From: Clostridia bacterium | Lineage (GTDB): Bacteria > Bacillota > Clostridia > Christensenellales > Aristaeellaceae | DNA: 64,000 nucleotides | Direction: 5' to 3' | Assembly: GCA_017549335.1 (NCBI GenBank) | Contig: JAFYVB010000009.1 | Location: forward strand, 23,118-87,117 | Shown here: positions 1 through 64,000 of the stretch, in pieces | How positions within the stretch are numbered: the stretch's first letter is position 1 | Layout: every line of letters begins with the position of its first letter | Translations under genes and position numbers: made by a program | The notes under the pieces: model-generated | Database searches by the model: none | Told to the model about the DNA's origin: nothing | Seen by the model: the letters and a program-made list of their open reading frames with translations, nothing else

Positions 1-616
1 CCCAGTAGGCGTCCCCCACCATGGTCAGCGGCAAGGTAAAGCCGATCAAAGCTACGGTCAACGCAAGCGCTTTTTCCGTAAGGGTAATGACTTTCTTTTT
101 GTAATCGGCCAGCGTTTTTTCCTCTACATCCGCATCTTCCACACTTGAGAACGCCTTATTGAGGAAAACGGCATGACAGATAGCGCCTGCCGTATAAAAT
201 ACCATACCAATTAAAAAACCAAGGATGGCTTTGAGAAAGGCAAAATTGCAGATCAGCGCTGCGATCAGGCCCAGCGCCGAGATCCCCACCGCAATCAGCG
301 TTTGATTGCGGTATTGCGCGAGGGCGGACTTGATCAGATGCTGACGCTGCTTATCGGCTTTGGGAAAAGTTTCCTCCTGCGTCAATTCCACTCGCCCGGC
401 AGGAGATTTGCGCTGCCCGCGGAGCAGTTCATCACAGGTGACGTCAAAAATCTCGGCAATCACGGGGATCACAGATAAATCAGGCGCACCCTCGTCCCGC
501 TCCCAGCGACTCACCGTTTTATCGGATACATTCAGCCGCTCCGCCAGATCCTTTTGGGTCATACCGTTTGCTTTGCGCAGTGCAGCAATAAAGGTGCCCA
601 TCGTTTTCTTTTCCAT
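1..616 (-). CDS. XRE-family HTH regulator with membrane domain (partial)
   Basis: This gene runs off the left edge; 205 codons are visible. It starts at the ATG at 614-616 behind an AAAGGAGG ribosome binding site. The N-terminal 65 or so residues are a helix-turn-helix of the XRE/Cro type: the recognition stretch reads NVSDKTVSRWERDEG, and then comes a DELLRG segment typical of Clostridial regulators. After a charged linker there are two hydrophobic stretches of about 20 residues (ALIAVGISALGLIAAL and the following AILGFLIGMVFYTAGA), a charged stretch, and a third at the truncated end. That is the usual plan of small membrane-tethered XRE regulators that sense envelope or transport status. 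The target is unknown. It reads in the same direction as the upstream rsmA operon, 108 bp away, and may have its own promoter in that gap. Confidence 0.85.
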   Translation of the reverse strand, partial: MEKKTMGTFIAALRKANGMTQKDLAERLNVSDKTVSRWERDEGAPDLSVIPVIAEIFDVTCDELLRGQRKSPAGRVELTQEETFPKADKQRQHLIKSALAQYRNQTLIAVGISALGLIAALICNFAFLKAILGFLIGMVFYTAGAICHAVFLNKAFSSVEDADVEEKTLADYKKKVITLTEKALALTVALIGFTLPLTMVGDAYW

Positions 617-698
617 AAGAGTCCTCCTTTGGATGGATTTTGTGCCTTCATTCTAATATTCCGGCAGTGAGAATACCACCCAAACGGCTTGGAATTAC

Positions 699-713
699 TC
701 TCGTATTCCGAGA
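699..713. promoter_or_regulatory. Small inverted repeat upstream of the HTH regulator
   Basis: TCTCG-N5-CGAGA lies in the 108 bp gap between rsmA and the HTH regulator. It could be an autoregulatory operator or a weak hairpin at the end of the long operon. There is no T-run, so a terminator role is not supported. Confidence 0.25.
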
Positions 714-724
714 ATTATGGTTTT

Positions 725-1567
725 TTAGCCTTCATATGCATTGGCAAGGGCAGCAAATTCCGAAAGATTCAGCGCTTCGCCGCGAACGCCGCTGCCCAGC
801 CCGGCACGTTCGATCCAGGCAACAGCCGCCTCGCGATCGATTCGGAAAGCGTTCATCAGATTATTGGTCAGCGTCTTTCTGCGCATGGCAAATGCGGCAT
901 TGACCACGCGGAAAAACAGCTTTTCATCCTTTACGCTCACTGCAGGGGCATCGCGCCACGGCATACAAACAAAGGCGCTGTCCACCTTGGGCGGCGGAGT
1001 AAAGCAGGCGGCGGGCACGATCTGCGCGATCTCCGGTTCGGTGTGATACTGGGCACGCACCGCCAGGGGGCCGTATTCCACCGTGGAGGGTGCTCCCACC
1101 AAACGCTGGGCGGCTTCCTTCTGCACCATGACGTTGATGGACTTGATAGGCAGATTGCTGGAAAGCAGCATCTGCATCAAATCGGTGGTCAGATAATAGG
1201 GAATGTTGGCGACCACATGAAACGCGCCCTTCTCTGCCATGATCTCGGGCAGATTCACCCGCAGGATATCCCCCTGCACGATGCACACGTTATCGTATTT
1301 TTCCAGCTTGATACGCAGGAAAGGCAGCAGCGTTTCGTCGATTTCCACCGCCGTTACGCTTTTGCAGCGCTGGGCAAGAATATTGGTCATGATACCCGCG
1401 CCGGGGCCGACCTCAAGGATATGATCCTCTGCGCCCACTTTTGTTGAATCCACCAGGGAGGCTACCAGCGCCTCATCCTCCAGAAAATTCTGTCCGAGGC
1501 TGTGCTTATGGTGAAATTCACCTTTTTTCTGCGCAGGTTTTCCGTAAAACGGTTTCTTTTTATTCAC
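725..1567 (-). CDS. rsmA: 16S rRNA adenine dimethyltransferase RsmA/KsgA
   Basis: RsmA dimethylates two adjacent adenines near the 3' end of 16S rRNA (A1518/A1519 in E. coli numbering) during small-subunit maturation. The protein (280 aa, usual for the family) has HSLGQNFL at the N-terminus, the SAM loop EVGPGAGIMT, and the catalytic motif IV NIPYYLTT. I chose the GTG at 1565-1567, because it sits 7 nt after GGGAG and 2 bp after the rpe stop; the open frame extends far upstream through rpe but that part is a shadow. It is the last gene of the long housekeeping operon, an unusual place, since rsmA normally neighbours rnmV or ispE. The sequence is full length with no missing motif. Confidence 0.95.
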   Translation of the reverse strand: MNKKKPFYGKPAQKKGEFHHKHSLGQNFLEDEALVASLVDSTKVGAEDHILEVGPGAGIMTNILAQRCKSVTAVEIDETLLPFLRIKLEKYDNVCIVQGDILRVNLPEIMAEKGAFHVVANIPYYLTTDLMQMLLSSNLPIKSINVMVQKEAAQRLVGAPSTVEYGPLAVRAQYHTEPEIAQIVPAACFTPPPKVDSAFVCMPWRDAPAVSVKDEKLFFRVVNAAFAMRRKTLTNNLMNAFRIDREAAVAWIERAGLGSGVRGEALNLSEFAALANAYEG

Positions 1568-1569
1568 AG

Positions 1570-2214
1570 TCAATCTCCCAATGCTTTGCAGGCCTTGACC
1601 ACTGCCGCGGGATCTTCCGCCTTGAGCAGCGCCGTGCCCATTACCAGCGCATCCGCGCCTGCGGCGACGGCTTCCTTTGCTGTTTCGGCGTTGATGCCGC
1701 CGTCCACCATGATCTGCCCCTGATAGCCCATCTCGCGCAGCGCACGGATTTTGGGCATCATATCCGGCATAAATTTCTGCCCGCCGAAGCCCGGCTCCAC
1801 CGTCATCACCAGCACCAGATCGCACAGCGGCAAAAGATCACGGATCGCTTCCGCATCCGTCCCGGGCTTTACGGAAACGCCCGCCTTGATGCCTTTTTCG
1901 CGGATGTGCCCAAGAATCTCCTGCACATTTCCGGGAATCTCGGCATGGATCGTCACCGCGCCTGCACCGTTTGCAATGAAGGTATCAATATAGTTTTCGG
2001 GATGATCCATCATCAGATGCACGTCCTGATGATAGCAAGGAAACTCCTTTTTCAGCGCAGCCGACACAGCAGGGCCAAAGGATAAATTGGGCACGAAGTG
2101 CGCATCCATGATGTCCACGTGCAGGCTGTCCACGCCGGCTTCCTGCATCCGACGCACGTCAGCACCCATATTCAGCACGTCGCTTGCCAAAATAGACGAT
2201 AAAATCTCAATCAT
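1570..2214 (-). CDS. rpe: Ribulose-phosphate 3-epimerase
   Basis: This enzyme interconverts ribulose 5-phosphate and xylulose 5-phosphate in the pentose phosphate pathway. The 214 aa TIM barrel shows the family motifs: SILASD near the start, HVDIMDAHFVPNLSFGP, HLMMDHPE, VLVMTVEPGFGGQKF and MVDGGIN with the metal-binding His/Asp residues in place. The start is the ATG at 2212-2214, which overlaps the rsgA end by 8 bp, so it is translationally coupled. In Bacillus subtilis the orthologous operon has the same rsgA-rpe order. Confidence 0.96.
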   Translation of the reverse strand: MIEILSSILASDVLNMGADVRRMQEAGVDSLHVDIMDAHFVPNLSFGPAVSAALKKEFPCYHQDVHLMMDHPENYIDTFIANGAGAVTIHAEIPGNVQEILGHIREKGIKAGVSVKPGTDAEAIRDLLPLCDLVLVMTVEPGFGGQKFMPDMMPKIRALREMGYQGQIMVDGGINAETAKEAVAAGADALVMGTALLKAEDPAAVVKACKALGD

Positions 2215-3082
2215 AGCGTTCCCTCCATAGCTGACGTGTTTTTTCAAGCAATTGACGGTAGCGTTCCACGCGCACGGCGCTGAGCTTTCCTTCCTGCACG
2301 GCACGACTCACGGCACAGCCGGGTTCGTTTCCGTGATAGCAAGGCTGAAAGCGGCACTCGCCCAGATAATCGGCAAACTCAGGATAATACTCCATCAGTT
2401 CGGCGGGATCCATCACCTGTTCAAACTCAAACAGACTGAAGCCCGGGGTATCCATCACCCGCAGGCCGTCGATCTCAAGAAGCGCTGCGTGGCGGGTGGT
2501 ATGCTTGCCGCGCTCGATGCGGCTGATATCCCCCGTTTCAAGGCTGAGCCCCAGCAACGCGTTGAGCAGCGTGCTTTTACCCACACCCGACTGTCCGGCA
2601 AAGCAGGTGGTCTCCCCGCGCATGATCTCTTTGAGCGCATCCAGTCCCTCTGCCTTATGCGCGCTGACGCGCAGGATCTGCACATCGGCATTCGCATAAT
2701 CGCGCGTTGCTTCTTCAATGGCACTTTCACCCAGGTCGCACTTATTGCAGACGATGACCGTTTTCATATTCTGCATTTTGGCGCCCAGAAGCAGCTTATC
2801 GATCAGCAGCCAATCGGGCGCGGGCGCGGGCGCAAGCACCAGCGCAAGCAGCGTAATATTGGCAACCGGCGGACGCAGGCACTCGCTTTGACGGGGCAGG
2901 ATCTCCTCCAGCCATCCGTGTTCATCGCCGGTGCCCGGCGTAAAATCCACCAGATCGCCGACAAGCGGTTTTACATGCTGGCGGCGGAATTTCTTCTTTG
3001 CCCGCAGCACATATTCCGCTTTATCCTCGCCGCGCACGGTATAAAGCCCGCCGCGGCCTTCTATGATCTGACCTTTCATCAT
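2207..3082 (-). CDS. rsgA: Ribosome small-subunit-dependent GTPase RsgA
   Basis: RsgA is a circularly permuted GTPase that acts late in 30S assembly. In order the 291 aa protein has an N-terminal OB fold, the permuted G domain with G4 (NKCD) before the P-loop GQSGVGKSTLLNALL and the switch motif DTPGF, then a C-terminal zinc-binding segment with ECRFQPCYHGNEPGC. The start ATG overlaps the prkC stop as ATGA; a second ATG one codon later is equally possible. Its position directly after the kinase/phosphatase pair is conserved in Firmicutes, where RsgA (CpgA) is a substrate of PrkC. Confidence 0.96.
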   Translation of the reverse strand: MMKGQIIEGRGGLYTVRGEDKAEYVLRAKKKFRRQHVKPLVGDLVDFTPGTGDEHGWLEEILPRQSECLRPPVANITLLALVLAPAPAPDWLLIDKLLLGAKMQNMKTVIVCNKCDLGESAIEEATRDYANADVQILRVSAHKAEGLDALKEIMRGETTCFAGQSGVGKSTLLNALLGLSLETGDISRIERGKHTTRHAALLEIDGLRVMDTPGFSLFEFEQVMDPAELMEYYPEFADYLGECRFQPCYHGNEPGCAVSRAVQEGKLSAVRVERYRQLLEKTRQLWRERYD

Positions 3083-4782
3083 TGCGCTTGACCTTCCTGA
3101 GGCTGCTGAGTGGCAGCGGGCGCCGCCGTATTCGCAGGCTTTGGCACATACACCAGCAGGGTGATTTTTTCGTTATACATCACACGCTCACCGGATTTGG
3201 GCTGCTGATCGGCAATACGCTCGTACTGCATCTCATCGGCTGTGGGATACTCCACAAACTGTAGACTGATCAGCCCCGTCTGGTCAGCCAGCGTGATCGC
3301 CTGACTGCGGGTGAGCCCCACAAAAGGAGGCACGGTCACGCTGCCGCTGATCACCACCTGTACGATCTCGCCGTAAGCCAGCATTTCGCCCTTGGCAGGC
3401 GTTTGCTCAATCACGGTATTGAGCGGCTTTTCGGAATCTGCATACTGGGTAACCAGGAGATTGAAACCGTACTTCTCCGCTTCGATCCTGGCTTCTTCCA
3501 GAGAGTAGCCCGTCAGCTGGGGTACACCCTGTTCCTTGGGGCCCGTGCTGACGGTGATGACGATCACGTCGCCCCGCTTCATCTCATACTGATATTCACG
3601 GGACTGCAAAATAACGTGACCCGCAGGCACTTTATCATCGCTTTGGCGCACCACTTCCACGATAAGACCGCTTTCGCGGCCGATCCTGATGGCTTCCTTC
3701 TCGGTTTCACCCAGCAGGAAAGGCGCAGTGGTGGCATTGACGATATCCGATACGATGCGCACCGTGCCCCAGGCAAGGCCGCCAAGGATCAGCACCGTCA
3801 AAAGCAGCACGATGGCTATATTGCCCATGCGCTTTTTCTTTTTGCGGCGCGCAGCGGCGGCATTTGTACGCACACCTGCATTGGTGTTTGTATTGGTAGC
3901 AGTGTTGGTCTGCGTACGCATATCCGTTGTCTGCGTATACCCAAGACCGGTATCGGGAATATCGGGATGGTTGAGCGCCGCGCGGATGGCACGGGCCATA
4001 TCCGCTGCGCTGTGATAACGGTTATTCGGATCTTTGTTCAGCGCCGCAAGAACAACGCGCTCCATGGCAGGAGACACCTGCTCGTTCACCGTACGCAGAG
4101 GCTGAGGCAAAGAAGAAATATGCTGCAGGGCAATCGCCACGGGCGTGTCCCCGTCAAAGGGCACTTTTCCCGTAAGCATTTCATACATCACAACGCCCAC
4201 GCTGTACACGTCGCTGGCAAAGCTTACGTCATCACCCCGTGCCTGTTCGGGAGAGAAATAATGGGCCGAACCCATCACGCTGTCGTTTTTGCTCAGCGTG
4301 TTACTGCCGGCCACGCGGGCAATGCCGAAATCCGCCACCTTGATATGGCCTTCGGCATTCACAAGAATGTTGGCAGGCTTGATATCGCGGTGGATGATGC
4401 CGTTGCTGTGGGCGTGCTGCAAGGCAGAGAGAATGCGGATGGCGATCTGCGACACCACGGATTCAGGCAGCTTGCCTTTCTCCGCAATGACCGCCTTAAG
4501 CGTTCTGCCGTGCATATATTCAAGCACCAAATAATGATAACCGTCTTCCTCGCCCACGTCCAGCAGGTTGACAATATTATGATGGCTCATTTTACTGGCA
4601 GCCAGCGCTTCACGGCGGAAACGCTGGATAAATTCCTGATCGCCGCTGAATTCGGGACGCAGGATCTTCACCGCCACGTCATGCTCCGTGCGCATATCCT
4701 TGGCACGGAATACCAGCGCCATGCCGCCCTTGCCGATGAACTCCTCCAGCTGATACCGCTGGGCAAACACATGACCGATCAT
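3079..4782 (-). CDS. prkC: PASTA-domain Ser/Thr protein kinase
   Basis: This is the membrane Hanks-type kinase that senses peptidoglycan fragments and controls growth and wall synthesis. The kinase domain covers about residues 1-270: glycine loop GKGGMA, catalytic Lys39 in VAVK, HRDIKPANI, DFG and SPEQARG. A Lys/Arg-rich stop (RRKKKKR) precedes one membrane helix near residue 330. The extracellular part holds three PASTA repeats and a short Pro/Gln tail. At 567 aa it is a little shorter than Bacillus PrkC. It overlaps prpC and rsgA by 4 bp each, so kinase, phosphatase and probable substrate are made together. Confidence 0.96.
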   Translation of the reverse strand: MIGHVFAQRYQLEEFIGKGGMALVFRAKDMRTEHDVAVKILRPEFSGDQEFIQRFRREALAASKMSHHNIVNLLDVGEEDGYHYLVLEYMHGRTLKAVIAEKGKLPESVVSQIAIRILSALQHAHSNGIIHRDIKPANILVNAEGHIKVADFGIARVAGSNTLSKNDSVMGSAHYFSPEQARGDDVSFASDVYSVGVVMYEMLTGKVPFDGDTPVAIALQHISSLPQPLRTVNEQVSPAMERVVLAALNKDPNNRYHSAADMARAIRAALNHPDIPDTGLGYTQTTDMRTQTNTATNTNTNAGVRTNAAAARRKKKKRMGNIAIVLLLTVLILGGLAWGTVRIVSDIVNATTAPFLLGETEKEAIRIGRESGLIVEVVRQSDDKVPAGHVILQSREYQYEMKRGDVIVITVSTGPKEQGVPQLTGYSLEEARIEAEKYGFNLLVTQYADSEKPLNTVIEQTPAKGEMLAYGEIVQVVISGSVTVPPFVGLTRSQAITLADQTGLISLQFVEYPTADEMQYERIADQQPKSGERVMYNEKITLLVYVPKPANTAAPAATQQPQEGQAQ

Positions 4783-5486
4783 GCTTCTACCTCCAGCAGC
4801 ATTGCACTGATATTGTCCTTGCCGCCGCCCTCCAGCGCCAGCTGCAAGAGCTGCAGCACAGCTTCCTTAGGGAGGTGCATCACAAGCGTCTGTATGATCC
4901 TGTCATCCTCCACCATATCCGTCAGACCGTCGGAGCAAAGGAGCCACAGATCGCCTTTATTTTTGATGATCCTGAATACGTCAGGCTGCAGTTTTTCATC
5001 CGTGCCCACAGCCTGCGTGATCACATTGCGGTAGGGATGCGTACGCGCAGCTTCTTCCGTGATGGCGCCCGAGCGTAAAAGCTCGCCCACCATGGAATGA
5101 TCCTCCGTCATCTGACGGAAAGATCTTTCCCGCAGAAGATAAGCGCGGCTGTCGCCCACGTGACCGATATACACATAATCGGGGCCTTCCCACAAAACGG
5201 TCAGCGTGGTGCCCATCCCCCGCATCTCGGGATCGGACAGCTGCTTTTCATACACCTTGGCATTCGCCTGCATGATGGCATCGCGCAGAGCTTCGGTGGA
5301 GGGCTGTCGATCCTTGAGCGCACGCTCAAGCACATCGGCTGTCATGCTGCTGGCGATTTCGCCTGCCAGATGACCGCCCATGCCGTCAGCCAGTATATAC
5401 AGCCCATCAACGATCTGCGAAACGCGGACGGTATCCTCATTCTGCTTTCGCACAAGGCCGGTATGCGTTACAGGATATGCTTTCAT
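4779..5486 (-). CDS. prpC: PP2C-type Ser/Thr phosphatase, partner of PrkC
   Basis: PrpC removes phosphates that PrkC adds. The 235 aa protein is a minimal PPM/PP2C domain with the metal-binding motifs in order: the RKQNEDTV segment, ADGMGGH, VGDSRAYL, TEDHS and CSDGLTDM, then GGGKDNIS near the end. There is no membrane segment, so it acts in the cytosol. It overlaps rlmN and prkC by 4 bp each. Confidence 0.96.
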   Translation of the reverse strand: MKAYPVTHTGLVRKQNEDTVRVSQIVDGLYILADGMGGHLAGEIASSMTADVLERALKDRQPSTEALRDAIMQANAKVYEKQLSDPEMRGMGTTLTVLWEGPDYVYIGHVGDSRAYLLRERSFRQMTEDHSMVGELLRSGAITEEAARTHPYRNVITQAVGTDEKLQPDVFRIIKNKGDLWLLCSDGLTDMVEDDRIIQTLVMHLPKEAVLQLLQLALEGGGKDNISAMLLEVEA

Positions 5487-6535
5487 TTTGCATCCTCCTG
5501 ACCCTTTAAATGCTTGCGGCGCAACTGACCGCAGGCGCCGTCGATATCATCGCCCATTTCGCGGCGGCGGGTGACCGAAATATGCCGGTCGCTCAATTCC
5601 TGCATAAAGCGGTTGATCGCCCGCTCGTCACAGCCCTTGAGGGCATTTTCCTCCACCGAATTAAGAGGGATCACATTCACATGGCACTGCATACCGCGCA
5701 GGCGGGAAGCCAGCTCGGCTGCGTGCTCGGGAAGAGAATTCAGTTTATCCACCAGCGCGTATTCAAAAATCACGCGGCGGCCCGTTTTGTCAATATAATT
5801 GCGGCAGGCCTTGAGCACGTCCTCCATTTTATACGCCTTGGCAACGGGCATCAGCTGTTTGCGAATGTCATCGTTGGGCGCATGGAGGGACAGCGAAAGC
5901 GTAACGGGCAGTTTTTCTTCCGCCAGTTCGTACATTTTGGGCACAAGGCCGCAGGTGCTCAAAGAGATATGCCTAAGGCCGATATTCAGCCCCTTTTCAT
6001 GGCTGACCAGCCGCAAAAAACGCATAACCTCATCGTAATTGTCCAGCGGCTCGCCGCTGCCCATGAGCACCAGATTGGAAATATGATCGCCGGGGATCAT
6101 TTTGGATGCGCACAGCACCTCGCCCATCATTTCGGCGGCGGTGAGATTGCGCACGCAGCCTTCCAGCGTGCTGGCGCAAAAAGCACACCCCATGCGGCAG
6201 CCCACCTGTGTGGACAGGCACAGCGTATAGCCGTGATGATAGTGCATCAGCACCCCCTCCACGCAGTTGCCATCGCCCATGGCATACAAAAGCTTGCAGG
6301 TGTCGTCAAGCTGCGACCGCTTCTGAGAAAGCACGGTCACAGGCTGATCGATATACTGCATTTTCAGCTTTTCGCGCAGCTCCTTGGAGAGATTGGTCAT
6401 CTCGTCAAAGCCCGCGCCCTTGTGCAGCCAGGAAAAGATCTGTCCCGCCCGGAAGGCAGGCAGCCCCAGAGTTTTCATCTCCGCTGCCAGCTCCTCGGGA
6501 AACAGCCCCAGCAATTCCTTTTTCACATTATCCAA
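5483..6535 (-). CDS. rlmN: 23S rRNA/tRNA adenine-C2 methyltransferase RlmN
   Basis: RlmN is a radical-SAM enzyme that methylates C2 of A2503 in 23S rRNA and A37 of some tRNAs. The radical-SAM cluster motif is CRMGCAFC (C-x3-C-x2-C), followed by GSGEPLDNYD and the C-terminal ACGQL that carries the methyl-carrier cysteine. Length is 350 aa, normal for the family. The protein ends with an extra basic tail. It overlaps rsmB by 8 bp and prpC by 4 bp within the operon. Confidence 0.96.
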   Translation of the reverse strand: MDNVKKELLGLFPEELAAEMKTLGLPAFRAGQIFSWLHKGAGFDEMTNLSKELREKLKMQYIDQPVTVLSQKRSQLDDTCKLLYAMGDGNCVEGVLMHYHHGYTLCLSTQVGCRMGCAFCASTLEGCVRNLTAAEMMGEVLCASKMIPGDHISNLVLMGSGEPLDNYDEVMRFLRLVSHEKGLNIGLRHISLSTCGLVPKMYELAEEKLPVTLSLSLHAPNDDIRKQLMPVAKAYKMEDVLKACRNYIDKTGRRVIFEYALVDKLNSLPEHAAELASRLRGMQCHVNVIPLNSVEENALKGCDERAINRFMQELSDRHISVTRRREMGDDIDGACGQLRRKHLKGQEDAK

Positions 6536-8033
6536 TGCGCTTCATCCTCGCAACAAAGAATCCTTCCACGCCGTCGCGGCAGGGAAGCAGCTGCAAACCG
6601 TATTCACCCGCCTGATTCCGAAGCTTTTCCGGAATGCTTTCGGGGAGCGTATCCATTTGGAACTCGGGATGTTTCGCCAGGAAACCCTTGATCTGCCGCT
6701 CGTTTTCATCCTTGAGGATGGAGCAGGTGGAGTATACAAACGTTCCGCCCTTTTTGACGTAGCGGCAGCAGGTATCCAAAAGCTTACGCTGGGTATTGAC
6801 CAGTTCGGCTACGCTTTCCTTGGTGTGACGGTACTTGACGTCGGGCTTGTCATCCATTACGCCAAGGCCGGTGCAGGGCGCATCCAGCAGCACAGCGTCC
6901 ATGCTGTCGATCATATCGTCGCGCAGCACGGAGGCGTCGCGAGCGCCGACGCGCACATTATCCAGATTCAGTCTGCGTACGGCTGCACGGATCAGATCGG
7001 CGCGGTGCTGATGCAGATCCCACGCATGTATACGGCCCGTGCCCTCCATGCGCTCCGCCATGTACGCCGTCTTACCGCCGGGGGCGGCGCAGCAATCCAG
7101 TACGTTCATGCCGCGCTTGACGTTCACAGCCTCGGCAGCAATCATACTGCCCTCGCCCTGAATGGAGAATACGCCGGACAGGAACTCGCTGTCGCGGGCG
7201 ATCTGCATGGCGCCGAACACACGCACGGCGCCGGGCATGATGCCCGCTTCCTTTTCCCATACCTTGCGGTCAAGCCCTCTTTTGAATTCTGCTTCCCGAC
7301 CGAAGGTGGGACGCAATGTAATGAAATGCTTTTCCGTGCGGAAGGAAGCAATCTCACCGGCCAGCGCTTCGCCGTAGTCCTCCGTCAGCTGCTGTGCCAG
7401 CCATTCGGGCATGGAATACTTGATGGACAGAAACTTGGCGCCCTCGCTTTCCTTGGGCCAGACGATGTTATCCTTGCCCTCCGCCAGACGGCGCAGCACA
7501 GCGTTGACCATACCGGCCAGCGGCTCCATGCCGATATCGCGGGTAAGCTTCACGCCCTCGTTGACAGCGGCGCTGTCGGGCACGCGGTCATGAAGCAGGA
7601 TCTGGCAGGCAGCGGTACGCAAAATATTGCGCACACGGCTTTCCACCGCATCGGCGTCACGCAGATACTGAGAAAGAGCGTAATCGATCATGTACAGATT
7701 TTCCAGCGTTCTGTATACGATACTGGCGCACAGACGGCGGTCCAGCTGATTGAGGTTCACTTCGCTCAGACGCTCATCCAGCGAAAGGGAGGCGTAGGCG
7801 TCCGCATTGAGCACGTCGCACACCACATTGAGCGCCACGCGGCGGGGATTGGCATTGCTGCGGGGCATAACGGGGCCGCGCATTTCAGGCTTGTCGGCAT
7901 AGGGACGGGGACGGGGAGCGGCGTTTTTCATGCCGGGCTTTCCCGTGCCGGGACGGGCATTGCGGGGTCTGTCCCCCTGAGGACGCTGGGAGCGGAAATT
8001 GCTGCTGCCGGGTTTATTCTGCATCGGTTTCAA
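6528..8033 (-). CDS. rsmB: 16S rRNA cytosine-C5 methyltransferase RsmB
   Basis: RsmB methylates C967 of 16S rRNA. The protein has a NusB-like RNA-binding domain (about residues 55-200), then the SAM domain with LDCCAAPGGKT, DAPCTGLG and the catalytic YSTCSI. At 501 aa it is longer than usual because of a basic, Pro/Gly/Arg-rich N-terminal extension of about 55 residues, before the normal start region NPRRVALNVV. The extension overlaps the end of fmt by 20 bp; an alternative ATG lies 9 bp downstream at 8024. The extension probably helps RNA binding, but that is an inference. Confidence 0.93.
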   Translation of the reverse strand: MKPMQNKPGSSNFRSQRPQGDRPRNARPGTGKPGMKNAAPRPRPYADKPEMRGPVMPRSNANPRRVALNVVCDVLNADAYASLSLDERLSEVNLNQLDRRLCASIVYRTLENLYMIDYALSQYLRDADAVESRVRNILRTAACQILLHDRVPDSAAVNEGVKLTRDIGMEPLAGMVNAVLRRLAEGKDNIVWPKESEGAKFLSIKYSMPEWLAQQLTEDYGEALAGEIASFRTEKHFITLRPTFGREAEFKRGLDRKVWEKEAGIMPGAVRVFGAMQIARDSEFLSGVFSIQGEGSMIAAEAVNVKRGMNVLDCCAAPGGKTAYMAERMEGTGRIHAWDLHQHRADLIRAAVRRLNLDNVRVGARDASVLRDDMIDSMDAVLLDAPCTGLGVMDDKPDVKYRHTKESVAELVNTQRKLLDTCCRYVKKGGTFVYSTCSILKDENERQIKGFLAKHPEFQMDTLPESIPEKLRNQAGEYGLQLLPCRDGVEGFFVARMKRIG

Positions 8034-8952
8034 CGGGAACGATATTCGTCCCTACCTCCATCTTATGTCCGCGCAAGTAATCGCAGGCGTTCATGGCTTT
8101 GCTGCCGGGAGCCTGCATGATCTCGATCTTCAGAGCATCCTTGCCGGTCTTGATCACAAGCCCCTGCTTGGGATCGGCGGTAAGGATGGTACCGGGTTCT
8201 TCATTGCCCTCATGGGCAATCACCTTGGTCTTGAGCACCTTGTAGCCGCCTGCGTAGGCTCCGGGCCAGGGCGTCATGCCGCAGACAAAGTCATGCAGCT
8301 CCTCCGCAGGCTTGCTCAGGTCCATTTTGCCCATTTCCTTTTTCAGCATGGGATAGTAGCTTGCCTTGCTTTCATCCTGCTTTTCCCGGGGACAGGTGCC
8401 GTTTTCCATGGCTTTGAGCGTTTCGATCAAAAGCTCCGCGCCCACCTTGGCCAGACGCCCGGTGAGTTCTCCTGCCGTTTCATAAGGCAGAACGGTCACT
8501 TCGCGCTTGAGCAGAATATCACCGGTATCCATACCCTTGTCCGTCATCATGGTGGTAACGCCCGTGACCTTTTCGCCCTTGATCAGCGCCCAGTTGATGG
8601 GTGCACTGCCGCGGTATTCGGGCAGCAGGGAGGCGTGAACGTTCACCGTGCCAAGGCGCGGGATATCCAGCACTTCCTGAGAAAGAATATGGCCGAAAGC
8701 CGCCGTTACGCACAGATCGGGCGCAAGATTGCGCAGCGGTTCCACGCCGTCCACGCGGGTGCGCAGAGGCTGGAACACAGGAATATCATGCTCCACGGCA
8801 TACTGCTTGACGGGACAGAAGACGATCTTCTTGCCGCGTCCCGAGGGTTTATCGGGCTGACAGAACACACCCACCACATCGTAGCCGTTTTCCACCAGCG
8901 CTTTAAGGGATTCCGCGCCGTAGTCGGGCGTACCCATGAACACAATGCGCAT
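8014..8952 (-). CDS. fmt: Methionyl-tRNA formyltransferase
   Basis: Fmt formylates initiator Met-tRNA with 10-formyl-tetrahydrofolate. The 312 aa protein starts MRIVFMGTPDYGAES and carries the folate-site motif HASLLPEYRGSAPINWA with the catalytic Asn/His/Asp arrangement of the family, followed by a C-terminal OB-like domain that binds tRNA. Its start codon overlaps the def stop as TAATG, so the deformylase and the formyltransferase are coupled. Confidence 0.96.
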   Translation of the reverse strand: MRIVFMGTPDYGAESLKALVENGYDVVGVFCQPDKPSGRGKKIVFCPVKQYAVEHDIPVFQPLRTRVDGVEPLRNLAPDLCVTAAFGHILSQEVLDIPRLGTVNVHASLLPEYRGSAPINWALIKGEKVTGVTTMMTDKGMDTGDILLKREVTVLPYETAGELTGRLAKVGAELLIETLKAMENGTCPREKQDESKASYYPMLKKEMGKMDLSKPAEELHDFVCGMTPWPGAYAGGYKVLKTKVIAHEGNEEPGTILTADPKQGLVIKTGKDALKIEIMQAPGSKAMNACDYLRGHKMEVGTNIVPVETDAE

Positions 8953-9428
8953 TACGCTTCCTCCTCGTCTTCGGGCAGGATCTCATGATCCTCTACGTCA
9001 ATGTAGAGCTTGCCGTCCAGATGATCGATCTCATGACAGAAAGCACGGGCCAAAAGACCTTCGCCCGTCAATTCAAACCACTTGCCGTGACGATCCTGTG
9101 CGCGTACAGTCACCTTATTGGGACGGCGCACGAAGCCCTGACGGCCGGGCTTGCTAAGGCACCCTTCGGGGCCTGCCTGCTCGCCCTCCACGTGGATGAT
9201 CTCGGGGTTGATCAGCTCGATCAGACCGTTTTCGTCATCCACGTCAATGACTACCACACGGCGCAGAATGCCGATCTGCGGCGCGGCAAGGCCCACGCCC
9301 TCGGCTTCATACATGGTATCGGCCATATCGCGCAGAAGCAGCCACAGACGGAGGTTGAACTTTTCCACCTTATGGGACACCTTGCGCAGCGTTTCGTTTT
9401 CAAACAGGATAATTTCTTTCTTGGCCAT
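8952..9428 (-). CDS. def: Peptide deformylase (type 1)
   Basis: Def removes the formyl group from new proteins. All three metal and active-site motifs are present in the 158 aa protein: GVGLAAPQIG, EGCLS and HEIDHLDG. The short insert-free layout fits the type 1 family. It lies 11 bp after priA and overlaps fmt by one base. Confidence 0.97.
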   Translation of the reverse strand: MAKKEIILFENETLRKVSHKVEKFNLRLWLLLRDMADTMYEAEGVGLAAPQIGILRRVVVIDVDDENGLIELINPEIIHVEGEQAGPEGCLSKPGRQGFVRRPNKVTVRAQDRHGKWFELTGEGLLARAFCHEIDHLDGKLYIDVEDHEILPEDEEEA

Positions 9429-9439
9429 TTTTTATCTCC

Positions 9440-11668
9440 TTATGCCATCGAAGCGGGATTGATTTCAAGCTGTACGGTGCAGGGCCATTCGCTGTCAGCC
9501 AGCTCCTGCATCATACCCAGTACTTCGCGGCTGTCCTTATGTTCCAGCAGCTTCACCAGCACCTGCGCACGGCAGAAGCCGCGAAGATGCTTGATGGGCG
9601 CGTCATCCTGACGCATAAACAGCACGCGCTTGCGAAGAAGGGGCTTTTCTTTTACAAAAGCGTTGAGTTTCGTGTAAATTTCCTTGCTGACCGCCTGAGC
9701 GACCGCTTCGTTCTTTGCCGTACAAAGCAGCCTTGCCATCATCGTAAAAGGCGGATAGAGGGAGCGGCGGCGGCGGGCGAACTCCGTTTGATAGAATGCC
9801 CTGTAATCCTGCGCCGCAGTGGTTTCGATGGCATAATGTTCAGGCATATAGGTCTGAATGACCACCTGACCATTCTTTTCGGCACGGCCTGCGCGGCCCG
9901 CCACCTGAGTGAGCAGCTGGAAGGTGCGCTCGGGGGCACGGTAATCGGGCATATTCAGCGAGGTATCGGCGAGAATGGCGCCCACCAGCGTGACCTCAGG
10001 AAAATCCAGCCCTTTGGCGATCATCTGCGTGCCCACCAATACCTGTGCCTCACGGGCGCGGAAGCGGCTGAGCAGTTTTGCGTGTCCGTCCTTGCCCGAC
10101 GTGGTATCGTTATCCATCCGGATCACGCCCACATTCGGGTATCTTTTTTTGATCTCCTGCTCCACCCGCTGGGTACCCACGCCGCAGGCACGGATATAGC
10201 GGCTTTCGCAGGAGGGACATTTCTCCGGCATGGGAATCTGCTGACCGCACCAGTGGCAGTGCAGGCTATGATCGGTTTCGTGGTAGGTCATGCTCACGTC
10301 GCAGTTGCTGCAGCGGATGGGATTGCCGCAGGAGCGGCAGTTGACAAACTGGGCATAGCCGCGGCGGTTGATAAAGAGCATGGCCTGCTGACCGTCCGAA
10401 ATGCACCGATCCAGTTTTTCCAGCAGCGTCTGGGAGAAGATCCCCTTGTTGCCAAGGCGCAGCTCTTCCCGCATATCGCATACCGTTACCTCAGGCAGCG
10501 GACGCTGATGCACGCGCTTGCGCATTTCAAGCAGGGTATAATCCCCTCTTTCCATGCGCGCAAAGCTCAAAATGGAAGGCGTTGCGCTGGCCAGCACAAG
10601 GGCGGCATTTTCGCGTTTTGCCCTTGACAGGGCAATCTCCCGCGCATCATACTGGGGAAAATGCTCGCTCTGATAGCTTTGCTCGTGTTCTTCATCCACC
10701 ACGATCAGGCCCAGATTCTCCACCGGTGCGAACACCGCCGAACGTGCGCCGATGACCACGCGGGCAGCCCCGTGACGGATGCGCCGCCACTCGTCAAAAC
10801 GTTCACCGGCGGACAGCCTTGAATGCAGAACGGCCGCCACGTCTCCAAAGCGCGCGCGGAACCATGTGACCATCTGCGGTGTAAGCACGATCTCGGGCAC
10901 AAGCACGATAGCGCCCTTGCCAAGCGCCAGACATCTGCGCACAGCGCGAATGAAAACCTCGCTTTTTCCGCTGCCTGTGACGCCGTGAAGCAAAAAGACG
11001 CCGGACCCACGCGTGACGGCAGGCAGAAGATCACTTAAAACATCCTCCTGCTCCCGGGTCAACACGGGGTCGGGCGCCTGTAAAAGCGTATCCGGATAGG
11101 GCGAGCGCAGTATTTCGCGCTCAATGAGCTCCGCGTATCCACGCTCGCACAGGTCGTTAAGACCCTTACGGGCATCATGAACAAGAGGGGAGATTTCACT
11201 CACCGGACGGCATTTTCCGTCCGAAAGCATCTCCAATAACAGTCTGCGCTTGCGGGCGTTTTTGCATTCTGCCATCGCCTTTTCAAGCGCCTCGCCGCCG
11301 ATTGTCAAACGGCAGACCGTTTCGGTCTTGACTTTGATGCGTCCCCCGCGCATTTCGGCAGGAAGCATCAGCCGCAGGGCTTCGGCCAAAGGACAGTGGG
11401 TATCATGGGCAATTTCCTTTGCCAGATCGATCAGCGGCGGCAAAAGCGCGGGATAATCCTCCAACGGCTCTTTTACCTCGCGGATCCTGCCTGCGTCAAA
11501 ATCCGTTTCTTCGGTGATTTCCAATACATACCCTTCCTTAGCCTGATGGCCGAAGGGGACTTTCACACGCATACCGCGTTCAAGATGCATGCCCTCGGGG
11601 ATCCGATAGGTATACATCCGATCGACCTTTTCATGCGCGATATCCACGATCACAAGCGCGTACATCAC
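9440..11668 (-). CDS. priA: Primosomal helicase PriA
   Basis: PriA restarts stalled replication forks by loading the replisome. The 742 aa protein has the N-terminal 3'-DNA binding domain, a Walker A HGVTGSGKSE, a Walker B VDEEHEQSY, and a zinc module with four CxxC pairs (CRSCGNPIRCSNC and HCHWCGQQIPMPEKCPSC), then the helicase C domain with VAGRAGRAEK. It is full length. The gene overlaps coaBC by 4 bp, as in Bacillus. Confidence 0.96.
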   Translation of the reverse strand: MMYALVIVDIAHEKVDRMYTYRIPEGMHLERGMRVKVPFGHQAKEGYVLEITEETDFDAGRIREVKEPLEDYPALLPPLIDLAKEIAHDTHCPLAEALRLMLPAEMRGGRIKVKTETVCRLTIGGEALEKAMAECKNARKRRLLLEMLSDGKCRPVSEISPLVHDARKGLNDLCERGYAELIEREILRSPYPDTLLQAPDPVLTREQEDVLSDLLPAVTRGSGVFLLHGVTGSGKSEVFIRAVRRCLALGKGAIVLVPEIVLTPQMVTWFRARFGDVAAVLHSRLSAGERFDEWRRIRHGAARVVIGARSAVFAPVENLGLIVVDEEHEQSYQSEHFPQYDAREIALSRAKRENAALVLASATPSILSFARMERGDYTLLEMRKRVHQRPLPEVTVCDMREELRLGNKGIFSQTLLEKLDRCISDGQQAMLFINRRGYAQFVNCRSCGNPIRCSNCDVSMTYHETDHSLHCHWCGQQIPMPEKCPSCESRYIRACGVGTQRVEQEIKKRYPNVGVIRMDNDTTSGKDGHAKLLSRFRAREAQVLVGTQMIAKGLDFPEVTLVGAILADTSLNMPDYRAPERTFQLLTQVAGRAGRAEKNGQVVIQTYMPEHYAIETTAAQDYRAFYQTEFARRRRSLYPPFTMMARLLCTAKNEAVAQAVSKEIYTKLNAFVKEKPLLRKRVLFMRQDDAPIKHLRGFCRAQVLVKLLEHKDSREVLGMMQELADSEWPCTVQLEINPASMA

Positions 11669-12870
11669 TTGCCCCGCAGTTCCATTGCCCGATCGAAAAT
11701 AACCTGCGCCAGCTCCGTCTTTTTCATCAGCGGAAGCTCCTCCACGCCCGCATCCGCCAGGATGGAAGCGATGTTGGTATCCACGTCAAAGCCTGCGCCG
11801 GGACGGGTCACATCGTTGGCAACGATCATATCAAGATTTTTGCGATTCAGCTTCTTTTCGGCGTTCTCATGCAGATTTTCGGTTTCCGCTGCAAAGCCGA
11901 TCAGAACCTGACCCGCTTTTTTGATTTCGCCCACTGCCTTTGCCACGTCCTGCGTGGGAACAAGGGTCAGCACGAGCTTTTCATCGCCCTGCTTTTTCAT
12001 TTTCTGGGCAGCCACCGTTTCAGCCTTATAATCCGCAGGCGCAGCCGACTGCACGATGACGTCCTGCATAGGCGCAAGCGCCATCATGGCGTTATAAAGA
12101 TCCTCCGTGGACTGCACGGGCACTACCTTGACGCCTGCAGGCGCGGCAATGGAAACGGGACCCGAGACCAGCGTGACCTGCGCACCGCGCTGCTGCGCGT
12201 TTTCCGCCAGCGCGTAACCCATCCGTCCGGAGGAGCGATTGGTCACAAAGCGCACGGGATCCAGCGCTTCACGGGTGGGGCCGGCGGTGACCAGCACCTT
12301 GAGTCCCGCCATATCCTGCTTGATGGCAAGCAGGTGCTCGATCTCCCCGACAATGTCTTTGGGCTCGCTCATGCGGCCTGCGCCGGTATCTCCGCAGGCG
12401 AGGAAACCGCCTTCGGGGCCGATAAAATGCACGCCGCGGGCTTTGAGCACCTGCAGGTTTTCCTGCGTAGCCGCACTCTCCCACATCCCGGTGTTCATGG
12501 CAGGGGCCATCAGGATCGGAGCACGGGTGGCAAGCACGGTGGTGGACAGCATATCATCGGCAATGCCGTGGGCCATCTTGGCCATGATATTGGCTGTTGC
12601 CGGCGCGATCACGAAAAGATCGGCTGCCTTCGCCAGCGCAACGTGCTCTACCTCCCAGCGCTCGGGGCGCGCAAAGGTATCCGTCACGCAGGGGTGATTG
12701 GACAGCGTTTCAAACGTTAAGGGCGTGACAAACTCACAGGCGTTCTTCGTCATGATCACATGAACCTTGGCGCCTGCCTTGCGAAGCCGGGACACGATCT
12801 CGCAGCTTTTATAGGCTGCGATACCGCCCGTCACACCCAGAACAACGGTCTTTCCGTTCAGTGCCGGCAT
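11665..12870 (-). CDS. coaBC: Bifunctional phosphopantothenoylcysteine decarboxylase/synthase
   Basis: CoaBC makes 4'-phosphopantetheine for coenzyme A in two steps. The N-terminal flavin domain (CoaC, about residues 1-180) shows GGIAAYKS and PAMNTGMW; the C-terminal synthase (CoaB) begins near VTAGPTREALDPVRF and includes NRSSGRMG. The 401 aa length is normal. It sits 5 bp after rpoZ, and its stop overlaps the priA start as ATGA. Confidence 0.96.
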   Translation of the reverse strand: MPALNGKTVVLGVTGGIAAYKSCEIVSRLRKAGAKVHVIMTKNACEFVTPLTFETLSNHPCVTDTFARPERWEVEHVALAKAADLFVIAPATANIMAKMAHGIADDMLSTTVLATRAPILMAPAMNTGMWESAATQENLQVLKARGVHFIGPEGGFLACGDTGAGRMSEPKDIVGEIEHLLAIKQDMAGLKVLVTAGPTREALDPVRFVTNRSSGRMGYALAENAQQRGAQVTLVSGPVSIAAPAGVKVVPVQSTEDLYNAMMALAPMQDVIVQSAAPADYKAETVAAQKMKKQGDEKLVLTLVPTQDVAKAVGEIKKAGQVLIGFAAETENLHENAEKKLNRKNLDMIVANDVTRPGAGFDVDTNIASILADAGVEELPLMKKTELAQVIFDRAMELRGK

Positions 12871-12875
12871 GGAAA

Positions 12876-13088
12876 TTACACCTCGTCTTCCAGATTGCGG
12901 CGATAGGTCAGCAGACCGCGGTTGATCTCTTCAACAGCGACCGTCACAGGCTTATTATCCTTGGGATCGATCAGGGGCGTAGCACCGGCCACCAGCTGGC
13001 GGGCACGCTTGGAAGCCTCGATCACCAGGGTGTAGCGGCAGTCTACCTTTTCGGTCAGTTCACGGATACCGGGCTTATTGATAGGCAT
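12876..13088 (-). CDS. rpoZ: RNA polymerase omega subunit
   Basis: Omega helps fold the beta' subunit and stabilises RNA polymerase. The protein is only 70 aa, typical of Firmicutes. It has the conserved core CRYTLVIEASKRARQL followed by a hydrophilic linker and AVEEINRG, which matches the beta'-binding helices. Its place between gmk and coaBC is the standard one. Confidence 0.93.
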   Translation of the reverse strand: MPINKPGIRELTEKVDCRYTLVIEASKRARQLVAGATPLIDPKDNKPVTVAVEEINRGLLTYRRNLEDEV

Positions 13089-13115
13089 AACTTTTTTCCT
13101 CCAAATAATCCTTTA

Positions 13116-13718
13116 TTAGTCCTCGATGATGGGGAAATAGCGCTTGCTGCGCTGTTTTTCGGCGTCCACGATGCTTTTGAGCTGTTCGTAGGCTGCGTCC
13201 AGATCATCGTTGATCACAAGATAGTCGTATTTGTCCTTGAGTGCGATCTCGCCTCTGGCATTGGCAAGGCGGGTCTCCACCTTTTCGGGAGTCTCGGTGC
13301 CGCGGCCTTCCAGACGCCTTCTCAGCTCGCTCATGGACGGGGGGAGAATGAAAACGGAAACGCAGTCGGGCATGGATTTCATCACGTTGAGCGCGCCCTG
13401 CGGGTCGATATCCAGCACCATGTTCAGGCCCTTTTCCATGGCCTCGATCACGGGCTGCACCGGCGTTCCGTAGCGACCGCCGTGCACCACGGCGTATTCA
13501 AGGAAGCCGTTCTTTTTGACCATTTCGTCAAACACTTCGTTGGTAACAAAATGATAATCGCGACCGTCTACCTCGCCGGGGCGGGGATCGCGGGTGGCAT
13601 AGCTGACGGAAAAGGTCATGGTTTCATCCTGCGCAAGCAGCTTCTTGAACAGCGTGCCCTTGCCCACGCCAGACGGCCCCGAAATGACCAGCAACATACC
13701 CTTTCGTGTTTCACGCAT
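13116..13718 (-). CDS. gmk: Guanylate kinase
   Basis: Gmk phosphorylates GMP to GDP. The 200 aa protein has the P-loop SGPSGVGKGTL, the GMP-binding TRDPRPGEVDGRDYHF segment and the lid region with RLEGRGTE. In most Firmicutes the small regulator gene remA lies between yicC and gmk; here the gap is only 31 bp and remA is absent. Confidence 0.97.
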   Translation of the reverse strand: MRETRKGMLLVISGPSGVGKGTLFKKLLAQDETMTFSVSYATRDPRPGEVDGRDYHFVTNEVFDEMVKKNGFLEYAVVHGGRYGTPVQPVIEAMEKGLNMVLDIDPQGALNVMKSMPDCVSVFILPPSMSELRRRLEGRGTETPEKVETRLANARGEIALKDKYDYLVINDDLDAAYEQLKSIVDAEKQRSKRYFPIIED

Positions 13719-13749
13719 GGACCTTGTCTCCTTTGCACTAAATCAACGG

Positions 13750-14622
13750 TTATTCTACGTTCTGGATCTGCTCGCGGAGCTTTTCGATCTCGGACTTGGC
13801 GTCCACCACCATTTTGGCGATATCGGCATCCATCGCCTTGGAGCCGATGGTGTTAACCTCGCGGTTCATCTCCTGAACCAGGAAATTGAGCTTGCTGCCG
13901 CACATTTCTTCGCCGTCCATCAGTTTATGCGCCTGACGGATATGGGAATCAAGGCGGGAGATCTCTTCATCGATGGCGGCACGGTCGGCAAAAATGGCCA
14001 CCTCCTGAATCAGACGCTGCTGATCGATCTCCGTCACGCCGCTCTCCGCCACGCGCTGCAACAGGCGAACGCGGTATTCTTCGGTAACGCCGGGGGCGCG
14101 CTCGGCAATCTGCAGTCTGAGGCTTTCAAGGCCGTCCAGATGCACATTCAGATCGGCTTTCAGCGCTTCGCCCTCACGCAGACGCATGGCATCCGCTTCT
14201 TCGAGGGCGGCTTTGAGGGTATCGATGAGCAGTTCGCCCACCGCCTCGCGGTCTTCCTCCTGCTCGGTGACGGTCAGCACGTCGGGCAGCTGCGCGTACT
14301 CGTAAAGCGATACGTTGTTTTCTGCGCCGGTGGCCTGAGCAAGCTCTGCCATAGCATCTCTGTAAGCGGCGGCAAGCGCTGCATCACAGGTAACCTTGCG
14401 GGCGTCGGAACGGGCATTGCGGTAGGTGACAAACACATCCACATGACCGCGCTGCATGGCTGCGGAAATCTGCTTGCGGAGCATATCCTCCGCAAACCCC
14501 AGATGTCTGGGCAATCTGGGTGAAACGTCCAGAAAACGGTGATTGACGGACTTGACTTCCACCGTCATTTCTCTGCCGTCACGAACATTCTGCGTGCGGC
14601 CGTAACCGGTCATGCTGCGCAT
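13750..14622 (-). CDS. yicC: YicC/YloC-type endoribonuclease family protein
   Basis: Members of this family cut RNA; in E. coli YicC affects small-RNA stability. The 290 aa protein starts MRSMTGYGR, the family hallmark, and ends in the conserved C-terminal region with LNFLVQEMNREVNTIGSKA. The start is 7 nt after a GGGAGGGG ribosome binding site. It is the first gene of the long operon and follows the promoter at 14650-14678. Confidence 0.94.
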   Translation of the reverse strand: MRSMTGYGRTQNVRDGREMTVEVKSVNHRFLDVSPRLPRHLGFAEDMLRKQISAAMQRGHVDVFVTYRNARSDARKVTCDAALAAAYRDAMAELAQATGAENNVSLYEYAQLPDVLTVTEQEEDREAVGELLIDTLKAALEEADAMRLREGEALKADLNVHLDGLESLRLQIAERAPGVTEEYRVRLLQRVAESGVTEIDQQRLIQEVAIFADRAAIDEEISRLDSHIRQAHKLMDGEEMCGSKLNFLVQEMNREVNTIGSKAMDADIAKMVVDAKSEIEKLREQIQNVE

Positions 14623-14649
14623 AGCTTACCCCTCCCTTGCTATCAAATT

Positions 14650-14678
14650 ATTATAGCACAAAATGCAGATTCTGAAAA
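14650..14678 (-). promoter_or_regulatory. Promoter of the yicC-rsmA operon
   Basis: On the minus strand a perfect -10 TATAAT (14650-14655) lies 17 bp from a TTTTCA -35 (14673-14678), 28 bp upstream of the yicC start. It is the only good promoter seen before the 14-gene operon. Confidence 0.75.
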
Positions 14679-14703
14679 GACTGAATCCGCCCAAAAATAG
14701 CGA

Positions 14704-14728
14704 AAGCCCGGATAAAAAATCCGGGCTT
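14704..14728 (-). terminator. Terminator after ftsK
   Basis: A perfect 10 bp stem AAGCCCGGAT / ATCCGGGCTT with a five-base loop lies 7 bp after the ftsK stop and is followed by a short T-rich run. It separates ftsK from the yicC promoter. Confidence 0.8.
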
Positions 14729-14735
14729 GATCGCG

Positions 14736-17525
14736 TTATTCATCCAGAATTTGCGCCTGCATTTTGGCATAATCTTCGCGGGTGATCAGTGTCCTGCGGG
14801 GCTTGGGGCCTTCGTCCTGGGATACGATGCCCATGTTGGCCAGTTTATCAATGAGCTTGCCGGCGCGGGAATGCCCCAGGCCCAGCCTTCTGCGCAGCAT
14901 ACTGATGGACATCTGTCCGCTTTCGATGGCCATTTCAATGGCCCGCTGCAAAAGCTCGTTTTCGGTATTGGTCTGATACTCGGGATCGTTCTGATGGTTA
15001 TTGGCGGCCATGGAAGCCTCCATTTCCTCAATGGCGGCGCGCTCCATGTGCTCATCCACGCGATCGTCATATTCGGCGGTGTTGTTTGCCTTGATGTATT
15101 CCGTAACGTCCGCCACTTCTTCATCCGAAACAAAGCAGCCCTGCACGCGAACGGGCACGAATTCCTCACGGGGATAGTAGAGCATATCGCCCTTACCCAG
15201 CAGCTTTTCGGCGCCCACAGAATCGATAATGGTGCGGCTGTCCACGTTATTGGCCACAGCAAAGGCAATCCGGCTGGGGATATTCGCCTTGATGATACCG
15301 GTAATCACGTCAACGGAGGGTCGCTGGGTGGCGACGATCATGTAAATACCGGCGGCACGGGCCAGCGCAGCCAGACGCTGAATGGATTCTTCCACCTGTT
15401 TGCGGCACTGTACCATCAGATCGCTGAACTCATCGATGATGACCACGATATCGGGCATGCGGTCGCTTTCACAGGCTATCTTTTTGTTGTATCCCTCGAT
15501 GTTGCGGGCTCCCGTTTGCTGGAACTTGCGGTAGCGCTCGCCCATTTCCTGAACCACCCAATCCAGCGCAGCCGCCGCCTTCTTGGGATCGCTGACCACT
15601 TCGGTCAAAAGATGGGGAATGCCGTTGTAGGGCTGCAGTTCCACCATCTTGGGATCGATCATCAGCAGGCGCACCTGCTGAGGCGTGGCGCGGTACAGAA
15701 TGCTCATGATAATGGCGTTGATACACACCGATTTACCGCTGCCGGTGGCGCCTGCGATCAGCAGATGGGGCATCTTGGACAATTCGCAGATGATGGGCGT
15801 ACCCGTAATATCCTTACCGATAGCTACAGCCGTGGGCGAAGGATTATTGCGCATCTGATCGCTGTCAAGCACTTCCTTGAAGGTGACCTTGCTCACCTTC
15901 CGGTTGGGCACTTCAATGCCTACCAGCGAAGTATTGGGAATGGGAATCTCGGTACGCAGCCCCGTGGACTGCATGGCCATCGCCAGGTTTTTGGTAATAT
16001 TATTCAGGCGGTTGACGTTGATGCCGTCTGCCAGCCGCAGCGCAAACCGGGTGATGGCGGGGCCGTGAATCACATACTGAACCTTGGCTTCAATACTGAA
16101 GGACGCCAGGGTTTTTTCCAGCAGCCTTGCGCGTTCCTCATCTTCCTCCGCGTAATTGGTCAGATTGCGCTCAGGCTCATTGAGCATTCGCAGCGAGGGC
16201 TTTGCATACTCGCTGTCCATGGTACGCATGGCTTCTCGTGTATGCTTTTGCTCAAAGGGATCAATGCGCGGCGCTTCCTCGCTGCGGGGATTGATGGCAA
16301 TGCGCTTGCCTGCCATATCCACGGCGGGATCGGTATATACCTGCTTGACTTCTCCCGTCACATGGCTGCCGCTGCGTACGGCGGGCGTCTTCTTTTCGGG
16401 CGCAGGCTGCACAGCCTTGGGCTCGGACACCTTAACGCGGGGCGCGTCAAAGGTTTGCTGCTGCACTTCGGGCTCGGCATAAACCGTTTCCTGAACGGGC
16501 GCTTTTTTCTCAACAGGCAGGGGCATTTCCACCTGAACAGTCTGCGCAGGCTGCTCCGTTTCAGTTTCCTGCGCTGCATGGCGTGCGCTGCGGCGGCCGG
16601 GCGCTTTCTTTTTCTCTTCCCTGACAGGCTTATAATCATCGCCCACGGGGATATGTTCTTCATACAGCACGTCCGTTTGAACGGGGACAAAGCCGCGGGA
16701 TTCAGGAGTAGAGCGATCCTCATAGGCTTCATACTGCGGCTGTTCGGGCACAAGATAACTCTCCTGCACGTCGCTGTGCACGCTGGTTTCCCGGGAATAG
16801 GTAACCTGCTGCTGCGGGATCAATGGCTGCATCTGAACAGGATGGTAGACAGGCTCGGGAGGCATCTCCTCCTGCGCCTCTTCGTTCTGCGCAGTCCGTT
16901 CGGCACGGCGCACGCTGACCGTTCTCCACGCTTCAAAAGGATTAAATCGAAGCAGCACCAGCAAAAGCACCAGTTCCAGCGCGCACAGGATAAACGCGCT
17001 GCCCGCCGAAGCAAAATTGGTTTTGTACAAGGGACAGGCGATCAGCATACCCAGCAGACCGCCGCCGGCAAGCATACCGTTATTGAAAGAGCGCAGATGA
17101 TACGCGCCCGTAAGGTACGCACCGAACGTGGTATTTTCCCGCAAACCAAGCCAGTTTTTATTACCGTTGGCAATATAGACCAGCAGCGTCTGATCGCCGG
17201 CTCTGCCCAAAAGCGTTACAATGGCCAGCAGCAGCCAGTACATCAAAAGCACGATGACGTAGGCGCGTACCGTCACCTTATGCTTGGCGGATACGCAAAG
17301 CAGCGCACCGCCCCACAGCGCAAAGAAAGGCAGCAAAGAGCACAGCGTACCGCCGAGGCCGTGCGCCGTATCGCGGAAAAAGCGAAGGGTATTAAAAACC
17401 GATGCATTGGCAAGCAGCCCCAGCGCCCAACCAAAGCCAACGGCAATGAGCACGCAGCCCAACGTCAGCCGCACCGGGCCGCCCCTTGTGCTGGTTGTGA
17501 TCTGCTGCTTTTTATTCTGCGCCAT
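14736..17525 (-). CDS. ftsK: DNA translocase FtsK/SpoIIIE
   Basis: This ATPase pumps DNA through the closing septum during division or sporulation. The 929 aa protein has four or five membrane segments in the first 180 residues, a long low-complexity Pro/Glu/Gln linker (about residues 190-450), then the motor with Walker A GATGSGKS near residue 590, Walker B VVIIDEFSDLM, ATQRPS, and the C-terminal gamma winged helix that reads DNA polarity signals (MLRRRLGLGHSRAGKLIDKL). The start follows AAGGAG by about 10 nt. It is preceded by an exported protein of unknown role, 21 bp away, in one transcript. From sequence alone FtsK and SpoIIIE cannot be told apart. Confidence 0.95.
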   Translation of the reverse strand: MAQNKKQQITTSTRGGPVRLTLGCVLIAVGFGWALGLLANASVFNTLRFFRDTAHGLGGTLCSLLPFFALWGGALLCVSAKHKVTVRAYVIVLLMYWLLLAIVTLLGRAGDQTLLVYIANGNKNWLGLRENTTFGAYLTGAYHLRSFNNGMLAGGGLLGMLIACPLYKTNFASAGSAFILCALELVLLLVLLRFNPFEAWRTVSVRRAERTAQNEEAQEEMPPEPVYHPVQMQPLIPQQQVTYSRETSVHSDVQESYLVPEQPQYEAYEDRSTPESRGFVPVQTDVLYEEHIPVGDDYKPVREEKKKAPGRRSARHAAQETETEQPAQTVQVEMPLPVEKKAPVQETVYAEPEVQQQTFDAPRVKVSEPKAVQPAPEKKTPAVRSGSHVTGEVKQVYTDPAVDMAGKRIAINPRSEEAPRIDPFEQKHTREAMRTMDSEYAKPSLRMLNEPERNLTNYAEEDEERARLLEKTLASFSIEAKVQYVIHGPAITRFALRLADGINVNRLNNITKNLAMAMQSTGLRTEIPIPNTSLVGIEVPNRKVSKVTFKEVLDSDQMRNNPSPTAVAIGKDITGTPIICELSKMPHLLIAGATGSGKSVCINAIIMSILYRATPQQVRLLMIDPKMVELQPYNGIPHLLTEVVSDPKKAAAALDWVVQEMGERYRKFQQTGARNIEGYNKKIACESDRMPDIVVIIDEFSDLMVQCRKQVEESIQRLAALARAAGIYMIVATQRPSVDVITGIIKANIPSRIAFAVANNVDSRTIIDSVGAEKLLGKGDMLYYPREEFVPVRVQGCFVSDEEVADVTEYIKANNTAEYDDRVDEHMERAAIEEMEASMAANNHQNDPEYQTNTENELLQRAIEMAIESGQMSISMLRRRLGLGHSRAGKLIDKLANMGIVSQDEGPKPRRTLITREDYAKMQAQILDE

Positions 17526-17546
17526 GATTTTCTCTCCTTCGCGTGC

Positions 17547-18611
17547 TCATCGGGCGATCTCCACCGCAGAAAGCACGTCATTTACATCGTAATACAGAAT
17601 CAGGTCATATTCGCCCGCGGTATAAACGTCAAGCATCCCCTCGGCGATACGGTAGCTTTCCGCCGTGTCGGGATCCAGAAGCGCACTGCCGCGGGGTTTG
17701 CCCAAGGCGTTTATGCATTCTTTCCGCGTAGACACGCCCGTTTTAAGGCCCTGCATATCAAGTCTTTGAGAACGGATGCCCTTGAGCCTTTCCCCTGTAT
17801 CGGCGTCTCTTGCCATGATAAAGCTTACGCCGCGCAAAGAAGGCTCTTCCACCTCGTAAATTTCACCGTTTACAATAAAATCGGATTCATTCAGGCCGCC
17901 GAAAGCATTCAGCACACTTTCCAGCGTCATATCAAGGGACACCTGTCCCACGCCGAAAAGCTTTCCTTCCGCCGCCAGGGTAAGAACGTCGCCTTCCCCT
18001 GCAGCGCCGATCCCCTCATTTTCCAGTTCCAGTTCAAAATATTTGATCTCCACCGCGCCGCTGTTTCCCGAGAAAAAGCTGAAGCGATCGGAGGGGTAAT
18101 GAACGGTCAGGCCGTCATGGGAAAGATAGATGTTCTCAAGGGGTACAGGCAGAAGCTCCGCCGCATCCAGATAGGTGTTGAGCTGCGGCAAAACGGTTTC
18201 TTCCACGTACAGATCCAAACGGGAGGAGAGCCCGTCCATATCGGAAAACACGCTGTCAAGAGAAGCTTCCGAGCCTTCCGTCAGGTTGATCAGCACCGTT
18301 TCCACCGTTTGTCCGTAGCGGCCGAAGCGGATCTTTCCCTGCTGGATAAATCGCAAAGACGCATAGGAAACCCCGTCTTTTTCAAACAGGTACAGATCGC
18401 TTTTCCCTGTGATCTCCGTTCCGCTGCGAAGGAGGATGAGTGCATCGGCAATTCCCAGATGCGAAGAAAGAAGCTCGTTTAAGGCATCATCATCCGCCGT
18501 GACGTAGGTGATCTGACCCCTATCCGTTTTTTCCGTTTTCATTTGTAATTCCGCACCGGCGGAAAGACATACCGTCATCAAAAGCAAAAGTGCGACCAGA
18601 AATTTGCGCAC
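17547..18611 (-). CDS. Exported protein with BamE-like repeats, unknown function
   Basis: I do not recognise a named family for the whole protein. The start is the GTG at 18609-18611, 8 nt after GGAGG; a GTG three codons earlier overlaps the ribosome binding site and is unlikely. The 354 aa product has a clear signal peptide (VRKFLVALLLLMTVCLSAGA) and no lipobox at the usual place. The middle looks like beta-rich extracellular sequence with DGLTVHYPSDRFSFF. Two later segments, TLESVLNAFGGLNESD and STRKECINALGKPRGS, resemble the turn-helix-LGxP pattern of BamE/SmpA-like domains. The gene is upstream of ftsK in one operon, so a role at the septum or in the envelope is possible but only inferred. 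Confidence 0.85.
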   Translation of the reverse strand: MRKFLVALLLLMTVCLSAGAELQMKTEKTDRGQITYVTADDDALNELLSSHLGIADALILLRSGTEITGKSDLYLFEKDGVSYASLRFIQQGKIRFGRYGQTVETVLINLTEGSEASLDSVFSDMDGLSSRLDLYVEETVLPQLNTYLDAAELLPVPLENIYLSHDGLTVHYPSDRFSFFSGNSGAVEIKYFELELENEGIGAAGEGDVLTLAAEGKLFGVGQVSLDMTLESVLNAFGGLNESDFIVNGEIYEVEEPSLRGVSFIMARDADTGERLKGIRSQRLDMQGLKTGVSTRKECINALGKPRGSALLDPDTAESYRIAEGMLDVYTAGEYDLILYYDVNDVLSAVEIAR

Positions 18612-18634
18612 AGTCCTCACCTCCGTTCCCTTTC

Positions 18635-18664
18635 ATTTTACCGCATATTACAATTATGTGTCAA
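18635..18664 (-). promoter_or_regulatory. Promoter of the exported protein-ftsK operon
   Basis: Consensus TTGACA (18659-18664) and TAAAAT (18635-18640) on the minus strand with an 18 bp spacer, 23 bp before the GTG start. Confidence 0.8.
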
Positions 18665-18703
18665 ACCAAAGTTATATTTTTTCTAATTTGTTACAAAGAA
18701 AAA

Positions 18704-18727
18704 GGGCGCGGCATTCCGGCCGCGCCC
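18704..18727 (-). terminator. Terminator after the MATE gene
   Basis: GGGCGCGGC / GCCGCGCCC stem of 9 bp with a six-base loop, then TTTTTCTTTG on the minus strand. It lies 14 bp after the MATE stop. Confidence 0.9.
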
Positions 18728-18741
18728 GATGGCAGATATTT

Positions 18742-20106
18742 TTACGCCGCTGCCTGTTTGGCTTTGAGATTTTTTTCCCAGCGTCCGCTGCGATAAACCA
18801 GCGTCGTGGCGATGCTGGCCACCACCCAGCCTGCGGGATAGCTCATACCCACAAACAGCGGGCTGGTGATGAACTGCGTGCCGATAATAAGATACAGCTG
18901 CCTGAATACCACGAAAGAACCGATGGTGATGATCATGGGCGACAGGCTGTCTCCCGCTCCGCGCAGCGCGCCGGAATAGATCAGCATCGCACAGTACGGG
19001 ATATAGAAGGGCGACAGCCACAAAACGAACATCCGCCCGTATTCCAGTACGTTGGGATCGCTGTTGAAAAGCTTGAGCGCGGTGTCGGAAAACAGCATCA
19101 GCACGGCCACGATCACCGCTGTACCGACTGCAGACAGGATCAGACCGGCATTGACGCCCTTCTTGACACGGTCGATCCTGCCCGCGCCCAGATTCTGTCC
19201 CACAAAGGTGGTATTGGCCATGCCCACGCACATCATCAGCAGCCACGCGAAGGCGTCCAGACGGCTGTAGCTGGTCCAGCCGGCCATGCAGTCGGACTGG
19301 AATTCGTTGATATACGCCTGAACGAACACATTTGAGAAGGACACCACACTGGTCTGAATCCCGGCAGGCAGACCGATTCTGAGAATACGCTTGAGCTCCC
19401 CGCCATGGATATGCAGCCGGGACAGCTGCAGCTGATGGTCTTCTTTCGTTTTGGCAAGCACGATCAGGATCAGCACCGCCGATGCGCACTGCGAAACAAC
19501 CGTCGCCCACGCAACGCCGGCCACACCCATACGGAAGAAAATCACAAAAACAAGATCAAGCACCACATTCAGGCAGGCAGAAAAAATCAGAAAATACAAA
19601 GGTCTTTTGCTGTCGCCCACCGCACGAAGAATGCCTGCGCCGATGTTATACACCATCAGCCCCACGATGCCGCCAAAATAAATCCGCAGATACGCAGAGG
19701 CTTCGGCAAACACGTCTTCGGGGGTTGACATCATGCGCAGCAGCGGATCGGTTGCAACCAGCCCCAGCACTGTGCAGAAAAGCGCCGCGCCAATCGTCAG
19801 TGCCATGGCCGTATGAACCGCATTATGCACGCCGCGCTTATCCCTGGCGCCAAAGCACTGGCTGATCACAACACCCGCGCCCATGGAAAGGCCGGAGAAA
19901 AAGCCGATCAGCGCATTGATGACGCTGCCGGTGGAGCCCACCGCAGCCAGCGCCTGCTTGCCCACGAACTGTCCCACCACCACGCTGTCCACCGTGTTAT
20001 AAAGCTGCTGAAAAATCTGTCCGATCAGCAGCGGCATCGCAAAGACGATCAGGTGCTTGAGGATCGGCCCCTGCGTCATGTCCACGCTCTTTTTCCCCTT
20101 GGGCAT
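18742..20106 (-). CDS. MATE-family efflux transporter
   Basis: MATE transporters export drugs or metabolites by cation antiport. The 454 aa protein has about 12 hydrophobic segments and the family opening MTQGPILKHLIVFAMPLLIGQIFQQLYN, given here as positions 10-37 of the protein, with the later motif ARDKRGVH. The start is the ATG at 20104-20106 after GGAGAAAG; the frame is open 26 codons further but those lie at or before the predicted transcription start. The substrate cannot be read from the sequence. It stands alone, with its own promoter and terminator. Confidence 0.92.
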   Translation of the reverse strand: MPKGKKSVDMTQGPILKHLIVFAMPLLIGQIFQQLYNTVDSVVVGQFVGKQALAAVGSTGSVINALIGFFSGLSMGAGVVISQCFGARDKRGVHNAVHTAMALTIGAALFCTVLGLVATDPLLRMMSTPEDVFAEASAYLRIYFGGIVGLMVYNIGAGILRAVGDSKRPLYFLIFSACLNVVLDLVFVIFFRMGVAGVAWATVVSQCASAVLILIVLAKTKEDHQLQLSRLHIHGGELKRILRIGLPAGIQTSVVSFSNVFVQAYINEFQSDCMAGWTSYSRLDAFAWLLMMCVGMANTTFVGQNLGAGRIDRVKKGVNAGLILSAVGTAVIVAVLMLFSDTALKLFNSDPNVLEYGRMFVLWLSPFYIPYCAMLIYSGALRGAGDSLSPMIITIGSFVVFRQLYLIIGTQFITSPLFVGMSYPAGWVVASIATTLVYRSGRWEKNLKAKQAAA

Positions 20107-20142
20107 TTTAATCTTTCTCCCATCCAAATTGATACGCATCCC

Positions 20143-20170
20143 ATTATACCATTTTATTTTCTGTTGGAAA
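20143..20170 (-). promoter_or_regulatory. Promoter of the MATE gene
   Basis: Minus-strand TATAAT (20143-20148) with a TTTCCA -35 (20165-20170) at 16 bp. The predicted start of the transcript decides between the possible start codons and favours 20106. Confidence 0.65.
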
Positions 20171-20180
20171 GTAAAAAACA

Positions 20181-20375
20181 TCATAAAAACAACATCCTTC
20201 CCTTCTCGCTTCCCGGAAGGATGTTGCCGCTGCGGACAGCTGCCGCATAAATATCTCCCACCGATTGCACCGCCGAAGCCTCTCCCGGCTTATACGGTTC
20301 GTTGAACACGGGGAATGCATAATACCGTTCCGCAGCGAAGACGGTCTTGCGGGAAAACTCCCCCTTAACCTTCAT
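20181..20375 (-). CDS. Small protein of 64 aa coupled to the MFS gene
   Basis: A 64-codon frame starts in an ATGA overlap with the stop of the MFS transporter and ends at 20181. Its composition is protein-like (FAAERYYAFPVFNEPYKPG and GDIYAAAVRSG) and third codon positions are GC-biased like the neighbours. It has no membrane segment and I do not recognise it. The hairpin at 20194-20222 lies inside its last codons and may end the transcript. Translation would depend on coupling, since the AAGGA site is almost touching the ATG. Confidence 0.45.
   Translation of the reverse strand: MKVKGEFSRKTVFAAERYYAFPVFNEPYKPGEASAVQSVGDIYAAAVRSGNILPGSEKGRMLFL
20194..20222 (-). terminator. Possible terminator after the MFS gene
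   Basis: ATCCTTCC / GGAAGGAT stem with a 13-base loop, followed on the minus strand by GTTGTTTTTATG. The loop is long, so strength is uncertain. Confidence 0.5.
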
Positions 20376-21646
20376 TCCTTCAGCTTTCCCTTTTTGATGA
20401 GAACCTTTCGTACGTAAATCATTGCCGCCACCGTCAGCACAAGGCTGATGGCCGACAGCACCTGCTGTGCGTAAACGGTCACGCCCCAAATGCTGTTTCC
20501 GCCGTTTTGCATCCGGGTCACCAGCGGGCTGATGCACACCGTTGTCACAAATCCGGCAATGCCTGCCGCAGCCTGACTGATGGCAAGAGCATCGGAGCGC
20601 ATTTCAAAGGGAGCGTAATCAAACACCATGTTCACCATGGCGCTGTTTATGCCGCCCATGGCAATGCCATGGAACAGATAATAAAGCACGAACATGATTA
20701 GGCCGTTTAAAGGCGTGGCGAACATAACGCAGACGGCGCTGACCGCAAGAAAAGCAAAGCACTTTTCAATCATCACGGCAAAGGAGCGTTTATCGGCGTA
20801 CTTTCCCCAGGCTTTCGATACCGCAATGCGCGATACGCTGCTCACAAGCGCCGCAAGGGCCACCGTTTTCAGATCAAGCCCCAGTTCGCCGATCATATAT
20901 GTGCCGTAAAAGGGCACGGATACATAATGCGAAATGTTGTAAATGACGTACACCGTCGTCACTTTCAGTATTTTTTTATTCCGCATCACGGCAGCGATGC
21001 TCTGCCGGACAGAACGCTTTTGAGGACTGTTCTCTGCCGGCTCAAAGATATTTGCCATCATCAGCGTATGGATAAGCAGCAGCGCGCCCACCACGAAGGC
21101 CATGATCGGAAAGCTGTCCGTAACGCGTTCCCGGGCGCTGAAGCGATCCATCACCGCGCCCATGGCATAGGAAAACGCCATGCCGCCGATGAGCGAAACA
21201 ATTTCCTTGTTCGCAGTAAAGCTGCCCCGCTTTTTATCCTCTACAAGGGACATAAGCCAGCTCATTTTTCTGGGATGGGCCATGTTGTAAATCAGATAGG
21301 CCGACAGGATCGAAACGATGAACAGCGCCGTCTTGACTCCGTCGGGCAGCGCCGTAAGAGGAATGATATAAAGCATCATGAACAGCAGCTGATTCGCAAC
21401 GCTCATGAAGATCACAAACTTTTTGGTTTTTTCAGTCTTTAAAAGCACCGACAAAAGCTGAAACGTACACCCCAGGGCGATCACAGACGATATGACCCCC
21501 GTAAGGCTGTCCGAGAAATTCAGGGATTTTGTAACAGTCGCAAGAAACGATCCCATCATCAGGATCGAAATCAGGTATTCGACCAGCGCTTCAAAAATAT
21601 ACAGGATCCGGCCGCGCTTGAAAAGCGCCTCGTTATTACTATTCAT
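20372..21646 (-). CDS. MFS transporter
   Basis: A 424 aa major facilitator with 12 predicted membrane helices in two halves joined by a charged loop (EPAENSPQKRSVRQS). The start is the ATG at 21644-21646, 6 nt after GCGGAGG; the ATG two codons earlier touches the ribosome binding site. The family of related proteins in Clostridia is mostly of unknown substrate; the N-terminal NEALFKRGRILYIFEALVEY is typical of that group. It is followed by a coupled 64-codon frame. Confidence 0.88.
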   Translation of the reverse strand: MNSNNEALFKRGRILYIFEALVEYLISILMMGSFLATVTKSLNFSDSLTGVISSVIALGCTFQLLSVLLKTEKTKKFVIFMSVANQLLFMMLYIIPLTALPDGVKTALFIVSILSAYLIYNMAHPRKMSWLMSLVEDKKRGSFTANKEIVSLIGGMAFSYAMGAVMDRFSARERVTDSFPIMAFVVGALLLIHTLMMANIFEPAENSPQKRSVRQSIAAVMRNKKILKVTTVYVIYNISHYVSVPFYGTYMIGELGLDLKTVALAALVSSVSRIAVSKAWGKYADKRSFAVMIEKCFAFLAVSAVCVMFATPLNGLIMFVLYYLFHGIAMGGINSAMVNMVFDYAPFEMRSDALAISQAAAGIAGFVTTVCISPLVTRMQNGGNSIWGVTVYAQQVLSAISLVLTVAAMIYVRKVLIKKGKLKE

Positions 21647-21712
21647 AAGCATCCTCCGCGAGCATCATCATAGCACACAAATCCGCCGATTTCTACAATC
21701 TGACGCAAAAAA

Positions 21713-21736
21713 AGCAGCGGCATGACAGCCGCTGCT
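21713..21736 (-). terminator. Terminator after clpX
   Basis: AGCAGCGGC / GCCGCTGCT stem of 9 bp, six-base loop, then TTTTTT on the minus strand, 26 bp after the clpX stop. Confidence 0.92.
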
Positions 21737-21762
21737 TCTCAACTTTGTATGTTGCCGGATTT

Positions 21763-23073
<1,311 letters not shown>

Positions 23074-23081
23074 TTGTCACC

Positions 23082-23678
23082 TCAGGCTTTGTTATTGCGG
23101 GGATAATAGATCTGGTCGATGATATGATAATCCAGCGCTTCCTCGGCGGTCATGAAATAATCGCGTTCGCAGTCCTGACGCACCTTGTCCTCGGGCTGCT
23201 CGGTCATTTCGCTCATCATGCGGATCATCTTATCCTTGGTGCGCATCAGCCACTTGGCGCGGATCTCCACGTCGGTGGCCTGACCGCTGGCGCCGCCCAG
23301 GGGCTGGTGGATCATCACTTCGCTGTTGGGCAGCGCCAGACGCTTGCCCTTGGTGCCCGCCATCAGCAGGAAGGCGCCCATGGAAGCGGCCATGCCCACG
23401 CACACGGTGCGCACGTCGCACTTGATGTAATTCATGGTGTCGTAGATCGCCATGCCGGCTGTGACCGAACCGCCGGGGCTGTTGATATACAGCGAGATAT
23501 CGGCGTCGGGGTTGTCCATTTCAAGGAACAGCAGCTGGGCAATGACGATATTGGCCACCTGATCGGTGATCTCGTCCGTCAGGAAGATGATACGGTCCTT
23601 GAGCAGACGGGAGTACAGATCATAGCCGCGCTCACCGTTGCTGGTGCGCTCGACAACATTGGGAATGAGAATGCTCAT
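23082..23678 (-). CDS. clpP: ATP-dependent Clp protease proteolytic subunit ClpP
   Basis: The serine peptidase of the Clp machine. The 198 aa protein carries the catalytic triad in [11 protein letters not shown] (Ser), MIHQPLGGA (His) and the following Asp in the [14 protein letters not shown] region. The propeptide is short: [20 protein letters not shown]. It sits between tig and clpX as in most Firmicutes. Confidence 0.97.
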
Positions 23679-23718
23679 ACCTGTTTCCTCCTGAAAAAAT
23701 GTACCTAAAAAGCATATG

Positions 23719-23751
23719 ACGCAAGCGCGGGTTTTATGCCCACGCTTGCGT
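23719..23751 (-). terminator. Strong stem-loop between tig and clpP
   Basis: A 13 bp stem with one G-T pair and a seven-base loop (on the plus strand ACGCAAGCGCGGG / CCCACGCTTGCGT) lies 31 bp after the tig stop. On the minus strand it is followed by CATATGCTTTTT, a weak T-tract. It may be a partial terminator that lowers clpPX relative to tig, or an mRNA processing stop. Confidence 0.55.
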
Positions 23752-23782
23752 TAAATGTTTTGTTTATTTACCGGTCGCGGGC

Positions 23783-25093
23783 TTATTCAGCCTTTTCTTC
23801 CTTGGTCTCGGTGATCTTGGCGTTTTCCTTGATGAAGTCGATGGTCTTCTTGATGGTGGCGGTCTCCTTCAGATAGGCGATCTGGCCTTCGGAGAGGGAC
23901 TTCTTGAATTCCTCGACGTCACGGCCCATGCGGGCAGCCTGATCGGCGATGGTGGCCTGCTCGTCTTCCTCGGTGGCGGCGATGCTTTCAGCCTTGGCCA
24001 GCGCTTCCAGAACCAGCTGGGTCTTTACGCGGTTCTTGGCTTCGGCCTTGTAGCCTTCACGCAGCTGGGCTTCGTCCTGACCGGTGTACTTGAGGTAGTC
24101 GGCCATGCGGATGCCCTGATACATCATGCGCATTTCCATTTCGCGCAGCATGGTGGTGACTTCGTCTTCAACCATGGCTTCGGGAATGTCGCAGTCGGCA
24201 GCGTCCACAACCTTCTGCACCAGAGCGTCTTCCAGCTCGGCTTCGGCGCGCTCGGCAGCGTTCTTTTCCAGAGTCTCAACGATGTTCTGCTTGTAAGCTT
24301 CGAAGGTGTCGAACTCGGAAACGTCGGCGGCGAAATCGTCATCCAGCTCAGGGCGAACCTTTACCTGGATGCCGTTGACCTTTACGTGGAAGATGGCAGC
24401 CTTGCCGGCCAGCTCTTCAGCATGATACTGTTCGGGGAAGGTGACGGACAGATCCTTCTCTTCGCCGATGGCCATGCCGATCATCTGCTCTTCGAAGCCG
24501 GGGATGAACATACCGCTGCCGATGGTCAGGGTCTGCTTTTCGGCAGTGCCGCCCTGGAAGGCAACGCCGTCCACGCTGCCGGCGTAGTCGAGGTTGACGA
24601 TGTCGCCGTTTTCAACAGCGCGATCGGTCACGTCCATGGTGGAGCTGGCGCGCTCGGCGTCGCTCTCGATGCGGGCGTTCACGGCTTCTTCGCTGACAGC
24701 CTGAACCTTCTTTTCGGCTTCAACGCCCTTGTACTCGCCCAGGGTAACTTCGGGCTTTACGAACACTTCGATGGTGTACTTCAGCTCCATGCCGGTGCCG
24801 ATCTGCTCGATGTTCACTTCGGGGCGGTCAACGGGCTGCAGGTTTTCAGCCTTGATGCACTCTTCGTAAGCGGGCTGAGCGACCGCTTCGAAAGCATCGT
24901 CATAGAAAATGGCTTCGCCGTACAGGTTCTCGATCATCTTGCGGGGAGCCTTGCCCTTGCGGAAACCCTGCACATTGATCTGGCCGCGGTTCTTCAGGTA
25001 GGACTTCTGCATAGCCTCGGCAAAGGACTCGGCGGAAGCGACAAACGCGATCTTGATCTTATTGCTCGCGATCTTTTCAACAGTGTAGCTCAT
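23783..25093 (-). CDS. tig: Trigger factor (ribosome-associated chaperone)
   Basis: Trigger factor binds new chains at the ribosome exit. In order the 436 aa protein has the ribosome-binding domain with the signature GFRKGKAPRK, the FKBP-type prolyl isomerase domain (about residues 150-235), and the helical C-domain. The start at 25091-25093 is 7 nt after GGAGG. The extra 18 codons upstream in the frame lie across the promoter region and are not used. Confidence 0.96.
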   Translation of the reverse strand: MSYTVEKIASNKIKIAFVASAESFAEAMQKSYLKNRGQINVQGFRKGKAPRKMIENLYGEAIFYDDAFEAVAQPAYEECIKAENLQPVDRPEVNIEQIGTGMELKYTIEVFVKPEVTLGEYKGVEAEKKVQAVSEEAVNARIESDAERASSTMDVTDRAVENGDIVNLDYAGSVDGVAFQGGTAEKQTLTIGSGMFIPGFEEQMIGMAIGEEKDLSVTFPEQYHAEELAGKAAIFHVKVNGIQVKVRPELDDDFAADVSEFDTFEAYKQNIVETLEKNAAERAEAELEDALVQKVVDAADCDIPEAMVEDEVTTMLREMEMRMMYQGIRMADYLKYTGQDEAQLREGYKAEAKNRVKTQLVLEALAKAESIAATEEDEQATIADQAARMGRDVEEFKKSLSEGQIAYLKETATIKKTIDFIKENAKITETKEEKAE

Positions 25094-25155
25094 TTGGAAA
25101 CCTCCAATTGTTATGATAGCTCTTTCAGTCTGCGCGCATTCGCACACAGCAAGAT

Positions 25156-25184
25156 ATTATATCAAAGAAAAAACCGATTTGCAA
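25156..25184 (-). promoter_or_regulatory. Promoter of tig-clpP-clpX
   Basis: TTGCAA (25179-25184) and TATAAT (25156-25161) on the minus strand, 17 bp apart, about 60 bp upstream of the tig start. Confidence 0.85.
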
Positions 25185-25265
25185 GCATTTACCGGGTCTG
25201 TTTATGCAAGAATATGGCTTTTTTCGCCGTGTTTTCAAATTTCTTTGAAATTAGCGGCAAGTTTC

Positions 25266-25295
25266 TTGACATATCCTGTCGTTTTACTGTATGCT
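25266..25295 (+). promoter_or_regulatory. Promoter of udk
   Basis: TTGACA (25266-25271) and TATGCT (25290-25295), 18 bp apart, about 25 bp before the chosen udk start. It shows that the longer frame from 25291 is not the start. Confidence 0.8.
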
Positions 25296-25320
25296 AAACA
25301 AAATACGGAGGTGGCTTCCC

Positions 25321-25938
25321 ATGATATTCATCGGTATCTGCGGTGCCAGCGGCTCGGGCAAAACCACGCTGGCCAACGAACTGTGTCACGCGATCGGCGC
25401 ATCCAGCACGCTTATCAGTCAGGATGCCTATTATCTTGACCATCCCGATCTTTCCTTCGAAGAACGCTGCAAGCTCAATTACGATGAACCTTGCATTTTT
25501 GACCATGACCAGCTGTACCAGGACGTTTGCGACCTGATGGAGGGCAAGTCCGTGCCCCGCAAGGCCTACGATTACGGCGATCACCGCCGTGCTCCCTCCA
25601 CGGAGATGATGCATCCCGCGGACGTGATCATCGTGGAAGGTATCCATTCCTTCTTTGACGAGCGCCTTTGCGACAAAATGTTCCTGAAGCTGTACGTCAA
25701 TGTGGATCCCGATATCTGTCTGCTTCGCCGCATTAACCGCGACATCATCGAGCGTGGCCGCCATATTGAAAACATCACCGACCAGTATCTGGCCACCGTT
25801 CGTCCCATGTACGAAAAGTATATCCGCAATTACATCAACAACGCCGACGTCATCGTTGCCCGCGGCGGCAAGAACGCCAAGATCGTGGAGATCCTTGCCG
25901 GCTATATGCACGATGCTCTGGCAGGAGATGCGGAATAA
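25321..25938 (+). CDS. udk: Uridine kinase
   Basis: Udk phosphorylates uridine and cytidine in pyrimidine salvage. The 205 aa protein has the P-loop GASGSGKTTL, the nucleoside-site segment DYGDHRR, and EGIHSFFDERL followed by the lid RRINRDIIERGR. The start at 25321 follows GGAGG by 9 nt. It is divergent from tig and ends next to the large repeat element. Confidence 0.95.
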   Translation: MIFIGICGASGSGKTTLANELCHAIGASSTLISQDAYYLDHPDLSFEERCKLNYDEPCIFDHDQLYQDVCDLMEGKSVPRKAYDYGDHRRAPSTEMMHPADVIIVEGIHSFFDERLCDKMFLKLYVNVDPDICLLRRINRDIIERGRHIENITDQYLATVRPMYEKYIRNYINNADVIVARGGKNAKIVEILAGYMHDALAGDAE

Positions 25939-25948
25939 GAAAAACGGA

Positions 25949-26401
25949 GGGAGGACGTTTCTTTCTTGAGTCAAGAAAGAAACAAAGAACCTGCGTTATA
26001 TCGTTCATTGGCTGCATTATTGGCGCGGCAGACTATACGAAAAAGAAGACGGAAACCCGAATATGCAAGCAAGCTTGCCTCTCGGTTTTCCGTCTCTTTT
26101 TCTTGTCCTTTTCACGGACACGATCACGCAAGCGTGACCGGTCTGCCGCTTGGGATTCCCGCTTGCTGCATCGAAGCACACGCCGCACAGCCCGCAACGG
26201 AGCGGCAGTTTGGACGGCGCAGCCGGACAGGTTTGCGAAGCAAACGAAAAAGGACGGGGAAGATCAGCGGATCGAGTTTACTCGAATCCCTGAGATTCTT
26301 CGTCCTTCTTCATATACTGCCGCGCCGATAACGCAGCCGGTTTCCGATCCAAACGCAGGTTTTCTGCTTCTCTTTTAACTCAAAAGAGAAGCGTCTCCCC
26401 C
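25949..26401. repeat. Large imperfect palindromic element (MITE-like or structured RNA)
   Basis: The 440 bp between the convergent udk and NUDIX genes holds no protein-coding gene. Its two ends are inverted copies of about 85 bp: GGGAGGACGTTTCTTTCTTG at the left and, read from the other strand, GGGGGAGACGCTTCTCTTTT at the right; further in both have ACCTGCG and end in GGCGCGGCAG (26022-26031 against 26317-26326). Each end is itself a hairpin (12 bp arms around 25970; 10 bp arms 26367-26391). The inside has more hairpins, e.g. 26048-26094 with GACGGAA/TTCCGTC, GTTTGC-GAA-GCAAAC near 26231, and CTGCCGCT/AGCGGCAG arms. It can end both convergent transcripts. No transposase or flanking duplication is visible. 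Confidence 0.75.
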
Positions 26402-26784
26402 ACTTTCGCAGCAATCTTCACGTCCGCAGGAGAAAGCTCAAGCTCCATCAGCTCCCGCGCGTTCACCCATCGGATCTCATCATGCACGCGAAGTTCAAAC
26501 TCGCCCGCCAGCCACTCAAAAACATACGCGCACAAGAGAATGCTCTCCCCCTGCGCGCCGTACACATACCGGCTGTCGGTCACGTGCTGAAGCGTCCTGC
26601 CCGTAATGCCGAATTCTTCGGACATCTCGCGCTCAAGGCATTTTTCATCGGTTTCCCCCGCTTCCACCTTGCCGCCGGGGAACTCCCACATGCCTTCATT
26701 TTTCTGACCTTTTGCACGGCGTGCGGCGAGCACCCTGCCGCCTCGCAGCACAACAGCCGCCGTCACGCGGCGTTCGCCAGTCAT
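26380..26784 (-). CDS. NUDIX hydrolase, MutT-like
   Basis: A 134 aa NUDIX protein, probably a (deoxy)nucleoside triphosphate pyrophosphohydrolase such as the MutT type that cleans 8-oxo-dGTP. The NUDIX box matches the family pattern: GGKVEAGET, seven residues, then REMSEEFGI. The family's usual WEFPGGK is present. The last seven residues (VGETLLF) and the stop codon lie within the right arm of the large palindromic element, so the natural end of the protein may have been replaced. It overlaps the lipid kinase start by 4 bp. Confidence 0.9.
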   Translation of the reverse strand: MTGERRVTAAVVLRGGRVLAARRAKGQKNEGMWEFPGGKVEAGETDEKCLEREMSEEFGITGRTLQHVTDSRYVYGAQGESILLCAYVFEWLAGEFELRVHDEIRWVNARELMELELSPADVKIAAKVGETLLF

Positions 26785-27731
26785 ACCGCTTTTTCCGCTG
26801 CGGCAGGCGCTTCGCTGATGGCATGCACAGCGCCGCGGGGCACGATAAAGTTCACGCCGCCGGGGATCATTTCAATGTCAAAGCGCTCCGCGGAATGGAT
26901 TTCGCCGTCCAGCGCCATGATAAATTCGCCGTCGCTTTCGATGGTCACCTTCCGTGCACGGCGGTAGGTAATATACGGAAGCAGGTAATCGCTGTCCAGA
27001 TGCCCGCCCTTCTGATAAATCCCGATGGCCTTGGGAACTTTGAGAATGGACAGGGACTTGACCGCGCACACTTCGATCAAGCCGTCCTCCACGCTTGCGC
27101 GGGGCGCGGCGCGGAAGGAGCCGCCTTCGTATTCGCCGTTGGCCATGGTGCAAAGAATCATGTCCCCGTCAAAGATCTTTTCACCGTCGGCGATGATGCG
27201 GCATTTGTTATGCATGCCGTCGAAAAGCGTCATCACGATGGCAGGATAATACGCCCGCTGGCTGGTGAAGAAGGAGAAGCGGCGGAATCGCGCCATGCGG
27301 TCGGCCACCTTGGATTCAAAGCCCGCATTGGCTACATTGATGCAGTACTTATCGTTGACGCGCATCAGGTCAACGGGTTTTTCCTGCCCCGCAAGCACGG
27401 CGCCGATATCGCTGAAATGCTTTTTCCCGCCAAAATACTTGATAAAATCGTTGCCGCTGCCGCAGGGAAAACACCCTACCGCCGCATGGCTGTGCAGCGC
27501 CGCGCCGTTAACCACCTCATTGAGCGTGCCGTCGCCGCCGCAGGCATAAAAGCGCATGGGCTCATCACAGGAAGCGCATTTTTCGCGCACAAAGCGCGTG
27601 GCGTCCCCCGCCGCCTGCGTGACGTAGATCTCATATTCAAACTGGCCCTTGAAGCCTTCCAGCGCCTTTTGCACAACGGGTGTGCAATCGCTGGGACCTG
27701 AGGTGGGATTGACAATGAAGTAATGGCGCAT
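26781..27731 (-). CDS. Diacylglycerol kinase-like lipid kinase (DAGK catalytic domain)
   Basis: A 316 aa member of the DAGK_cat/YegS/DgkB family, which phosphorylates diacylglycerol or related lipids. Visible motifs are NPTSG at the start, CGGDGTLNEVVNG and CGSGNDF. The start at 27729-27731 is 7 nt after GGGAGG; the frame's first 11 codons upstream are not used. It overlaps the NUDIX gene as ATGA. Substrate (diacylglycerol or another lipid) is not decided by the sequence. Confidence 0.9.
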   Translation of the reverse strand: MRHYFIVNPTSGPSDCTPVVQKALEGFKGQFEYEIYVTQAAGDATRFVREKCASCDEPMRFYACGGDGTLNEVVNGAALHSHAAVGCFPCGSGNDFIKYFGGKKHFSDIGAVLAGQEKPVDLMRVNDKYCINVANAGFESKVADRMARFRRFSFFTSQRAYYPAIVMTLFDGMHNKCRIIADGEKIFDGDMILCTMANGEYEGGSFRAAPRASVEDGLIEVCAVKSLSILKVPKAIGIYQKGGHLDSDYLLPYITYRRARKVTIESDGEFIMALDGEIHSAERFDIEMIPGGVNFIVPRGAVHAISEAPAAAEKAV

Positions 27732-27771
27732 GATGCCGCCTCCCCGATTCTTTTGTATGCACAAAAAAGCA

Positions 27772-27800
27772 TTGCTATCTTTCCGCGCATCGGTTACAAT
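27772..27800 (+). promoter_or_regulatory. Promoter of the cyclophilin gene
   Basis: TTGCTA (27772-27777) and TACAAT (27795-27800) with a 17 bp spacer. It would give an 80-85 nt leader before the cyclophilin start. Confidence 0.65.
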
Positions 27801-27890
27801 ATATGTACGCGTATTTCCGCATATGAAACGGTATCGATTATAACTTAAGTATTATAACGGAATGCAGGTTTTATTGTCAAGGAGGTTCCC

Positions 27891-28559
27891 ATGAGCAAAA
27901 AAGTAAAAAAGATCAATCCCTACGCCAAAAAGAAAAAGAAGGACAGCCGTCCGCTGATCGTTGCCGTCGTTGTAATCCTTTGTCTGTGCGCGCTCGTCGC
28001 CGGTCTCATTCTTCGGAACAAAAACGATGCCCCCGCCGTCCCCGGCACCGCCGAGCTTATGACGGTCACCCACCGCGTGGAGATCGATATTCAGGATTAC
28101 GGTACCGTCAAGGCTGAGCTTTACGGCGATATGGCGCCCATCACCGTGGATAATTTCGTGAAGCTTGCCAAAGAGGGCTTTTATGACGGGCTTACCTTCC
28201 ACCGCATCATCAGCGGCTTTATGATTCAGGGCGGCGATCCTCAGGGGAACGGCTACGGCGGCTCGGACGTAACGATCAAGGGTGAATTTTCTGCCAACGG
28301 CGTAAACAACCCCCTCGCTCACACCCGCGGCGTACTCTCCATGGCCCGCTCCGCCGCCTATAACAGCGCCTCCTCCCAGTTCTTCATCATGCACAAGGAC
28401 TATCCTTCCCTCAACGGCCAGTACGCCGCCTTCGGCAAGGTGACGGAGGGCATTGAGATCGTTGATCAGATCTGCGCCAAAACCCCCGTAATCGACCGAA
28501 ACGGTTCTGTCGCCAAAGCGAATCAGCCCGTAATCACCGCCGTCCGCGTGGTGGAATAA
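27891..28559 (+). CDS. Membrane-anchored cyclophilin-type peptidyl-prolyl isomerase
   Basis: The 222 aa protein has a very Lys-rich cytosolic head, one membrane helix (PLIVAVVVILCLCALVAGLI) and then a cyclophilin domain outside the cell. Catalytic and substrate-site motifs are FHRIISGFMIQGGDPQGNG, SSQFFIMH and FGKVTEG, so it should be active. No lipobox is present, so the anchor is the uncleaved helix. It probably helps fold exported proteins. Ribosome binding site AAGGAGG lies 7 nt before the ATG. A bidirectional terminator follows. Confidence 0.93.
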   Translation: MSKKVKKINPYAKKKKKDSRPLIVAVVVILCLCALVAGLILRNKNDAPAVPGTAELMTVTHRVEIDIQDYGTVKAELYGDMAPITVDNFVKLAKEGFYDGLTFHRIISGFMIQGGDPQGNGYGGSDVTIKGEFSANGVNNPLAHTRGVLSMARSAAYNSASSQFFIMHKDYPSLNGQYAAFGKVTEGIEIVDQICAKTPVIDRNGSVAKANQPVITAVRVVE

Positions 28560-28569
28560 GCAAACAAAA

Positions 28570-28602
28570 ACTGCGTACCTTTCCGGGTACGCAGTCTTTT
28601 TT
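28570..28602. terminator. Bidirectional terminator between the cyclophilin and cyclase genes
   Basis: ACTGCGTACC / GGTACGCAGT stem of 10 bp with a six-base loop, T-run on both strands. It serves the two convergent genes. Confidence 0.9.
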
Positions 28603-29188
28603 ATTGTTCGATCAGATACGCTCTGCAGGGAGCCCCTTCGCAGCCTGCCAGATTCAACGGCGCGGCGCTGAGAAAATACCGTCCCTCCGCCACATCCTTC
28701 AGCACGATCCCCTCCAGCAAAACCACCTGTGCGGAGAGCAGGATCCGATGCACCTCCATGGGCGCATCCTCCGGTCCCACGCTTTGGCTTTCGTTGCCCA
28801 GAAGTTTGACGCCCGCAGCAGCAAACACCCTTGCCGCATCCGCCGTGACCACAGCGTCTCCCGCGATCAGGATACGCTCCGTTCCCGCTGCTTTTTTCAG
28901 CATTTCCCCGGCGTCATCCGCCGATACGTTCCCGGTGTGGCGCAGGACAAGGCAATCGCCCGTGAAGTACTCCAGCGGGATCTCGTCCACCGTTTTTCCT
29001 TCTTTCATGAAGTGCGCCGGCGCGTCGACATGGGTGCCGTTGTGGACGCACATGGAAAACCGGGAGAGATTATACGTATCGCCCCTGTTCATATCCATGA
29101 TCCTTTCCACCTCGGGCGCAGGATCACCGGGATATACACGGCAGGAGAACACCTCCTGCGAAATATCGATCACTCTCATACGTTTCAT
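28601..29188 (-). CDS. Cyclase family protein (kynurenine formamidase-like metal hydrolase)
   Basis: This 195 aa protein belongs to the cyclase family of metal-dependent amidases (formamidase, isatin hydrolase). The metal-binding motif VHNGTHVDAPAHF is intact. The start is the ATG of a TGATG overlap with the J-domain gene at 29188; an alternative ATG lies three codons later. The substrate is unknown; fermentative bacteria often use such enzymes in amide or aromatic metabolism. It is the last gene of the dnaK-like operon, which gives no obvious hint. Confidence 0.88.
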   Translation of the reverse strand: MKRMRVIDISQEVFSCRVYPGDPAPEVERIMDMNRGDTYNLSRFSMCVHNGTHVDAPAHFMKEGKTVDEIPLEYFTGDCLVLRHTGNVSADDAGEMLKKAAGTERILIAGDAVVTADAARVFAAAGVKLLGNESQSVGPEDAPMEVHRILLSAQVVLLEGIVLKDVAEGRYFLSAAPLNLAGCEGAPCRAYLIEQ

Positions 29189-29847
29189 CAGCACGGGCAC
29201 AGGCAGAAGCGCAATCCGCCGCATCCGCCGCCGCAGCACATATTAAAGAGAAGGCAGGTCAGGCAGGGATTGCCGCAAACAGCATTCTGAATACCGCCGA
29301 AATTGACGCCCTGCTGGCGGTAGGCTTCGCCGCCTGCCATCAAATCATTGACAAAATCGGTATACTCGCGGTTGCCGGGATCCATATTGGCCGCCTGACG
29401 GGCAAAATTCAGCGCCGAAATATCATCGCCCAGCCCCTGACGGGCGCGGGCGCACAGATAATACCACTCCGCCGAATGCTCGTTCATCTGCTGGAGGATC
29501 TGCAGTGCCTCAAAGTATCTGCCCATGGAAAGATACTGCCGCACAATGGCAAACCGCTGAGCCCCCGAATAGCCGTTTCCGCCGTAATTGCCATAGCCGC
29601 TTTGGCTGTATCCCCCGTAGGGATTGCCCCAGCCGCCCGAAGAATAAGAGGAGGAGCCGCCGTTTTTGCGCATATCCATGATCTGCGCGTAGGCGTCGTT
29701 CACCTGCATCATCATTCTTTCGGCTTCGGGAGAGCCGTTATTGTGATCGGGATGATATTTCTTGGCCAGCCGCCTGTAAGCGGCCTTTACCTCGTCATCC
29801 GTTGCCGACGATGAAACGCCCAGCAGCTGATAAGGATCGGTCATCAA
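29188..29847 (-). CDS. J-domain protein with cysteine-rich tail
   Basis: The first 70 residues are a J domain with the HPD motif in KKYHPDHNNG, so it should stimulate an Hsp70. A Gly/Ser/Tyr-rich linker (about residues 65-100) is followed by a TPR-like helical segment with MGRYFEALQILQQMNEHS and WYYLCARARQGLGDD. The end is rich in cysteine (NPCLTCLLF and CCGGGCGG). At 219 aa this is not a canonical DnaJ: it lacks the zinc-finger and C-terminal substrate domains. It overlaps the DUF5685 gene by 4 bp and the cyclase gene by one base. Confidence 0.92.
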   Translation of the reverse strand: MMTDPYQLLGVSSSATDDEVKAAYRRLAKKYHPDHNNGSPEAERMMMQVNDAYAQIMDMRKNGGSSSYSSGGWGNPYGGYSQSGYGNYGGNGYSGAQRFAIVRQYLSMGRYFEALQILQQMNEHSAEWYYLCARARQGLGDDISALNFARQAANMDPGNREYTDFVNDLMAGGEAYRQQGVNFGGIQNAVCGNPCLTCLLFNMCCGGGCGGLRFCLCPC

Positions 29848-30674
29848 TCAGTTTCCTTTCGTTTGCTCTGAATCAAAGCATACTTTCCCCATACGCCGGA
29901 ATAGAGGATATTGCGCAAAAGCGCGCTGTCCTGCTCCAGCGGCAGACAGTCAAGAGCCCGGACGCATTTGCCCATCTGCAGGATGAGTATATCCTGCATC
30001 CGCTCCTGGTAATCGCTTTGCGCGTGCAGCGCTTTGAGGGGATTATACCGCCCGCGCTTTATGTCTTCGTCATAGTCCTCGTAGGCGTCCATCAGGTAGA
30101 TAAATCCGCCCAGCGCCGATGCGACGCCGCGAAGATAGGGTTCAAAAGCATCCTGTTTCCACAGAAAGGTTTCGGCAAGCATTTGACCGCTCAGGCGCAC
30201 CAGCGCGTCGATTTCTTCGCTGTTTTCTTTTTCAAGAGCGGCGATGGCGTCCAGGCATTCTTTCACCTTTTCGCACTTTTCGGGATAGCGTTCCCTTACT
30301 TTTTTATACGCGCTGCAAAGAAGCCTTTCGCCCGTTCTGCCCTTCAGTGATTTTTCATCGCCCACGTCGTCCAGACATTTGAAATACGCAAGGAGGATAT
30401 TCATATCCGCAGCGTATTCGGCGGCGCGGCTGACAACGGCCTGATGTTTTTTGACGGGATGGAGCACACACCGCTCATCATAGCACGTTTCATCCGGTTC
30501 GTAAAGCGAAGAAAGCAGCAGCGACAGGAAGGTCATATCATTGCTCAGCGTCAGCCGTCCCGCGTCGCCGTATTTTTCATGCAGCACGTGACACAGCCCG
30601 CAGTAGCAGGCGCGGAAGCGCTTCTTTTCTTCCTCGGACAGCATTTTGCAGTTGACCTGAATATATCCAAACAT
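29844..30674 (-). CDS. DUF5685 family protein
   Basis: A 276 aa all-helical protein of the Clostridial DUF5685 family; its function is not known. The N-terminus MFGYIQVNCKMLSEEEKKRF is typical, followed by ACYCGLCHVL, with further cysteines around CYDERC. Two aspartate-rich stretches, DDVGDE and DAYEDYDED, recall the metal-binding Asp motifs of isoprenoid diphosphate synthases, though their spacing has not been compared. The gene is between dnaK (2 bp) and a J-domain gene (4 bp overlap). That placing suggests a chaperone-assisted or chaperone-linked role, which is an inference. Confidence 0.8.
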   Translation of the reverse strand: MFGYIQVNCKMLSEEEKKRFRACYCGLCHVLHEKYGDAGRLTLSNDMTFLSLLLSSLYEPDETCYDERCVLHPVKKHQAVVSRAAEYAADMNILLAYFKCLDDVGDEKSLKGRTGERLLCSAYKKVRERYPEKCEKVKECLDAIAALEKENSEEIDALVRLSGQMLAETFLWKQDAFEPYLRGVASALGGFIYLMDAYEDYDEDIKRGRYNPLKALHAQSDYQERMQDILILQMGKCVRALDCLPLEQDSALLRNILYSGVWGKYALIQSKRKETD

Positions 30675-30676
30675 CC

Positions 30677-32455
30677 TTACTCCTGTACGTCGGCATCCAT
30701 GCTTCCGTCATCGTTTACGGGGCTTTCATAGCCCTGCGCAGGCTGCGTGTAGCTGCTCTGCGCACCGATGATGCTCTCCATCAGAGCGCAGGCGTCGTTC
30801 AGCTCCTGGGGATTCTTTGCACGCATAGCCCTTTGGATGCGCTTTTGCGCTTCTTTGATCTCATTTTTCCGGGGATGATTTTTCTGGTTTTTCAGCAGCG
30901 CATCCGAAGCATAAACCAACTGCTCGGCACGGTTGCGAAGCTCGCTTTCTTCCTTATGCCTGCGGTCGTCCGCCGCGTAGCGCTGCGCATCCTCCATGGC
31001 ACGGCGGATCTCAGCTTCGCTCATGTTGGAGGAACCCGTAATGGTGATCTCCTGAGCGCGGCCTGTGGCCTTATCGCAGGCAGACACGTTGACGATGCCG
31101 TTGGCGTCGATGGAGAAGGTCACTTCGATCTGGGGCTGCATCATCATGGAACGCTTGATGCCTGTCAGGCGGAAGCGACCGATGGATTTATTGGCGGATG
31201 CGATCTCCCGCTCGCCCTGCAAAACGTTGATATCCACCGAGCTTTGGAAAGGCGAAGCGGTGGTATAGATCTGCGAGCGCTTGACGGGAATGGTGGTGTT
31301 GCGCTCCACAATACGCGAAAACATATTGCCCATGGTTTCAACGCCGAGAGACAAAGGCGTTACGTCCAGCAGCAGAAGACTTTTCACCGTTCCCAGCATC
31401 ACGCCGCCCTGAATGGCTGCGCCCAGCGCCACGCATTCATCGGGATTGATCCCCTTGAACGGTTCTTTGCCGGTAAAGCGCTTCACTGCCGTCTGCACAG
31501 CCGGAATGCGGGAAGATCCGCCCACCAGCAGCACTTTGGAAAGCTCGTTTACGCTCAGCCCCGCATCCCGCATGGCCTGCTGCACGGGCCCCATGGTGGC
31601 ATCCACCAGATGCGCCGTCAGATCGTCAAACTTGGCGCGGGTGAGCTGCATTTCAAGATGCACGGGGCCTTCTTTTCCCTGTGCGATAAAGGGCAGGTTG
31701 ATCGTGGTCGCCATGCCGGAGGACAGTTCGATCTTCGCCTTTTCGGCAGCCTCGCGCACGCGCTGCATGGCAGCGGCATCGCGGCTTAGATCAACGCCCG
31801 ACGTGCGGCGGAACTCATGGACGATATAATCCGTGACGCATTTGTCAAAATCGTCGCCGCCCAGACGGTTATTGCCCGCCGTAGCCAGCACTTCGATCAC
31901 GTCGCTGTTGATATCCAGCACCGACACGTCAAAGGTGCCGCCGCCAAGATCATACACCATGATCTTCTGCGCCTGCTCCTTATCAATGCCGTAGGCCAGC
32001 GCCGCTGCAGTGGGCTCGTTGATGATGCGCTTGACCTCCAGCCCCGCAATGCGTCCGGCGTCCTTGGTGGCCTGCCGCTGGGCGTCGGTAAAATACGCAG
32101 GCACGGTGATCACAGCCTCCGTTACCGCTTCCCCCAGATAGTCTTCGGCATCCTTTTTCAGCTTCTGCAAAATCATGGCGCTGATTTCCTGGGGCGTATA
32201 CTGTCTTCCGTCGATCTTCACCCGGTAATCGCTGCCCATTTCGCGCTTGACGGACTGCACCGTGCGCCCATGGTTGACCACCGCCTGACGCTTGGCCACT
32301 GCACCCACAAGACGCTCTCCGTCCTTGCTGAAAGCCACGACGCTGGGCGTGGTGCGCGCACCGTCCGCCGAAACGATCACAGTGGGCTGCGCGCCCTCCA
32401 TCACCGCCACGCAGCTGTTTGTGGTGCCAAGGTCAATGCCGATCACTTTACTCAT
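30677..32455 (-). CDS. dnaK: Hsp70 chaperone DnaK
   Basis: The 592 aa protein has the Hsp70 actin-like ATPase domain ([52 protein letters not shown]) and a substrate-binding domain, but a short tail rather than the long G/D/E-rich lid end. It is shorter than most DnaK (610-640 aa). The start at 32453-32455 follows GGAGGG by about 8 nt. The usual hrcA-grpE-dnaK-dnaJ context and a CIRCE element are absent; instead dnaK leads DUF5685, a J-domain protein and a cyclase. It may be a second Hsp70. Confidence 0.92.
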
Positions 32456-32577
32456 AAGATACACCCTCCGAAGCAGGCAAAAAATCTCTCAGTTCGCATC
32501 ATATCATATAATCCGATTGTAAAGTCAGTATGAACACAAAAATTATTTTTAAACTTCACATTCAGTTGACAAAACTG

Positions 32578-32586
32578 TGTTAGAAT
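32578..32586 (+). promoter_or_regulatory. Possible extended -10 promoter
   Basis: TGTTAGAAT (TGn plus TAGAAT) lies about 35 bp before the zinc-ribbon gene. The nearby TTGACA at 32566 is too close to serve as its -35. Confidence 0.4.
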
Positions 32587-32620
32587 AGTTGTGTAATGAC
32601 AGGATCGGAGGTTTCCCGCC

Positions 32621-33034
32621 ATGAACTTTTGGGAACGCATCAAATTCAATCTTTCCCGCTTTATGTACGGCCGTTACGGCGCCGATCAGCTTTCCCGCAC
32701 GGTGATCAATACCAGCCTTGCACTGCTGGTGCTGCATTTCCTTACGGGCATCTCCCTGTTTTGGACGGTATCGCTCATCGGCTACGTATACGCCATTTTC
32801 CGTATGTTCTCCCGCAACGTCGAAAAACGAAACGAAGAAAACCGCATCTATCTTGATAAAACGGCCAAGTGGCGCACGGAGTACAGCCAGTTCAAGGTCA
32901 GATGGCGCAACCGCAAGCAGTATAAATATTTCAAATGTCCCCAGTGCCGCACCCGTATGCGTCTGAGCCGCGGCGCAGGCGAAAAGGTGGTTTGCTGCCG
33001 CAGCTGCAGCCATGTTTTCAAGCAAAAAGCCTGA
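32621..33034 (+). CDS. Small membrane protein with C-terminal zinc ribbon
   Basis: A 137 aa protein with one or two membrane helices (about residues 28-62) and a C-terminal zinc ribbon CPQC-x16-CRSC. A basic stretch separates the two. I do not know its role. Many Clostridia have a similar membrane plus zinc-ribbon protein of unknown function. It is 27 bp ahead of a DUF2238-like gene in the same direction. Confidence 0.8.
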   Translation: MNFWERIKFNLSRFMYGRYGADQLSRTVINTSLALLVLHFLTGISLFWTVSLIGYVYAIFRMFSRNVEKRNEENRIYLDKTAKWRTEYSQFKVRWRNRKQYKYFKCPQCRTRMRLSRGAGEKVVCCRSCSHVFKQKA

Positions 33035-33061
33035 TTTATACAACGAAAGGAATTCTGCTCC

Positions 33062-33781
33062 ATGCTCCGTCCCCGCACCGAAAAGCTGACCCGGTTTGTG
33101 TATCTGTTCACGCTTTTCAGTTTTATTGTCCCCCTTGCTTTCATCATTTATTGCCTGTGCATCTGGAACGACGCCGTAGCCGCAGCCACGGGCCGTGTAT
33201 ATTCCGATTACGTACTGATGCTGCTGCAGTGTTTGCTGGGCATTATTACCATCCACATTCCCATGTTCTTCTCAAGGCAGTTCAAGGTAGAATTGCCCAC
33301 GCCCCTGTACCTGATGTACATCTGCTTCCTGTATGCCGCCATTTTCCTCGGCGAGGTGCGTTCTTTCTATTATAAAATTCCTTCGTGGGATAACATTCTC
33401 CATGGTTTCAGCAGCATGATGACAGGCTGCCTTGGCTTTATGCTGGTGGCGCTGCTCAACCGCAGCAAACAATCGGGCATTCATCTTTCCCCTTTCTTTG
33501 TGGCTATGTTCGCTTTCTGCTTTTCGCTGACGGTGGGCGCCGTTTGGGAGATCTACGAATTTCTCTCCGACGCCATCCTCAAAACCAATATGCAGAAGTT
33601 CATCACCGCAGAGGGCACGATTCTCATCGGCCATGAAGCGCTGCGGGATACCATGCACGATTTTATGATCGACGCGCTGGGCGCCTTCATCGCTTCCGCA
33701 GCAGGCTTCTTCTCTCTGAAAAGCGGCAAGGGCTGGGCAAGCGATCTGATCGCCAAATACGGCCGACCGGGGATCAAATAA
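33062..33781 (+). CDS. YjdF/DUF2238-like membrane protein
   Basis: A 239 aa protein with six or so membrane segments. The family pattern is visible: WDNILHGFSSMMTG, then GAVWEIYEFLSD, then DTMHDFMIDALGAFIAS. The conserved His, Glu and Asp residues inside the membrane suggest metal binding, but function is not known. It is followed by a terminator. Confidence 0.85.
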   Translation: MLRPRTEKLTRFVYLFTLFSFIVPLAFIIYCLCIWNDAVAAATGRVYSDYVLMLLQCLLGIITIHIPMFFSRQFKVELPTPLYLMYICFLYAAIFLGEVRSFYYKIPSWDNILHGFSSMMTGCLGFMLVALLNRSKQSGIHLSPFFVAMFAFCFSLTVGAVWEIYEFLSDAILKTNMQKFITAEGTILIGHEALRDTMHDFMIDALGAFIASAAGFFSLKSGKGWASDLIAKYGRPGIK

Positions 33782-33795
33782 AAAGAATTCGATAG

Positions 33796-33829
33796 CCGAA
33801 GTGCAAAAATTGCATTTCGGTCTTTTTTT
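33796..33829 (+). terminator. Terminator after the DUF2238-like gene
   Basis: CCGAAGTGCAA / TTGCATTTCGG stem (one G-T pair) with a three-base loop and a TCTTTTTTT run. Confidence 0.9.
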
Positions 33830-33842
33830 CGCAGAGGTTTTG

Positions 33843-33851
33843 TGTTATACT
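33843..33851 (+). promoter_or_regulatory. Possible promoter of the scaffold-GGGtGRT operon
   Basis: TGTTATACT is an extended -10 (TGn-TATACT) about 45 bp before the first gene. No good -35 is visible, because the terminator of the previous gene lies there. Confidence 0.5.
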
Positions 33852-33896
33852 GTATCCGTATGTTGTAAAATCCATCCTGAAGGAGGAATCATTTTC

Positions 33897-34598
33897 ATGC
33901 AATACACGCGCGAAGTCGAAGAGATGGTCTGTGTTGCGAAGGGCCCCAACCACGGCCCCGCTCCCATTCCCGAAGAGGGCAAATGGATTCAGGCCAAGGA
34001 AATCAAGGACATTTCCGGTTATACCCACGGCATCGGCTGGTGCGCCCCTCAGCAGGGCACCTGCAAGCTGTCCCTGAATGTTAAGAACGGCATCATCGAA
34101 GAAGCGCTGGTGGAAACCATCGGCTGCTCCGGCATGACCCATTCTGCCGCCATGGCCAGCGAAATCCTGCCCGGCAAGACCATTCTGGAAGCGCTCAATA
34201 CCGACCTGGTCTGCGACGCTATCAACACCGCCATGCGCGAGCTGTTCCTGCAGATCGTGTACGGCCGCACCCAGTCTGCCTTCTCCGATGACGGTCTGCG
34301 CATCGGCGCCGGTCTGGAAGACCTGGGCAAGGGCCTGCGCTCCATGGTTGGTACCATGTACGGCACCAAGGCCAAGGGCACCCGTTATCTGGAAATGACC
34401 GAAGGCTACGTCGTTAAGATGGCGCTGGACGAGAATGACCAGGTTTGCGGCTATCAGTTCCTGTCTCTGGGCAAGATGATGGACGATATCAAGAAGGGTA
34501 TCTCCCCCAACGAAGCCTATGAGAAGAACATTGGCACCTACGGCCGTTTCAAGGCCGAAGACGGCGCGGTCAAGTGGATCGACCCGCGCAAAGAGTAA
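33897..34598 (+). CDS. Iron-sulfur assembly scaffold-like protein (NifU N-terminal-like)
   Basis: The 233 aa protein is distantly NifU/IscU-like and regularly precedes a GGGtGRT protein in anaerobes. Cysteines occur in HGIGWCAPQQG, VETIGCSGMTHSA and TDLVCDAINTAM. The start is the ATG at 33897, 10 nt after AAGGAGG; the 32 upstream codons of the frame are not used. Codons end mostly in C, more biased than in most neighbours, which suggests high expression. An iron-sulfur role is suggested by the family only. Confidence 0.88.
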   Translation: MQYTREVEEMVCVAKGPNHGPAPIPEEGKWIQAKEIKDISGYTHGIGWCAPQQGTCKLSLNVKNGIIEEALVETIGCSGMTHSAAMASEILPGKTILEALNTDLVCDAINTAMRELFLQIVYGRTQSAFSDDGLRIGAGLEDLGKGLRSMVGTMYGTKAKGTRYLEMTEGYVVKMALDENDQVCGYQFLSLGKMMDDIKKGISPNEAYEKNIGTYGRFKAEDGAVKWIDPRKE

Positions 34599-34616
34599 GC
34601 AGGAGGTGCTCAGATA

Positions 34617-35636
34617 ATGGCTCTGTTTGAAAACTACGAAGGTCGTATGCCCCAGCTGCAGCCTGTGCTGGACAAGTACGGCTTCAAGAATTTTGAAGAA
34701 GTAAAGGCTTTCACCAACGCCCATGGCGTTGACGCCTACAAGATCGTGGAAAGCACCCAGCCCATCTGCTTCGAAAATGCGAAGTGGGCCTACGAACTGG
34801 GCGCTGCCATCGCCCTGAAGAAGGACGTTAAGACCGCTGCCGAAGCCGCCAAGTGCATCGGCGAAGGCCTGCAGGCCTTCTGCATCCCCGGCTCCGTTGC
34901 CGACCAGCGTCAGGTTGGTTACGGTCACGGCAACCTGGGCGCCATGCTGCTGGATGAAGAGACCGAGTGCTTCGCCTTCCTGGCCGGCCACGAGTCCTTC
35001 GCCGCCGCCGAAGGCGCCATCAAGATCGCCCTGAACGCCAACAAGGTTCGCAAGAACCCCCTGCGCGTGATCCTGTGCGGTCTGGGCAAGGATGCCGCTA
35101 TGATCATCAGCCGCATCAACGGCTTCACCTATGTGGAGACCAAGTATGACTACCTGTCTGCTGACGTGAAGGAAGACCACGCTCTGACTATCGTCAACAA
35201 GACCCCCTACTCCACCGGCGATCGCGCCAAGGTTAACTGCTACGGCGCCGATGACGTTCGCGAAGGCGTTGCCATCATGTGGCACGAGAATGCCGACGTC
35301 TCCATCACCGGAAACTCCACCAACCCCACCCGCTTCCAGCATCCCGTTGCCGGTACCTATAAGAAGGAACGCATCGAAGCCGGCAAGAAGTACTTCTCCG
35401 TCGCTTCCGGCGGCGGCACGGGCCGTACCCTCCATCCCGACAACATGGCTGCCGGCCCCGCCTCTTACGGCCTGACCGACACCATGGGCCGCATGCACGG
35501 CGACGCCCAGTTCGCTGGTTCCTCTTCCGTGCCTGCCCACGTTGAGATGATGGGCTTCCTGGGCATGGGCAACAACCCCATGGTCGGCGCCACCGTCGCC
35601 GTTGCCGTGGCCGTTGCCGTTGCGCAGAACAAGTAA
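34617..35636 (+). CDS. GGGtGRT protein
   Basis: The 339 aa protein is a member of the family named for its GGGtGRT motif, seen as SGGGTGRTLHPDNMAAGP near residue 265. Its function has not been established in the literature I know. It is likely cytosolic and abundant, with strong C-ending codon bias. It follows the scaffold gene by 18 bp with GGAGG in between, and is closed by a terminator. The C-terminus is a run of Ala/Val pairs (VAVAVAVAVAQNK). Confidence 0.92.
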   Translation: MALFENYEGRMPQLQPVLDKYGFKNFEEVKAFTNAHGVDAYKIVESTQPICFENAKWAYELGAAIALKKDVKTAAEAAKCIGEGLQAFCIPGSVADQRQVGYGHGNLGAMLLDEETECFAFLAGHESFAAAEGAIKIALNANKVRKNPLRVILCGLGKDAAMIISRINGFTYVETKYDYLSADVKEDHALTIVNKTPYSTGDRAKVNCYGADDVREGVAIMWHENADVSITGNSTNPTRFQHPVAGTYKKERIEAGKKYFSVASGGGTGRTLHPDNMAAGPASYGLTDTMGRMHGDAQFAGSSSVPAHVEMMGFLGMGNNPMVGATVAVAVAVAVAQNK

Positions 35637-35647
35637 TTCCCGTTTTC

Positions 35648-35687
35648 AAACCCGTCCTGTGGGATTTATCCTGCAGGGCGGGTTTTT
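35648..35687 (+). terminator. Terminator after the GGGtGRT gene
   Basis: AAACCCGTCCTG / CAGGGCGGGTTT stem with one G-T pair, 14-base loop and TTTTT. Confidence 0.88.
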
Positions 35688-35715
35688 GTATGTCCAAGGC
35701 AGTCCCCCCTTTGTC

Positions 35716-35744
35716 TTGACAACCTTTCAAAAGGTCAATATAAT
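35716..35744 (+). promoter_or_regulatory. Consensus promoter of the GH39-like gene
   Basis: Perfect TTGACA (35716-35721) and TATAAT (35739-35744) with a 17 bp spacer, 75 bp upstream of the start. Such a strong promoter is normally controlled by a repressor; the operator at 35755-35780 follows it. Confidence 0.9.
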
Positions 35745-35754
35745 GAACTCAAAT

Positions 35755-35780
35755 GCGATGAACAGGTTCACACTCATCCT
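35755..35780 (+). promoter_or_regulatory. Operator copy 1 (GATGAACAGGTTCA type)
   Basis: The 26 bp box GCGATGAACA-GGTTCA-CACTCATCCT begins 10 bp after the -10 and overlaps the expected transcription start. It matches the copy at 37298-37323 in 21 of 26 positions, and contains the core TGAAC-AG-GTTCA. Repression by blocking the start of transcription is likely. Confidence 0.7.
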
Positions 35781-35819
35781 GAAATACCCTTGCATCAAAG
35801 CATGAAAGGAGTTTTCATT

Positions 35820-37163
35820 ATGCCCGTTGTTTCGGTAGATTTTTCCGGTCGGCCGATCGGTTCCGTGCGTCCGCTGCACGGCGTCAATTCCGGTCCCATG
35901 ACCAAAGTGTTCACCTATGATGCGCGGCCGCAGTTCATCGAAGCCGGCTTTCCCTATGCCCGTCTGCACGACGTTGAATACCCCTACGGCTCCGGCGAGT
36001 TTGTGGATATCCCCTGCATTTTTAAAAATTATGACGCAGACGAAACCGATCCCGCCAATTACAACTTTGGCCTGACGGACGAGTATCTCAAAGTCTGCAT
36101 GGAAGTGGGCAGCGAACCGCTGTTCCGTCTGGGCGTTTCCATTGAGCACGCGCCTGTCAAACGCTATGTTTATCCTCCGGCCGATTATGAAAAATGGGCG
36201 CGGATCTGCGAACACATCATCCGTCATTACACCGAAGGCTGGGCAAACGGTTTTCACTGGCAGATCAAATACTGGGAGATATGGAACGAAGCCGACAACT
36301 GCATCAAGGGCTCGACCAATATGTGGCTTGGCACGCCGGAGCAGTTTTTTGAACTCTATTGCGTTGCCGCTGCCCATTTGAAAGAAAAATTCCCCCACCT
36401 GAAGATCGGCGGCTGCGGATTTACCCGGGCATACAGCCCGTTCATGGAGGATTTTTTCAAATACCTCTGTGCAAAACCCCAGCGGATTCCGTTGGATTTC
36501 TACTCCTGGCATCTTTATTACAGCGATGTTTCCGAGCTTCTGGCCTCGGCTGTGCAAGCGGATGATTTGAAAAAGCGCTACGGCTATGAAAACGCCGAAA
36601 ATATTTTTGACGAGTGGAATTATATGCACGACTGGAGTAATCAGCCGGAAAGCTATCCCAAGATCAAAAATCACATCGGCGCTGCCCACTGCGCGGCAAC
36701 GCTGTGCGCCATGCAATCAAAGACAAGCATTGCGCTGGCAACCTATTTTGAAGCGGACGTTGTCAAGGAATGGTGCGGGCTTTTTGAGGTGGACAAAATG
36801 AGTCACGGCAAGCAAAAAGCCACCGTCAGACCCCTTAAGCCCTTCTATGCCTTCAAGGCGTTCAACGAGCTGTACAAAATGAAGCACGCCGTTGCCGCCC
36901 GCTGCGATTCGGAAAACATTTATGCCTGTGCATCCTCCGACGGAAAACGTGCAGGCGTGCTTGCAGCCAATTATATGAATGAAGATACGGTGCTTACCTT
37001 TGATCTGCAGGGCATTCCCGCAGGGGAAGTGCTTGAAGTAAGAATTATCGATGAAGACAAAACCTTTGATACACTGATAACGCTGGAAGGCAACAATTCT
37101 GTCAGATTCTCCCTGCCCCTGAAAAGCAATGCGGTTGTTTATATCGGAAGCAAAATCATATAG
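35820..37163 (+). CDS. GH39-like glycoside hydrolase (probable beta-xylosidase type)
   Basis: The 447 aa protein is a clan-A (TIM-barrel) glycosidase related to GH39. The acid/base Glu is in YWEIWNEAD (near residue 157) and the nucleophile Glu in IFDEWNY (near residue 264). There is no signal peptide, so it cuts sugars already imported. The ATG at 35820 follows AAGGAG by 8 nt; the ten codons before it are not used. A short beta-rich C-terminal domain follows the barrel. Its promoter and operator match those of the ABC uptake operon 100 bp downstream, so both are probably controlled together. The exact substrate is not known. Confidence 0.85.
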   Translation: MPVVSVDFSGRPIGSVRPLHGVNSGPMTKVFTYDARPQFIEAGFPYARLHDVEYPYGSGEFVDIPCIFKNYDADETDPANYNFGLTDEYLKVCMEVGSEPLFRLGVSIEHAPVKRYVYPPADYEKWARICEHIIRHYTEGWANGFHWQIKYWEIWNEADNCIKGSTNMWLGTPEQFFELYCVAAAHLKEKFPHLKIGGCGFTRAYSPFMEDFFKYLCAKPQRIPLDFYSWHLYYSDVSELLASAVQADDLKKRYGYENAENIFDEWNYMHDWSNQPESYPKIKNHIGAAHCAATLCAMQSKTSIALATYFEADVVKEWCGLFEVDKMSHGKQKATVRPLKPFYAFKAFNELYKMKHAVAARCDSENIYACASSDGKRAGVLAANYMNEDTVLTFDLQGIPAGEVLEVRIIDEDKTFDTLITLEGNNSVRFSLPLKSNAVVYIGSKII

Positions 37164-37178
37164 AACAGTACATGTTCA

Positions 37179-37205
37179 AAAAGACCGGCTTTCGTCCGGT
37201 CTTTT
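37179..37205 (+). terminator. Terminator after the GH39-like gene
   Basis: AAAAGACCGG / CCGGTCTTTT stem of 10 bp with a seven-base loop. The preceding GAACA-N5-TGTTC resembles half sites of the local operator and may be chance. Confidence 0.88.
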
Positions 37206-37259
37206 ATCGTTGGATTTTTTAAAAAACTATTAAAACAATCAGGGAAAAACTATTTATTA

Positions 37260-37288
37260 TTGACAAAAATATAGAAGATGAATATAAT
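37260..37288 (+). promoter_or_regulatory. Consensus promoter of the ABC uptake operon
   Basis: TTGACA (37260-37265) and TATAAT (37283-37288), 17 bp apart, 78 bp before the binding-protein start. Confidence 0.9.
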
Positions 37289-37297
37289 AATCCCAAC

Positions 37298-37323
37298 AGG
37301 ATGAACAGGTTCATGTTCATCCT
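37298..37323 (+). promoter_or_regulatory. Operator copy 2, perfect palindrome
   Basis: AGGATGAACA-GGTTCA-TGTTCATCCT: 10 bp arms are perfect inverted repeats around six bases. It begins 9 bp after the -10, as does copy 1 at 10 bp. This is an inducible-repressor arrangement. No LacI- or GntR-family gene is in the window. Confidence 0.8.
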
Positions 37324-37365
37324 AAAATGATTATTCCTCAAAGTAGGAAAGGAAGGAAACCCAAT

Positions 37366-38661
37366 ATGAAGAAACTGCTGGCCCTGATTCTGGCTGCGCT
37401 CATGCTGGCTTCCATGGTTCCCGCCATGGCCGCGACCGAGTATGACGTAACCGAACCCATCACCATCACCTGGTGGCACGCTCACGAAGGCGCTTACGCC
37501 GACGATATGGAGTGGATGGTTAACAAGTTCAACACCGAAAACAACATGGGCATCACCGTTGTACCTCAGTACATCGGCTCCTACACCGAAATCAACACCC
37601 AGTTCATCGCTGCTGACGCTGCCGGCACCGGCACCGTTCCCGCTCTGGTGACCTGCAATACCTCCTATCCCGCCGGTTACGGCAACGACGGTCTGTGCGA
37701 AGTGCTCGATCCCTACATCGACGCTTTCGAATATGACCTCGAAGACTTCGGCGAAGGCCTGATCGCCTCCACCAGCTTCGACGGCGAGCAGATCTGCCTG
37801 CCCTACCTGATCTCCACCCAGTGCATCTACTACAACAAGACCGCTGCTCAGGAAGAAGGCATCACCATCCCCACCAAGTTCGAAGAACTGGATGAGTTCC
37901 TGGCGAAGGCCACCCTGTTCAACGAAGACGGCACCACCAAGCGTTACGGCCTCGTATTCGGCGGCTGGGACTACTGGTACTATGAAATGTTCTACAAGAA
38001 CAACGGCGTTCAGTGCGTCCTGCCCGATGGCACCACCGACGTGAACTCCGAAAAGGCCGTTGCCATCACCACCAAGATCAAGGAATGGATCGACAAGGGC
38101 TACGCTTACTATGCCTACGGCACCGGCGCTTCCACCAACATGCGCGAGCTGTTCTGGACCGACATGGGCGCTTTCGCCGTTTCCCACACTTCCTCCATGT
38201 ATGACACCTACGTATCCAAGGTTGGCGACAAGTTCGAAGTTGGTATGGCTTGGCAGCCCAACAGCGACGGCGAGTCCTACAAGTCCGAAGTTGGCGGCTC
38301 CGCCATCCTGATCCCCGCCAAGGCTTCTCAGGCTGAAAAGAACGCTGCCTGGCAGTTCCTGATGTTCATGACCAGCCCCGAAATCAACCTGTACTGGGCT
38401 GACAAGACCGGTTACTTCCCCACTCGTCAGAGTGTTGAAGGCACCCCCGCTTACGATGAGTATCTGCAGCGCAAGCCCGAGATGAAGAACATCGTCTCCA
38501 TGGCTCAGTGGATCAACCCCCGCAACCAGCATCCCGCTTACGACGCCTGCGCGAACCTGTGGCGCACCGCTCTGTATGAAATCTTCAACAACAACGCTCC
38601 CATCCAGGCCACTCTGGATCAGCTGGCTGTCGAAATCACCGAAACTCTGGCTGACAACTAA
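37366..38661 (+). CDS. Extracellular sugar-binding protein of an ABC transporter
   Basis: A 431 aa family 1 solute-binding protein of the MalE/UgpB type; the mature part begins near TEYDVTEPITITWWHAHEG. The signal peptide MKKLLALILAALMLASMVPA ends in AMA and has no lipobox cysteine, so it should be released or held by other means rather than lipid-anchored. Codons end mostly in C, as in highly expressed genes. The start at 37366 follows GGAAGG. It leads two permease genes, and a stem-loop and repeat element lie in between. The ATPase is not encoded here and is probably shared. Confidence 0.92.
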   Translation: MKKLLALILAALMLASMVPAMAATEYDVTEPITITWWHAHEGAYADDMEWMVNKFNTENNMGITVVPQYIGSYTEINTQFIAADAAGTGTVPALVTCNTSYPAGYGNDGLCEVLDPYIDAFEYDLEDFGEGLIASTSFDGEQICLPYLISTQCIYYNKTAAQEEGITIPTKFEELDEFLAKATLFNEDGTTKRYGLVFGGWDYWYYEMFYKNNGVQCVLPDGTTDVNSEKAVAITTKIKEWIDKGYAYYAYGTGASTNMRELFWTDMGAFAVSHTSSMYDTYVSKVGDKFEVGMAWQPNSDGESYKSEVGGSAILIPAKASQAEKNAAWQFLMFMTSPEINLYWADKTGYFPTRQSVEGTPAYDEYLQRKPEMKNIVSMAQWINPRNQHPAYDACANLWRTALYEIFNNNAPIQATLDQLAVEITETLADN

Positions 38662-38688
38662 TCAATCTGTCTGATTGATTCTCCCAAC

Positions 38689-38715
38689 GGGAGGGGAAGA
38701 TTTTCTTCCCCTCCC
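38689..38715 (+). terminator. Stem-loop after the binding-protein gene
   Basis: GGGAGGGGAAGA / TCTTCCCCTCCC is a perfect 12 bp stem with a TTT loop, but no T-run follows. It more likely protects the 3' end of the binding-protein message and lets some transcription continue to the permeases. Confidence 0.65.
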
Positions 38716-38727
38716 TTAACCCTGTCT

Positions 38728-38822
38728 ATAGGGGCGGGGCATGCCCCGCCTGATGGCCCCTTCGAACCATCTCATCCCGCACAATTCGGGATATTCTGCT
38801 ACGAGGCATGGTTCGCCCCTAC
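38728..38822. repeat. MITE-like element with TAGGGGCG ends
   Basis: A 95 bp sequence with inverted ends: TAGGGGCGGGGCATGCCCCG at the left and, on the other strand, TAGGGGCGAACCATGCCTCG at the right. Inside are GGGGC-ATGCCCC and an ATCCCG/CGGGAT stem. Short TAGGGGCG-ended repeats of this kind are widespread in Clostridia. It sits between the binding-protein and first permease genes without separating their direction. No flanking duplication is clear. Confidence 0.75.
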
Positions 38823-38854
38823 ACGACATAAAACAACGAATGAGGTTGGTAAAC

Positions 38855-40576
38855 GTGAAAACTGCAGCAGATCGCGCGTTCAAAAAAGCAATGCGCGCCC
38901 ATGAAAGACGACTGATTTCCAAGCGTCAGCGTGTCAGCGGCTTGGTACTGATCGTGCTGGGCATCCTGTTCCTGTCCGTGGGTCTGTTCGGCTGGCTGGT
39001 CGGCGATATGCAGCTCGCCTCCCTGTCCACTCTGACCGAGCAGGTCTATGCCGCCCGTGAAACCGCCCAGAGCGCCGGCACCGGCGTTTTCGGCGCCTTC
39101 GACCTGGATGGTGAGGACAGCGGCGCCCGTATCTTCTACGCCGAATACACTTCCGGCGAAGAAAAAGGCTCCATCAACGCACAGGATTTCAAGATCGAGG
39201 AGAACAAAAAGTCCCTCAAGGGTGAGGGTCTCCAGTTCCCCGGCACCAAGGATTACCCCAATCTGGTGGTTGCCGAAGAAAAGCCCGTCAAGCTTGACAA
39301 CGGTATGGAATTCACCCAGAGCGTGAAGCTCCGCGGCGCCGGTTCCAGCAAATACCGCAGTCTGAAGCTGACCGTGGATGCTCCCGGCACGCTGAACGTT
39401 TGGGCCGTTTCTTCCAAGGCCGGTCAGGAACGCAAGCTGGTTCTGTACAACACCAAGGGCACTGAAGTTGCCGAAGTGATGGCTCCTGCCAGCGCCGAAG
39501 GCACACTGACCGCTCTGACCTTTGCCATCCCCGGCAGCGGCACGTACTATGTGTCCTCCAAGGGTGACATTCCCATCGCTCCCGTCAGCACCATCATGAA
39601 CCTGGCCATCGTGCTGCTGATCATCGGCGGTATGCTGATTTTCAACGGTATCGTTATGCGCATCCAGCGTTGGGAGAGCATGAAGGACCTGTTCTTCGTC
39701 GAACCCGTCATTCTGTTCTTCATGATGTTCGTTTACTATCCCATGGTTGACCTGGTTCGTATTTCCTTCACGAACATGGGCATCCTGACCACCGGTATGC
39801 AGGAGTTCGTCGGCTGGAACAACTACGACTGGTTCATCAATCAGTCCGGTTCCCGCTACTTCTGGCAGAGCCTGGGCGTAACCGCCACCTACACCTTCTG
39901 GGAGATCGTGATCACCCTGATCGGCGGCATCCTGCTGGCGCTTCTGTTTAACCGCATGACCCGCACCTTCAACGCCTTCCGTGCCATCGTGTTCATGCCC
40001 AAGTACATCGCCGTTTCCACCAGTGCCGTAGTATTCATGTGGATCCTGTATGCTCCCATGGCCGGCGGCGCGGGCGCCCAGAACGACGGTATTCTGAACT
40101 TTGCGCTGAGCCGTTTCGGCATTCAGGGCCCCCGCTGGCTGATTGACGAAGCCACCGCCCTGACCGGCGTTCTGATCCTCACCGGCTGGCGCGTTGTAGG
40201 CTACGCCATGATGATCTACCTCTCCGCCATGCAGGGTATCCCGAAGGATTACTACGAGGCTGCCTCCATCGACGGCGCCGACGGCGTACAGCAGTTCCGC
40301 TACATCACCGTTCCGCTGCTGGCTCCCACCACCCTGTTCCTGTTCGTAACCACCTTCATCGCCAGTATGAAGGTATTCCAGTCGGTAGACGTTATGACAG
40401 GCGGCGGTCCCGGCTACGCCACCAACGTAATGGTACAGTGGATTTACAACCTGACCTTCAAGGACTTCCGCACCGCCCGCGGCGCGGCCGTCTCGCTGGT
40501 GTTCTTCCTGATCCTGCTGGTGTGCACCACCGCTACCATGAAGTACTCCAAGAAGAACGTCAACTACGATTCGTAA
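38855..40576 (+). CDS. ABC sugar permease 1 with inserted extracellular domain
   Basis: The GTG at 38855-38857, 9 nt after GAGG, is the start; earlier codons of the frame come from the MITE. The 573 aa protein is nearly twice the normal size (about 290 aa). Residues 28-48 form a membrane helix, 50-240 lie outside, and a second helix at about 246-266 precedes a normal MalF/UgpA-type permease (275-573) with the EAA motif YEAASIDGADGVQQF. The outside part ends in a beta-sandwich-like stretch with RGAGSSKYRSLKLTVDAPG and GTYYVSSKGD, a pattern found in pectate-lyase-associated sugar-binding domains. It probably presents or gates the sugar at the channel; that is an inference. Confidence 0.9.
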   Translation: MKTAADRAFKKAMRAHERRLISKRQRVSGLVLIVLGILFLSVGLFGWLVGDMQLASLSTLTEQVYAARETAQSAGTGVFGAFDLDGEDSGARIFYAEYTSGEEKGSINAQDFKIEENKKSLKGEGLQFPGTKDYPNLVVAEEKPVKLDNGMEFTQSVKLRGAGSSKYRSLKLTVDAPGTLNVWAVSSKAGQERKLVLYNTKGTEVAEVMAPASAEGTLTALTFAIPGSGTYYVSSKGDIPIAPVSTIMNLAIVLLIIGGMLIFNGIVMRIQRWESMKDLFFVEPVILFFMMFVYYPMVDLVRISFTNMGILTTGMQEFVGWNNYDWFINQSGSRYFWQSLGVTATYTFWEIVITLIGGILLALLFNRMTRTFNAFRAIVFMPKYIAVSTSAVVFMWILYAPMAGGAGAQNDGILNFALSRFGIQGPRWLIDEATALTGVLILTGWRVVGYAMMIYLSAMQGIPKDYYEAASIDGADGVQQFRYITVPLLAPTTLFLFVTTFIASMKVFQSVDVMTGGGPGYATNVMVQWIYNLTFKDFRTARGAAVSLVFFLILLVCTTATMKYSKKNVNYDS

Positions 40577-40592
40577 GGAAGGAGGCGACAAT

Positions 40593-41975
40593 ATGCTTAA
40601 CAATCAGAAAAAACTCGGCATTGCTCTCGTATTGACCGCAAGCGTCCTCTTGGTCGCCGCTTTCCTCGCGGTACCCTTCGGCGCCACTTCTGCGGTGCGC
40701 ACCACGCTGGCCATCATTGGCGCCGTTCTCCTGCTCTGTGCCGCCCCGATCATGTGGAAAGACGGCATCAAGCGCATTAAAGACGAGCCCCGTCGCAAGG
40801 GTAGCCTGCTGACCATGCGTCAGAGCGGTTTCTTCGATTTCATCGTTCTTCTGCTGATCGTTGCCACCATCCTGGCCGCCATGGGTGTCTTCGGCCTGAT
40901 CACCTACAACTCCACCCTGAGCAAGCACATCGCCCTTGCCGGCAGCAACGTAAAGACGCTGGAAGAAGCTCGTCTGGTTCCCGAATTCATCGAGTACAAC
41001 TTCAAGAAGGATCTTAACTTCGTCGCCGCTTCTTATGGTTCTTTCCTTCTCATCGCGACCATCATCTTCGTTGCGTGTGTGGTTTCCCTCGTGTACATGC
41101 GCTTTATCTCTCCCATCGTAAGAGCTGACGAAAGCCTGCAGCGTGCTCACAAGATCTACCGCACCACCGCTCAGTATGCCGCTGCGATCGTAGTCGTACT
41201 GCTGATGCTGTTCCCCATCTACTGGATGATCATTTCTTCCTTCAAGACCTCCGACGAACTTCTCGCCGCCGTTCCTACCCTGTGGCCCAAGGAGTTCATC
41301 TGGTCCAACTACCCCGACGTGCTCAAGAAAGCTCCCTTTGATAAGTATTTGATCAACACCCTGATCACCACGTTGGTCATCATGGTGGGCGAGCTGACCG
41401 TTGGCGTAATGGCTGCCTACGGCTTCTCCAAGGGCACGTTCGTCGGCCGCGAGTTCCTGTTCATGCTGGTTCTGGGCGCCCTGATGGTTCCCATCCAGGT
41501 CACCTTCGTTCCGATCTACGTTTTCATCGCCCGTATGAACATGATCGATACCTACGCCGGCATCATCGTTCCCAATCTGGTTTCCGCTTACTTCGTGTTC
41601 ATGCTAAGGCAGAACTTCATGGCGGTTGACAACAGCTACATCGAAGCCGGTAAGGTGGACGGCATGGGCCGCTTCGGCACCATCTTCCACGTGCTGTGCC
41701 CCATGTGCAAGCCCACCTTGATCACCGTTTCCATCATCACCTTCATCAACGGCTGGAACTCCTACTTCTGGCCCAAGATGATCAGCAAAACCGTAGCTTC
41801 CCGTACCATCGCCGTCGGTGTGCAGCAGCTGAAGAACACCTTCGCCGGTATGGAAGTTTCCAACTACAACGAGATCATGGCCGGCGCCGTAATGGCCATC
41901 GTGCCCATTATCGCCCTGTTCCTGATCCTGCAGAAGTACATCATGACCGGTATGTCCAAGGCCGCCATGAAGTAA
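40593..41975 (+). CDS. ABC sugar permease 2 with N-terminal membrane extension
   Basis: The 460 aa protein has a normal UgpE/MalG-type permease from about residue 188 (FPIYWMIISSFKTSDE) with the EAA motif EAGKVDGMGRFGTIFH near 349. Before it lies an extra domain with four membrane helices and a loop of about 35 residues (about 105-140), not found in ordinary MalG/UgpE. The start is the ATG at 40593, after GGAGG. It follows permease 1 by 16 bp. A strong terminator ends the operon. No ABC ATPase gene is nearby. Confidence 0.9.
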   Translation: MLNNQKKLGIALVLTASVLLVAAFLAVPFGATSAVRTTLAIIGAVLLLCAAPIMWKDGIKRIKDEPRRKGSLLTMRQSGFFDFIVLLLIVATILAAMGVFGLITYNSTLSKHIALAGSNVKTLEEARLVPEFIEYNFKKDLNFVAASYGSFLLIATIIFVACVVSLVYMRFISPIVRADESLQRAHKIYRTTAQYAAAIVVVLLMLFPIYWMIISSFKTSDELLAAVPTLWPKEFIWSNYPDVLKKAPFDKYLINTLITTLVIMVGELTVGVMAAYGFSKGTFVGREFLFMLVLGALMVPIQVTFVPIYVFIARMNMIDTYAGIIVPNLVSAYFVFMLRQNFMAVDNSYIEAGKVDGMGRFGTIFHVLCPMCKPTLITVSIITFINGWNSYFWPKMISKTVASRTIAVGVQQLKNTFAGMEVSNYNEIMAGAVMAIVPIIALFLILQKYIMTGMSKAAMK

Positions 41976-41991
41976 TTCAAGCAAAGCAAAA

Positions 41992-42016
41992 GCCCCCTCT
42001 TCGGAGGGGGCGTTTT
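41992..42016. terminator. Terminator after the permease operon
   Basis: GCCCCCTC-TTCG-GAGGGGGC with TTTTGTTTT after it. It also lies just after the convergent FAD gene and could serve it weakly. Confidence 0.93.
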
Positions 42017-42025
42017 GTTTTGCCT

Positions 42026-43786
42026 TTATGCATAAAGTCTGATTTCAAACAGCCTGACCGTTTCTTCGCCGTGGGTCTGCAGCCGGTCGATCACAACCTG
42101 ATCGCATACGATGCCGGGCAGCTGCAGGATATTGAACCGCTGATACAGATCATCCGCCTGCATTTCATGCACACATTCACCCGCGTTCAGCAGCCGTACA
42201 CGGCAGGATCTCAAAAGCTCGGGAGGGGTGGATCTTGTCTGCCGTCCGATCACACCTTTGTTAATGCTGATGGTCAGCTCCCGGGAGAGGTTGCTGTCTG
42301 CCTTGATATGCAGTTCCTTCAGCGCCGCAGCAAACTGCAATTTCACCGTCAGTACCGGTTCATCACTGCATTTTGCCGCCCAGCAATGAGTTTCTTCCCC
42401 TACCGTGCGCGAAATGCCGCTGGACAGGTTCTCTGCAGGGCAATTTACAAGCGCGTGCGTAGATGTGATTTTCGCCGTCCGCGCCAAATCCTTTTCATCG
42501 TGATTGACAATCCCCGGAATATAGCAGTCATCCCGCAAAAGCATTTGCTGCAGTTCATCGATATGCGCATTCACTTCGCGAGGCGAGATCCCCTCCCGCA
42601 AAGCGATATGCGCAGCCGTGCCCACTGCCTGACCGCCCACGGCACAGGTGGCCATCACACGGGCAGAGGCAAAGGCCATGTGCGAAGCGCTGATGATGCG
42701 TCCGCAGACAAACAGATTGTCAGTGTTTCCGGAATAGAAGCAGCGGTACGGGACAGTATACACGTCAGGCAAATGCAGGAACACCGTGGGTTCCTCGCTG
42801 TCGCTCAAGAAACCCTCGATCACATGCACGTCCATGGGCCAGCCACCGTAAGCCACGGCATCGCTGAAGCGGGCGCCGCTTTGGCAATCCTGTTCCCGCA
42901 GCACATAGTCCCCCAGCACGCGGCGGCTTTCCCTCTTGCCGGGCAGCATCCCTACCCATTCCAGCTCATAATTCTCCGATCCGTGATCGCCGCCGTTTTT
43001 GATATGATCCCACATGCCGTACACGGCTTTCAAAAGTTCCTCGCGCAGCTCTTCCGCATCGGAAATGGTATCAAATTTTCCGCCGCCCAACTCGATCCAC
43101 CAATAGCCCGAGGTGATATCCTTGTGCACGCGGCGGCGCAGGTCATGTTCGGTATAGGTATTGGCAAAATCCGGTTTGACAAAGGGAACCGCCTCTCCCA
43201 TGTCCCGGGCCTTGAACATCAGGGAATTGCCCATGGTGCAGTGATCGGCTGTTTCGGGTGCATGCACCTCTCCGTAGGTATCTTTGCTTTCACGGCCGAT
43301 CACGTACTCCGCGCCTGCCAGATAAGAAAGCGTACCGTCGCCGGTAGCATCCACAAACAGCGGTGCGTGAAAGGTATATCTCTTTTCCGTTGTCTGCTGA
43401 TAAGCGGAAATGCTTATGATCCTGCCGTTCTCCGTTTCCGCATGATCCATGCAGGTATTCAGAAACAGCGTCAGATTTTCCTGCGCCATGACTTTATCAA
43501 ACAGCACAGCATCAAAAACAGGATAGCTGTTCATGGGATTTCTGCGCTTGTTTTCCAGCAGGATTTCTTCAATAATGCCCGTTTCGCGGGCGTTTTTGCG
43601 CTTCATATGATGATCCGCGCCGCAGATATGCATGCGGATCTCGCTGGATGCGTTGCCGCCCAGCACGCTGCGGGCATGGATCAGCGCCGTATTGACACCC
43701 TTTCGTGCAGCAGCAAGCGCTGCGGTCAGACCGCTCATTCCGCCGCCCACCACAATCAGGTCGAAATGCATGGAAATATGCTGCAT
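42026..43786 (-). CDS. FAD-dependent oxidoreductase
   Basis: A 586 aa member of the FAD_oxidored family (the one with a succinate-dehydrogenase-like Rossmann fold). The dinucleotide site VVGGGMSGLTAALAAARKG is at the N-terminus; then LGGNASSEIRMHICGAD, VDATGDGTLSYLAGAE, and NLFVCGRIISASHMA. The C-terminal 120 residues look beta-rich. Proteins of this family often occur in sugar-degradation loci, perhaps oxidising sugar alcohols or keto intermediates. The start at 43786 follows GGGAGGGATAGA. Substrate unknown. Confidence 0.85.
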   Translation of the reverse strand: MQHISMHFDLIVVGGGMSGLTAALAAARKGVNTALIHARSVLGGNASSEIRMHICGADHHMKRKNARETGIIEEILLENKRRNPMNSYPVFDAVLFDKVMAQENLTLFLNTCMDHAETENGRIISISAYQQTTEKRYTFHAPLFVDATGDGTLSYLAGAEYVIGRESKDTYGEVHAPETADHCTMGNSLMFKARDMGEAVPFVKPDFANTYTEHDLRRRVHKDITSGYWWIELGGGKFDTISDAEELREELLKAVYGMWDHIKNGGDHGSENYELEWVGMLPGKRESRRVLGDYVLREQDCQSGARFSDAVAYGGWPMDVHVIEGFLSDSEEPTVFLHLPDVYTVPYRCFYSGNTDNLFVCGRIISASHMAFASARVMATCAVGGQAVGTAAHIALREGISPREVNAHIDELQQMLLRDDCYIPGIVNHDEKDLARTAKITSTHALVNCPAENLSSGISRTVGEETHCWAAKCSDEPVLTVKLQFAAALKELHIKADSNLSRELTISINKGVIGRQTRSTPPELLRSCRVRLLNAGECVHEMQADDLYQRFNILQLPGIVCDQVVIDRLQTHGEETVRLFEIRLYA

Positions 43787-43822
43787 TCTATCCCTCCCGA
43801 AATGTACAAACCTACTGTTATC

Positions 43823-43851
43823 ATTATAGTTTATAATACTGTTTTCGGCAA
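43823..43851 (-). promoter_or_regulatory. Promoter of the FAD oxidoreductase gene
   Basis: TTGCCG (43846-43851) and TATAAT (43823-43828) on the minus strand, 17 bp apart, about 37 bp before the start. Confidence 0.75.
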
Positions 43852-43880
43852 GCGATATTCTCTCCCGGGCCGTTTTCGTC

Positions 43881-43910
43881 TTGCGCAGACAATCGTATCT
43901 GTGCTATAAT
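43881..43910 (+). promoter_or_regulatory. Promoter of the NSS-BadF pair
   Basis: TTGCGC (43881-43886), 18 bp, then TGC-TATAAT (43905-43910), an extended -10, 40 bp before the symporter start. Confidence 0.75.
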
Positions 43911-43950
43911 TCCTCGTATATTTCCCATTCAGAAAAGAGGTTTTCTTTCC

Positions 43951-45291
43951 ATGAAAGAACGCGAAAGGCTTTCTTCCCGCCTCGGTTTTATCTTTTTGAG
44001 CGCCGGCTGCGCCATCGGCTGCGGCAACGTATGGAAATTCCCGTGGATGGCCGGTCAGTATGGCGGCGGCGGCTTTGTGCTGATCTATATTCTCTGCCTG
44101 CTGGTGCTGGGGCTTCCCGTCATGGTAATGGAATTCTCCCTTGGCCGTGCTGCGCAGGCAAGCCCTGTCAAGATGTATCAAAAGCTGGAAAAGCCCAAAC
44201 AGAAATGGCATCTGCACGGGTACTTTGCGCTGTTTGGCAATGTGTGCCTCATGTCCTTTTACACCTGCGTGACGGGCTGGCTGATCTATTATTGCCTTCG
44301 TTTCGTCATCGGGCAGAACGCCGGTCTGGCCTTTAATCCCATGCTGACCTCACCTTCCGTGAATATGATTTTCATGGGCGTCACGGTAGCCGCAGGCTTC
44401 TTTATCCTTAGCTTCAATTTGCAGGGTGGTCTGGAGCGCATTACCAAGTATATGATGTCCGCGCTGCTTGTCCTGATGGTGGTTCTTGCCATTAACAGCA
44501 TGACCATGACAGGCACCAAAGAGGGCCTTGCCTTCTATCTTCTGCCCGATCTGACAAAGATCACGCCCTCGGTGATTGTGGGCGCCATGAATCAGGCTTT
44601 CTTCACGCTGAGCCTCGGCATCGGCTCCATGGCGATCTTCGGCAGTTACATCGACAAGGAACGCGCGCTGTTGGGAGAATCGGTCAATGTGATCGTTCTG
44701 GACAGCTTTGTTGCCATCACTGCCGGCCTTATCATTTTCCCCGCCTGCTTTACCTACGGTCTTGAAGTGCAGGCCGGTCCTGCGCTGCTGTTTGATACCA
44801 TGGCCACGGTGTTCAATAACATGAAATTCGGCCGCCTGTGGGGCGCTGTTTTCTTCCTGTTCATGGTCATGGCCGCTTTCTCTACGGTGCTGGCGGTATT
44901 TGAAAACATCCTCGCCTGCGTCCGTGAGCTGACAGGCTGGAGCCGCAAAAAGGGCTGCATCGTTTGCGCGGCGGGCCTCTTCCTCACCTCCACCACCACT
45001 GCGCTGGGCTTTAACCTGATCAAGTTCACGCCCTTTGCAAAAGGCTCCACCTTCCTTGATTTCTGGGATTTCCTTGTATCCACCAACCTTCTGCCCATCG
45101 GCTCGCTGGTGTTCGTGATCTTCTGCTGCTCCAAGCGCTACGGCTGGGGCTGGGACAAATTCATGCAGGAAGCCAACACCGGCAAGGGCATGAAGATCAA
45201 AGCGTGGATGAAGCCGATTTTCTGCTATATCGTTCCTGCTGCGATCATCGTGATCTATATCATGGGTCTTGTTAATTTCAAGTGGAAGTAA
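43951..45291 (+). CDS. Sodium-dependent transporter of the NSS (LeuT) family
   Basis: The 446 aa protein starts with the NSS signature CGNVWKFPWMAGQYGGGGFV and has about 11 membrane helices. NSS proteins move amino acids or amines with Na+. The substrate cannot be told from the sequence. The AAAAGAGG site lies before the ATG. It is 9 bp ahead of the BadF-type kinase gene in one transcript. Confidence 0.92.
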   Translation: MKERERLSSRLGFIFLSAGCAIGCGNVWKFPWMAGQYGGGGFVLIYILCLLVLGLPVMVMEFSLGRAAQASPVKMYQKLEKPKQKWHLHGYFALFGNVCLMSFYTCVTGWLIYYCLRFVIGQNAGLAFNPMLTSPSVNMIFMGVTVAAGFFILSFNLQGGLERITKYMMSALLVLMVVLAINSMTMTGTKEGLAFYLLPDLTKITPSVIVGAMNQAFFTLSLGIGSMAIFGSYIDKERALLGESVNVIVLDSFVAITAGLIIFPACFTYGLEVQAGPALLFDTMATVFNNMKFGRLWGAVFFLFMVMAAFSTVLAVFENILACVRELTGWSRKKGCIVCAAGLFLTSTTTALGFNLIKFTPFAKGSTFLDFWDFLVSTNLLPIGSLVFVIFCCSKRYGWGWDKFMQEANTGKGMKIKAWMKPIFCYIVPAAIIVIYIMGLVNFKWK

Positions 45292-45300
45292 GGAGCCGTC

Positions 45301-46254
45301 ATGCCCGATTATTTCATCGCTCTTGACGTCGGCGGCACCAAGTCAGACGGCGTGCTTTTCACGCCCGACGGACATATTCTCCGTCATATTATCACCCCCG
45401 GCGCCAACCCGCTTGATCTGGGCTTTGACGCCGCCATGGAGCGCTATCTGCAATCCATCCGGCTTCTTCTGAGCAAGGACGTTTCACGTGTAAAAGGGAT
45501 GTATGCAGGCATTGCCGCCGCCATGTATTTGGGTGATAAGCTCCCCCATGCGCTGCGTCCGCTGATCCCGGCCGATCGCCTGCGCATCGAAACCGACGGT
45601 CCTGCGCTGATCTCCGCCATGCTGGGACACCGCGACGGCGCCAGTCTGATTTGCGGCACGGGCTCGTCGCTGACCATCCGCAAGGGGGATCAATACGATA
45701 TGATCGGCGGCTGGGGCTACCTGATCGACGGCTGTGCCAGCGGCTTTATTCTGGGAAAACGCGCCGTGCTTGCCGCTGTACGCGAGCACGACGGGCGCGG
45801 CGAAAAAACGCTGATCACAAAGCTCCTCCACGACCGCATCGGCGAGCCCGTCGCCGATCACATTGAAACGCTTTACAGCCGCGGACGGCCTTATATCGCC
45901 TCTTTTGCAGGCGTGATTTTTGATGCCCTGCGTCAGGGAGATCCTGTGGCGGAGAAGATCGTCCGGGAGTGCATCGCAGATCTTGCCGAGCTTGTGCTCA
46001 CCGCATATCGCCGCTTGGGCGGAGCCTATACGTTGGTGCTCAACGGCGGCATTTTTCAGGCGTTTCCCGAATATGTGCAGCTGCTGAAAGACAGTGTACC
46101 CAAAGACGTTGAAATGATCGATTCCGATGCCCCGCCCGTTTTCGGCTGTGCCGTGGAATGTCTGTGGGATGCAGGCATTGACCTGACACCCTCTTTCAAG
46201 AAAACGTTCATGGAAGATTACCGTACCCTGCCTGTGCTTCGTTACAAAGGCTGA
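45301..46254 (+). CDS. BadF/BadG-type ATPase, N-acetylglucosamine-kinase-like
   Basis: A 317 aa protein of the ASKHA fold. Phosphate 1 motif ALDVGGTKSDGVLF, phosphate 2 region LICGTGSSLTI and the adenosine motif VLNGGIFQA are visible, with GGWGYLIDGCASGF typical of sugar kinases of the BadF/GlcNAc-kinase family. It may phosphorylate an amino sugar. It follows the NSS symporter by 9 bp with AAGGAG in between, so the pair may take up and activate one compound, though NSS proteins normally carry amino acids. Confidence 0.85.
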   Translation: MPDYFIALDVGGTKSDGVLFTPDGHILRHIITPGANPLDLGFDAAMERYLQSIRLLLSKDVSRVKGMYAGIAAAMYLGDKLPHALRPLIPADRLRIETDGPALISAMLGHRDGASLICGTGSSLTIRKGDQYDMIGGWGYLIDGCASGFILGKRAVLAAVREHDGRGEKTLITKLLHDRIGEPVADHIETLYSRGRPYIASFAGVIFDALRQGDPVAEKIVRECIADLAELVLTAYRRLGGAYTLVLNGGIFQAFPEYVQLLKDSVPKDVEMIDSDAPPVFGCAVECLWDAGIDLTPSFKKTFMEDYRTLPVLRYKG

Positions 46255-46300
46255 CCGCTTCTTCCGTTCATCTGTCAGATTGTCCGCAACAGCAAGTTGC

Positions 46301-46329
46301 TTGATGCTCTCTGCACCTTCCGCTATAAT
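46301..46329 (+). promoter_or_regulatory. Promoter of the zinc-ribbon HTH gene
   Basis: TTGATG (46301-46306), 17 bp, TATAAT (46324-46329), 21 bp before the ATG, so the leader is very short. Confidence 0.75.
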
Positions 46330-46350
46330 GAGCACGAGGTGATGATTTGA

Positions 46351-47112
46351 ATGGATACTAAAGGGATCATTTATGAACTGAGAACGAAAATGAACATGAC
46401 GCAGGACGAGCTTGCGGAAAAGGTGTTCGTGACCCGTCAAGCTGTTTCCCGCTGGGAAAACGGTGAAACGGTACCAAGTACCGAAACGCTGAAGCTGCTG
46501 TCCAGGCTGTTTAACGTTTCCATCAATACGCTTCTCGGCTCGCCCCGGCAATTGGTCTGCCAATGCTGCGGCATGCCCCTTGAAGATGCGAACATCAGCA
46601 AGGAAACTGACGGTTTTTTCAACGAAGAATACTGCAAGTGGTGCTATGCAGACGGCGAATACATGTACCATAACATGGACGACCTGATCGACGTGTGCGT
46701 ACAGAATATGGCAAGCGAGCATTTTTCTTCCGATCAAGCCCGCGAATACATAAAAAATATGCTGCCCAAGCTTGATTATTGGAAGCAGCATAAGTACCTC
46801 AGCGGCGCCGGAGAATTTGAAGCATTTAAAAACGCACTCATAGGCGAATTCAATGATTTGCATATTGAAGGAATGCCGAAAGTCGAAAAGCTGAACGCGC
46901 TTGTGGGCGGATATATCAATCTTGAATATCCGCTTCCCAACGGACTCACCGTAAAGCTTCTCGACGATCACGCCACGTATTTAGGCACTCAGCTGCAAAG
47001 CAATCAGGACGGAAAATGCTTTGGCCTTGCAGCAAACGCGGAGTTTCTGCTTGTTTGCACCTATGAAGAAAACGGCGCAAATCCGCAGCTGATTGTATAC
47101 AAAAAAAGATAA
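46351..47112 (+). CDS. XRE-type regulator with zinc-ribbon and C-terminal domain
   Basis: A 253 aa protein: HTH of the XRE type (VTRQAVSRWENGETVPST), then a putative zinc-ribbon domain (CQCCGMPLED ... CKWC), and a C-terminal region of about 110 residues with a YINLEYPLPNGLTVKLLDD beta stretch. Zinc ribbons after an XRE domain are known in Clostridia. The C-terminal part may sense a ligand. It has its own promoter and a terminator shared with sfsA. Confidence 0.87.
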   Translation: MDTKGIIYELRTKMNMTQDELAEKVFVTRQAVSRWENGETVPSTETLKLLSRLFNVSINTLLGSPRQLVCQCCGMPLEDANISKETDGFFNEEYCKWCYADGEYMYHNMDDLIDVCVQNMASEHFSSDQAREYIKNMLPKLDYWKQHKYLSGAGEFEAFKNALIGEFNDLHIEGMPKVEKLNALVGGYINLEYPLPNGLTVKLLDDHATYLGTQLQSNQDGKCFGLAANAEFLLVCTYEENGANPQLIVYKKR

Positions 47113-47129
47113 TTCATAGCTTCTCATAC

Positions 47130-47165
47130 AAAAGCGCACCCGCTTGTCACAGCAGGTGCGCTTTT
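47130..47165. terminator. Bidirectional terminator between the HTH gene and sfsA
   Basis: AAAAGCGCACC / GGTGCGCTTTT, 11 bp stem, T-rich run on both strands. Confidence 0.9.
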
Positions 47166-47169
47166 CTTC

Positions 47170-47844
47170 TTATAATTCAACGGGGACGTCCCCATCGATC
47201 ACCATGGAATCGGGCTGCACGATGCAATCCATACACCGCACCTCCACGCCGTTCCTCGCTGCCATGCGCAAGGTGTCTGCAAACACGGGATCGGTCGCAT
47301 CATTGGGCGAAAAAGCGTATACGCCTTTCATCTGCGCTACGAAGAGTACCATCGCCCGATGACCTTCTTCCACGCACCTGATCAGCCCCCGCAGGTGTTT
47401 TGCTCCCCTTTGGGTTGGCGCATCGGGAAAATACAAGTGTCCTTCCCGCTCCAGCGTCACGCCCTTGACCTCGATAAACACTTCCCCATCAGGCAATTCA
47501 AGGTGGAGATCAAACCGGGAATCCCCGTATGTGTATTCCCTTTTTATGCTCAGCGCATGAGGAAACAGCCGCGTCATCGCTTCAAACGCCGCTTCATTGG
47601 GCGCCTGGCTGTCCATATTGATGAGAATATCCCCTTTTTCCACGGCAATCAGGTCATGCTTGGTTTTGCGGTTCGGATGATCCGAAACAGCCAGATATAC
47701 CTTTGCACCCGGAATCAGCAGCTCCTTGCAGCGGCCGGTGTTTTTCACATGGCACACCGTATCGACGCCGTCTATTTCAACGTGTGCAATAAAGCGGTTT
47801 GGGCGGGAGATAAAGCGGCCTTCTACCACGCGTGCGTATTTCAT
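47170..47844 (-). CDS. sfsA: Sugar fermentation stimulation protein SfsA
   Basis: The 224 aa protein has family motifs FISRPNRFIAHVE, CHVKNTGRCKELLIPG and FIEVKGVTL. SfsA is a nuclease-like or DNA-binding protein whose exact role is not settled; the name comes from E. coli sugar phenotypes. Here it ends a five-gene carbohydrate-type operon, 12 bp after the GH106-like gene, and reads into the bidirectional terminator. Confidence 0.95.
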   Translation of the reverse strand: MKYARVVEGRFISRPNRFIAHVEIDGVDTVCHVKNTGRCKELLIPGAKVYLAVSDHPNRKTKHDLIAVEKGDILINMDSQAPNEAAFEAMTRLFPHALSIKREYTYGDSRFDLHLELPDGEVFIEVKGVTLEREGHLYFPDAPTQRGAKHLRGLIRCVEEGHRAMVLFVAQMKGVYAFSPNDATDPVFADTLRMAARNGVEVRCMDCIVQPDSMVIDGDVPVEL

Positions 47845-47856
47845 GTCACAGCTCCG

Positions 47857-50800
47857 TCAATCCCGGTACAGCTCGGGGCTCTTTAAAATGCCCATGGGCT
47901 TGAACTGGTATTCATACGTCCACAAATCGCCCTTGGAGCGCCATGAATCGGGGCTTTGATAGAAGTAGACCCCCGGCGTATGGTGCAGCTGCGCGAAGCC
48001 GTTCTGCCGCACACCGTACAGCTTAAGGGTAATACGGTGGCACCCCGGCGCAAGGTTTTTCAGCGTCAGCGTATAGGGCGAGAACGCGATATTTCCTGCT
48101 TCTTCGCCGTCTGCAAACACCTTGATCAGCCCACCGCGGTAATAAGGCACGCGGATGGTGATTTCTCCCTTGGTTTCCACATCAAAATGATAACGGATAT
48201 TGCCCGTATAGAAAGGCAGATGCTGACATACCACATTGCCAAAGCCCAGTTTTTTCACAGGCGGAACAATGGTTTTAACCACGCCGTCGATGTGCACGCC
48301 GAAGTCTCCCAGAAGATAGAAGCACTCCAGATTCGTTCGCCGACCGATGGGTACACGCACTTCAAGAATGTGCGTACCCACAGAAAGCGGCGGCAGCTTG
48401 ACGGTCTTGATGTCCTGATCCACATACCAGCCGCAAACGGCAGTATCCGTTTTTTTGCCGTCCAGCCAAATCTCCGTCAGCTCGGGCTCTTCCAAGGCAA
48501 GCAGCGGCTGCTCCACCGCGTATTCGCAGGGCACGGTAAAGCGCAGCGTGAGGAAATGCGTGTAGGCTTCAGGCGTGAGCATATAGGGCTGGGTGATTTC
48601 TTTGCGGCGCAGCGGTATGCCAAGGCGATTGCGTGCGGCATTATCCAGCCGTAGCAGCTCCTCCAGCGGCTGCATGGGGCCGTCATCCATCGCCCACTCT
48701 GCCATATCCAGCAGCAGCATATTGGGCTCATCCAGGGTAATATCCACAGGGCGCAGAATCAATTCGGGCGCGCCTGCCGGCAGTGTATGCCGGGGCGCTT
48801 CCGCCTCTTTACCACGGCCTGCGATCAGCTTCAGCAGCAGGCTGTCATGCATGAACCACGTGCGCTCAAAGACGGTTTTCCCTTCGCTGTAACGAACGCC
48901 AAGCGGCCGGATATCCCCCGTCAGCGTATCATAAAGCGTAACGGTATATTCGCCGTTCAGGATAAAACGCAGGCCGGGAGCCTCCTCCACGTCGGGACTG
49001 ACGGGGTTTTTGCCGTTGGCGATAAACAGCCACTTTTCGTCCCCATCCTGCCGCAGCTGATAAATCAGATGCTTCACCCGTGCGCCGGTGGCGGTACGCA
49101 CGTCGATAAAGCGATCCTCCTCCAGCGCGCCGATGATGGCAGAGGGATCAAAATCAAGACGCAGTGCCTGATGATACAACGGCTGCACGGCGTCGGAGGG
49201 CAGCGCATCCACAAGGGAGGGGCACTCGCCCACAAAGATCAGCTTGCCGCCTGCCTTTTGGAAGGCTTCCAGGCGCTCCAGCGTGGTGCTGCGCAGCGTC
49301 TGGCTGCCGCAGACAATGACGGTATCGTAGGCCATTTCGCCCACCGCAAGGGGATGATCCCCCTTCGGGCATTGATCGGGCAGACAGGCTTCGCTGATAA
49401 AGTCAAAATCGATCATGCCAAAGAGCAGCGTTTCCGTCAAGCGGGCAAACTGCTCATCCATCTGGGCGCGGATGGCAGAGGTTTTGTCCTCCGGCCCCCA
49501 ATGCAGCCAAAAGCTCTCAATGGGGTGCACAACGCCCACACGCACCTTGGCTTTGCCGCGGGTAAGGGCTGTATTGAGGCGGGCAAAATGATCCTCCACG
49601 AGGGAAAATTCCTCCCACCACGGCGACTGATAACCAATGGCTGCGGGATAATCGCGCTTGGCTTCGCCCTTCATGGTCATCCACGTCAAATGCGGCACGC
49701 GCACCGTCACGCCCAGCGCGGCCTGCCAATCGCCCTGCAGCTTGTACCCTCTGAAATCGTAATCCCACCCCGTCACGCCGTATAATTCGCTCATCATACC
49801 GGCCTTACCGTCCTGACGGACGATGGACTGGGTTTGCTTGGCGGTGTTATACTCGTGGAAGTCGCACAGCATATCAATGCCGGGAATACCGAAATGGGGA
49901 TAGCAGCGCATGGCGTCGCCCACGTGCTGCGTCTGCTTGACAAGGGTGGATTCGGCCATGACGTGACCGGTCAGGGCAATGCCGTTCTTTTCGCACCAAT
50001 CGCCGATCTGTCGGCAGAAAGCCGAAGCAAACCGGTCGGCGATCATATTGTGGAAGCGATAGCGCAGCGTGCTGACTTTTCCTTCGGGCAGCTGCCATAC
50101 AAGCTCGGGCAGACGATCCAGCAAATCTTCGTGATAGCGCTCACGGAATTCCTCCCTGAGCGTACCCGTCCACGGGAAGAACACGTCCCGTTTTTCGGTG
50201 GAAAAGCTTAAATTTTGCTTATTGGCAAACTGGGGCTCATCGGTGAAAATCGCCGGAACGGTTTTGCCGAAATCCTCCTTGAACCGGGCGCGGTACGCCT
50301 CATGGGTGACTTCGATAAATCTTTGAATGGCCTCGGGATTCAGTGTATCGGCATAGGGGTGATCGTTGAACCAGGGATCGTCGGTGGCATATTCCACATA
50401 GGCGTACCACTTGGTGCCCGATGCCTTTTCGGTTTCGGCAATGCGCCGGGCTTCCTTCAGCGTACCGTCGGCATTCAGGATCACGTCATACACAGCCAGC
50501 AGCGTACCGTTATCCTGACGGTGTTTCATGCGTCCGCGGCCCGGCTCCGAGCCCTTGGCGGCATTTGGACGATCGGATGCATAAGGATCGCAGGTGAACA
50601 GCAGCGCCTGCATGGCGTATTCCGGATGCTCTGCTGTGACCAGACCGCCTGCAGTGCCCGAAGGCCAGCGGTCTTCGTCATACAGCCATGCAAGCATTTT
50701 TTCCTGTCTGGCTTTTTCAATGCACAAACGGATATAGCCCATGAATTCTTCATCCAGATAAGGGCTGTCCATGCCTGTGCGCACATGCATATGAAAGCCG

Positions 50801-50958
50801 CCAAGGCCCATCTTTTTGAGCATATCGATCTGCTCTAAAAGCGTTTCGTTTTTCAGCTTTCCGTTCCATGCCCAAAACGGTGTGCCGCGGTATTCGCTTG
50901 TCGGATTGCAAAACAGCGCGTCGGATAGTTTTTCCGAATCATTTTGCCTGTAAAGCAT
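47857..50958 (-). CDS. GH106-like glycosyl hydrolase (probable alpha-L-rhamnosidase type)
   Basis: The 1033 aa protein is of the GH106-like type, with the opening EYRGTPFWAWNGKL and MGLGGFHMHVRTGMDSPYLD. It has an N-terminal barrel, then several beta domains, including a C-terminal region with SGDFGVH-like galactose-binding fold sequence. There is no signal peptide, so the enzyme is cytosolic and acts on imported oligosaccharides. The start at 50956-50958 follows AAAGGA; six upstream codons of the frame are not used. Within the operon it is preceded by an SGNH hydrolase, which could remove acetyl groups from the same sugar. The specific linkage is not known. Confidence 0.83.
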   Translation of the reverse strand: MLYRQNDSEKLSDALFCNPTSEYRGTPFWAWNGKLKNETLLEQIDMLKKMGLGGFHMHVRTGMDSPYLDEEFMGYIRLCIEKARQEKMLAWLYDEDRWPSGTAGGLVTAEHPEYAMQALLFTCDPYASDRPNAAKGSEPGRGRMKHRQDNGTLLAVYDVILNADGTLKEARRIAETEKASGTKWYAYVEYATDDPWFNDHPYADTLNPEAIQRFIEVTHEAYRARFKEDFGKTVPAIFTDEPQFANKQNLSFSTEKRDVFFPWTGTLREEFRERYHEDLLDRLPELVWQLPEGKVSTLRYRFHNMIADRFASAFCRQIGDWCEKNGIALTGHVMAESTLVKQTQHVGDAMRCYPHFGIPGIDMLCDFHEYNTAKQTQSIVRQDGKAGMMSELYGVTGWDYDFRGYKLQGDWQAALGVTVRVPHLTWMTMKGEAKRDYPAAIGYQSPWWEEFSLVEDHFARLNTALTRGKAKVRVGVVHPIESFWLHWGPEDKTSAIRAQMDEQFARLTETLLFGMIDFDFISEACLPDQCPKGDHPLAVGEMAYDTVIVCGSQTLRSTTLERLEAFQKAGGKLIFVGECPSLVDALPSDAVQPLYHQALRLDFDPSAIIGALEEDRFIDVRTATGARVKHLIYQLRQDGDEKWLFIANGKNPVSPDVEEAPGLRFILNGEYTVTLYDTLTGDIRPLGVRYSEGKTVFERTWFMHDSLLLKLIAGRGKEAEAPRHTLPAGAPELILRPVDITLDEPNMLLLDMAEWAMDDGPMQPLEELLRLDNAARNRLGIPLRRKEITQPYMLTPEAYTHFLTLRFTVPCEYAVEQPLLALEEPELTEIWLDGKKTDTAVCGWYVDQDIKTVKLPPLSVGTHILEVRVPIGRRTNLECFYLLGDFGVHIDGVVKTIVPPVKKLGFGNVVCQHLPFYTGNIRYHFDVETKGEITIRVPYYRGGLIKVFADGEEAGNIAFSPYTLTLKNLAPGCHRITLKLYGVRQNGFAQLHHTPGVYFYQSPDSWRSKGDLWTYEYQFKPMGILKSPELYRD

Positions 50959-50980
50959 TTCTTTTCCTTTCTGCATCTGC

Positions 50981-51565
50981 TTACGCCATAATTTTTTCGA
51001 TTACCCGCTCGGCAAGGATGCGGCATCCCGCTTCATTGAAATGCACAAAGTCCGAATGCATTTCCTCTCCCCAATCCTTCGTTACGCTGTACAGATCGTT
51101 GATCTGCACATGCAGCCGCTCCATCAGTTCCCGCGCTGCGGCATTATAGGCTTCAATTTCACGGTTGAAACGGAGAAAATCAGGCTTTGCCAATTCTTCC
51201 ACCACCGCTGTACTGAGCGCAAAAATCACCTTTGCATTGGGAAACAGTTGTCGGATGCGCCGGTATACGCGCTCAAGCAGGCGTACGTAGATATCAAGAT
51301 CGGTAAACGGCTCGTCGCCCTGAATGCGCAGCACGTCCCACAATCCGTTGTTCCAGTGCACCGTATCAATGCTCTCCCGATCCACATTTTCCGCCCATTC
51401 GTGCAGATAACGCTGCGTATACTGCACAAAGCGGCAGTTTTCATCGGGCGCATACACATTGGCCTTTCCCGCCAGTTGTTCCTTCACAAACACGCCGTAG
51501 CCCAGGCTGTTGCCGGAGGTGGAGCCAAAGCGGATGGAATCCCCGATCAGATAAATATTTCTCAT
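50981..51565 (-). CDS. SGNH/GDSL-type hydrolase, likely carbohydrate esterase
   Basis: A 194 aa protein with GDSI (nucleophile Ser), a block with HWNNGLWD, and the C-terminal DFVHFNEAG (Asp and His). It resembles esterases that deacetylate sugars. No signal peptide, so it acts inside. It precedes the GH106-like gene, with a 22 bp gap. Confidence 0.85.
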   Translation of the reverse strand: MRNIYLIGDSIRFGSTSGNSLGYGVFVKEQLAGKANVYAPDENCRFVQYTQRYLHEWAENVDRESIDTVHWNNGLWDVLRIQGDEPFTDLDIYVRLLERVYRRIRQLFPNAKVIFALSTAVVEELAKPDFLRFNREIEAYNAAARELMERLHVQINDLYSVTKDWGEEMHSDFVHFNEAGCRILAERVIEKIMA

Positions 51566-51574
51566 AACCTGTCC

Positions 51575-52366
51575 TTAGTCATGCCAGCCGTGCTTTTGCA
51601 GGAAAGCAATGCACTTGGCCGGATCGTTGGCGGTGATCAGCATCGCACCGCGCAGGCAACCCTTTTCCCAGCTTTCTTCGCTGTCGTTGGAATAGTAAAT
51701 CCACGGCTCCACGCCGTTTGCGATCGCCAGATCAAAATCCTCCCGATCGCGCACGGGCTCGGTTTCTCCCTTCCACAGGCATACGCAGTGGAAGTAATCA
51801 TAAGGCGCACGGGTCACCTCGCCTTTGAGCACGGAGAAAGGATAATATCCGTGCAGGCGATACTTATGATCATACTTTTTATCAATGTATTCCAGCAGCC
51901 CCGCATGCCAGCAGTTGATCCAGATACGATCTCCCCAGCCGTATTCCTCCAGCAGCGCAATGGCTTTATCGCAGGAAATATAGGCCCAGTCATCGCCCTC
52001 GGCAGGATAATCCTTGAGCTCCACGTTGAGGGTCATATGGGGATGATCCTTCATCATTTCAAGGAATTCCACAAACGTGGGGACCTTTTCCCCCTTGAAA
52101 GCTTCATCTTTCCATCCGCCGGCGTCCAGTTCTTTGATCTCCGCCAGCGTTTTTTCGCGGATCAGGCCTTCGCCGTTGGTAGTGCGATCCACCTGATGAT
52201 CGTGCATCAGGATGATCTCGCCATCCTTGGTCATGTGCAGGTCGATCTCCAGCTGATCGATATTCAGCTTCAGCGCTTCCCTGAAAGCAAGAAGGGTGTT
52301 TTCGGGATAATATTTGGAATTGCCGCGATGCGCCGCTACACGGACGCGATTTTTATAAGTATCCAT
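51575..52366 (-). CDS. Glycerophosphodiester phosphodiesterase
   Basis: The 263 aa protein has AAHRGNSKYYPENTLLAF and ELDLHMTKDGEIILMHDHQVDRTTNG-type motifs (His, Glu, Asp, His; here written QLEIDLHMTKDGE), so it should cleave glycerophosphodiesters. I chose the second of two ATGs (52366) because it sits 7 nt after GAGG; 52369 is possible. No signal peptide. In this operon it may release glycerol phosphate from imported or teichoic-type substrates. Confidence 0.9.
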   Translation of the reverse strand: MDTYKNRVRVAAHRGNSKYYPENTLLAFREALKLNIDQLEIDLHMTKDGEIILMHDHQVDRTTNGEGLIREKTLAEIKELDAGGWKDEAFKGEKVPTFVEFLEMMKDHPHMTLNVELKDYPAEGDDWAYISCDKAIALLEEYGWGDRIWINCWHAGLLEYIDKKYDHKYRLHGYYPFSVLKGEVTRAPYDYFHCVCLWKGETEPVRDREDFDLAIANGVEPWIYYSNDSEESWEKGCLRGAMLITANDPAKCIAFLQKHGWHD

Positions 52367-52375
52367 CATTTCACC

Positions 52376-53512
52376 TCAATCAAAGTAATGCAAAAGTACA
52401 GCCAGCGCGATCTTCTGACCGGGCAGGATGGAACTCAGGCGCACCCATTCGCCCCGCGTATGCCCCAGCGCGCCGTCCATGGCGCCGATGGTCACCGAAG
52501 GAATGCCCAGCGCCAAAGCGGTATTGGCATCGGTGGAGCCGGCACAGGCAGTGATTTCATTTCCGGTATACGCATGCATGATTTTTTGCATACGCCGGGT
52601 GAGGTCGTTCAGTTTTTCCGCATCCACATCGCCGTTGCAGGGACGGATCCCCAGGATCTCCACGTCAATGTTCACGCCTTCGCGGCGCTCCGCTTCCACC
52701 GTTTCATTGAAAAACGCTTCCATTTCGGCCAGACACTCCCGGTCTTCGGAGCGGTATTCGTACAGCATACTGCACTCGCCGCAGATGCTGTTTACTGTGG
52801 TCCCGCCTTCGATCACGCCCACGTTATAGGTGGTCTTTGCCTTCGTGGGCACCTGCTTTTCATACAGTTTTCCGATCAGATGCGCCATCTGCACGATGGC
52901 ATTGGTGTTGCCGAACTTGCCGTAGGAATGTCCGCCCTGTGCGCGGATGGTTACCTTCATACGGTGAGAGCCCACCGCCGTGTTGACCACCTTATGCAGC
53001 CCGCCGTCAATGGAGATCATTTCAACGATACGGCCTTCAAAATCCTTGAAAATCTGCTTGCTGCCCTTGAGATTGCCCAGCCCCTCCTCACAGGAATTGG
53101 CAACGATCAGTACGCCGATGTCCGTCTTGATTTCATGCTCCGCAGCATATTTGGCCGCCATCAGCAAGGTGACAAGATTGGCGGTATCGTCACCGATGCC
53201 GGGCGCAAAAAGCTTATCGTCTTCCTCCCGCATGGCAAGTTCCTGCGTGTCGGGAAAAACGATGTCGGTATGCGCCATCAGAACGACCAGGGGATTGTCT
53301 TCCGTCACGCCGATGGGATAGATCACGTTGAGGGCGCTGTCAATATACACCTGCTTTGCGCCCTGATTTTCAAGCCAGTTTTTCACAAATTCCGCGCGTT
53401 TTTCTTCATGGTGCGAGGGCGCGGGAATCTTTCCCAAATCCTTTAAAAGCGCAATGGCTTCCTGCGCATGACGCTCACACCAATCCAACTGATATGCATT
53501 CAAAAAGGCCAT
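52376..53512 (-). CDS. M20-family metallopeptidase
   Basis: A 378 aa M20-family enzyme. Metal ligands and catalytic residues are in LMAHTDIVFP, APGIGDDTAN and ANSCEEGLGNL. There is a dimerisation domain in the middle (GSHRMKVTIRAQGGHSYG). It is the first gene of the five-gene operon and follows the promoter at 53543-53571. It probably hydrolyses a dipeptide or acylated amino acid. Confidence 0.92.
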   Translation of the reverse strand: MAFLNAYQLDWCERHAQEAIALLKDLGKIPAPSHHEEKRAEFVKNWLENQGAKQVYIDSALNVIYPIGVTEDNPLVVLMAHTDIVFPDTQELAMREEDDKLFAPGIGDDTANLVTLLMAAKYAAEHEIKTDIGVLIVANSCEEGLGNLKGSKQIFKDFEGRIVEMISIDGGLHKVVNTAVGSHRMKVTIRAQGGHSYGKFGNTNAIVQMAHLIGKLYEKQVPTKAKTTYNVGVIEGGTTVNSICGECSMLYEYRSEDRECLAEMEAFFNETVEAERREGVNIDVEILGIRPCNGDVDAEKLNDLTRRMQKIMHAYTGNEITACAGSTDANTALALGIPSVTIGAMDGALGHTRGEWVRLSSILPGQKIALAVLLHYFD

Positions 53513-53542
53513 TGTATTTGCCTCCCGTTTTTCTTTTCCTAC

Positions 53543-53571
53543 ATCATACGCCCTCAGGTTTTTCCTGTCAA
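53543..53571 (-). promoter_or_regulatory. Promoter of the M20-sfsA operon
   Basis: TTGACA (53566-53571) and TATGAT (53543-53548) on the minus strand, 17 bp apart, 31 bp before the M20 start. Confidence 0.85.
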
Positions 53572-53585
53572 GATGCGGTTTTCTG

Positions 53586-53614
53586 TTGCATCCTGCTTAA
53601 AAAGCGTGTACAAT
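53586..53614 (+). promoter_or_regulatory. Promoter of the M20D-phosphatase pair
   Basis: TTGCAT (53586-53591), 17 bp, TACAAT (53609-53614). It starts only 15 bp from the divergent promoter of the M20 operon. Confidence 0.75.
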
Positions 53615-53644
53615 ATTCCTAACAGCCAAAGGAGGCGCAGCAAT

Positions 53645-54991
53645 ATGAATAAACAGCTTGAGCATCTGTGCAAAGCCATCGAAAAACACCGCGATCTGAT
53701 GTGGGATGCCGAAAAATACATCTGGGAGCATCCCGAACTGGGCTTCAAGGAATGGCAGACTCATGCCTATCTGAAAGAGAATATGGAAAAGCTGGGCTAC
53801 ACCCTCAAGGAAGCAGGCGATATTCCCGGCTTTACCGCCGAAATCGATACCGGCAAGGAAGGCCCCACCGTGGTAATCATTGCCGAAATGGATTCCATCG
53901 TCAATTTCTCTCACCCTGCCTGCAATAAGGAAACGGGCGCCGTGCACGCCTGCTGTCATCACGCTCAGTGCGCGGCGCTGCTGGGCGCTGCCGCTGCGCT
54001 GAAGGAAGAAGGCGCTCTTGACGGGCTGTGCGGAAAGATCCGCATCATGTTCGAACCGGCCGAGGAGCTGCTGGAACTCAATTACCGCGAAGGCCTTCGT
54101 CAAAAAGGCGTGATCAAATACTTCGGCGGCAAGGTGGAATTCATGCGCCGCGGCTTCTTTGACGATGCCGATCTGTGCGTGATGCTGCATTCCGGCGGCG
54201 GCAACAACAGCTTCTCCCTCTCCCCCGGACAGAACGGCTGCATCATCAAGCAGATCGCCTACCGCGGCAAAACCTCCCATGCCGCAGCCCCCTTCCACGC
54301 GGTCAATGCGCTGTATGCCGCCAATGTGGGCATGACAGCCGCCAACGCCGTGCGCGAAACCTTTTACGATTACGATCACATCCGCTTCCACCCCATTTTT
54401 ACGGGCAAGATCGGCACGGTGAACAACATTCCCGATCTGGTCACCATGGAAAGCTATGTGCGCGGCGCCTCCCTTGACGCCATGAAAAAGGCCAACCGCC
54501 GCATCAACCGTGCGCTGTCGGGCGCTGCGGCCTCCATGGGCGCCACCGTACATCTCAGCGACCGTCCCGGCTATGCCCCCGTAAACAACGATAAGAATAT
54601 GTATGCTCTCAGCAAAGAGGTAATGGTTTCTCTGGTCGGCGAAGAAAACGTGAAAGAAACGACCATCTGGGGCTCGGGCAGCACGGACATGGGCGATATC
54701 TCCTGCGTATTCCCCGCCATCCACCCCCACGGCTCGGGCTTCACCGGCAGCGGTCACGGCGATGATTGCTACATGACAGATAAGGAATCCGGCCTGACGC
54801 TGGCGGGCAAATTCTATCTGGGTATGTGCGAAGCGCTGCTGCGGGATAACGCCAGGGAAGCCAAATACATCCTTGAAAACAAAAACACGCTGTACGGCAG
54901 CATCAAGGAATATCTTGAATCGCTGGATCAGCTGATCTTCGACGTGGATGCCGTTGAGTACACAGACGACGGCGCCGTGCTGCATTTCTGA
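53645..54991 (+). CDS. M20D amidohydrolase, AbgB-like
   Basis: A 448 aa protein of the M20D type. The opening YIWEHPELGFKEWQTHAYL is characteristic. Metal-site motifs CCHHAQCAALLGAAAAL, EPAEELLELN and KTSHAAAP are present. AbgB-type enzymes cleave p-aminobenzoyl-glutamate; other members remove acyl groups from amino acids. Start at 53645 after AAAGGAGG. The phosphatase-like gene follows 10 bp on. Confidence 0.92.
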   Translation: MNKQLEHLCKAIEKHRDLMWDAEKYIWEHPELGFKEWQTHAYLKENMEKLGYTLKEAGDIPGFTAEIDTGKEGPTVVIIAEMDSIVNFSHPACNKETGAVHACCHHAQCAALLGAAAALKEEGALDGLCGKIRIMFEPAEELLELNYREGLRQKGVIKYFGGKVEFMRRGFFDDADLCVMLHSGGGNNSFSLSPGQNGCIIKQIAYRGKTSHAAAPFHAVNALYAANVGMTAANAVRETFYDYDHIRFHPIFTGKIGTVNNIPDLVTMESYVRGASLDAMKKANRRINRALSGAAASMGATVHLSDRPGYAPVNNDKNMYALSKEVMVSLVGEENVKETTIWGSGSTDMGDISCVFPAIHPHGSGFTGSGHGDDCYMTDKESGLTLAGKFYLGMCEALLRDNAREAKYILENKNTLYGSIKEYLESLDQLIFDVDAVEYTDDGAVLHF

Positions 54992-55001
54992 GGTAATAAA
55001 G

Positions 55002-55814
55002 ATGGCTGATCAAATCAATTCCCTTCCCCTTACAAGCATCTGCGCCGCGCTGGCACAGGCCCTTGCTATCCCCGCCCCCGCGCAGGCGGAAAAGGGCGAT
55101 CGGGCGCTGATCGATCTGGTGCGTCATCGCACGTCAGAGGGCCGCGCCGACCGCGTTTTCATGTACAATCCCGACGCCATCGGCATGTGGCTGTATCAAA
55201 AATATACCCGGCTTTTTGATCCTGTGGTGCGCCATACGCAGCTGCCCCTGCCGCTGTGCAGCGTAATGCCCTCGGTTACGCCCGTGTGCTTTGGTTCACT
55301 CTACACCGGCGCGCAGCCGCAGGTGCACGGCATCCGCAGCTATCAAAAACCCGTCATTCGCATCGATACGCTGTTTGACGCGGTGATCCGCAGCGGCAAA
55401 AAGGCCGCCATCGTCTGCGATCCCGAATCCAGCATCGGCAATATCTTTCTGGAGCGCGAGATGGATTATTTCGCCTATAAATCCATGGAGGATATCACGA
55501 AAAAGGCGCTGGAGCTGATCGACCGCGACGAGCACGACCTGATCGTGGTCTATCACAAAAACTACGATTCCACCATGCATAAAAACGGCACGGAAGCCGA
55601 AGCCTCCCTCACCGCACTGAAGGAAAACATCCGCGATTTCGACGTTTTCGCCTCCGCCATCCGTGACAAATGGCAGCACCACGATACGCTCATCGGCTTT
55701 GCCATGGACCACGGCTGCCACGACATCGACGGCGGCTGCGGCAGCCACGGGCTGGACATGCCTGAAGATTTGAACATTATCCACTTCTACGGCGTGTACC
55801 CGAAAACGAAATAA
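55002..55814 (+). CDS. Alkaline-phosphatase-superfamily protein (phosphodiesterase-like)
   Basis: The 270 aa protein is similar to metalloenzymes of the PF01663/alkaline phosphatase superfamily. Visible are VFMYNPDAIG (first Asp), the likely nucleophile Thr in SVTPVCFGSLYTG, and FAMDHGCHDIDGGCGSHG with the Asp/His pairs. It is shorter than most. No signal peptide is seen. The start at 55002 follows GAGG. It is coupled to the M20D gene in one transcript, so both may act on one compound. Confidence 0.82.
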   Translation: MADQINSLPLTSICAALAQALAIPAPAQAEKGDRALIDLVRHRTSEGRADRVFMYNPDAIGMWLYQKYTRLFDPVVRHTQLPLPLCSVMPSVTPVCFGSLYTGAQPQVHGIRSYQKPVIRIDTLFDAVIRSGKKAAIVCDPESSIGNIFLEREMDYFAYKSMEDITKKALELIDRDEHDLIVVYHKNYDSTMHKNGTEAEASLTALKENIRDFDVFASAIRDKWQHHDTLIGFAMDHGCHDIDGGCGSHGLDMPEDLNIIHFYGVYPKTK

Positions 55815-55823
55815 CTAAACGGC

Positions 55824-55852
55824 AAAAGCCCACCCCGCAGGGTGGGCTTTTT
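55824..55852. terminator. Terminator after the phosphatase-like gene
   Basis: AAAAGCCCACC / GGTGGGCTTTT, 11 bp stem with T-run. Also a T-run on the minus strand, so it may serve the convergent surface-protein gene. Confidence 0.9.
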
Positions 55853-55900
55853 GTTATAGCATCGGGAAAATGCTTAAAGAGCACCTCCCATTTAAACTTG

Positions 55901-58900
55901 TTATGCCTTACGGAAACGCTTCCGTTTGAAGAGGTTCATCAGAAGCAATCCGCTGCCGGTCATCAGGCCGATCCACAAAACGAGATTTTCTTCATCGCCG
56001 GTCTGCGGCAGGTTATAGACCTCCCAGACAGCGGTGAATACGTAATCCTGACGGATCACGAAGCTTTCACCGGGCTGGTGCACGCTTCCGTACTGATCGC
56101 GCCATCCCTTGAAAACATGGCCCTGATACGAGGGCGCCGCCTTCACCTGTTCGCCGGTGCCGCAGGAGTACGCTTGCTCGCTGTAGCTGACGCCCGGAAT
56201 ACCGTTTCCGCCGTTAAGATCATATTTGACCGTATGCCGATCCAGATCGTAATAAACGTTCAGCGTGAGCGGATCGGGCTGTGCCCCCTCGGTCTGCGGT
56301 CTGGGATCGCGCACGATGCCTCGGGGCAGATCGCCCTTCAGCACGTAATGATCGTAATTCCTGGCCGTTGCGGTCACTTCTGCACCCATATAACCGTACA
56401 GCGGGAAGTCCCGGTTGGCTTCGGCATAGGTTCCGTCCGTCTGCTGCAGCCAGTGTACAACCTGATACACAGCCATCGCGTCAAAGTCGATGATGCCGCG
56501 CTGGAACGTATAGGTAAACGTCTGTCCGTTGGGATCGCTGCTCCTGACGGTCAGCGAAGTTACGCCCTCGCCGTTCAGATATTCCGCATCCCAGGCGCCG
56601 TTTTTGAAGCCTTCATTCGCCGTCATGCCCACAGGCACATCCAGCGCAGCTTCGCCCTGCGTCGACCACACGCCGTTCTGCTTCAGCGTTACGATGGCAA
56701 GGACGTCTGCATTCGTTCCATCCGCCCACGTGCCGTTGACCACCTTGAAGACGACCTTCTTCTGGTACTTGTCGGGGATCTCATCTCCGCCGGTTTCGCT
56801 GTCGGCGTCGCCGGGGGCTTCCGTTTCGTCACCGTCATGGAGCACGTCGGTGGCATAATATACATTCACGACGTTTTCTTCGGGCAGCGGGCCGATCACC
56901 AGCGGCAGGTTCTCTACCTTTTCCAAGGTAAAGCCATCCTTTTCCTTTTCGGTATATGCTGTGATGCTGCTGCCGTACTCCGCCTGACCGGTCACCGCCT
57001 GGGAGGGATCCTCCACCCCGTCATAGAAATAGCGGACGGTGTAATCCACATCCTTCTTTTCGTAGTAGTGGGTCAGTACGTTGTTTCCGGCGCCAATGGT
57101 AAGCGACGCGGGTTCCGAGGAAACATACTGATAACCGGCGATCTCCTCTACCAGGTCATTCACGCTCAGGTTCATGCCCAGCGTCATATTACCCAGAGTC
57201 TCGGAGGCACGAATTTCCGCCTGATCTGCCGCATCCTTGTAGTAGACCGTCAGCGTCAGATCGGTACGGGGCGTCCACTTGGCATACAATTCGGTATCGG
57301 CGGCACATTCTGCGGCAATTTTCGTAACCGGGCTGCCGGTCAGATCTTTATCCGCATACCAGCCGCTGAAAACATAGCCGGCGCGTTCGGGGGCATAGGT
57401 GATCGGCGTTTCAAAGCTCCACGTATGGCCGTTCTCGTCCAGCACGGGTTCAGAGTCTTCGTCCAAATGATAGAGGATTCCGTAAATGTTGGGCACCAGA
57501 ATCGCTTCCAGCGAAGCCGTAGGCTGGCTGTGGACAGGACTCCAGCGGGATACGTCGCCGTAACGGATGCTCAGCGGCAGATCAGCGGGAAGCTGATTGT
57601 CGATCTTTGTTACCTGCACCTGATAATCATACAGTTCGCCGTCCCAAACGTCCTGCCAGACGGTCTGCACATAGGTTTTGTCAGGACGGCCTGTGGCGGC
57701 GTCCATCTGCACCGGAACACCGAAGGGATCCGCCGTATGCTGGCTGATCACTTCCATGGGATCACCCGAGCCCGTCTTACGGTAATGAACCTCCACCAGC
57801 ACCTTTCCGGGACGGAAAGCAGTGCCGATGCGCGTCGCATCCACGGTAAGGGGCTGATCGTAGACTTCCGGGGTAAACCGCATCCAGCCGTCGACGAAGG
57901 TTTCGTTGGTGCGGTTCCCGTAGACAGCCGTATAGTCCGTATCGTTATACACGCCGGAAGCCGTCGTCGCATTCCGGTAGGATGCGGTATAGTTGACCAC
58001 TTCAAAGGCTACACGATACGTCTTGTCAGGAGAAAGACCGATAAAGGCATATTCAGCTGTCAGGCCGGTATTGTCCGACCAGGTTACCTCCAGCGCACGG
58101 CTGTCGATGGTCTGCGGGGTACTGCCGACGATCTCCTGCAGCAGCACGTTCACAAGTCTGGCACGGTCGCGATCTTTCACTTTGATCGTTACGCCGTTTT
58201 GCTCATAGGTGCCTTCCACCGTCACATGACCGGTCAGGATACGATCCCAGCGCGCATAGAGGGTTACATCGCTGATCAGCAGTTCGTTTTCCTCGGCGGG
58301 GATAGTACAGGCTTCGTCCATGTACCAGCCAAGGAACGTATGCTGACCGTTGAGAGGCTGATAGCCGGAGAACGCAGGAATATAATACTGCTCATTCACC
58401 GTCTGGGCGTTCTTTCCGTTCACCGTGCCGCCCATGGCGTCGAAGGTTACGTCATACGCTTCCAGCGTGATGACGGCATCCAGCGTGCCTTTCTGCTCTT
58501 CCTCGTCAAAATAGGCTCCGTTGAAGCTTGATCCGTACTTCTTACCGTCGTTTACAGATCCCATGACGGCAGTATAGTTACCGTCGGAATATTCCGCTGC
58601 CACACCGGTTTGTGCGGGGGTGGTAATGATATGCCCGTCGTACACAAAGCCGGTCAGCACCACACGGTAGCCGTAGGGCTCAAGATGACCGCCGTCATAC
58701 CTCCACACAGGATAAGAGCCTTTGCCCTCGCCGGTTTCGGGGTCGATCGTCACCAGGTCGCCGCCATGGTCCCCTTCCATCTGAGTAATAATCTCCCAGC
58801 CGCGTTCTTCGCCGGCCCAGAAAGCCACTTTATAAACCACGGCTTCGGGATACAATTCCGCAGGCACGCTGGGATCCATGCGTACAGAGTATTCCAGATC

Positions 58901-60814
58901 GAAGTTGGTGGGATTGAACTTCAGCCGAATGCTGATGGTCCAGTTGCCGTCATCATCCTGTTCACAGGTCACCGCTTCAACGTCGTATCTGCTCTTCTGA
59001 ACCCGGACGTCAAATGCAGAGCTACCACTCTTGTTTGTGTAAGTCGGATCGTCCGCAGTATAGACGGAAACGCCGGTATGAACCAGATCATGCGCTTCGC
59101 CTGCAATATAGGTGGCAGCATACGTATAATCCTTGGCGCTGCCGTTTTCATCCTTCACCTGATTCATCGCGAAATGCAGTTCGTCGGAGGTTTCCAGCAT
59201 CGCCGGATCCGACGTGCGCTTTTCCAGCAGGTAAACGCTCACCTTGTCTTTATCCGACGCGGTATCGTAACCGTCGCCGCCCCGATGATCGATCGTTACA
59301 TGGATCGTCACGCTGACGCTCTTTTCCCACCGGGCCTTCAGCACAACGGCAGAACCGATGGAAGCGGTAACGGCATCGCCAGGCTGATACGTTTTTCCCC
59401 CGTACTGCCAGTCGATAAAGGCATACCCGTCGCGTCCGGGCTCCTGCGGCACAACAGAAACCGCACTGCCGGCAGGGTAGATCCGCTTGCCGGGATCATC
59501 GCCCTGAGAAAAGCTGCCGCCGTCGCAATCATACTGTACAGAGTAATAGCGAAGGTCTACAGCACGGTTTGCACTGTTGATCTGCAGCGCTGCGTCGTGA
59601 ACCCTCCGATAGCTCACGCCGTCATAACTGTATACGTGATAACTGCCATTTACCACGCCTGCCGTATAAACGCCGGTGTCGGTCTTCTCCATGGGAAGAT
59701 AACCGGCATCGGGCTTGCTTTCGTCATAAAGGTACAGATCGGCAGCGTCCAGAATATCCGCCGCATCCGTCCGAACGTCATCCTGATACATATTGACCGT
59801 AGCCGCATAGACGGGCTTGGTCGTATCCTTCACATAGGCATAGGCATACTTGACGCTGCCGTCATCATCATATGTGCCGCGCACCGTCACCTGATATTCG
59901 GTATTGGGCGTCAAACCGGTAAATACGATGGTATTGCCCACCGGCATTCCTTGAACCGAGCCGATAAAATAATCGCAGCGGCTGTCCAGATCAGTCAGCG
60001 TCAGGGTGGTGGTGGTCGTTTCGGTCTGAGGTTGTTTGAAAACATAAATGGGCGTAGTCACTGTTTCCGTCTGATTGGTGTGGAAGCTGCAAAATCCCTT
60101 TTTGACAGTGATCGTTGCAGAGGTCTCGCCCATTTCTTTACCGGTTACATAATAGTCGCCTTCCCATCTGCTCAGGGTAGCAACGTTCTGACCGGATGCG
60201 ATCCGGCCTTCGCTGACGCCGGACGCACCGCAGGTAATATGCACAATGGCGCTGCGGCCCAGCAGATCCTTGACGTTTACCGTTTCACCGATAAACATAC
60301 CGAAGGCAATGCCGTCCAGATCCTGCATCAGATCGGGATCCATGAAGTCTGCGTAGGTATCGCTTGCCAGCTCATTGCCTTTGGAATCCTTCACCGTTAC
60401 TTTGATCTGTCCTTTGTAATTGCGCGCATCCTTGCTGCGCACGGCAGCCCACGCAAAGCCTCTTCCCCTTGCGTTTTGGCCCTTGCCGATTTTTTCAATT
60501 TCGCCGGGAGAATCGTCAATGCCGTCCATGTTGTAGGAATTATAGATGTAGAGATCGGCATTGCAGGAGACGTTTGTCCATTCATACGTCAGTTCGTAAG
60601 GATTTCCCGCATAGCCGGTGAGCACGGCTTCCATCAGCTCGCTGCACCGGATCTGACCGTCCTTCGTAACCTCGCGGCGCATAAAACTGGTGATTTCCAC
60701 GCTTACTTCCTCTGCCCGGGCGATGGAGGACGTCGAAAAACACATCATCCCCATCGTCAGCACCAGACCCATGATAACCGCAAGCACCTGCAATCTGTAA
60801 GTTCCCCGCTTCAT
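55901..60814 (-). CDS. Large LPQTG cell-wall-anchored protein with B-repeats
   Basis: The 1637 aa protein has a signal peptide to about residue 34 (ending SIARA), a long beta-rich outer part and an LPQTG sorting signal at about residue 1602 followed by a helix and KRKRFRKA, so it is cell-wall anchored by sortase. Repeats of the InlB B-repeat type (GWYxDxxxT, TLYARW) occur near residues 430, 790, 1115 and 1530; two MucBP-like segments (TVYYKD; VRYFYDGVEDP) near 1190 and 1260. Such proteins bind mucus or other cells. The start at 60812-60814 follows GAGG by 8 nt; the earlier frame is not used. Next to it lies the two-component system likely to control it. Confidence 0.9.
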   Translation of the reverse strand: MKRGTYRLQVLAVIMGLVLTMGMMCFSTSSIARAEEVSVEITSFMRREVTKDGQIRCSELMEAVLTGYAGNPYELTYEWTNVSCNADLYIYNSYNMDGIDDSPGEIEKIGKGQNARGRGFAWAAVRSKDARNYKGQIKVTVKDSKGNELASDTYADFMDPDLMQDLDGIAFGMFIGETVNVKDLLGRSAIVHITCGASGVSEGRIASGQNVATLSRWEGDYYVTGKEMGETSATITVKKGFCSFHTNQTETVTTPIYVFKQPQTETTTTTLTLTDLDSRCDYFIGSVQGMPVGNTIVFTGLTPNTEYQVTVRGTYDDDGSVKYAYAYVKDTTKPVYAATVNMYQDDVRTDAADILDAADLYLYDESKPDAGYLPMEKTDTGVYTAGVVNGSYHVYSYDGVSYRRVHDAALQINSANRAVDLRYYSVQYDCDGGSFSQGDDPGKRIYPAGSAVSVVPQEPGRDGYAFIDWQYGGKTYQPGDAVTASIGSAVVLKARWEKSVSVTIHVTIDHRGGDGYDTASDKDKVSVYLLEKRTSDPAMLETSDELHFAMNQVKDENGSAKDYTYAATYIAGEAHDLVHTGVSVYTADDPTYTNKSGSSAFDVRVQKSRYDVEAVTCEQDDDGNWTISIRLKFNPTNFDLEYSVRMDPSVPAELYPEAVVYKVAFWAGEERGWEIITQMEGDHGGDLVTIDPETGEGKGSYPVWRYDGGHLEPYGYRVVLTGFVYDGHIITTPAQTGVAAEYSDGNYTAVMGSVNDGKKYGSSFNGAYFDEEEQKGTLDAVITLEAYDVTFDAMGGTVNGKNAQTVNEQYYIPAFSGYQPLNGQHTFLGWYMDEACTIPAEENELLISDVTLYARWDRILTGHVTVEGTYEQNGVTIKVKDRDRARLVNVLLQEIVGSTPQTIDSRALEVTWSDNTGLTAEYAFIGLSPDKTYRVAFEVVNYTASYRNATTASGVYNDTDYTAVYGNRTNETFVDGWMRFTPEVYDQPLTVDATRIGTAFRPGKVLVEVHYRKTGSGDPMEVISQHTADPFGVPVQMDAATGRPDKTYVQTVWQDVWDGELYDYQVQVTKIDNQLPADLPLSIRYGDVSRWSPVHSQPTASLEAILVPNIYGILYHLDEDSEPVLDENGHTWSFETPITYAPERAGYVFSGWYADKDLTGSPVTKIAAECAADTELYAKWTPRTDLTLTVYYKDAADQAEIRASETLGNMTLGMNLSVNDLVEEIAGYQYVSSEPASLTIGAGNNVLTHYYEKKDVDYTVRYFYDGVEDPSQAVTGQAEYGSSITAYTEKEKDGFTLEKVENLPLVIGPLPEENVVNVYYATDVLHDGDETEAPGDADSETGGDEIPDKYQKKVVFKVVNGTWADGTNADVLAIVTLKQNGVWSTQGEAALDVPVGMTANEGFKNGAWDAEYLNGEGVTSLTVRSSDPNGQTFTYTFQRGIIDFDAMAVYQVVHWLQQTDGTYAEANRDFPLYGYMGAEVTATARNYDHYVLKGDLPRGIVRDPRPQTEGAQPDPLTLNVYYDLDRHTVKYDLNGGNGIPGVSYSEQAYSCGTGEQVKAAPSYQGHVFKGWRDQYGSVHQPGESFVIRQDYVFTAVWEVYNLPQTGDEENLVLWIGLMTGSGLLLMNLFKRKRFRKA

Positions 60815-60897
60815 TGCATTTCCCTCTCTTTGGTTCTGTTCGCCCGATCCGCTCAAGCTTATTCTTCCGGTTGGCTGTAATAAAATAAACACTGCCT

Positions 60898-60929
60898 ATT
60901 TTACAGCAAAGAGCGTGACAAAAGCGTAA
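60898..60929 (-). promoter_or_regulatory. Promoter of the LPQTG gene with SARP-type direct repeats
   Basis: On the minus strand two heptamers, TTACGCT (60923-60929) and TCACGCT (60912-60918), start 11 bp apart, and the second ends 8 bp before the -10 TAAAAT (60898-60903). There is no good -35. SARP-type activators use just this arrangement. The regulator encoded next door has the matching DNA-binding domain. A leader of about 75-80 nt follows. Confidence 0.6.
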
Positions 60930-60944
60930 CAAAATACAAGAAAA

Positions 60945-60967
60945 GAACGGCAGAAAATCTGCCGTTC
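60945..60967 (-). terminator. Terminator after the response regulator
   Basis: GAACGGCAGA / TCTGCCGTTC stem of 10 bp with a three-base loop, then TTTTCTTGT on the minus strand, 12 bp after the regulator stop. Confidence 0.92.
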
Positions 60968-60978
60968 AAGGTTCATTT

Positions 60979-61749
60979 TTAAAATTGCAGAAGGCCGCAG
61001 GTCGATTCCGCCCAGCTGTACTGCGTCATATATTCGCCGCGGAATTTCGGCCTTCCGGTTTGCAGAAAACCGAAATAATCGCATTGGATCAGGTTGGGAT
61101 CCACACGATAATAAGGGATGTCATGTCTGAAGACGTCCTCAACGCGGATCCTTTTCAGCGTATTTTTCAAATCCAGTACGAGCTGCCGCAAATAAGCCGC
61201 ATTTTTGGCGTTATCCATCCCGTCGGGAAACAACAGCGCGCAAATCTGTTTTGCCGTCATCCCCGCGCCGTTGCGGTCGATCAAAACAGCCAGAAACTCT
61301 TTCGTCTTTTTCCGCTTGAAAGGAAGAATCTCCCCGTTATAAAACACCTCGAAATTGCCGAAGCACTGAACAGTGAGCAATTTTTCCGTCGTTTTGACGC
61401 CCTTGACGTGGTCGATTTCCTTTTGCACGGCTTGAGGAGTGATCGGTTTCATCAAATAGCCGGATACATGCAGCTGAAAAGCGGATACGGCATATTCTTC
61501 ATACCCTGTGCAAAATACGATCTTGCAGCCGGGCTGGAGTTCAAGCAGCTTTTCAGCCAGTCCCAATCCGCCGATGCCCCGCATATTGATATCCAGAAAA
61601 GCCATGTCAACCGGGTTTTGGGCAGCATATGCCAGCGCTGCGGAGCAGGAGGTAAACGCCGCTACCGATTCAATATCATTGGATGCGTTTACCGCTTCCT
61701 GCAAGGTTTCGAGCATATATACTTCATCATCAACCGCGATCGCCTTCAT
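60979..61749 (-). CDS. Response regulator with SARP-type output domain
   Basis: A 256 aa regulator. The receiver domain has DDE (residues 7-9), the phosphorylation site Asp53 in FLDINMRG, Thr81 and Lys101 in YLMKP. The second half begins VQCFGNFEVFYNGEILPFKR, the winged helix of SARP/AfsR-type regulators, then a BTAD-type helical end with RGEYMTQYSWAEST. The ATG at 61749 overlaps the sensor kinase stop by 4 bp. It probably switches on the LPQTG gene next door by binding the two direct repeats. Confidence 0.92.
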   Translation of the reverse strand: MKAIAVDDEVYMLETLQEAVNASNDIESVAAFTSCSAALAYAAQNPVDMAFLDINMRGIGGLGLAEKLLELQPGCKIVFCTGYEEYAVSAFQLHVSGYLMKPITPQAVQKEIDHVKGVKTTEKLLTVQCFGNFEVFYNGEILPFKRKKTKEFLAVLIDRNGAGMTAKQICALLFPDGMDNAKNAAYLRQLVLDLKNTLKRIRVEDVFRHDIPYYRVDPNLIQCDYFGFLQTGRPKFRGEYMTQYSWAESTCGLLQF

Positions 61750-63593
61750 TCTGCCTCCTCCTTCGGAACCATGATCACCGCTTTGGTGCCAACCCCTATC
61801 CTGCTTTCCAGAATCAGCTCGCCATCCACCATGGCCTTCAGCCGCTCCCGGATATTGCGCAGGCCAACATGCTTTTTTTCATCCAAGAGAGCCGACGTAT
61901 CAAACCCGGCGCCGTTGTCTTTTACCTCAACGCAAAAATGCGTGGGCGTTTCATAGGAGCGAATCACAACCGTTCCTCCCGTTTCAAGGCGCATAAGACC
62001 GTGCTTGATCGCATTTTCCACAATGGGCTGCACGGAAAGCGCCGGCAGGAGGAAATCCGTTGCTTCAAGGTTATACTCAATATTCATGTCCGGGAAGCGG
62101 ACTTTTTCAATATTGACGTAATACTCCACGTGCTTGATTTCTTCCGAAAACAGAATCGGTGCTACGCTGTTGAGCTCGCTGAAATTTCTGCGCAGATACA
62201 GGCTGAAATTACGGACAAGATCAAAGGCTTTTTCAGGCTCCTTCAGGCATAGCCGTTCGATGGCGCCCAGCGTATTATAAATAAAATGCGGACGGATCTG
62301 CGAAAGCATGATCGAAATGCGGCTTTCTTTCAGTTCTGCCTCCAGACGGCTTCTTTGCAGCTCCAGTTCTCTCGTCTTCCTCGCAGCGTTGATGCCCTGG
62401 GGGATAATTCGCAGCACGACAATCAGCGCCGCCGCGAACAGCACGACAAAAACATACCGGGAAACAAAGCCGCTTTTCCACCAGCCAAACGCCGTTGCGG
62501 CAGCGTCTGTTTCAAAGGCAACCAGCAGCAGGATCATTCCCCAATGGAGCCACCGCCGTTTTTGATCCGCGGAAATGCTTTCTTTGATCAGGCAATATAG
62601 AAATACCATATTCGCTGCAGTCTGTGCCGGCACCCAGAACATCCATGTATCAAAAAAGTAAATCCCGGTGATCACAGGCCCCAGCAAAACCGCCGCATCC
62701 GCAGCCCCCAAGGCCACCGCGGCGAAGACGCCGATCCTTTTTGTCTCCTGCAGAAAATATACAATAATTCCGCAGATAAACAGCATATAAAACAGCATGG
62801 ATATACCCAGCACCGTTGTGTTGGTAATCAGGGAATCCTGCCAGAAATATACGCCGGTCGCGCTGTAGAAAAAGTAAAGCCCCGCAAAAAGAACGGCCAT
62901 ACCCAGCAGCCAGATGATTTGGCTGCCGGAGACGTGCAGCAGCGTGGAAAACAACGCCGTTCCCAGCAGCACGAAAGAAACGACCATAAACAAAAGCCCC
63001 ATGTTTCTCTGCCGGCTGCCGCTTGAAAGGACATTTTTTTCAAAGCTTATATCGCCCCAGATGGCCATATTGGAAAGCAGCTCATCCACAGCCGTTTCAT
63101 TTCCGAACCGGTGGGGATTGTGAACGGTCATGACGATGGGCTCCGTCCCGTTATCGGTAAAGGTATGGGGCGTCCATGCTTCGCCGCAGGCAGAATAGCC
63201 GTACAGGGGATTTTCATTATCTGTTTTGTAGAGGCCCTCTTCTTTTTGTATCGCAAGGTTGATGTGATTCGTGTACAAAGCGATCGGCACGCTTCCCTGT
63301 AAGGGGCCGATATATTCACCGTAAGGAGAAAGCAAATGAAAATGACCGCGCAGCGTCACGTCGCCCTTTGTTGCAGGGATATGCTGTCCCTCTACGATCT
63401 TCCGCCACGGCTCGTTGCCGATGCGATACTCGCCGTCAAAATAAACCTGCGCATACACGCCGGCTACAGCCTCCGTGCTGTTCGCCTTTCCCGACAGAAG
63501 CAGCACAACGGCAAGAAGGAACAAAACCAAAATTCCTGCCGCAGCGCACGGGCTCCCTTTAAACGCGTAAAATCTTCTTTTCTGGCCGGGCAT
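61746..63593 (-). CDS. Sensor histidine kinase, LytS-like with 7TM-type sensor
   Basis: The 615 aa protein has a first membrane helix (AAAGILVLFLLAVVLLLSG), an outside domain of about 175 residues (jelly-roll-like sequence with WRKIVEGQHIPATKGDVTLRG), then seven membrane helices (about 210-400), a coiled coil, and the His_kinase domain. The phosphorylated His is in SQIRPHFIYNTLGAIERL (near 434); the ATP site has VENAIKHGL and VKDNGAGF. This plan is that of 7TMR-DISM kinases that sense carbohydrates or other small ligands. The start at 63591-63593 follows GGAGG by 5 nt; 37 upstream codons are not used. Confidence 0.92.
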   Translation of the reverse strand: MPGQKRRFYAFKGSPCAAAGILVLFLLAVVLLLSGKANSTEAVAGVYAQVYFDGEYRIGNEPWRKIVEGQHIPATKGDVTLRGHFHLLSPYGEYIGPLQGSVPIALYTNHINLAIQKEEGLYKTDNENPLYGYSACGEAWTPHTFTDNGTEPIVMTVHNPHRFGNETAVDELLSNMAIWGDISFEKNVLSSGSRQRNMGLLFMVVSFVLLGTALFSTLLHVSGSQIIWLLGMAVLFAGLYFFYSATGVYFWQDSLITNTTVLGISMLFYMLFICGIIVYFLQETKRIGVFAAVALGAADAAVLLGPVITGIYFFDTWMFWVPAQTAANMVFLYCLIKESISADQKRRWLHWGMILLLVAFETDAAATAFGWWKSGFVSRYVFVVLFAAALIVVLRIIPQGINAARKTRELELQRSRLEAELKESRISIMLSQIRPHFIYNTLGAIERLCLKEPEKAFDLVRNFSLYLRRNFSELNSVAPILFSEEIKHVEYYVNIEKVRFPDMNIEYNLEATDFLLPALSVQPIVENAIKHGLMRLETGGTVVIRSYETPTHFCVEVKDNGAGFDTSALLDEKKHVGLRNIRERLKAMVDGELILESRIGVGTKAVIMVPKEEAE

Positions 63594-63642
63594 GTTAACC
63601 TCCGACGGAATCAAGTCTGCCTGAGCACACAAATGATAATGC

Positions 63643-63648
63643 ATTATA
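63643..63648 (-). promoter_or_regulatory. Extended -10 of the sensor kinase operon
   Basis: TGC-TATAAT on the minus strand (-10 at 63643-63648), about 50 bp before the start. The -35 TGGAAA 17 bp upstream is poor. Confidence 0.65.
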
Positions 63649-63821
63649 GCATAAAAGAATCGTTTTTTCCACTGCGCCGCAGCATACGCAGAAACAAAAA
63701 CCACCTCTCGCCCTCGCCGCGAAAGAAATTCCCCTCCCCTTTCTTTTGCACAAAAATACCCACCCCAGTGAGGGGGATGGAAAGGATGGAGTTGTCCTCC
63801 GCCTTACACCAAAGAAATACC

Positions 63822-63853
63822 GAAACAGCAAGCCCGCCAAGACTTGCTGTTTC
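63822..63853. repeat. Perfect inverted repeat of 11 bp
   Basis: GAAACAGCAAG / CTTGCTGTTTC around a ten-base loop, with TTGTTCTG after it on the plus strand. It could be a terminator or an operator; its right arm overlaps the -35 of the next promoter. Confidence 0.6.
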
Positions 63854-63872
63854 TTGTTCTGCGTGATAGAAT
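63844..63872 (+). promoter_or_regulatory. Promoter of the right-edge gene
   Basis: TTGCTG (63844-63849), 17 bp, TAGAAT (63867-63872), about 76 bp before the ATG. Confidence 0.55.
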
Positions 63873-63948
63873 GAATGCAATAAACTTGAATTGGCCGAAG
63901 AGATGAGAATTGGCAAAGATTGATAAACGCGATTATGGGAGGAAAATA

Positions 63949-64000
63949 ATGAGTAATAGATTAAGATTATATGTACCATCGTTAGATGAACTATGGTATA
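63949..64000 (+). CDS. N-terminal fragment, possibly a GNAT acetyltransferase
   Basis: Only 17 codons are visible: MSNRLRLYVPSLDELWY. The ATG is 5 nt after GGGAGG. The sequence is reminiscent of the start of GNAT-family N-acetyltransferases (LRLYxPxLDELWYR), but this is too little to prove. Codons are AT-richer than in the rest of the window, which may mark transferred DNA. Confidence 0.5.
   Translation, partial: MSNRLRLYVPSLDELWY

Follow-up and report, generated by a model that had tools for sequence, protein, structure and literature searches.

A pectinase-type beta-sandwich, permuted at the profile level, in the channel subunit of a putative Ugp-like importer from gut Clostridia

The window, which is the whole stretch of 64,000 nt from a Clostridia bacterium that was analyzed, contains a cluster of transporter genes in which a solute-binding protein (SBP) gene is followed by the genes for two permeases. 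The first of these, permease 1, is of the UgpA/MalF type and was found to encode a protein of 573 amino acid residues with an ectodomain (Table 1). The BPD_transp_1 domain of permease 1 and the clustering of its gene with those of a second permease and an SBP place the system among the CUT1/type I importers. A gene for a GH39-like glycosidase lies just upstream of the SBP gene.

Table 1. Positions of the transporter genes, the parts of permease 1 and neighboring features in the window
Feature	Coordinates	Strand	Basis
GH39-like glycosidase gene	35790..37163	+	Pfam, 1.4e-17
Solute-binding protein (SBP_bac_8)	37366..38661	+	best NCBIfam UgpB, below cut-off
Permease 1, UgpA/MalF type, 573 aa, with ectodomain	38855..40576	+	open frame
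Extra membrane helix 1, residues 27-45	38933..38989	+	hydropathy
Ectodomain, approximately residues 84-240	39104..39574	+	missing in paralogue L002, both flanks align
Displaced strand, residues 89-101, SGARIFYAEYTSG	39119..39157	+	matches the strand that ends the pectinase domain
Remaining pectinase-type beta-sandwich, residues 104-237	39164..39565	+	homology
Extra membrane helix 2, residues 250-268	39602..39658	+	hydropathy
Permease core, residues 279-573, with BPD_transp_1 at 356-556	39689..40573	+	Pfam
Antisense shadow frame, 594 aa	38819..40603	-
Permease 2, UgpE/MalG type, long N-terminal extension	40593..41975	+	best NCBIfam UgpE, below cut-off
N-terminal extension of permease 2, ~190 aa	40593..41170	+
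GDPD-family gene	51575..52369	-

The frame of permease 1 is open from a GTG start codon, and this start matches those of relatives, for example L019 with NVKT and L021 with NVKD at the same place. When 26 related loci were fetched, 25 relatives aligned near full length with 63-79% identity, and judged by this conservation the reading frame is real coding sequence. A long frame also runs antisense to permease 1, and similar long shadow frames were observed opposite other coding genes; they are perhaps an effect of codon usage and could mislead gene callers.

Eight helices were found in permease 1 by a hydropathy scan, namely those at residues 27-45, 250-268 and 280-298 and five others, with ~204 residues outside between the first and the second. 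Six K/R residues are present in the 15-residue flank on the N-terminal side of helix 1 and none in that on the C-terminal side, so that residues 46-249 should be located outside. The remainder of the protein is a permease core in which BPD_transp_1 was detected with an E-value of 2e-14, and which matched solved MalF structures at 9.3e-16 to 1.1e-15, as well as other sugar permeases. The original prediction of a helix, about 190 outside residues and a second helix ahead of a MalF/UgpA-type permease was therefore borne out by the helices, the loop and the core described here.

To assign the ectodomain, residues 1-274 were compared with the PDB by phmmer, and two enzymes were retrieved: 8x8h ('Pectate disaccharide-lyase') at residues 149-235 (8.7e-8) and 8wc1 ('Pectate lyase family 9') at residues 138-235 (3.6e-6). 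With a profile built from 26 ectodomains, the same two entries were matched at 5.8e-10 and 1.7e-8, respectively, and the third match had an E-value of 1.3. In the reverse direction, a profile of eight domains taken from long proteins recovered 8wc1 at 4.1e-22 and the permease of the window at 3.4e-18. These reciprocal matches show homology between most of the outside domain of permease 1 and the pectate-lyase beta-sandwich. This kinship had also been noticed in the original prediction, and the stretch that it singled out (residues 160-238) falls within the 8x8h/8wc1 match. Pfam recognizes the domain weakly, through the family PPC (PF04151), which was matched at E<=1 by 13 of the 26 ectodomains (best 2.1e-5), and the ectodomain of the window scored 17.1 bits, below the gathering score of 25.9.

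The domain was also found in proteins other than permeases. Among the 26 non-permease hosts that were scanned, many of which are incomplete because they end at the edge of the examined DNA, nine carried a pectinase Pfam domain: Pel9A-like in L063, L065, L075 and L120, Pectate_lyase_4 in L076 and L122, and Pectinesterase in L113, L129 and L139. A generic beta-helix only was observed in L116 and a GDSL hydrolase in L078, and the remaining hosts had neither.

A natural empty-site control is provided by L002, a paralogue encoded in the same genome. It is 62% identical to permease 1 over residues 249-572 and keeps the two extra helices, which are joined by a short stretch. From the conserved GDM to helix 2 it has ~159 residues fewer; the flanks align on both sides, and the domain is missing. 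L002 resembles the system of the window in its extra helix pair, its Ugp-like subunits (its SBP is encoded in L106) and its long permease 2, and differs from it in lacking the domain and in following a gene that looks HAD-type by eye. The same domain-less two-helix layout was observed in L018, from another genome of the genus.

A profile search for the domain in other permeases, as had been proposed with the original prediction, was successful, and 28 domain-bearing permeases (those of the window, the 25 relatives, L066 and L067) were included in a tree of the permease cores of 39 permeases. All 28 formed one clade (support 100/99), and this clade joined two domain-less two-helix paralogues with moderate support (81/86); the deeper branching order is unsure owing to the long outgroup branches. 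The best explanation of the alignments and the tree is that a UgpA-type subunit acquired the ectodomain once, in the loop that connects two helices added at its N-terminus.

Among 150 genomes of the family, the domain occurs in a permease-sized frame in 14, and three more have it only in frames of 1143-1149 aa. Three of 297 genomes in the order sample carried it in permeases and four more in other proteins, and in the phylum sample it occurred in one genome of 398, which was the genome of the window itself. That genome, which is 86% complete, contains a single occurrence. The 26 related loci all come from metagenome-assembled genomes, mostly labeled Clostridia or Clostridiales (the exceptions are one 'bacterium', one Christensenella and one Candidatus Ventricola), and ruminant gut samples are named as the origin of four of them. 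The group that carries the domain-bearing permease consists of gut and rumen bacteria.

At the profile level, the strand order of 8wc1 and 8x8h is apparently not retained in the permeases, the last strand coming first. The enzyme domains typically finish with a strand of the type SGGINIYYIAI, whereas in the permeases the domain opens with an SG-x-x-hydrophobic-aromatic motif (consensus SGVHVFYA), followed by the equivalent of the first enzyme strand. When HMMER was applied to 8wc1, query residues 34-163 were aligned to 8-132 and query residues 16-28 to 135-147, the second piece being far below significance; the order of the two pieces is that expected of a permutation. Subsequently to the core (residues 104-237) of the 26 permeases, 13-residue permease segments were appended, and the products were scored by an enzyme-only profile. 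Segment 89-101 ranked first of 560 with a gain of 11.76 bits, ranks 2-6 overlapped it, and the best non-overlapping segment gained 4.47 bits. The gain from segment 89-101 was observed in all 26 sequences (8.3-14.7 bits), and its mean was reached by none of 300 column shuffles, the best of which gave 7.06. As shown by hhalign, a tandem (two-copy) enzyme profile scored 120.5 vs 108.6 for a single copy, with a path that crosses the junction, and shuffling the first 32 columns 100 times never gave this gain of 11.9 (best 5.0). When the entire ectodomain stretch (173 residues in the window) was simply rotated with its linkers kept, no gain resulted, which is taken to mean that the cost of the two linkers to the helices outweighs the gain from the strand; the effect appeared only once the linkers were removed. 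At the level of profiles we regard it as firm that the ectodomain is circularly permuted, with the last strand of the enzyme domain placed first.

Tandem copies of the domain occur in enzymes, for example in L112 and L128, and suggest how a permuted piece could arise: its likely source would be the tail of one copy together with most of the next copy in a tandem array. The same tandem enzymes can be read in favor of a fold that is not permuted, in which the N-terminal strand would be a relic of an upstream copy and the C-terminal GDIPIAP would form the last strand. The conserved C-terminal GDIPI stretch was indeed also placed by hhalign on the last strand of the enzyme, GGINI, but it was segment 89-101 that gave the top gain among the 560. 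Both arrangements can be derived from one tandem source and the sequence fits either strand in the slot, yet we consider the unpermuted one rather improbable. It concerns the fold alone and could be combined with any role of the domain.

The partners of permease 1 were compared with NCBIfam, and UgpB, UgpA and UgpE were the best models for the SBP, permease 1 and permease 2, with scores far below the cut-offs in each case (61.1 of 411, 96 of 335 and 142.1 of 297, respectively). The UgpE match on permease 2 begins at residue 196; the extension ahead of this UgpE-like core contains several hydrophobic stretches, and permease 2 of the domain-less paralogue, at 382 aa, likewise exceeds the 281 positions of the UgpE model. 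The closest solved relatives of the SBP are the 7c16 sugar-type series, which we take to be a Thermus dinucleotide binder, followed by M. tuberculosis UspB/UgpB and E. coli UgpB. The Thermus dinucleotide binder is discussed in PMC12718374, where the ligand residues of UgpB are given as two Tyr, two Ser, a Trp pair, Gly, Glu and Arg. Of these residues, the SBP of the window keeps Y65, S144, G307 and Y346 and has lost E89, and the outcome for S270, R397 and the Trp pair depends on the alignment. The kept residues were also present in other SBPs of the genome (six compared, two of them partial), and because they are unspecific in this way, they were rejected as proof of the substrate.

The neighborhood of the transporter was analyzed in 28 related loci (L019-L044, L066 and L067, of which L028 and L032 come from the same bin as separate contigs). 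A glycerophosphodiester phosphodiesterase (GDPD) gene was found in 15 of them. It is located immediately behind permease 2, on the same strand and with a gap of 13-50 nt, in ten (L028, L029, L031, L032, L034, L035, L037, L038, L039 and L043, the last at 11103-11828); elsewhere it lies behind an MBL-fold gene (L021), nearby on the opposite strand (L019, L027 and L036) or upstream (L042). No GDPD was seen in the other 13 loci, and in four of these (L025, L030, L033 and L041) the DNA behind permease 2 is shorter than 700 nt or missing. Eight of the ten GDPDs directly behind permease 2 were inspected, and all have an HRG motif, presumably the catalytic one, within ~20 residues and are devoid of a signal peptide. 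In L024 the gene directly behind permease 2 encodes the glycerol kinase GlpK (733.6 bits, cut-off 498). The genetic link to GDPD that characterizes Ugp importers is thus present in 15 of the 28 related loci, and no GDPD adjoins the transporter in the window. The genome of the window has nine GDPD matches. An orthologue of the L019 GDPD (57%) lies on another contig; the GDPD-family gene within the window, ~10 kb downstream of the transporter, is 29% alike to the GDPDs of the related loci.

Six of the 28 loci (L020, L021, L022, L023, L027 with two, and L067) have an MBL-fold gene behind permease 2, and the four proteins inspected in full have a signal peptide and keep SHPHIDH. Compared with the PDB, the L021 protein matched ComEC (3.4e-15) and CbpE (4.4e-8), which is a teichoic acid phosphorylcholine esterase. 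The MBL-fold genes at L021:6573-7517, L023:7063-7998 and L027:11183-13105 (duplicated) are candidates for secreted phosphodiesterases. A protein of ~334-364 aa also recurs in nine of the 28 loci (L035:4546-5562 on the plus strand, L024, L025, L029, L036-L038, L042 and L043), and in seven of them its gene precedes that of the SBP on the same strand. The L035 copy has a signal peptide and gave no NCBIfam or PDB match, and the four copies scanned had no Pfam match better than E=0.2; this exported protein may be a partner of the importer. From the subunit models and the recurring neighbors, the system is most likely a CUT1-class, Ugp-like importer for glycerophosphodiesters or glycerol phosphate.

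The homology of the domain, its insertion and its confinement to one clade are graded much firmer than any statement on its role. The SBP of the window has a signal peptide and, by a simple pattern, no lipobox, and the same pattern detects none in 18 of the 19 relatives for which the start of the SBP is readable; a dock that keeps such an SBP at the pore would make sense. The ectodomain is similar in size to MalF P2 and lies on the same side, and could therefore serve the same end from a different loop. We infer that it would sit beside the pore and hold the soluble SBP, as an analogue of MalF P2 at another site of the protein, and that glycerophosphodiesters would pass from the SBP to the pore and then be cleaved inside by GDPD. 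The SBP of the domain-less paralogue and two others of the genome are also without a lipobox, so that the absence of an anchor is not tied to the domain and is no more than compatible with docking; as it is not specific to domain-bearing systems, it was rejected as proof. Among the SBPs of the genome (L105-L111), four of the six with a readable start have no lipobox, which would be unusual if the envelope is monoderm. That the ectodomain docks the SBP is, on our analysis, a little short of an even bet, and the reading as a whole, in which a Ugp-like importer gained the ectodomain once, in permuted form, as a docking or retention platform for a soluble SBP, is given a probability of about 0.45.

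The main rival to docking is that the ectodomain captures a ligand, either a carbohydrate or a glycerol-phosphate polymer such as teichoic acid, and thereby raises the local concentration of substrate. The relatives of the domain on pectinases, seven residues that are invariant in the 26 aligned permeases (K122, K132, K158, K166, Y167, K171 and R193) and the MBL-fold genes behind permease 2, of which the tested one resembles CbpE as well as ComEC, are in line with such capture. The net charge of the domain is, however, negative in all 26 permeases (-2 to -13), which does not favor a polyanion, and binding of a polyanion by a basic domain was rejected for this reason. Moreover, the 'SNKT' motif region of the enzyme domains has no counterpart in the permeases when the aligned sequences are inspected by eye, and neither ligand data nor binding residues for 8wc1 or 8x8h were found in the open-access literature. 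Capture is considered unlikely. A bolder form of it, in which the polysaccharide-recognition domain of a secreted enzyme, permuted via a tandem intermediate, would have become a pore-side receptor that captures glycerol-phosphate polymers or the products of the MBL enzyme and feeds them to the pore, is a long shot; if true, it would amount to a coupled machine for cutting, capturing and importing phosphodiester polymers in gut Clostridia.

The original prediction had proposed that the domain could pass sugar to the pore or recognize polymer ends; in a reading along these lines, the importer would take up pectic oligosaccharides and the domain would bind pectin. The kinship of the domain with the accessory domains of PL9, PL1 and pectinesterase enzymes and the GH39-like gene immediately upstream in the window speak for this proposal, but no relative of the GH39-like protein was seen among the called genes of the 28 loci (>100 bits; many loci end near the transporter), and the neighbors that recur there are GDPD, the exported MBL-fold enzyme, the exported protein without a match and, once, GlpK. 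Import of pectin was rejected on this ground and is held to be very improbable, and a role in sugar transfer or in recognition of polymer ends, as suggested at the outset, found no support. The docking of a soluble SBP by the ectodomain of a Ugp-like importer is retained as the preferred reading.

Compared with known systems, the importer class and the domain family are both familiar, and they are found here in what is, by their sequences, a new and permuted combination; in the open-access literature, as far as titles and abstract openings go, no paper on 8wc1 or 8x8h or on a permease with such a domain was found. E. coli MalF has a CUT1 core and, by the same hydropathy scan, eight helices like permease 1, and its outside domain is of similar size (P2, residues 91-271, vs the loop at 46-249). 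P2, which contacts MalE according to PMC3150292, is inserted between helices 3 and 4, whereas the domain of permease 1 lies between helices 1 and 2 and belongs to the pectinase-accessory family, in agreement with the original prediction that the layout differs from that of MalF. It would be a second evolutionary solution for a large outside domain on an importer channel, using another loop and another family than P2. With the Ugp systems (E. coli UgpBAEC with UgpQ, and M. tuberculosis UgpB) the cluster shares UgpB, UgpA and UgpE as the best models for its subunits and, in ten relatives, a GDPD gene after permease 2; it differs from them in its scores below the NCBIfam cut-offs and in the loss of E89. 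E. coli UgpA, with 295 aa, has neither the extra helix pair nor the domain. In 8wc1 and 8x8h the accessory domain is a module of a secreted enzyme, whereas in permease 1 it is a membrane-anchored insert with a permuted strand order. As insertion requires the two ends of a domain to be near each other, permease 1 would exemplify how circular permutation allows a secreted domain to be inserted into a membrane protein.
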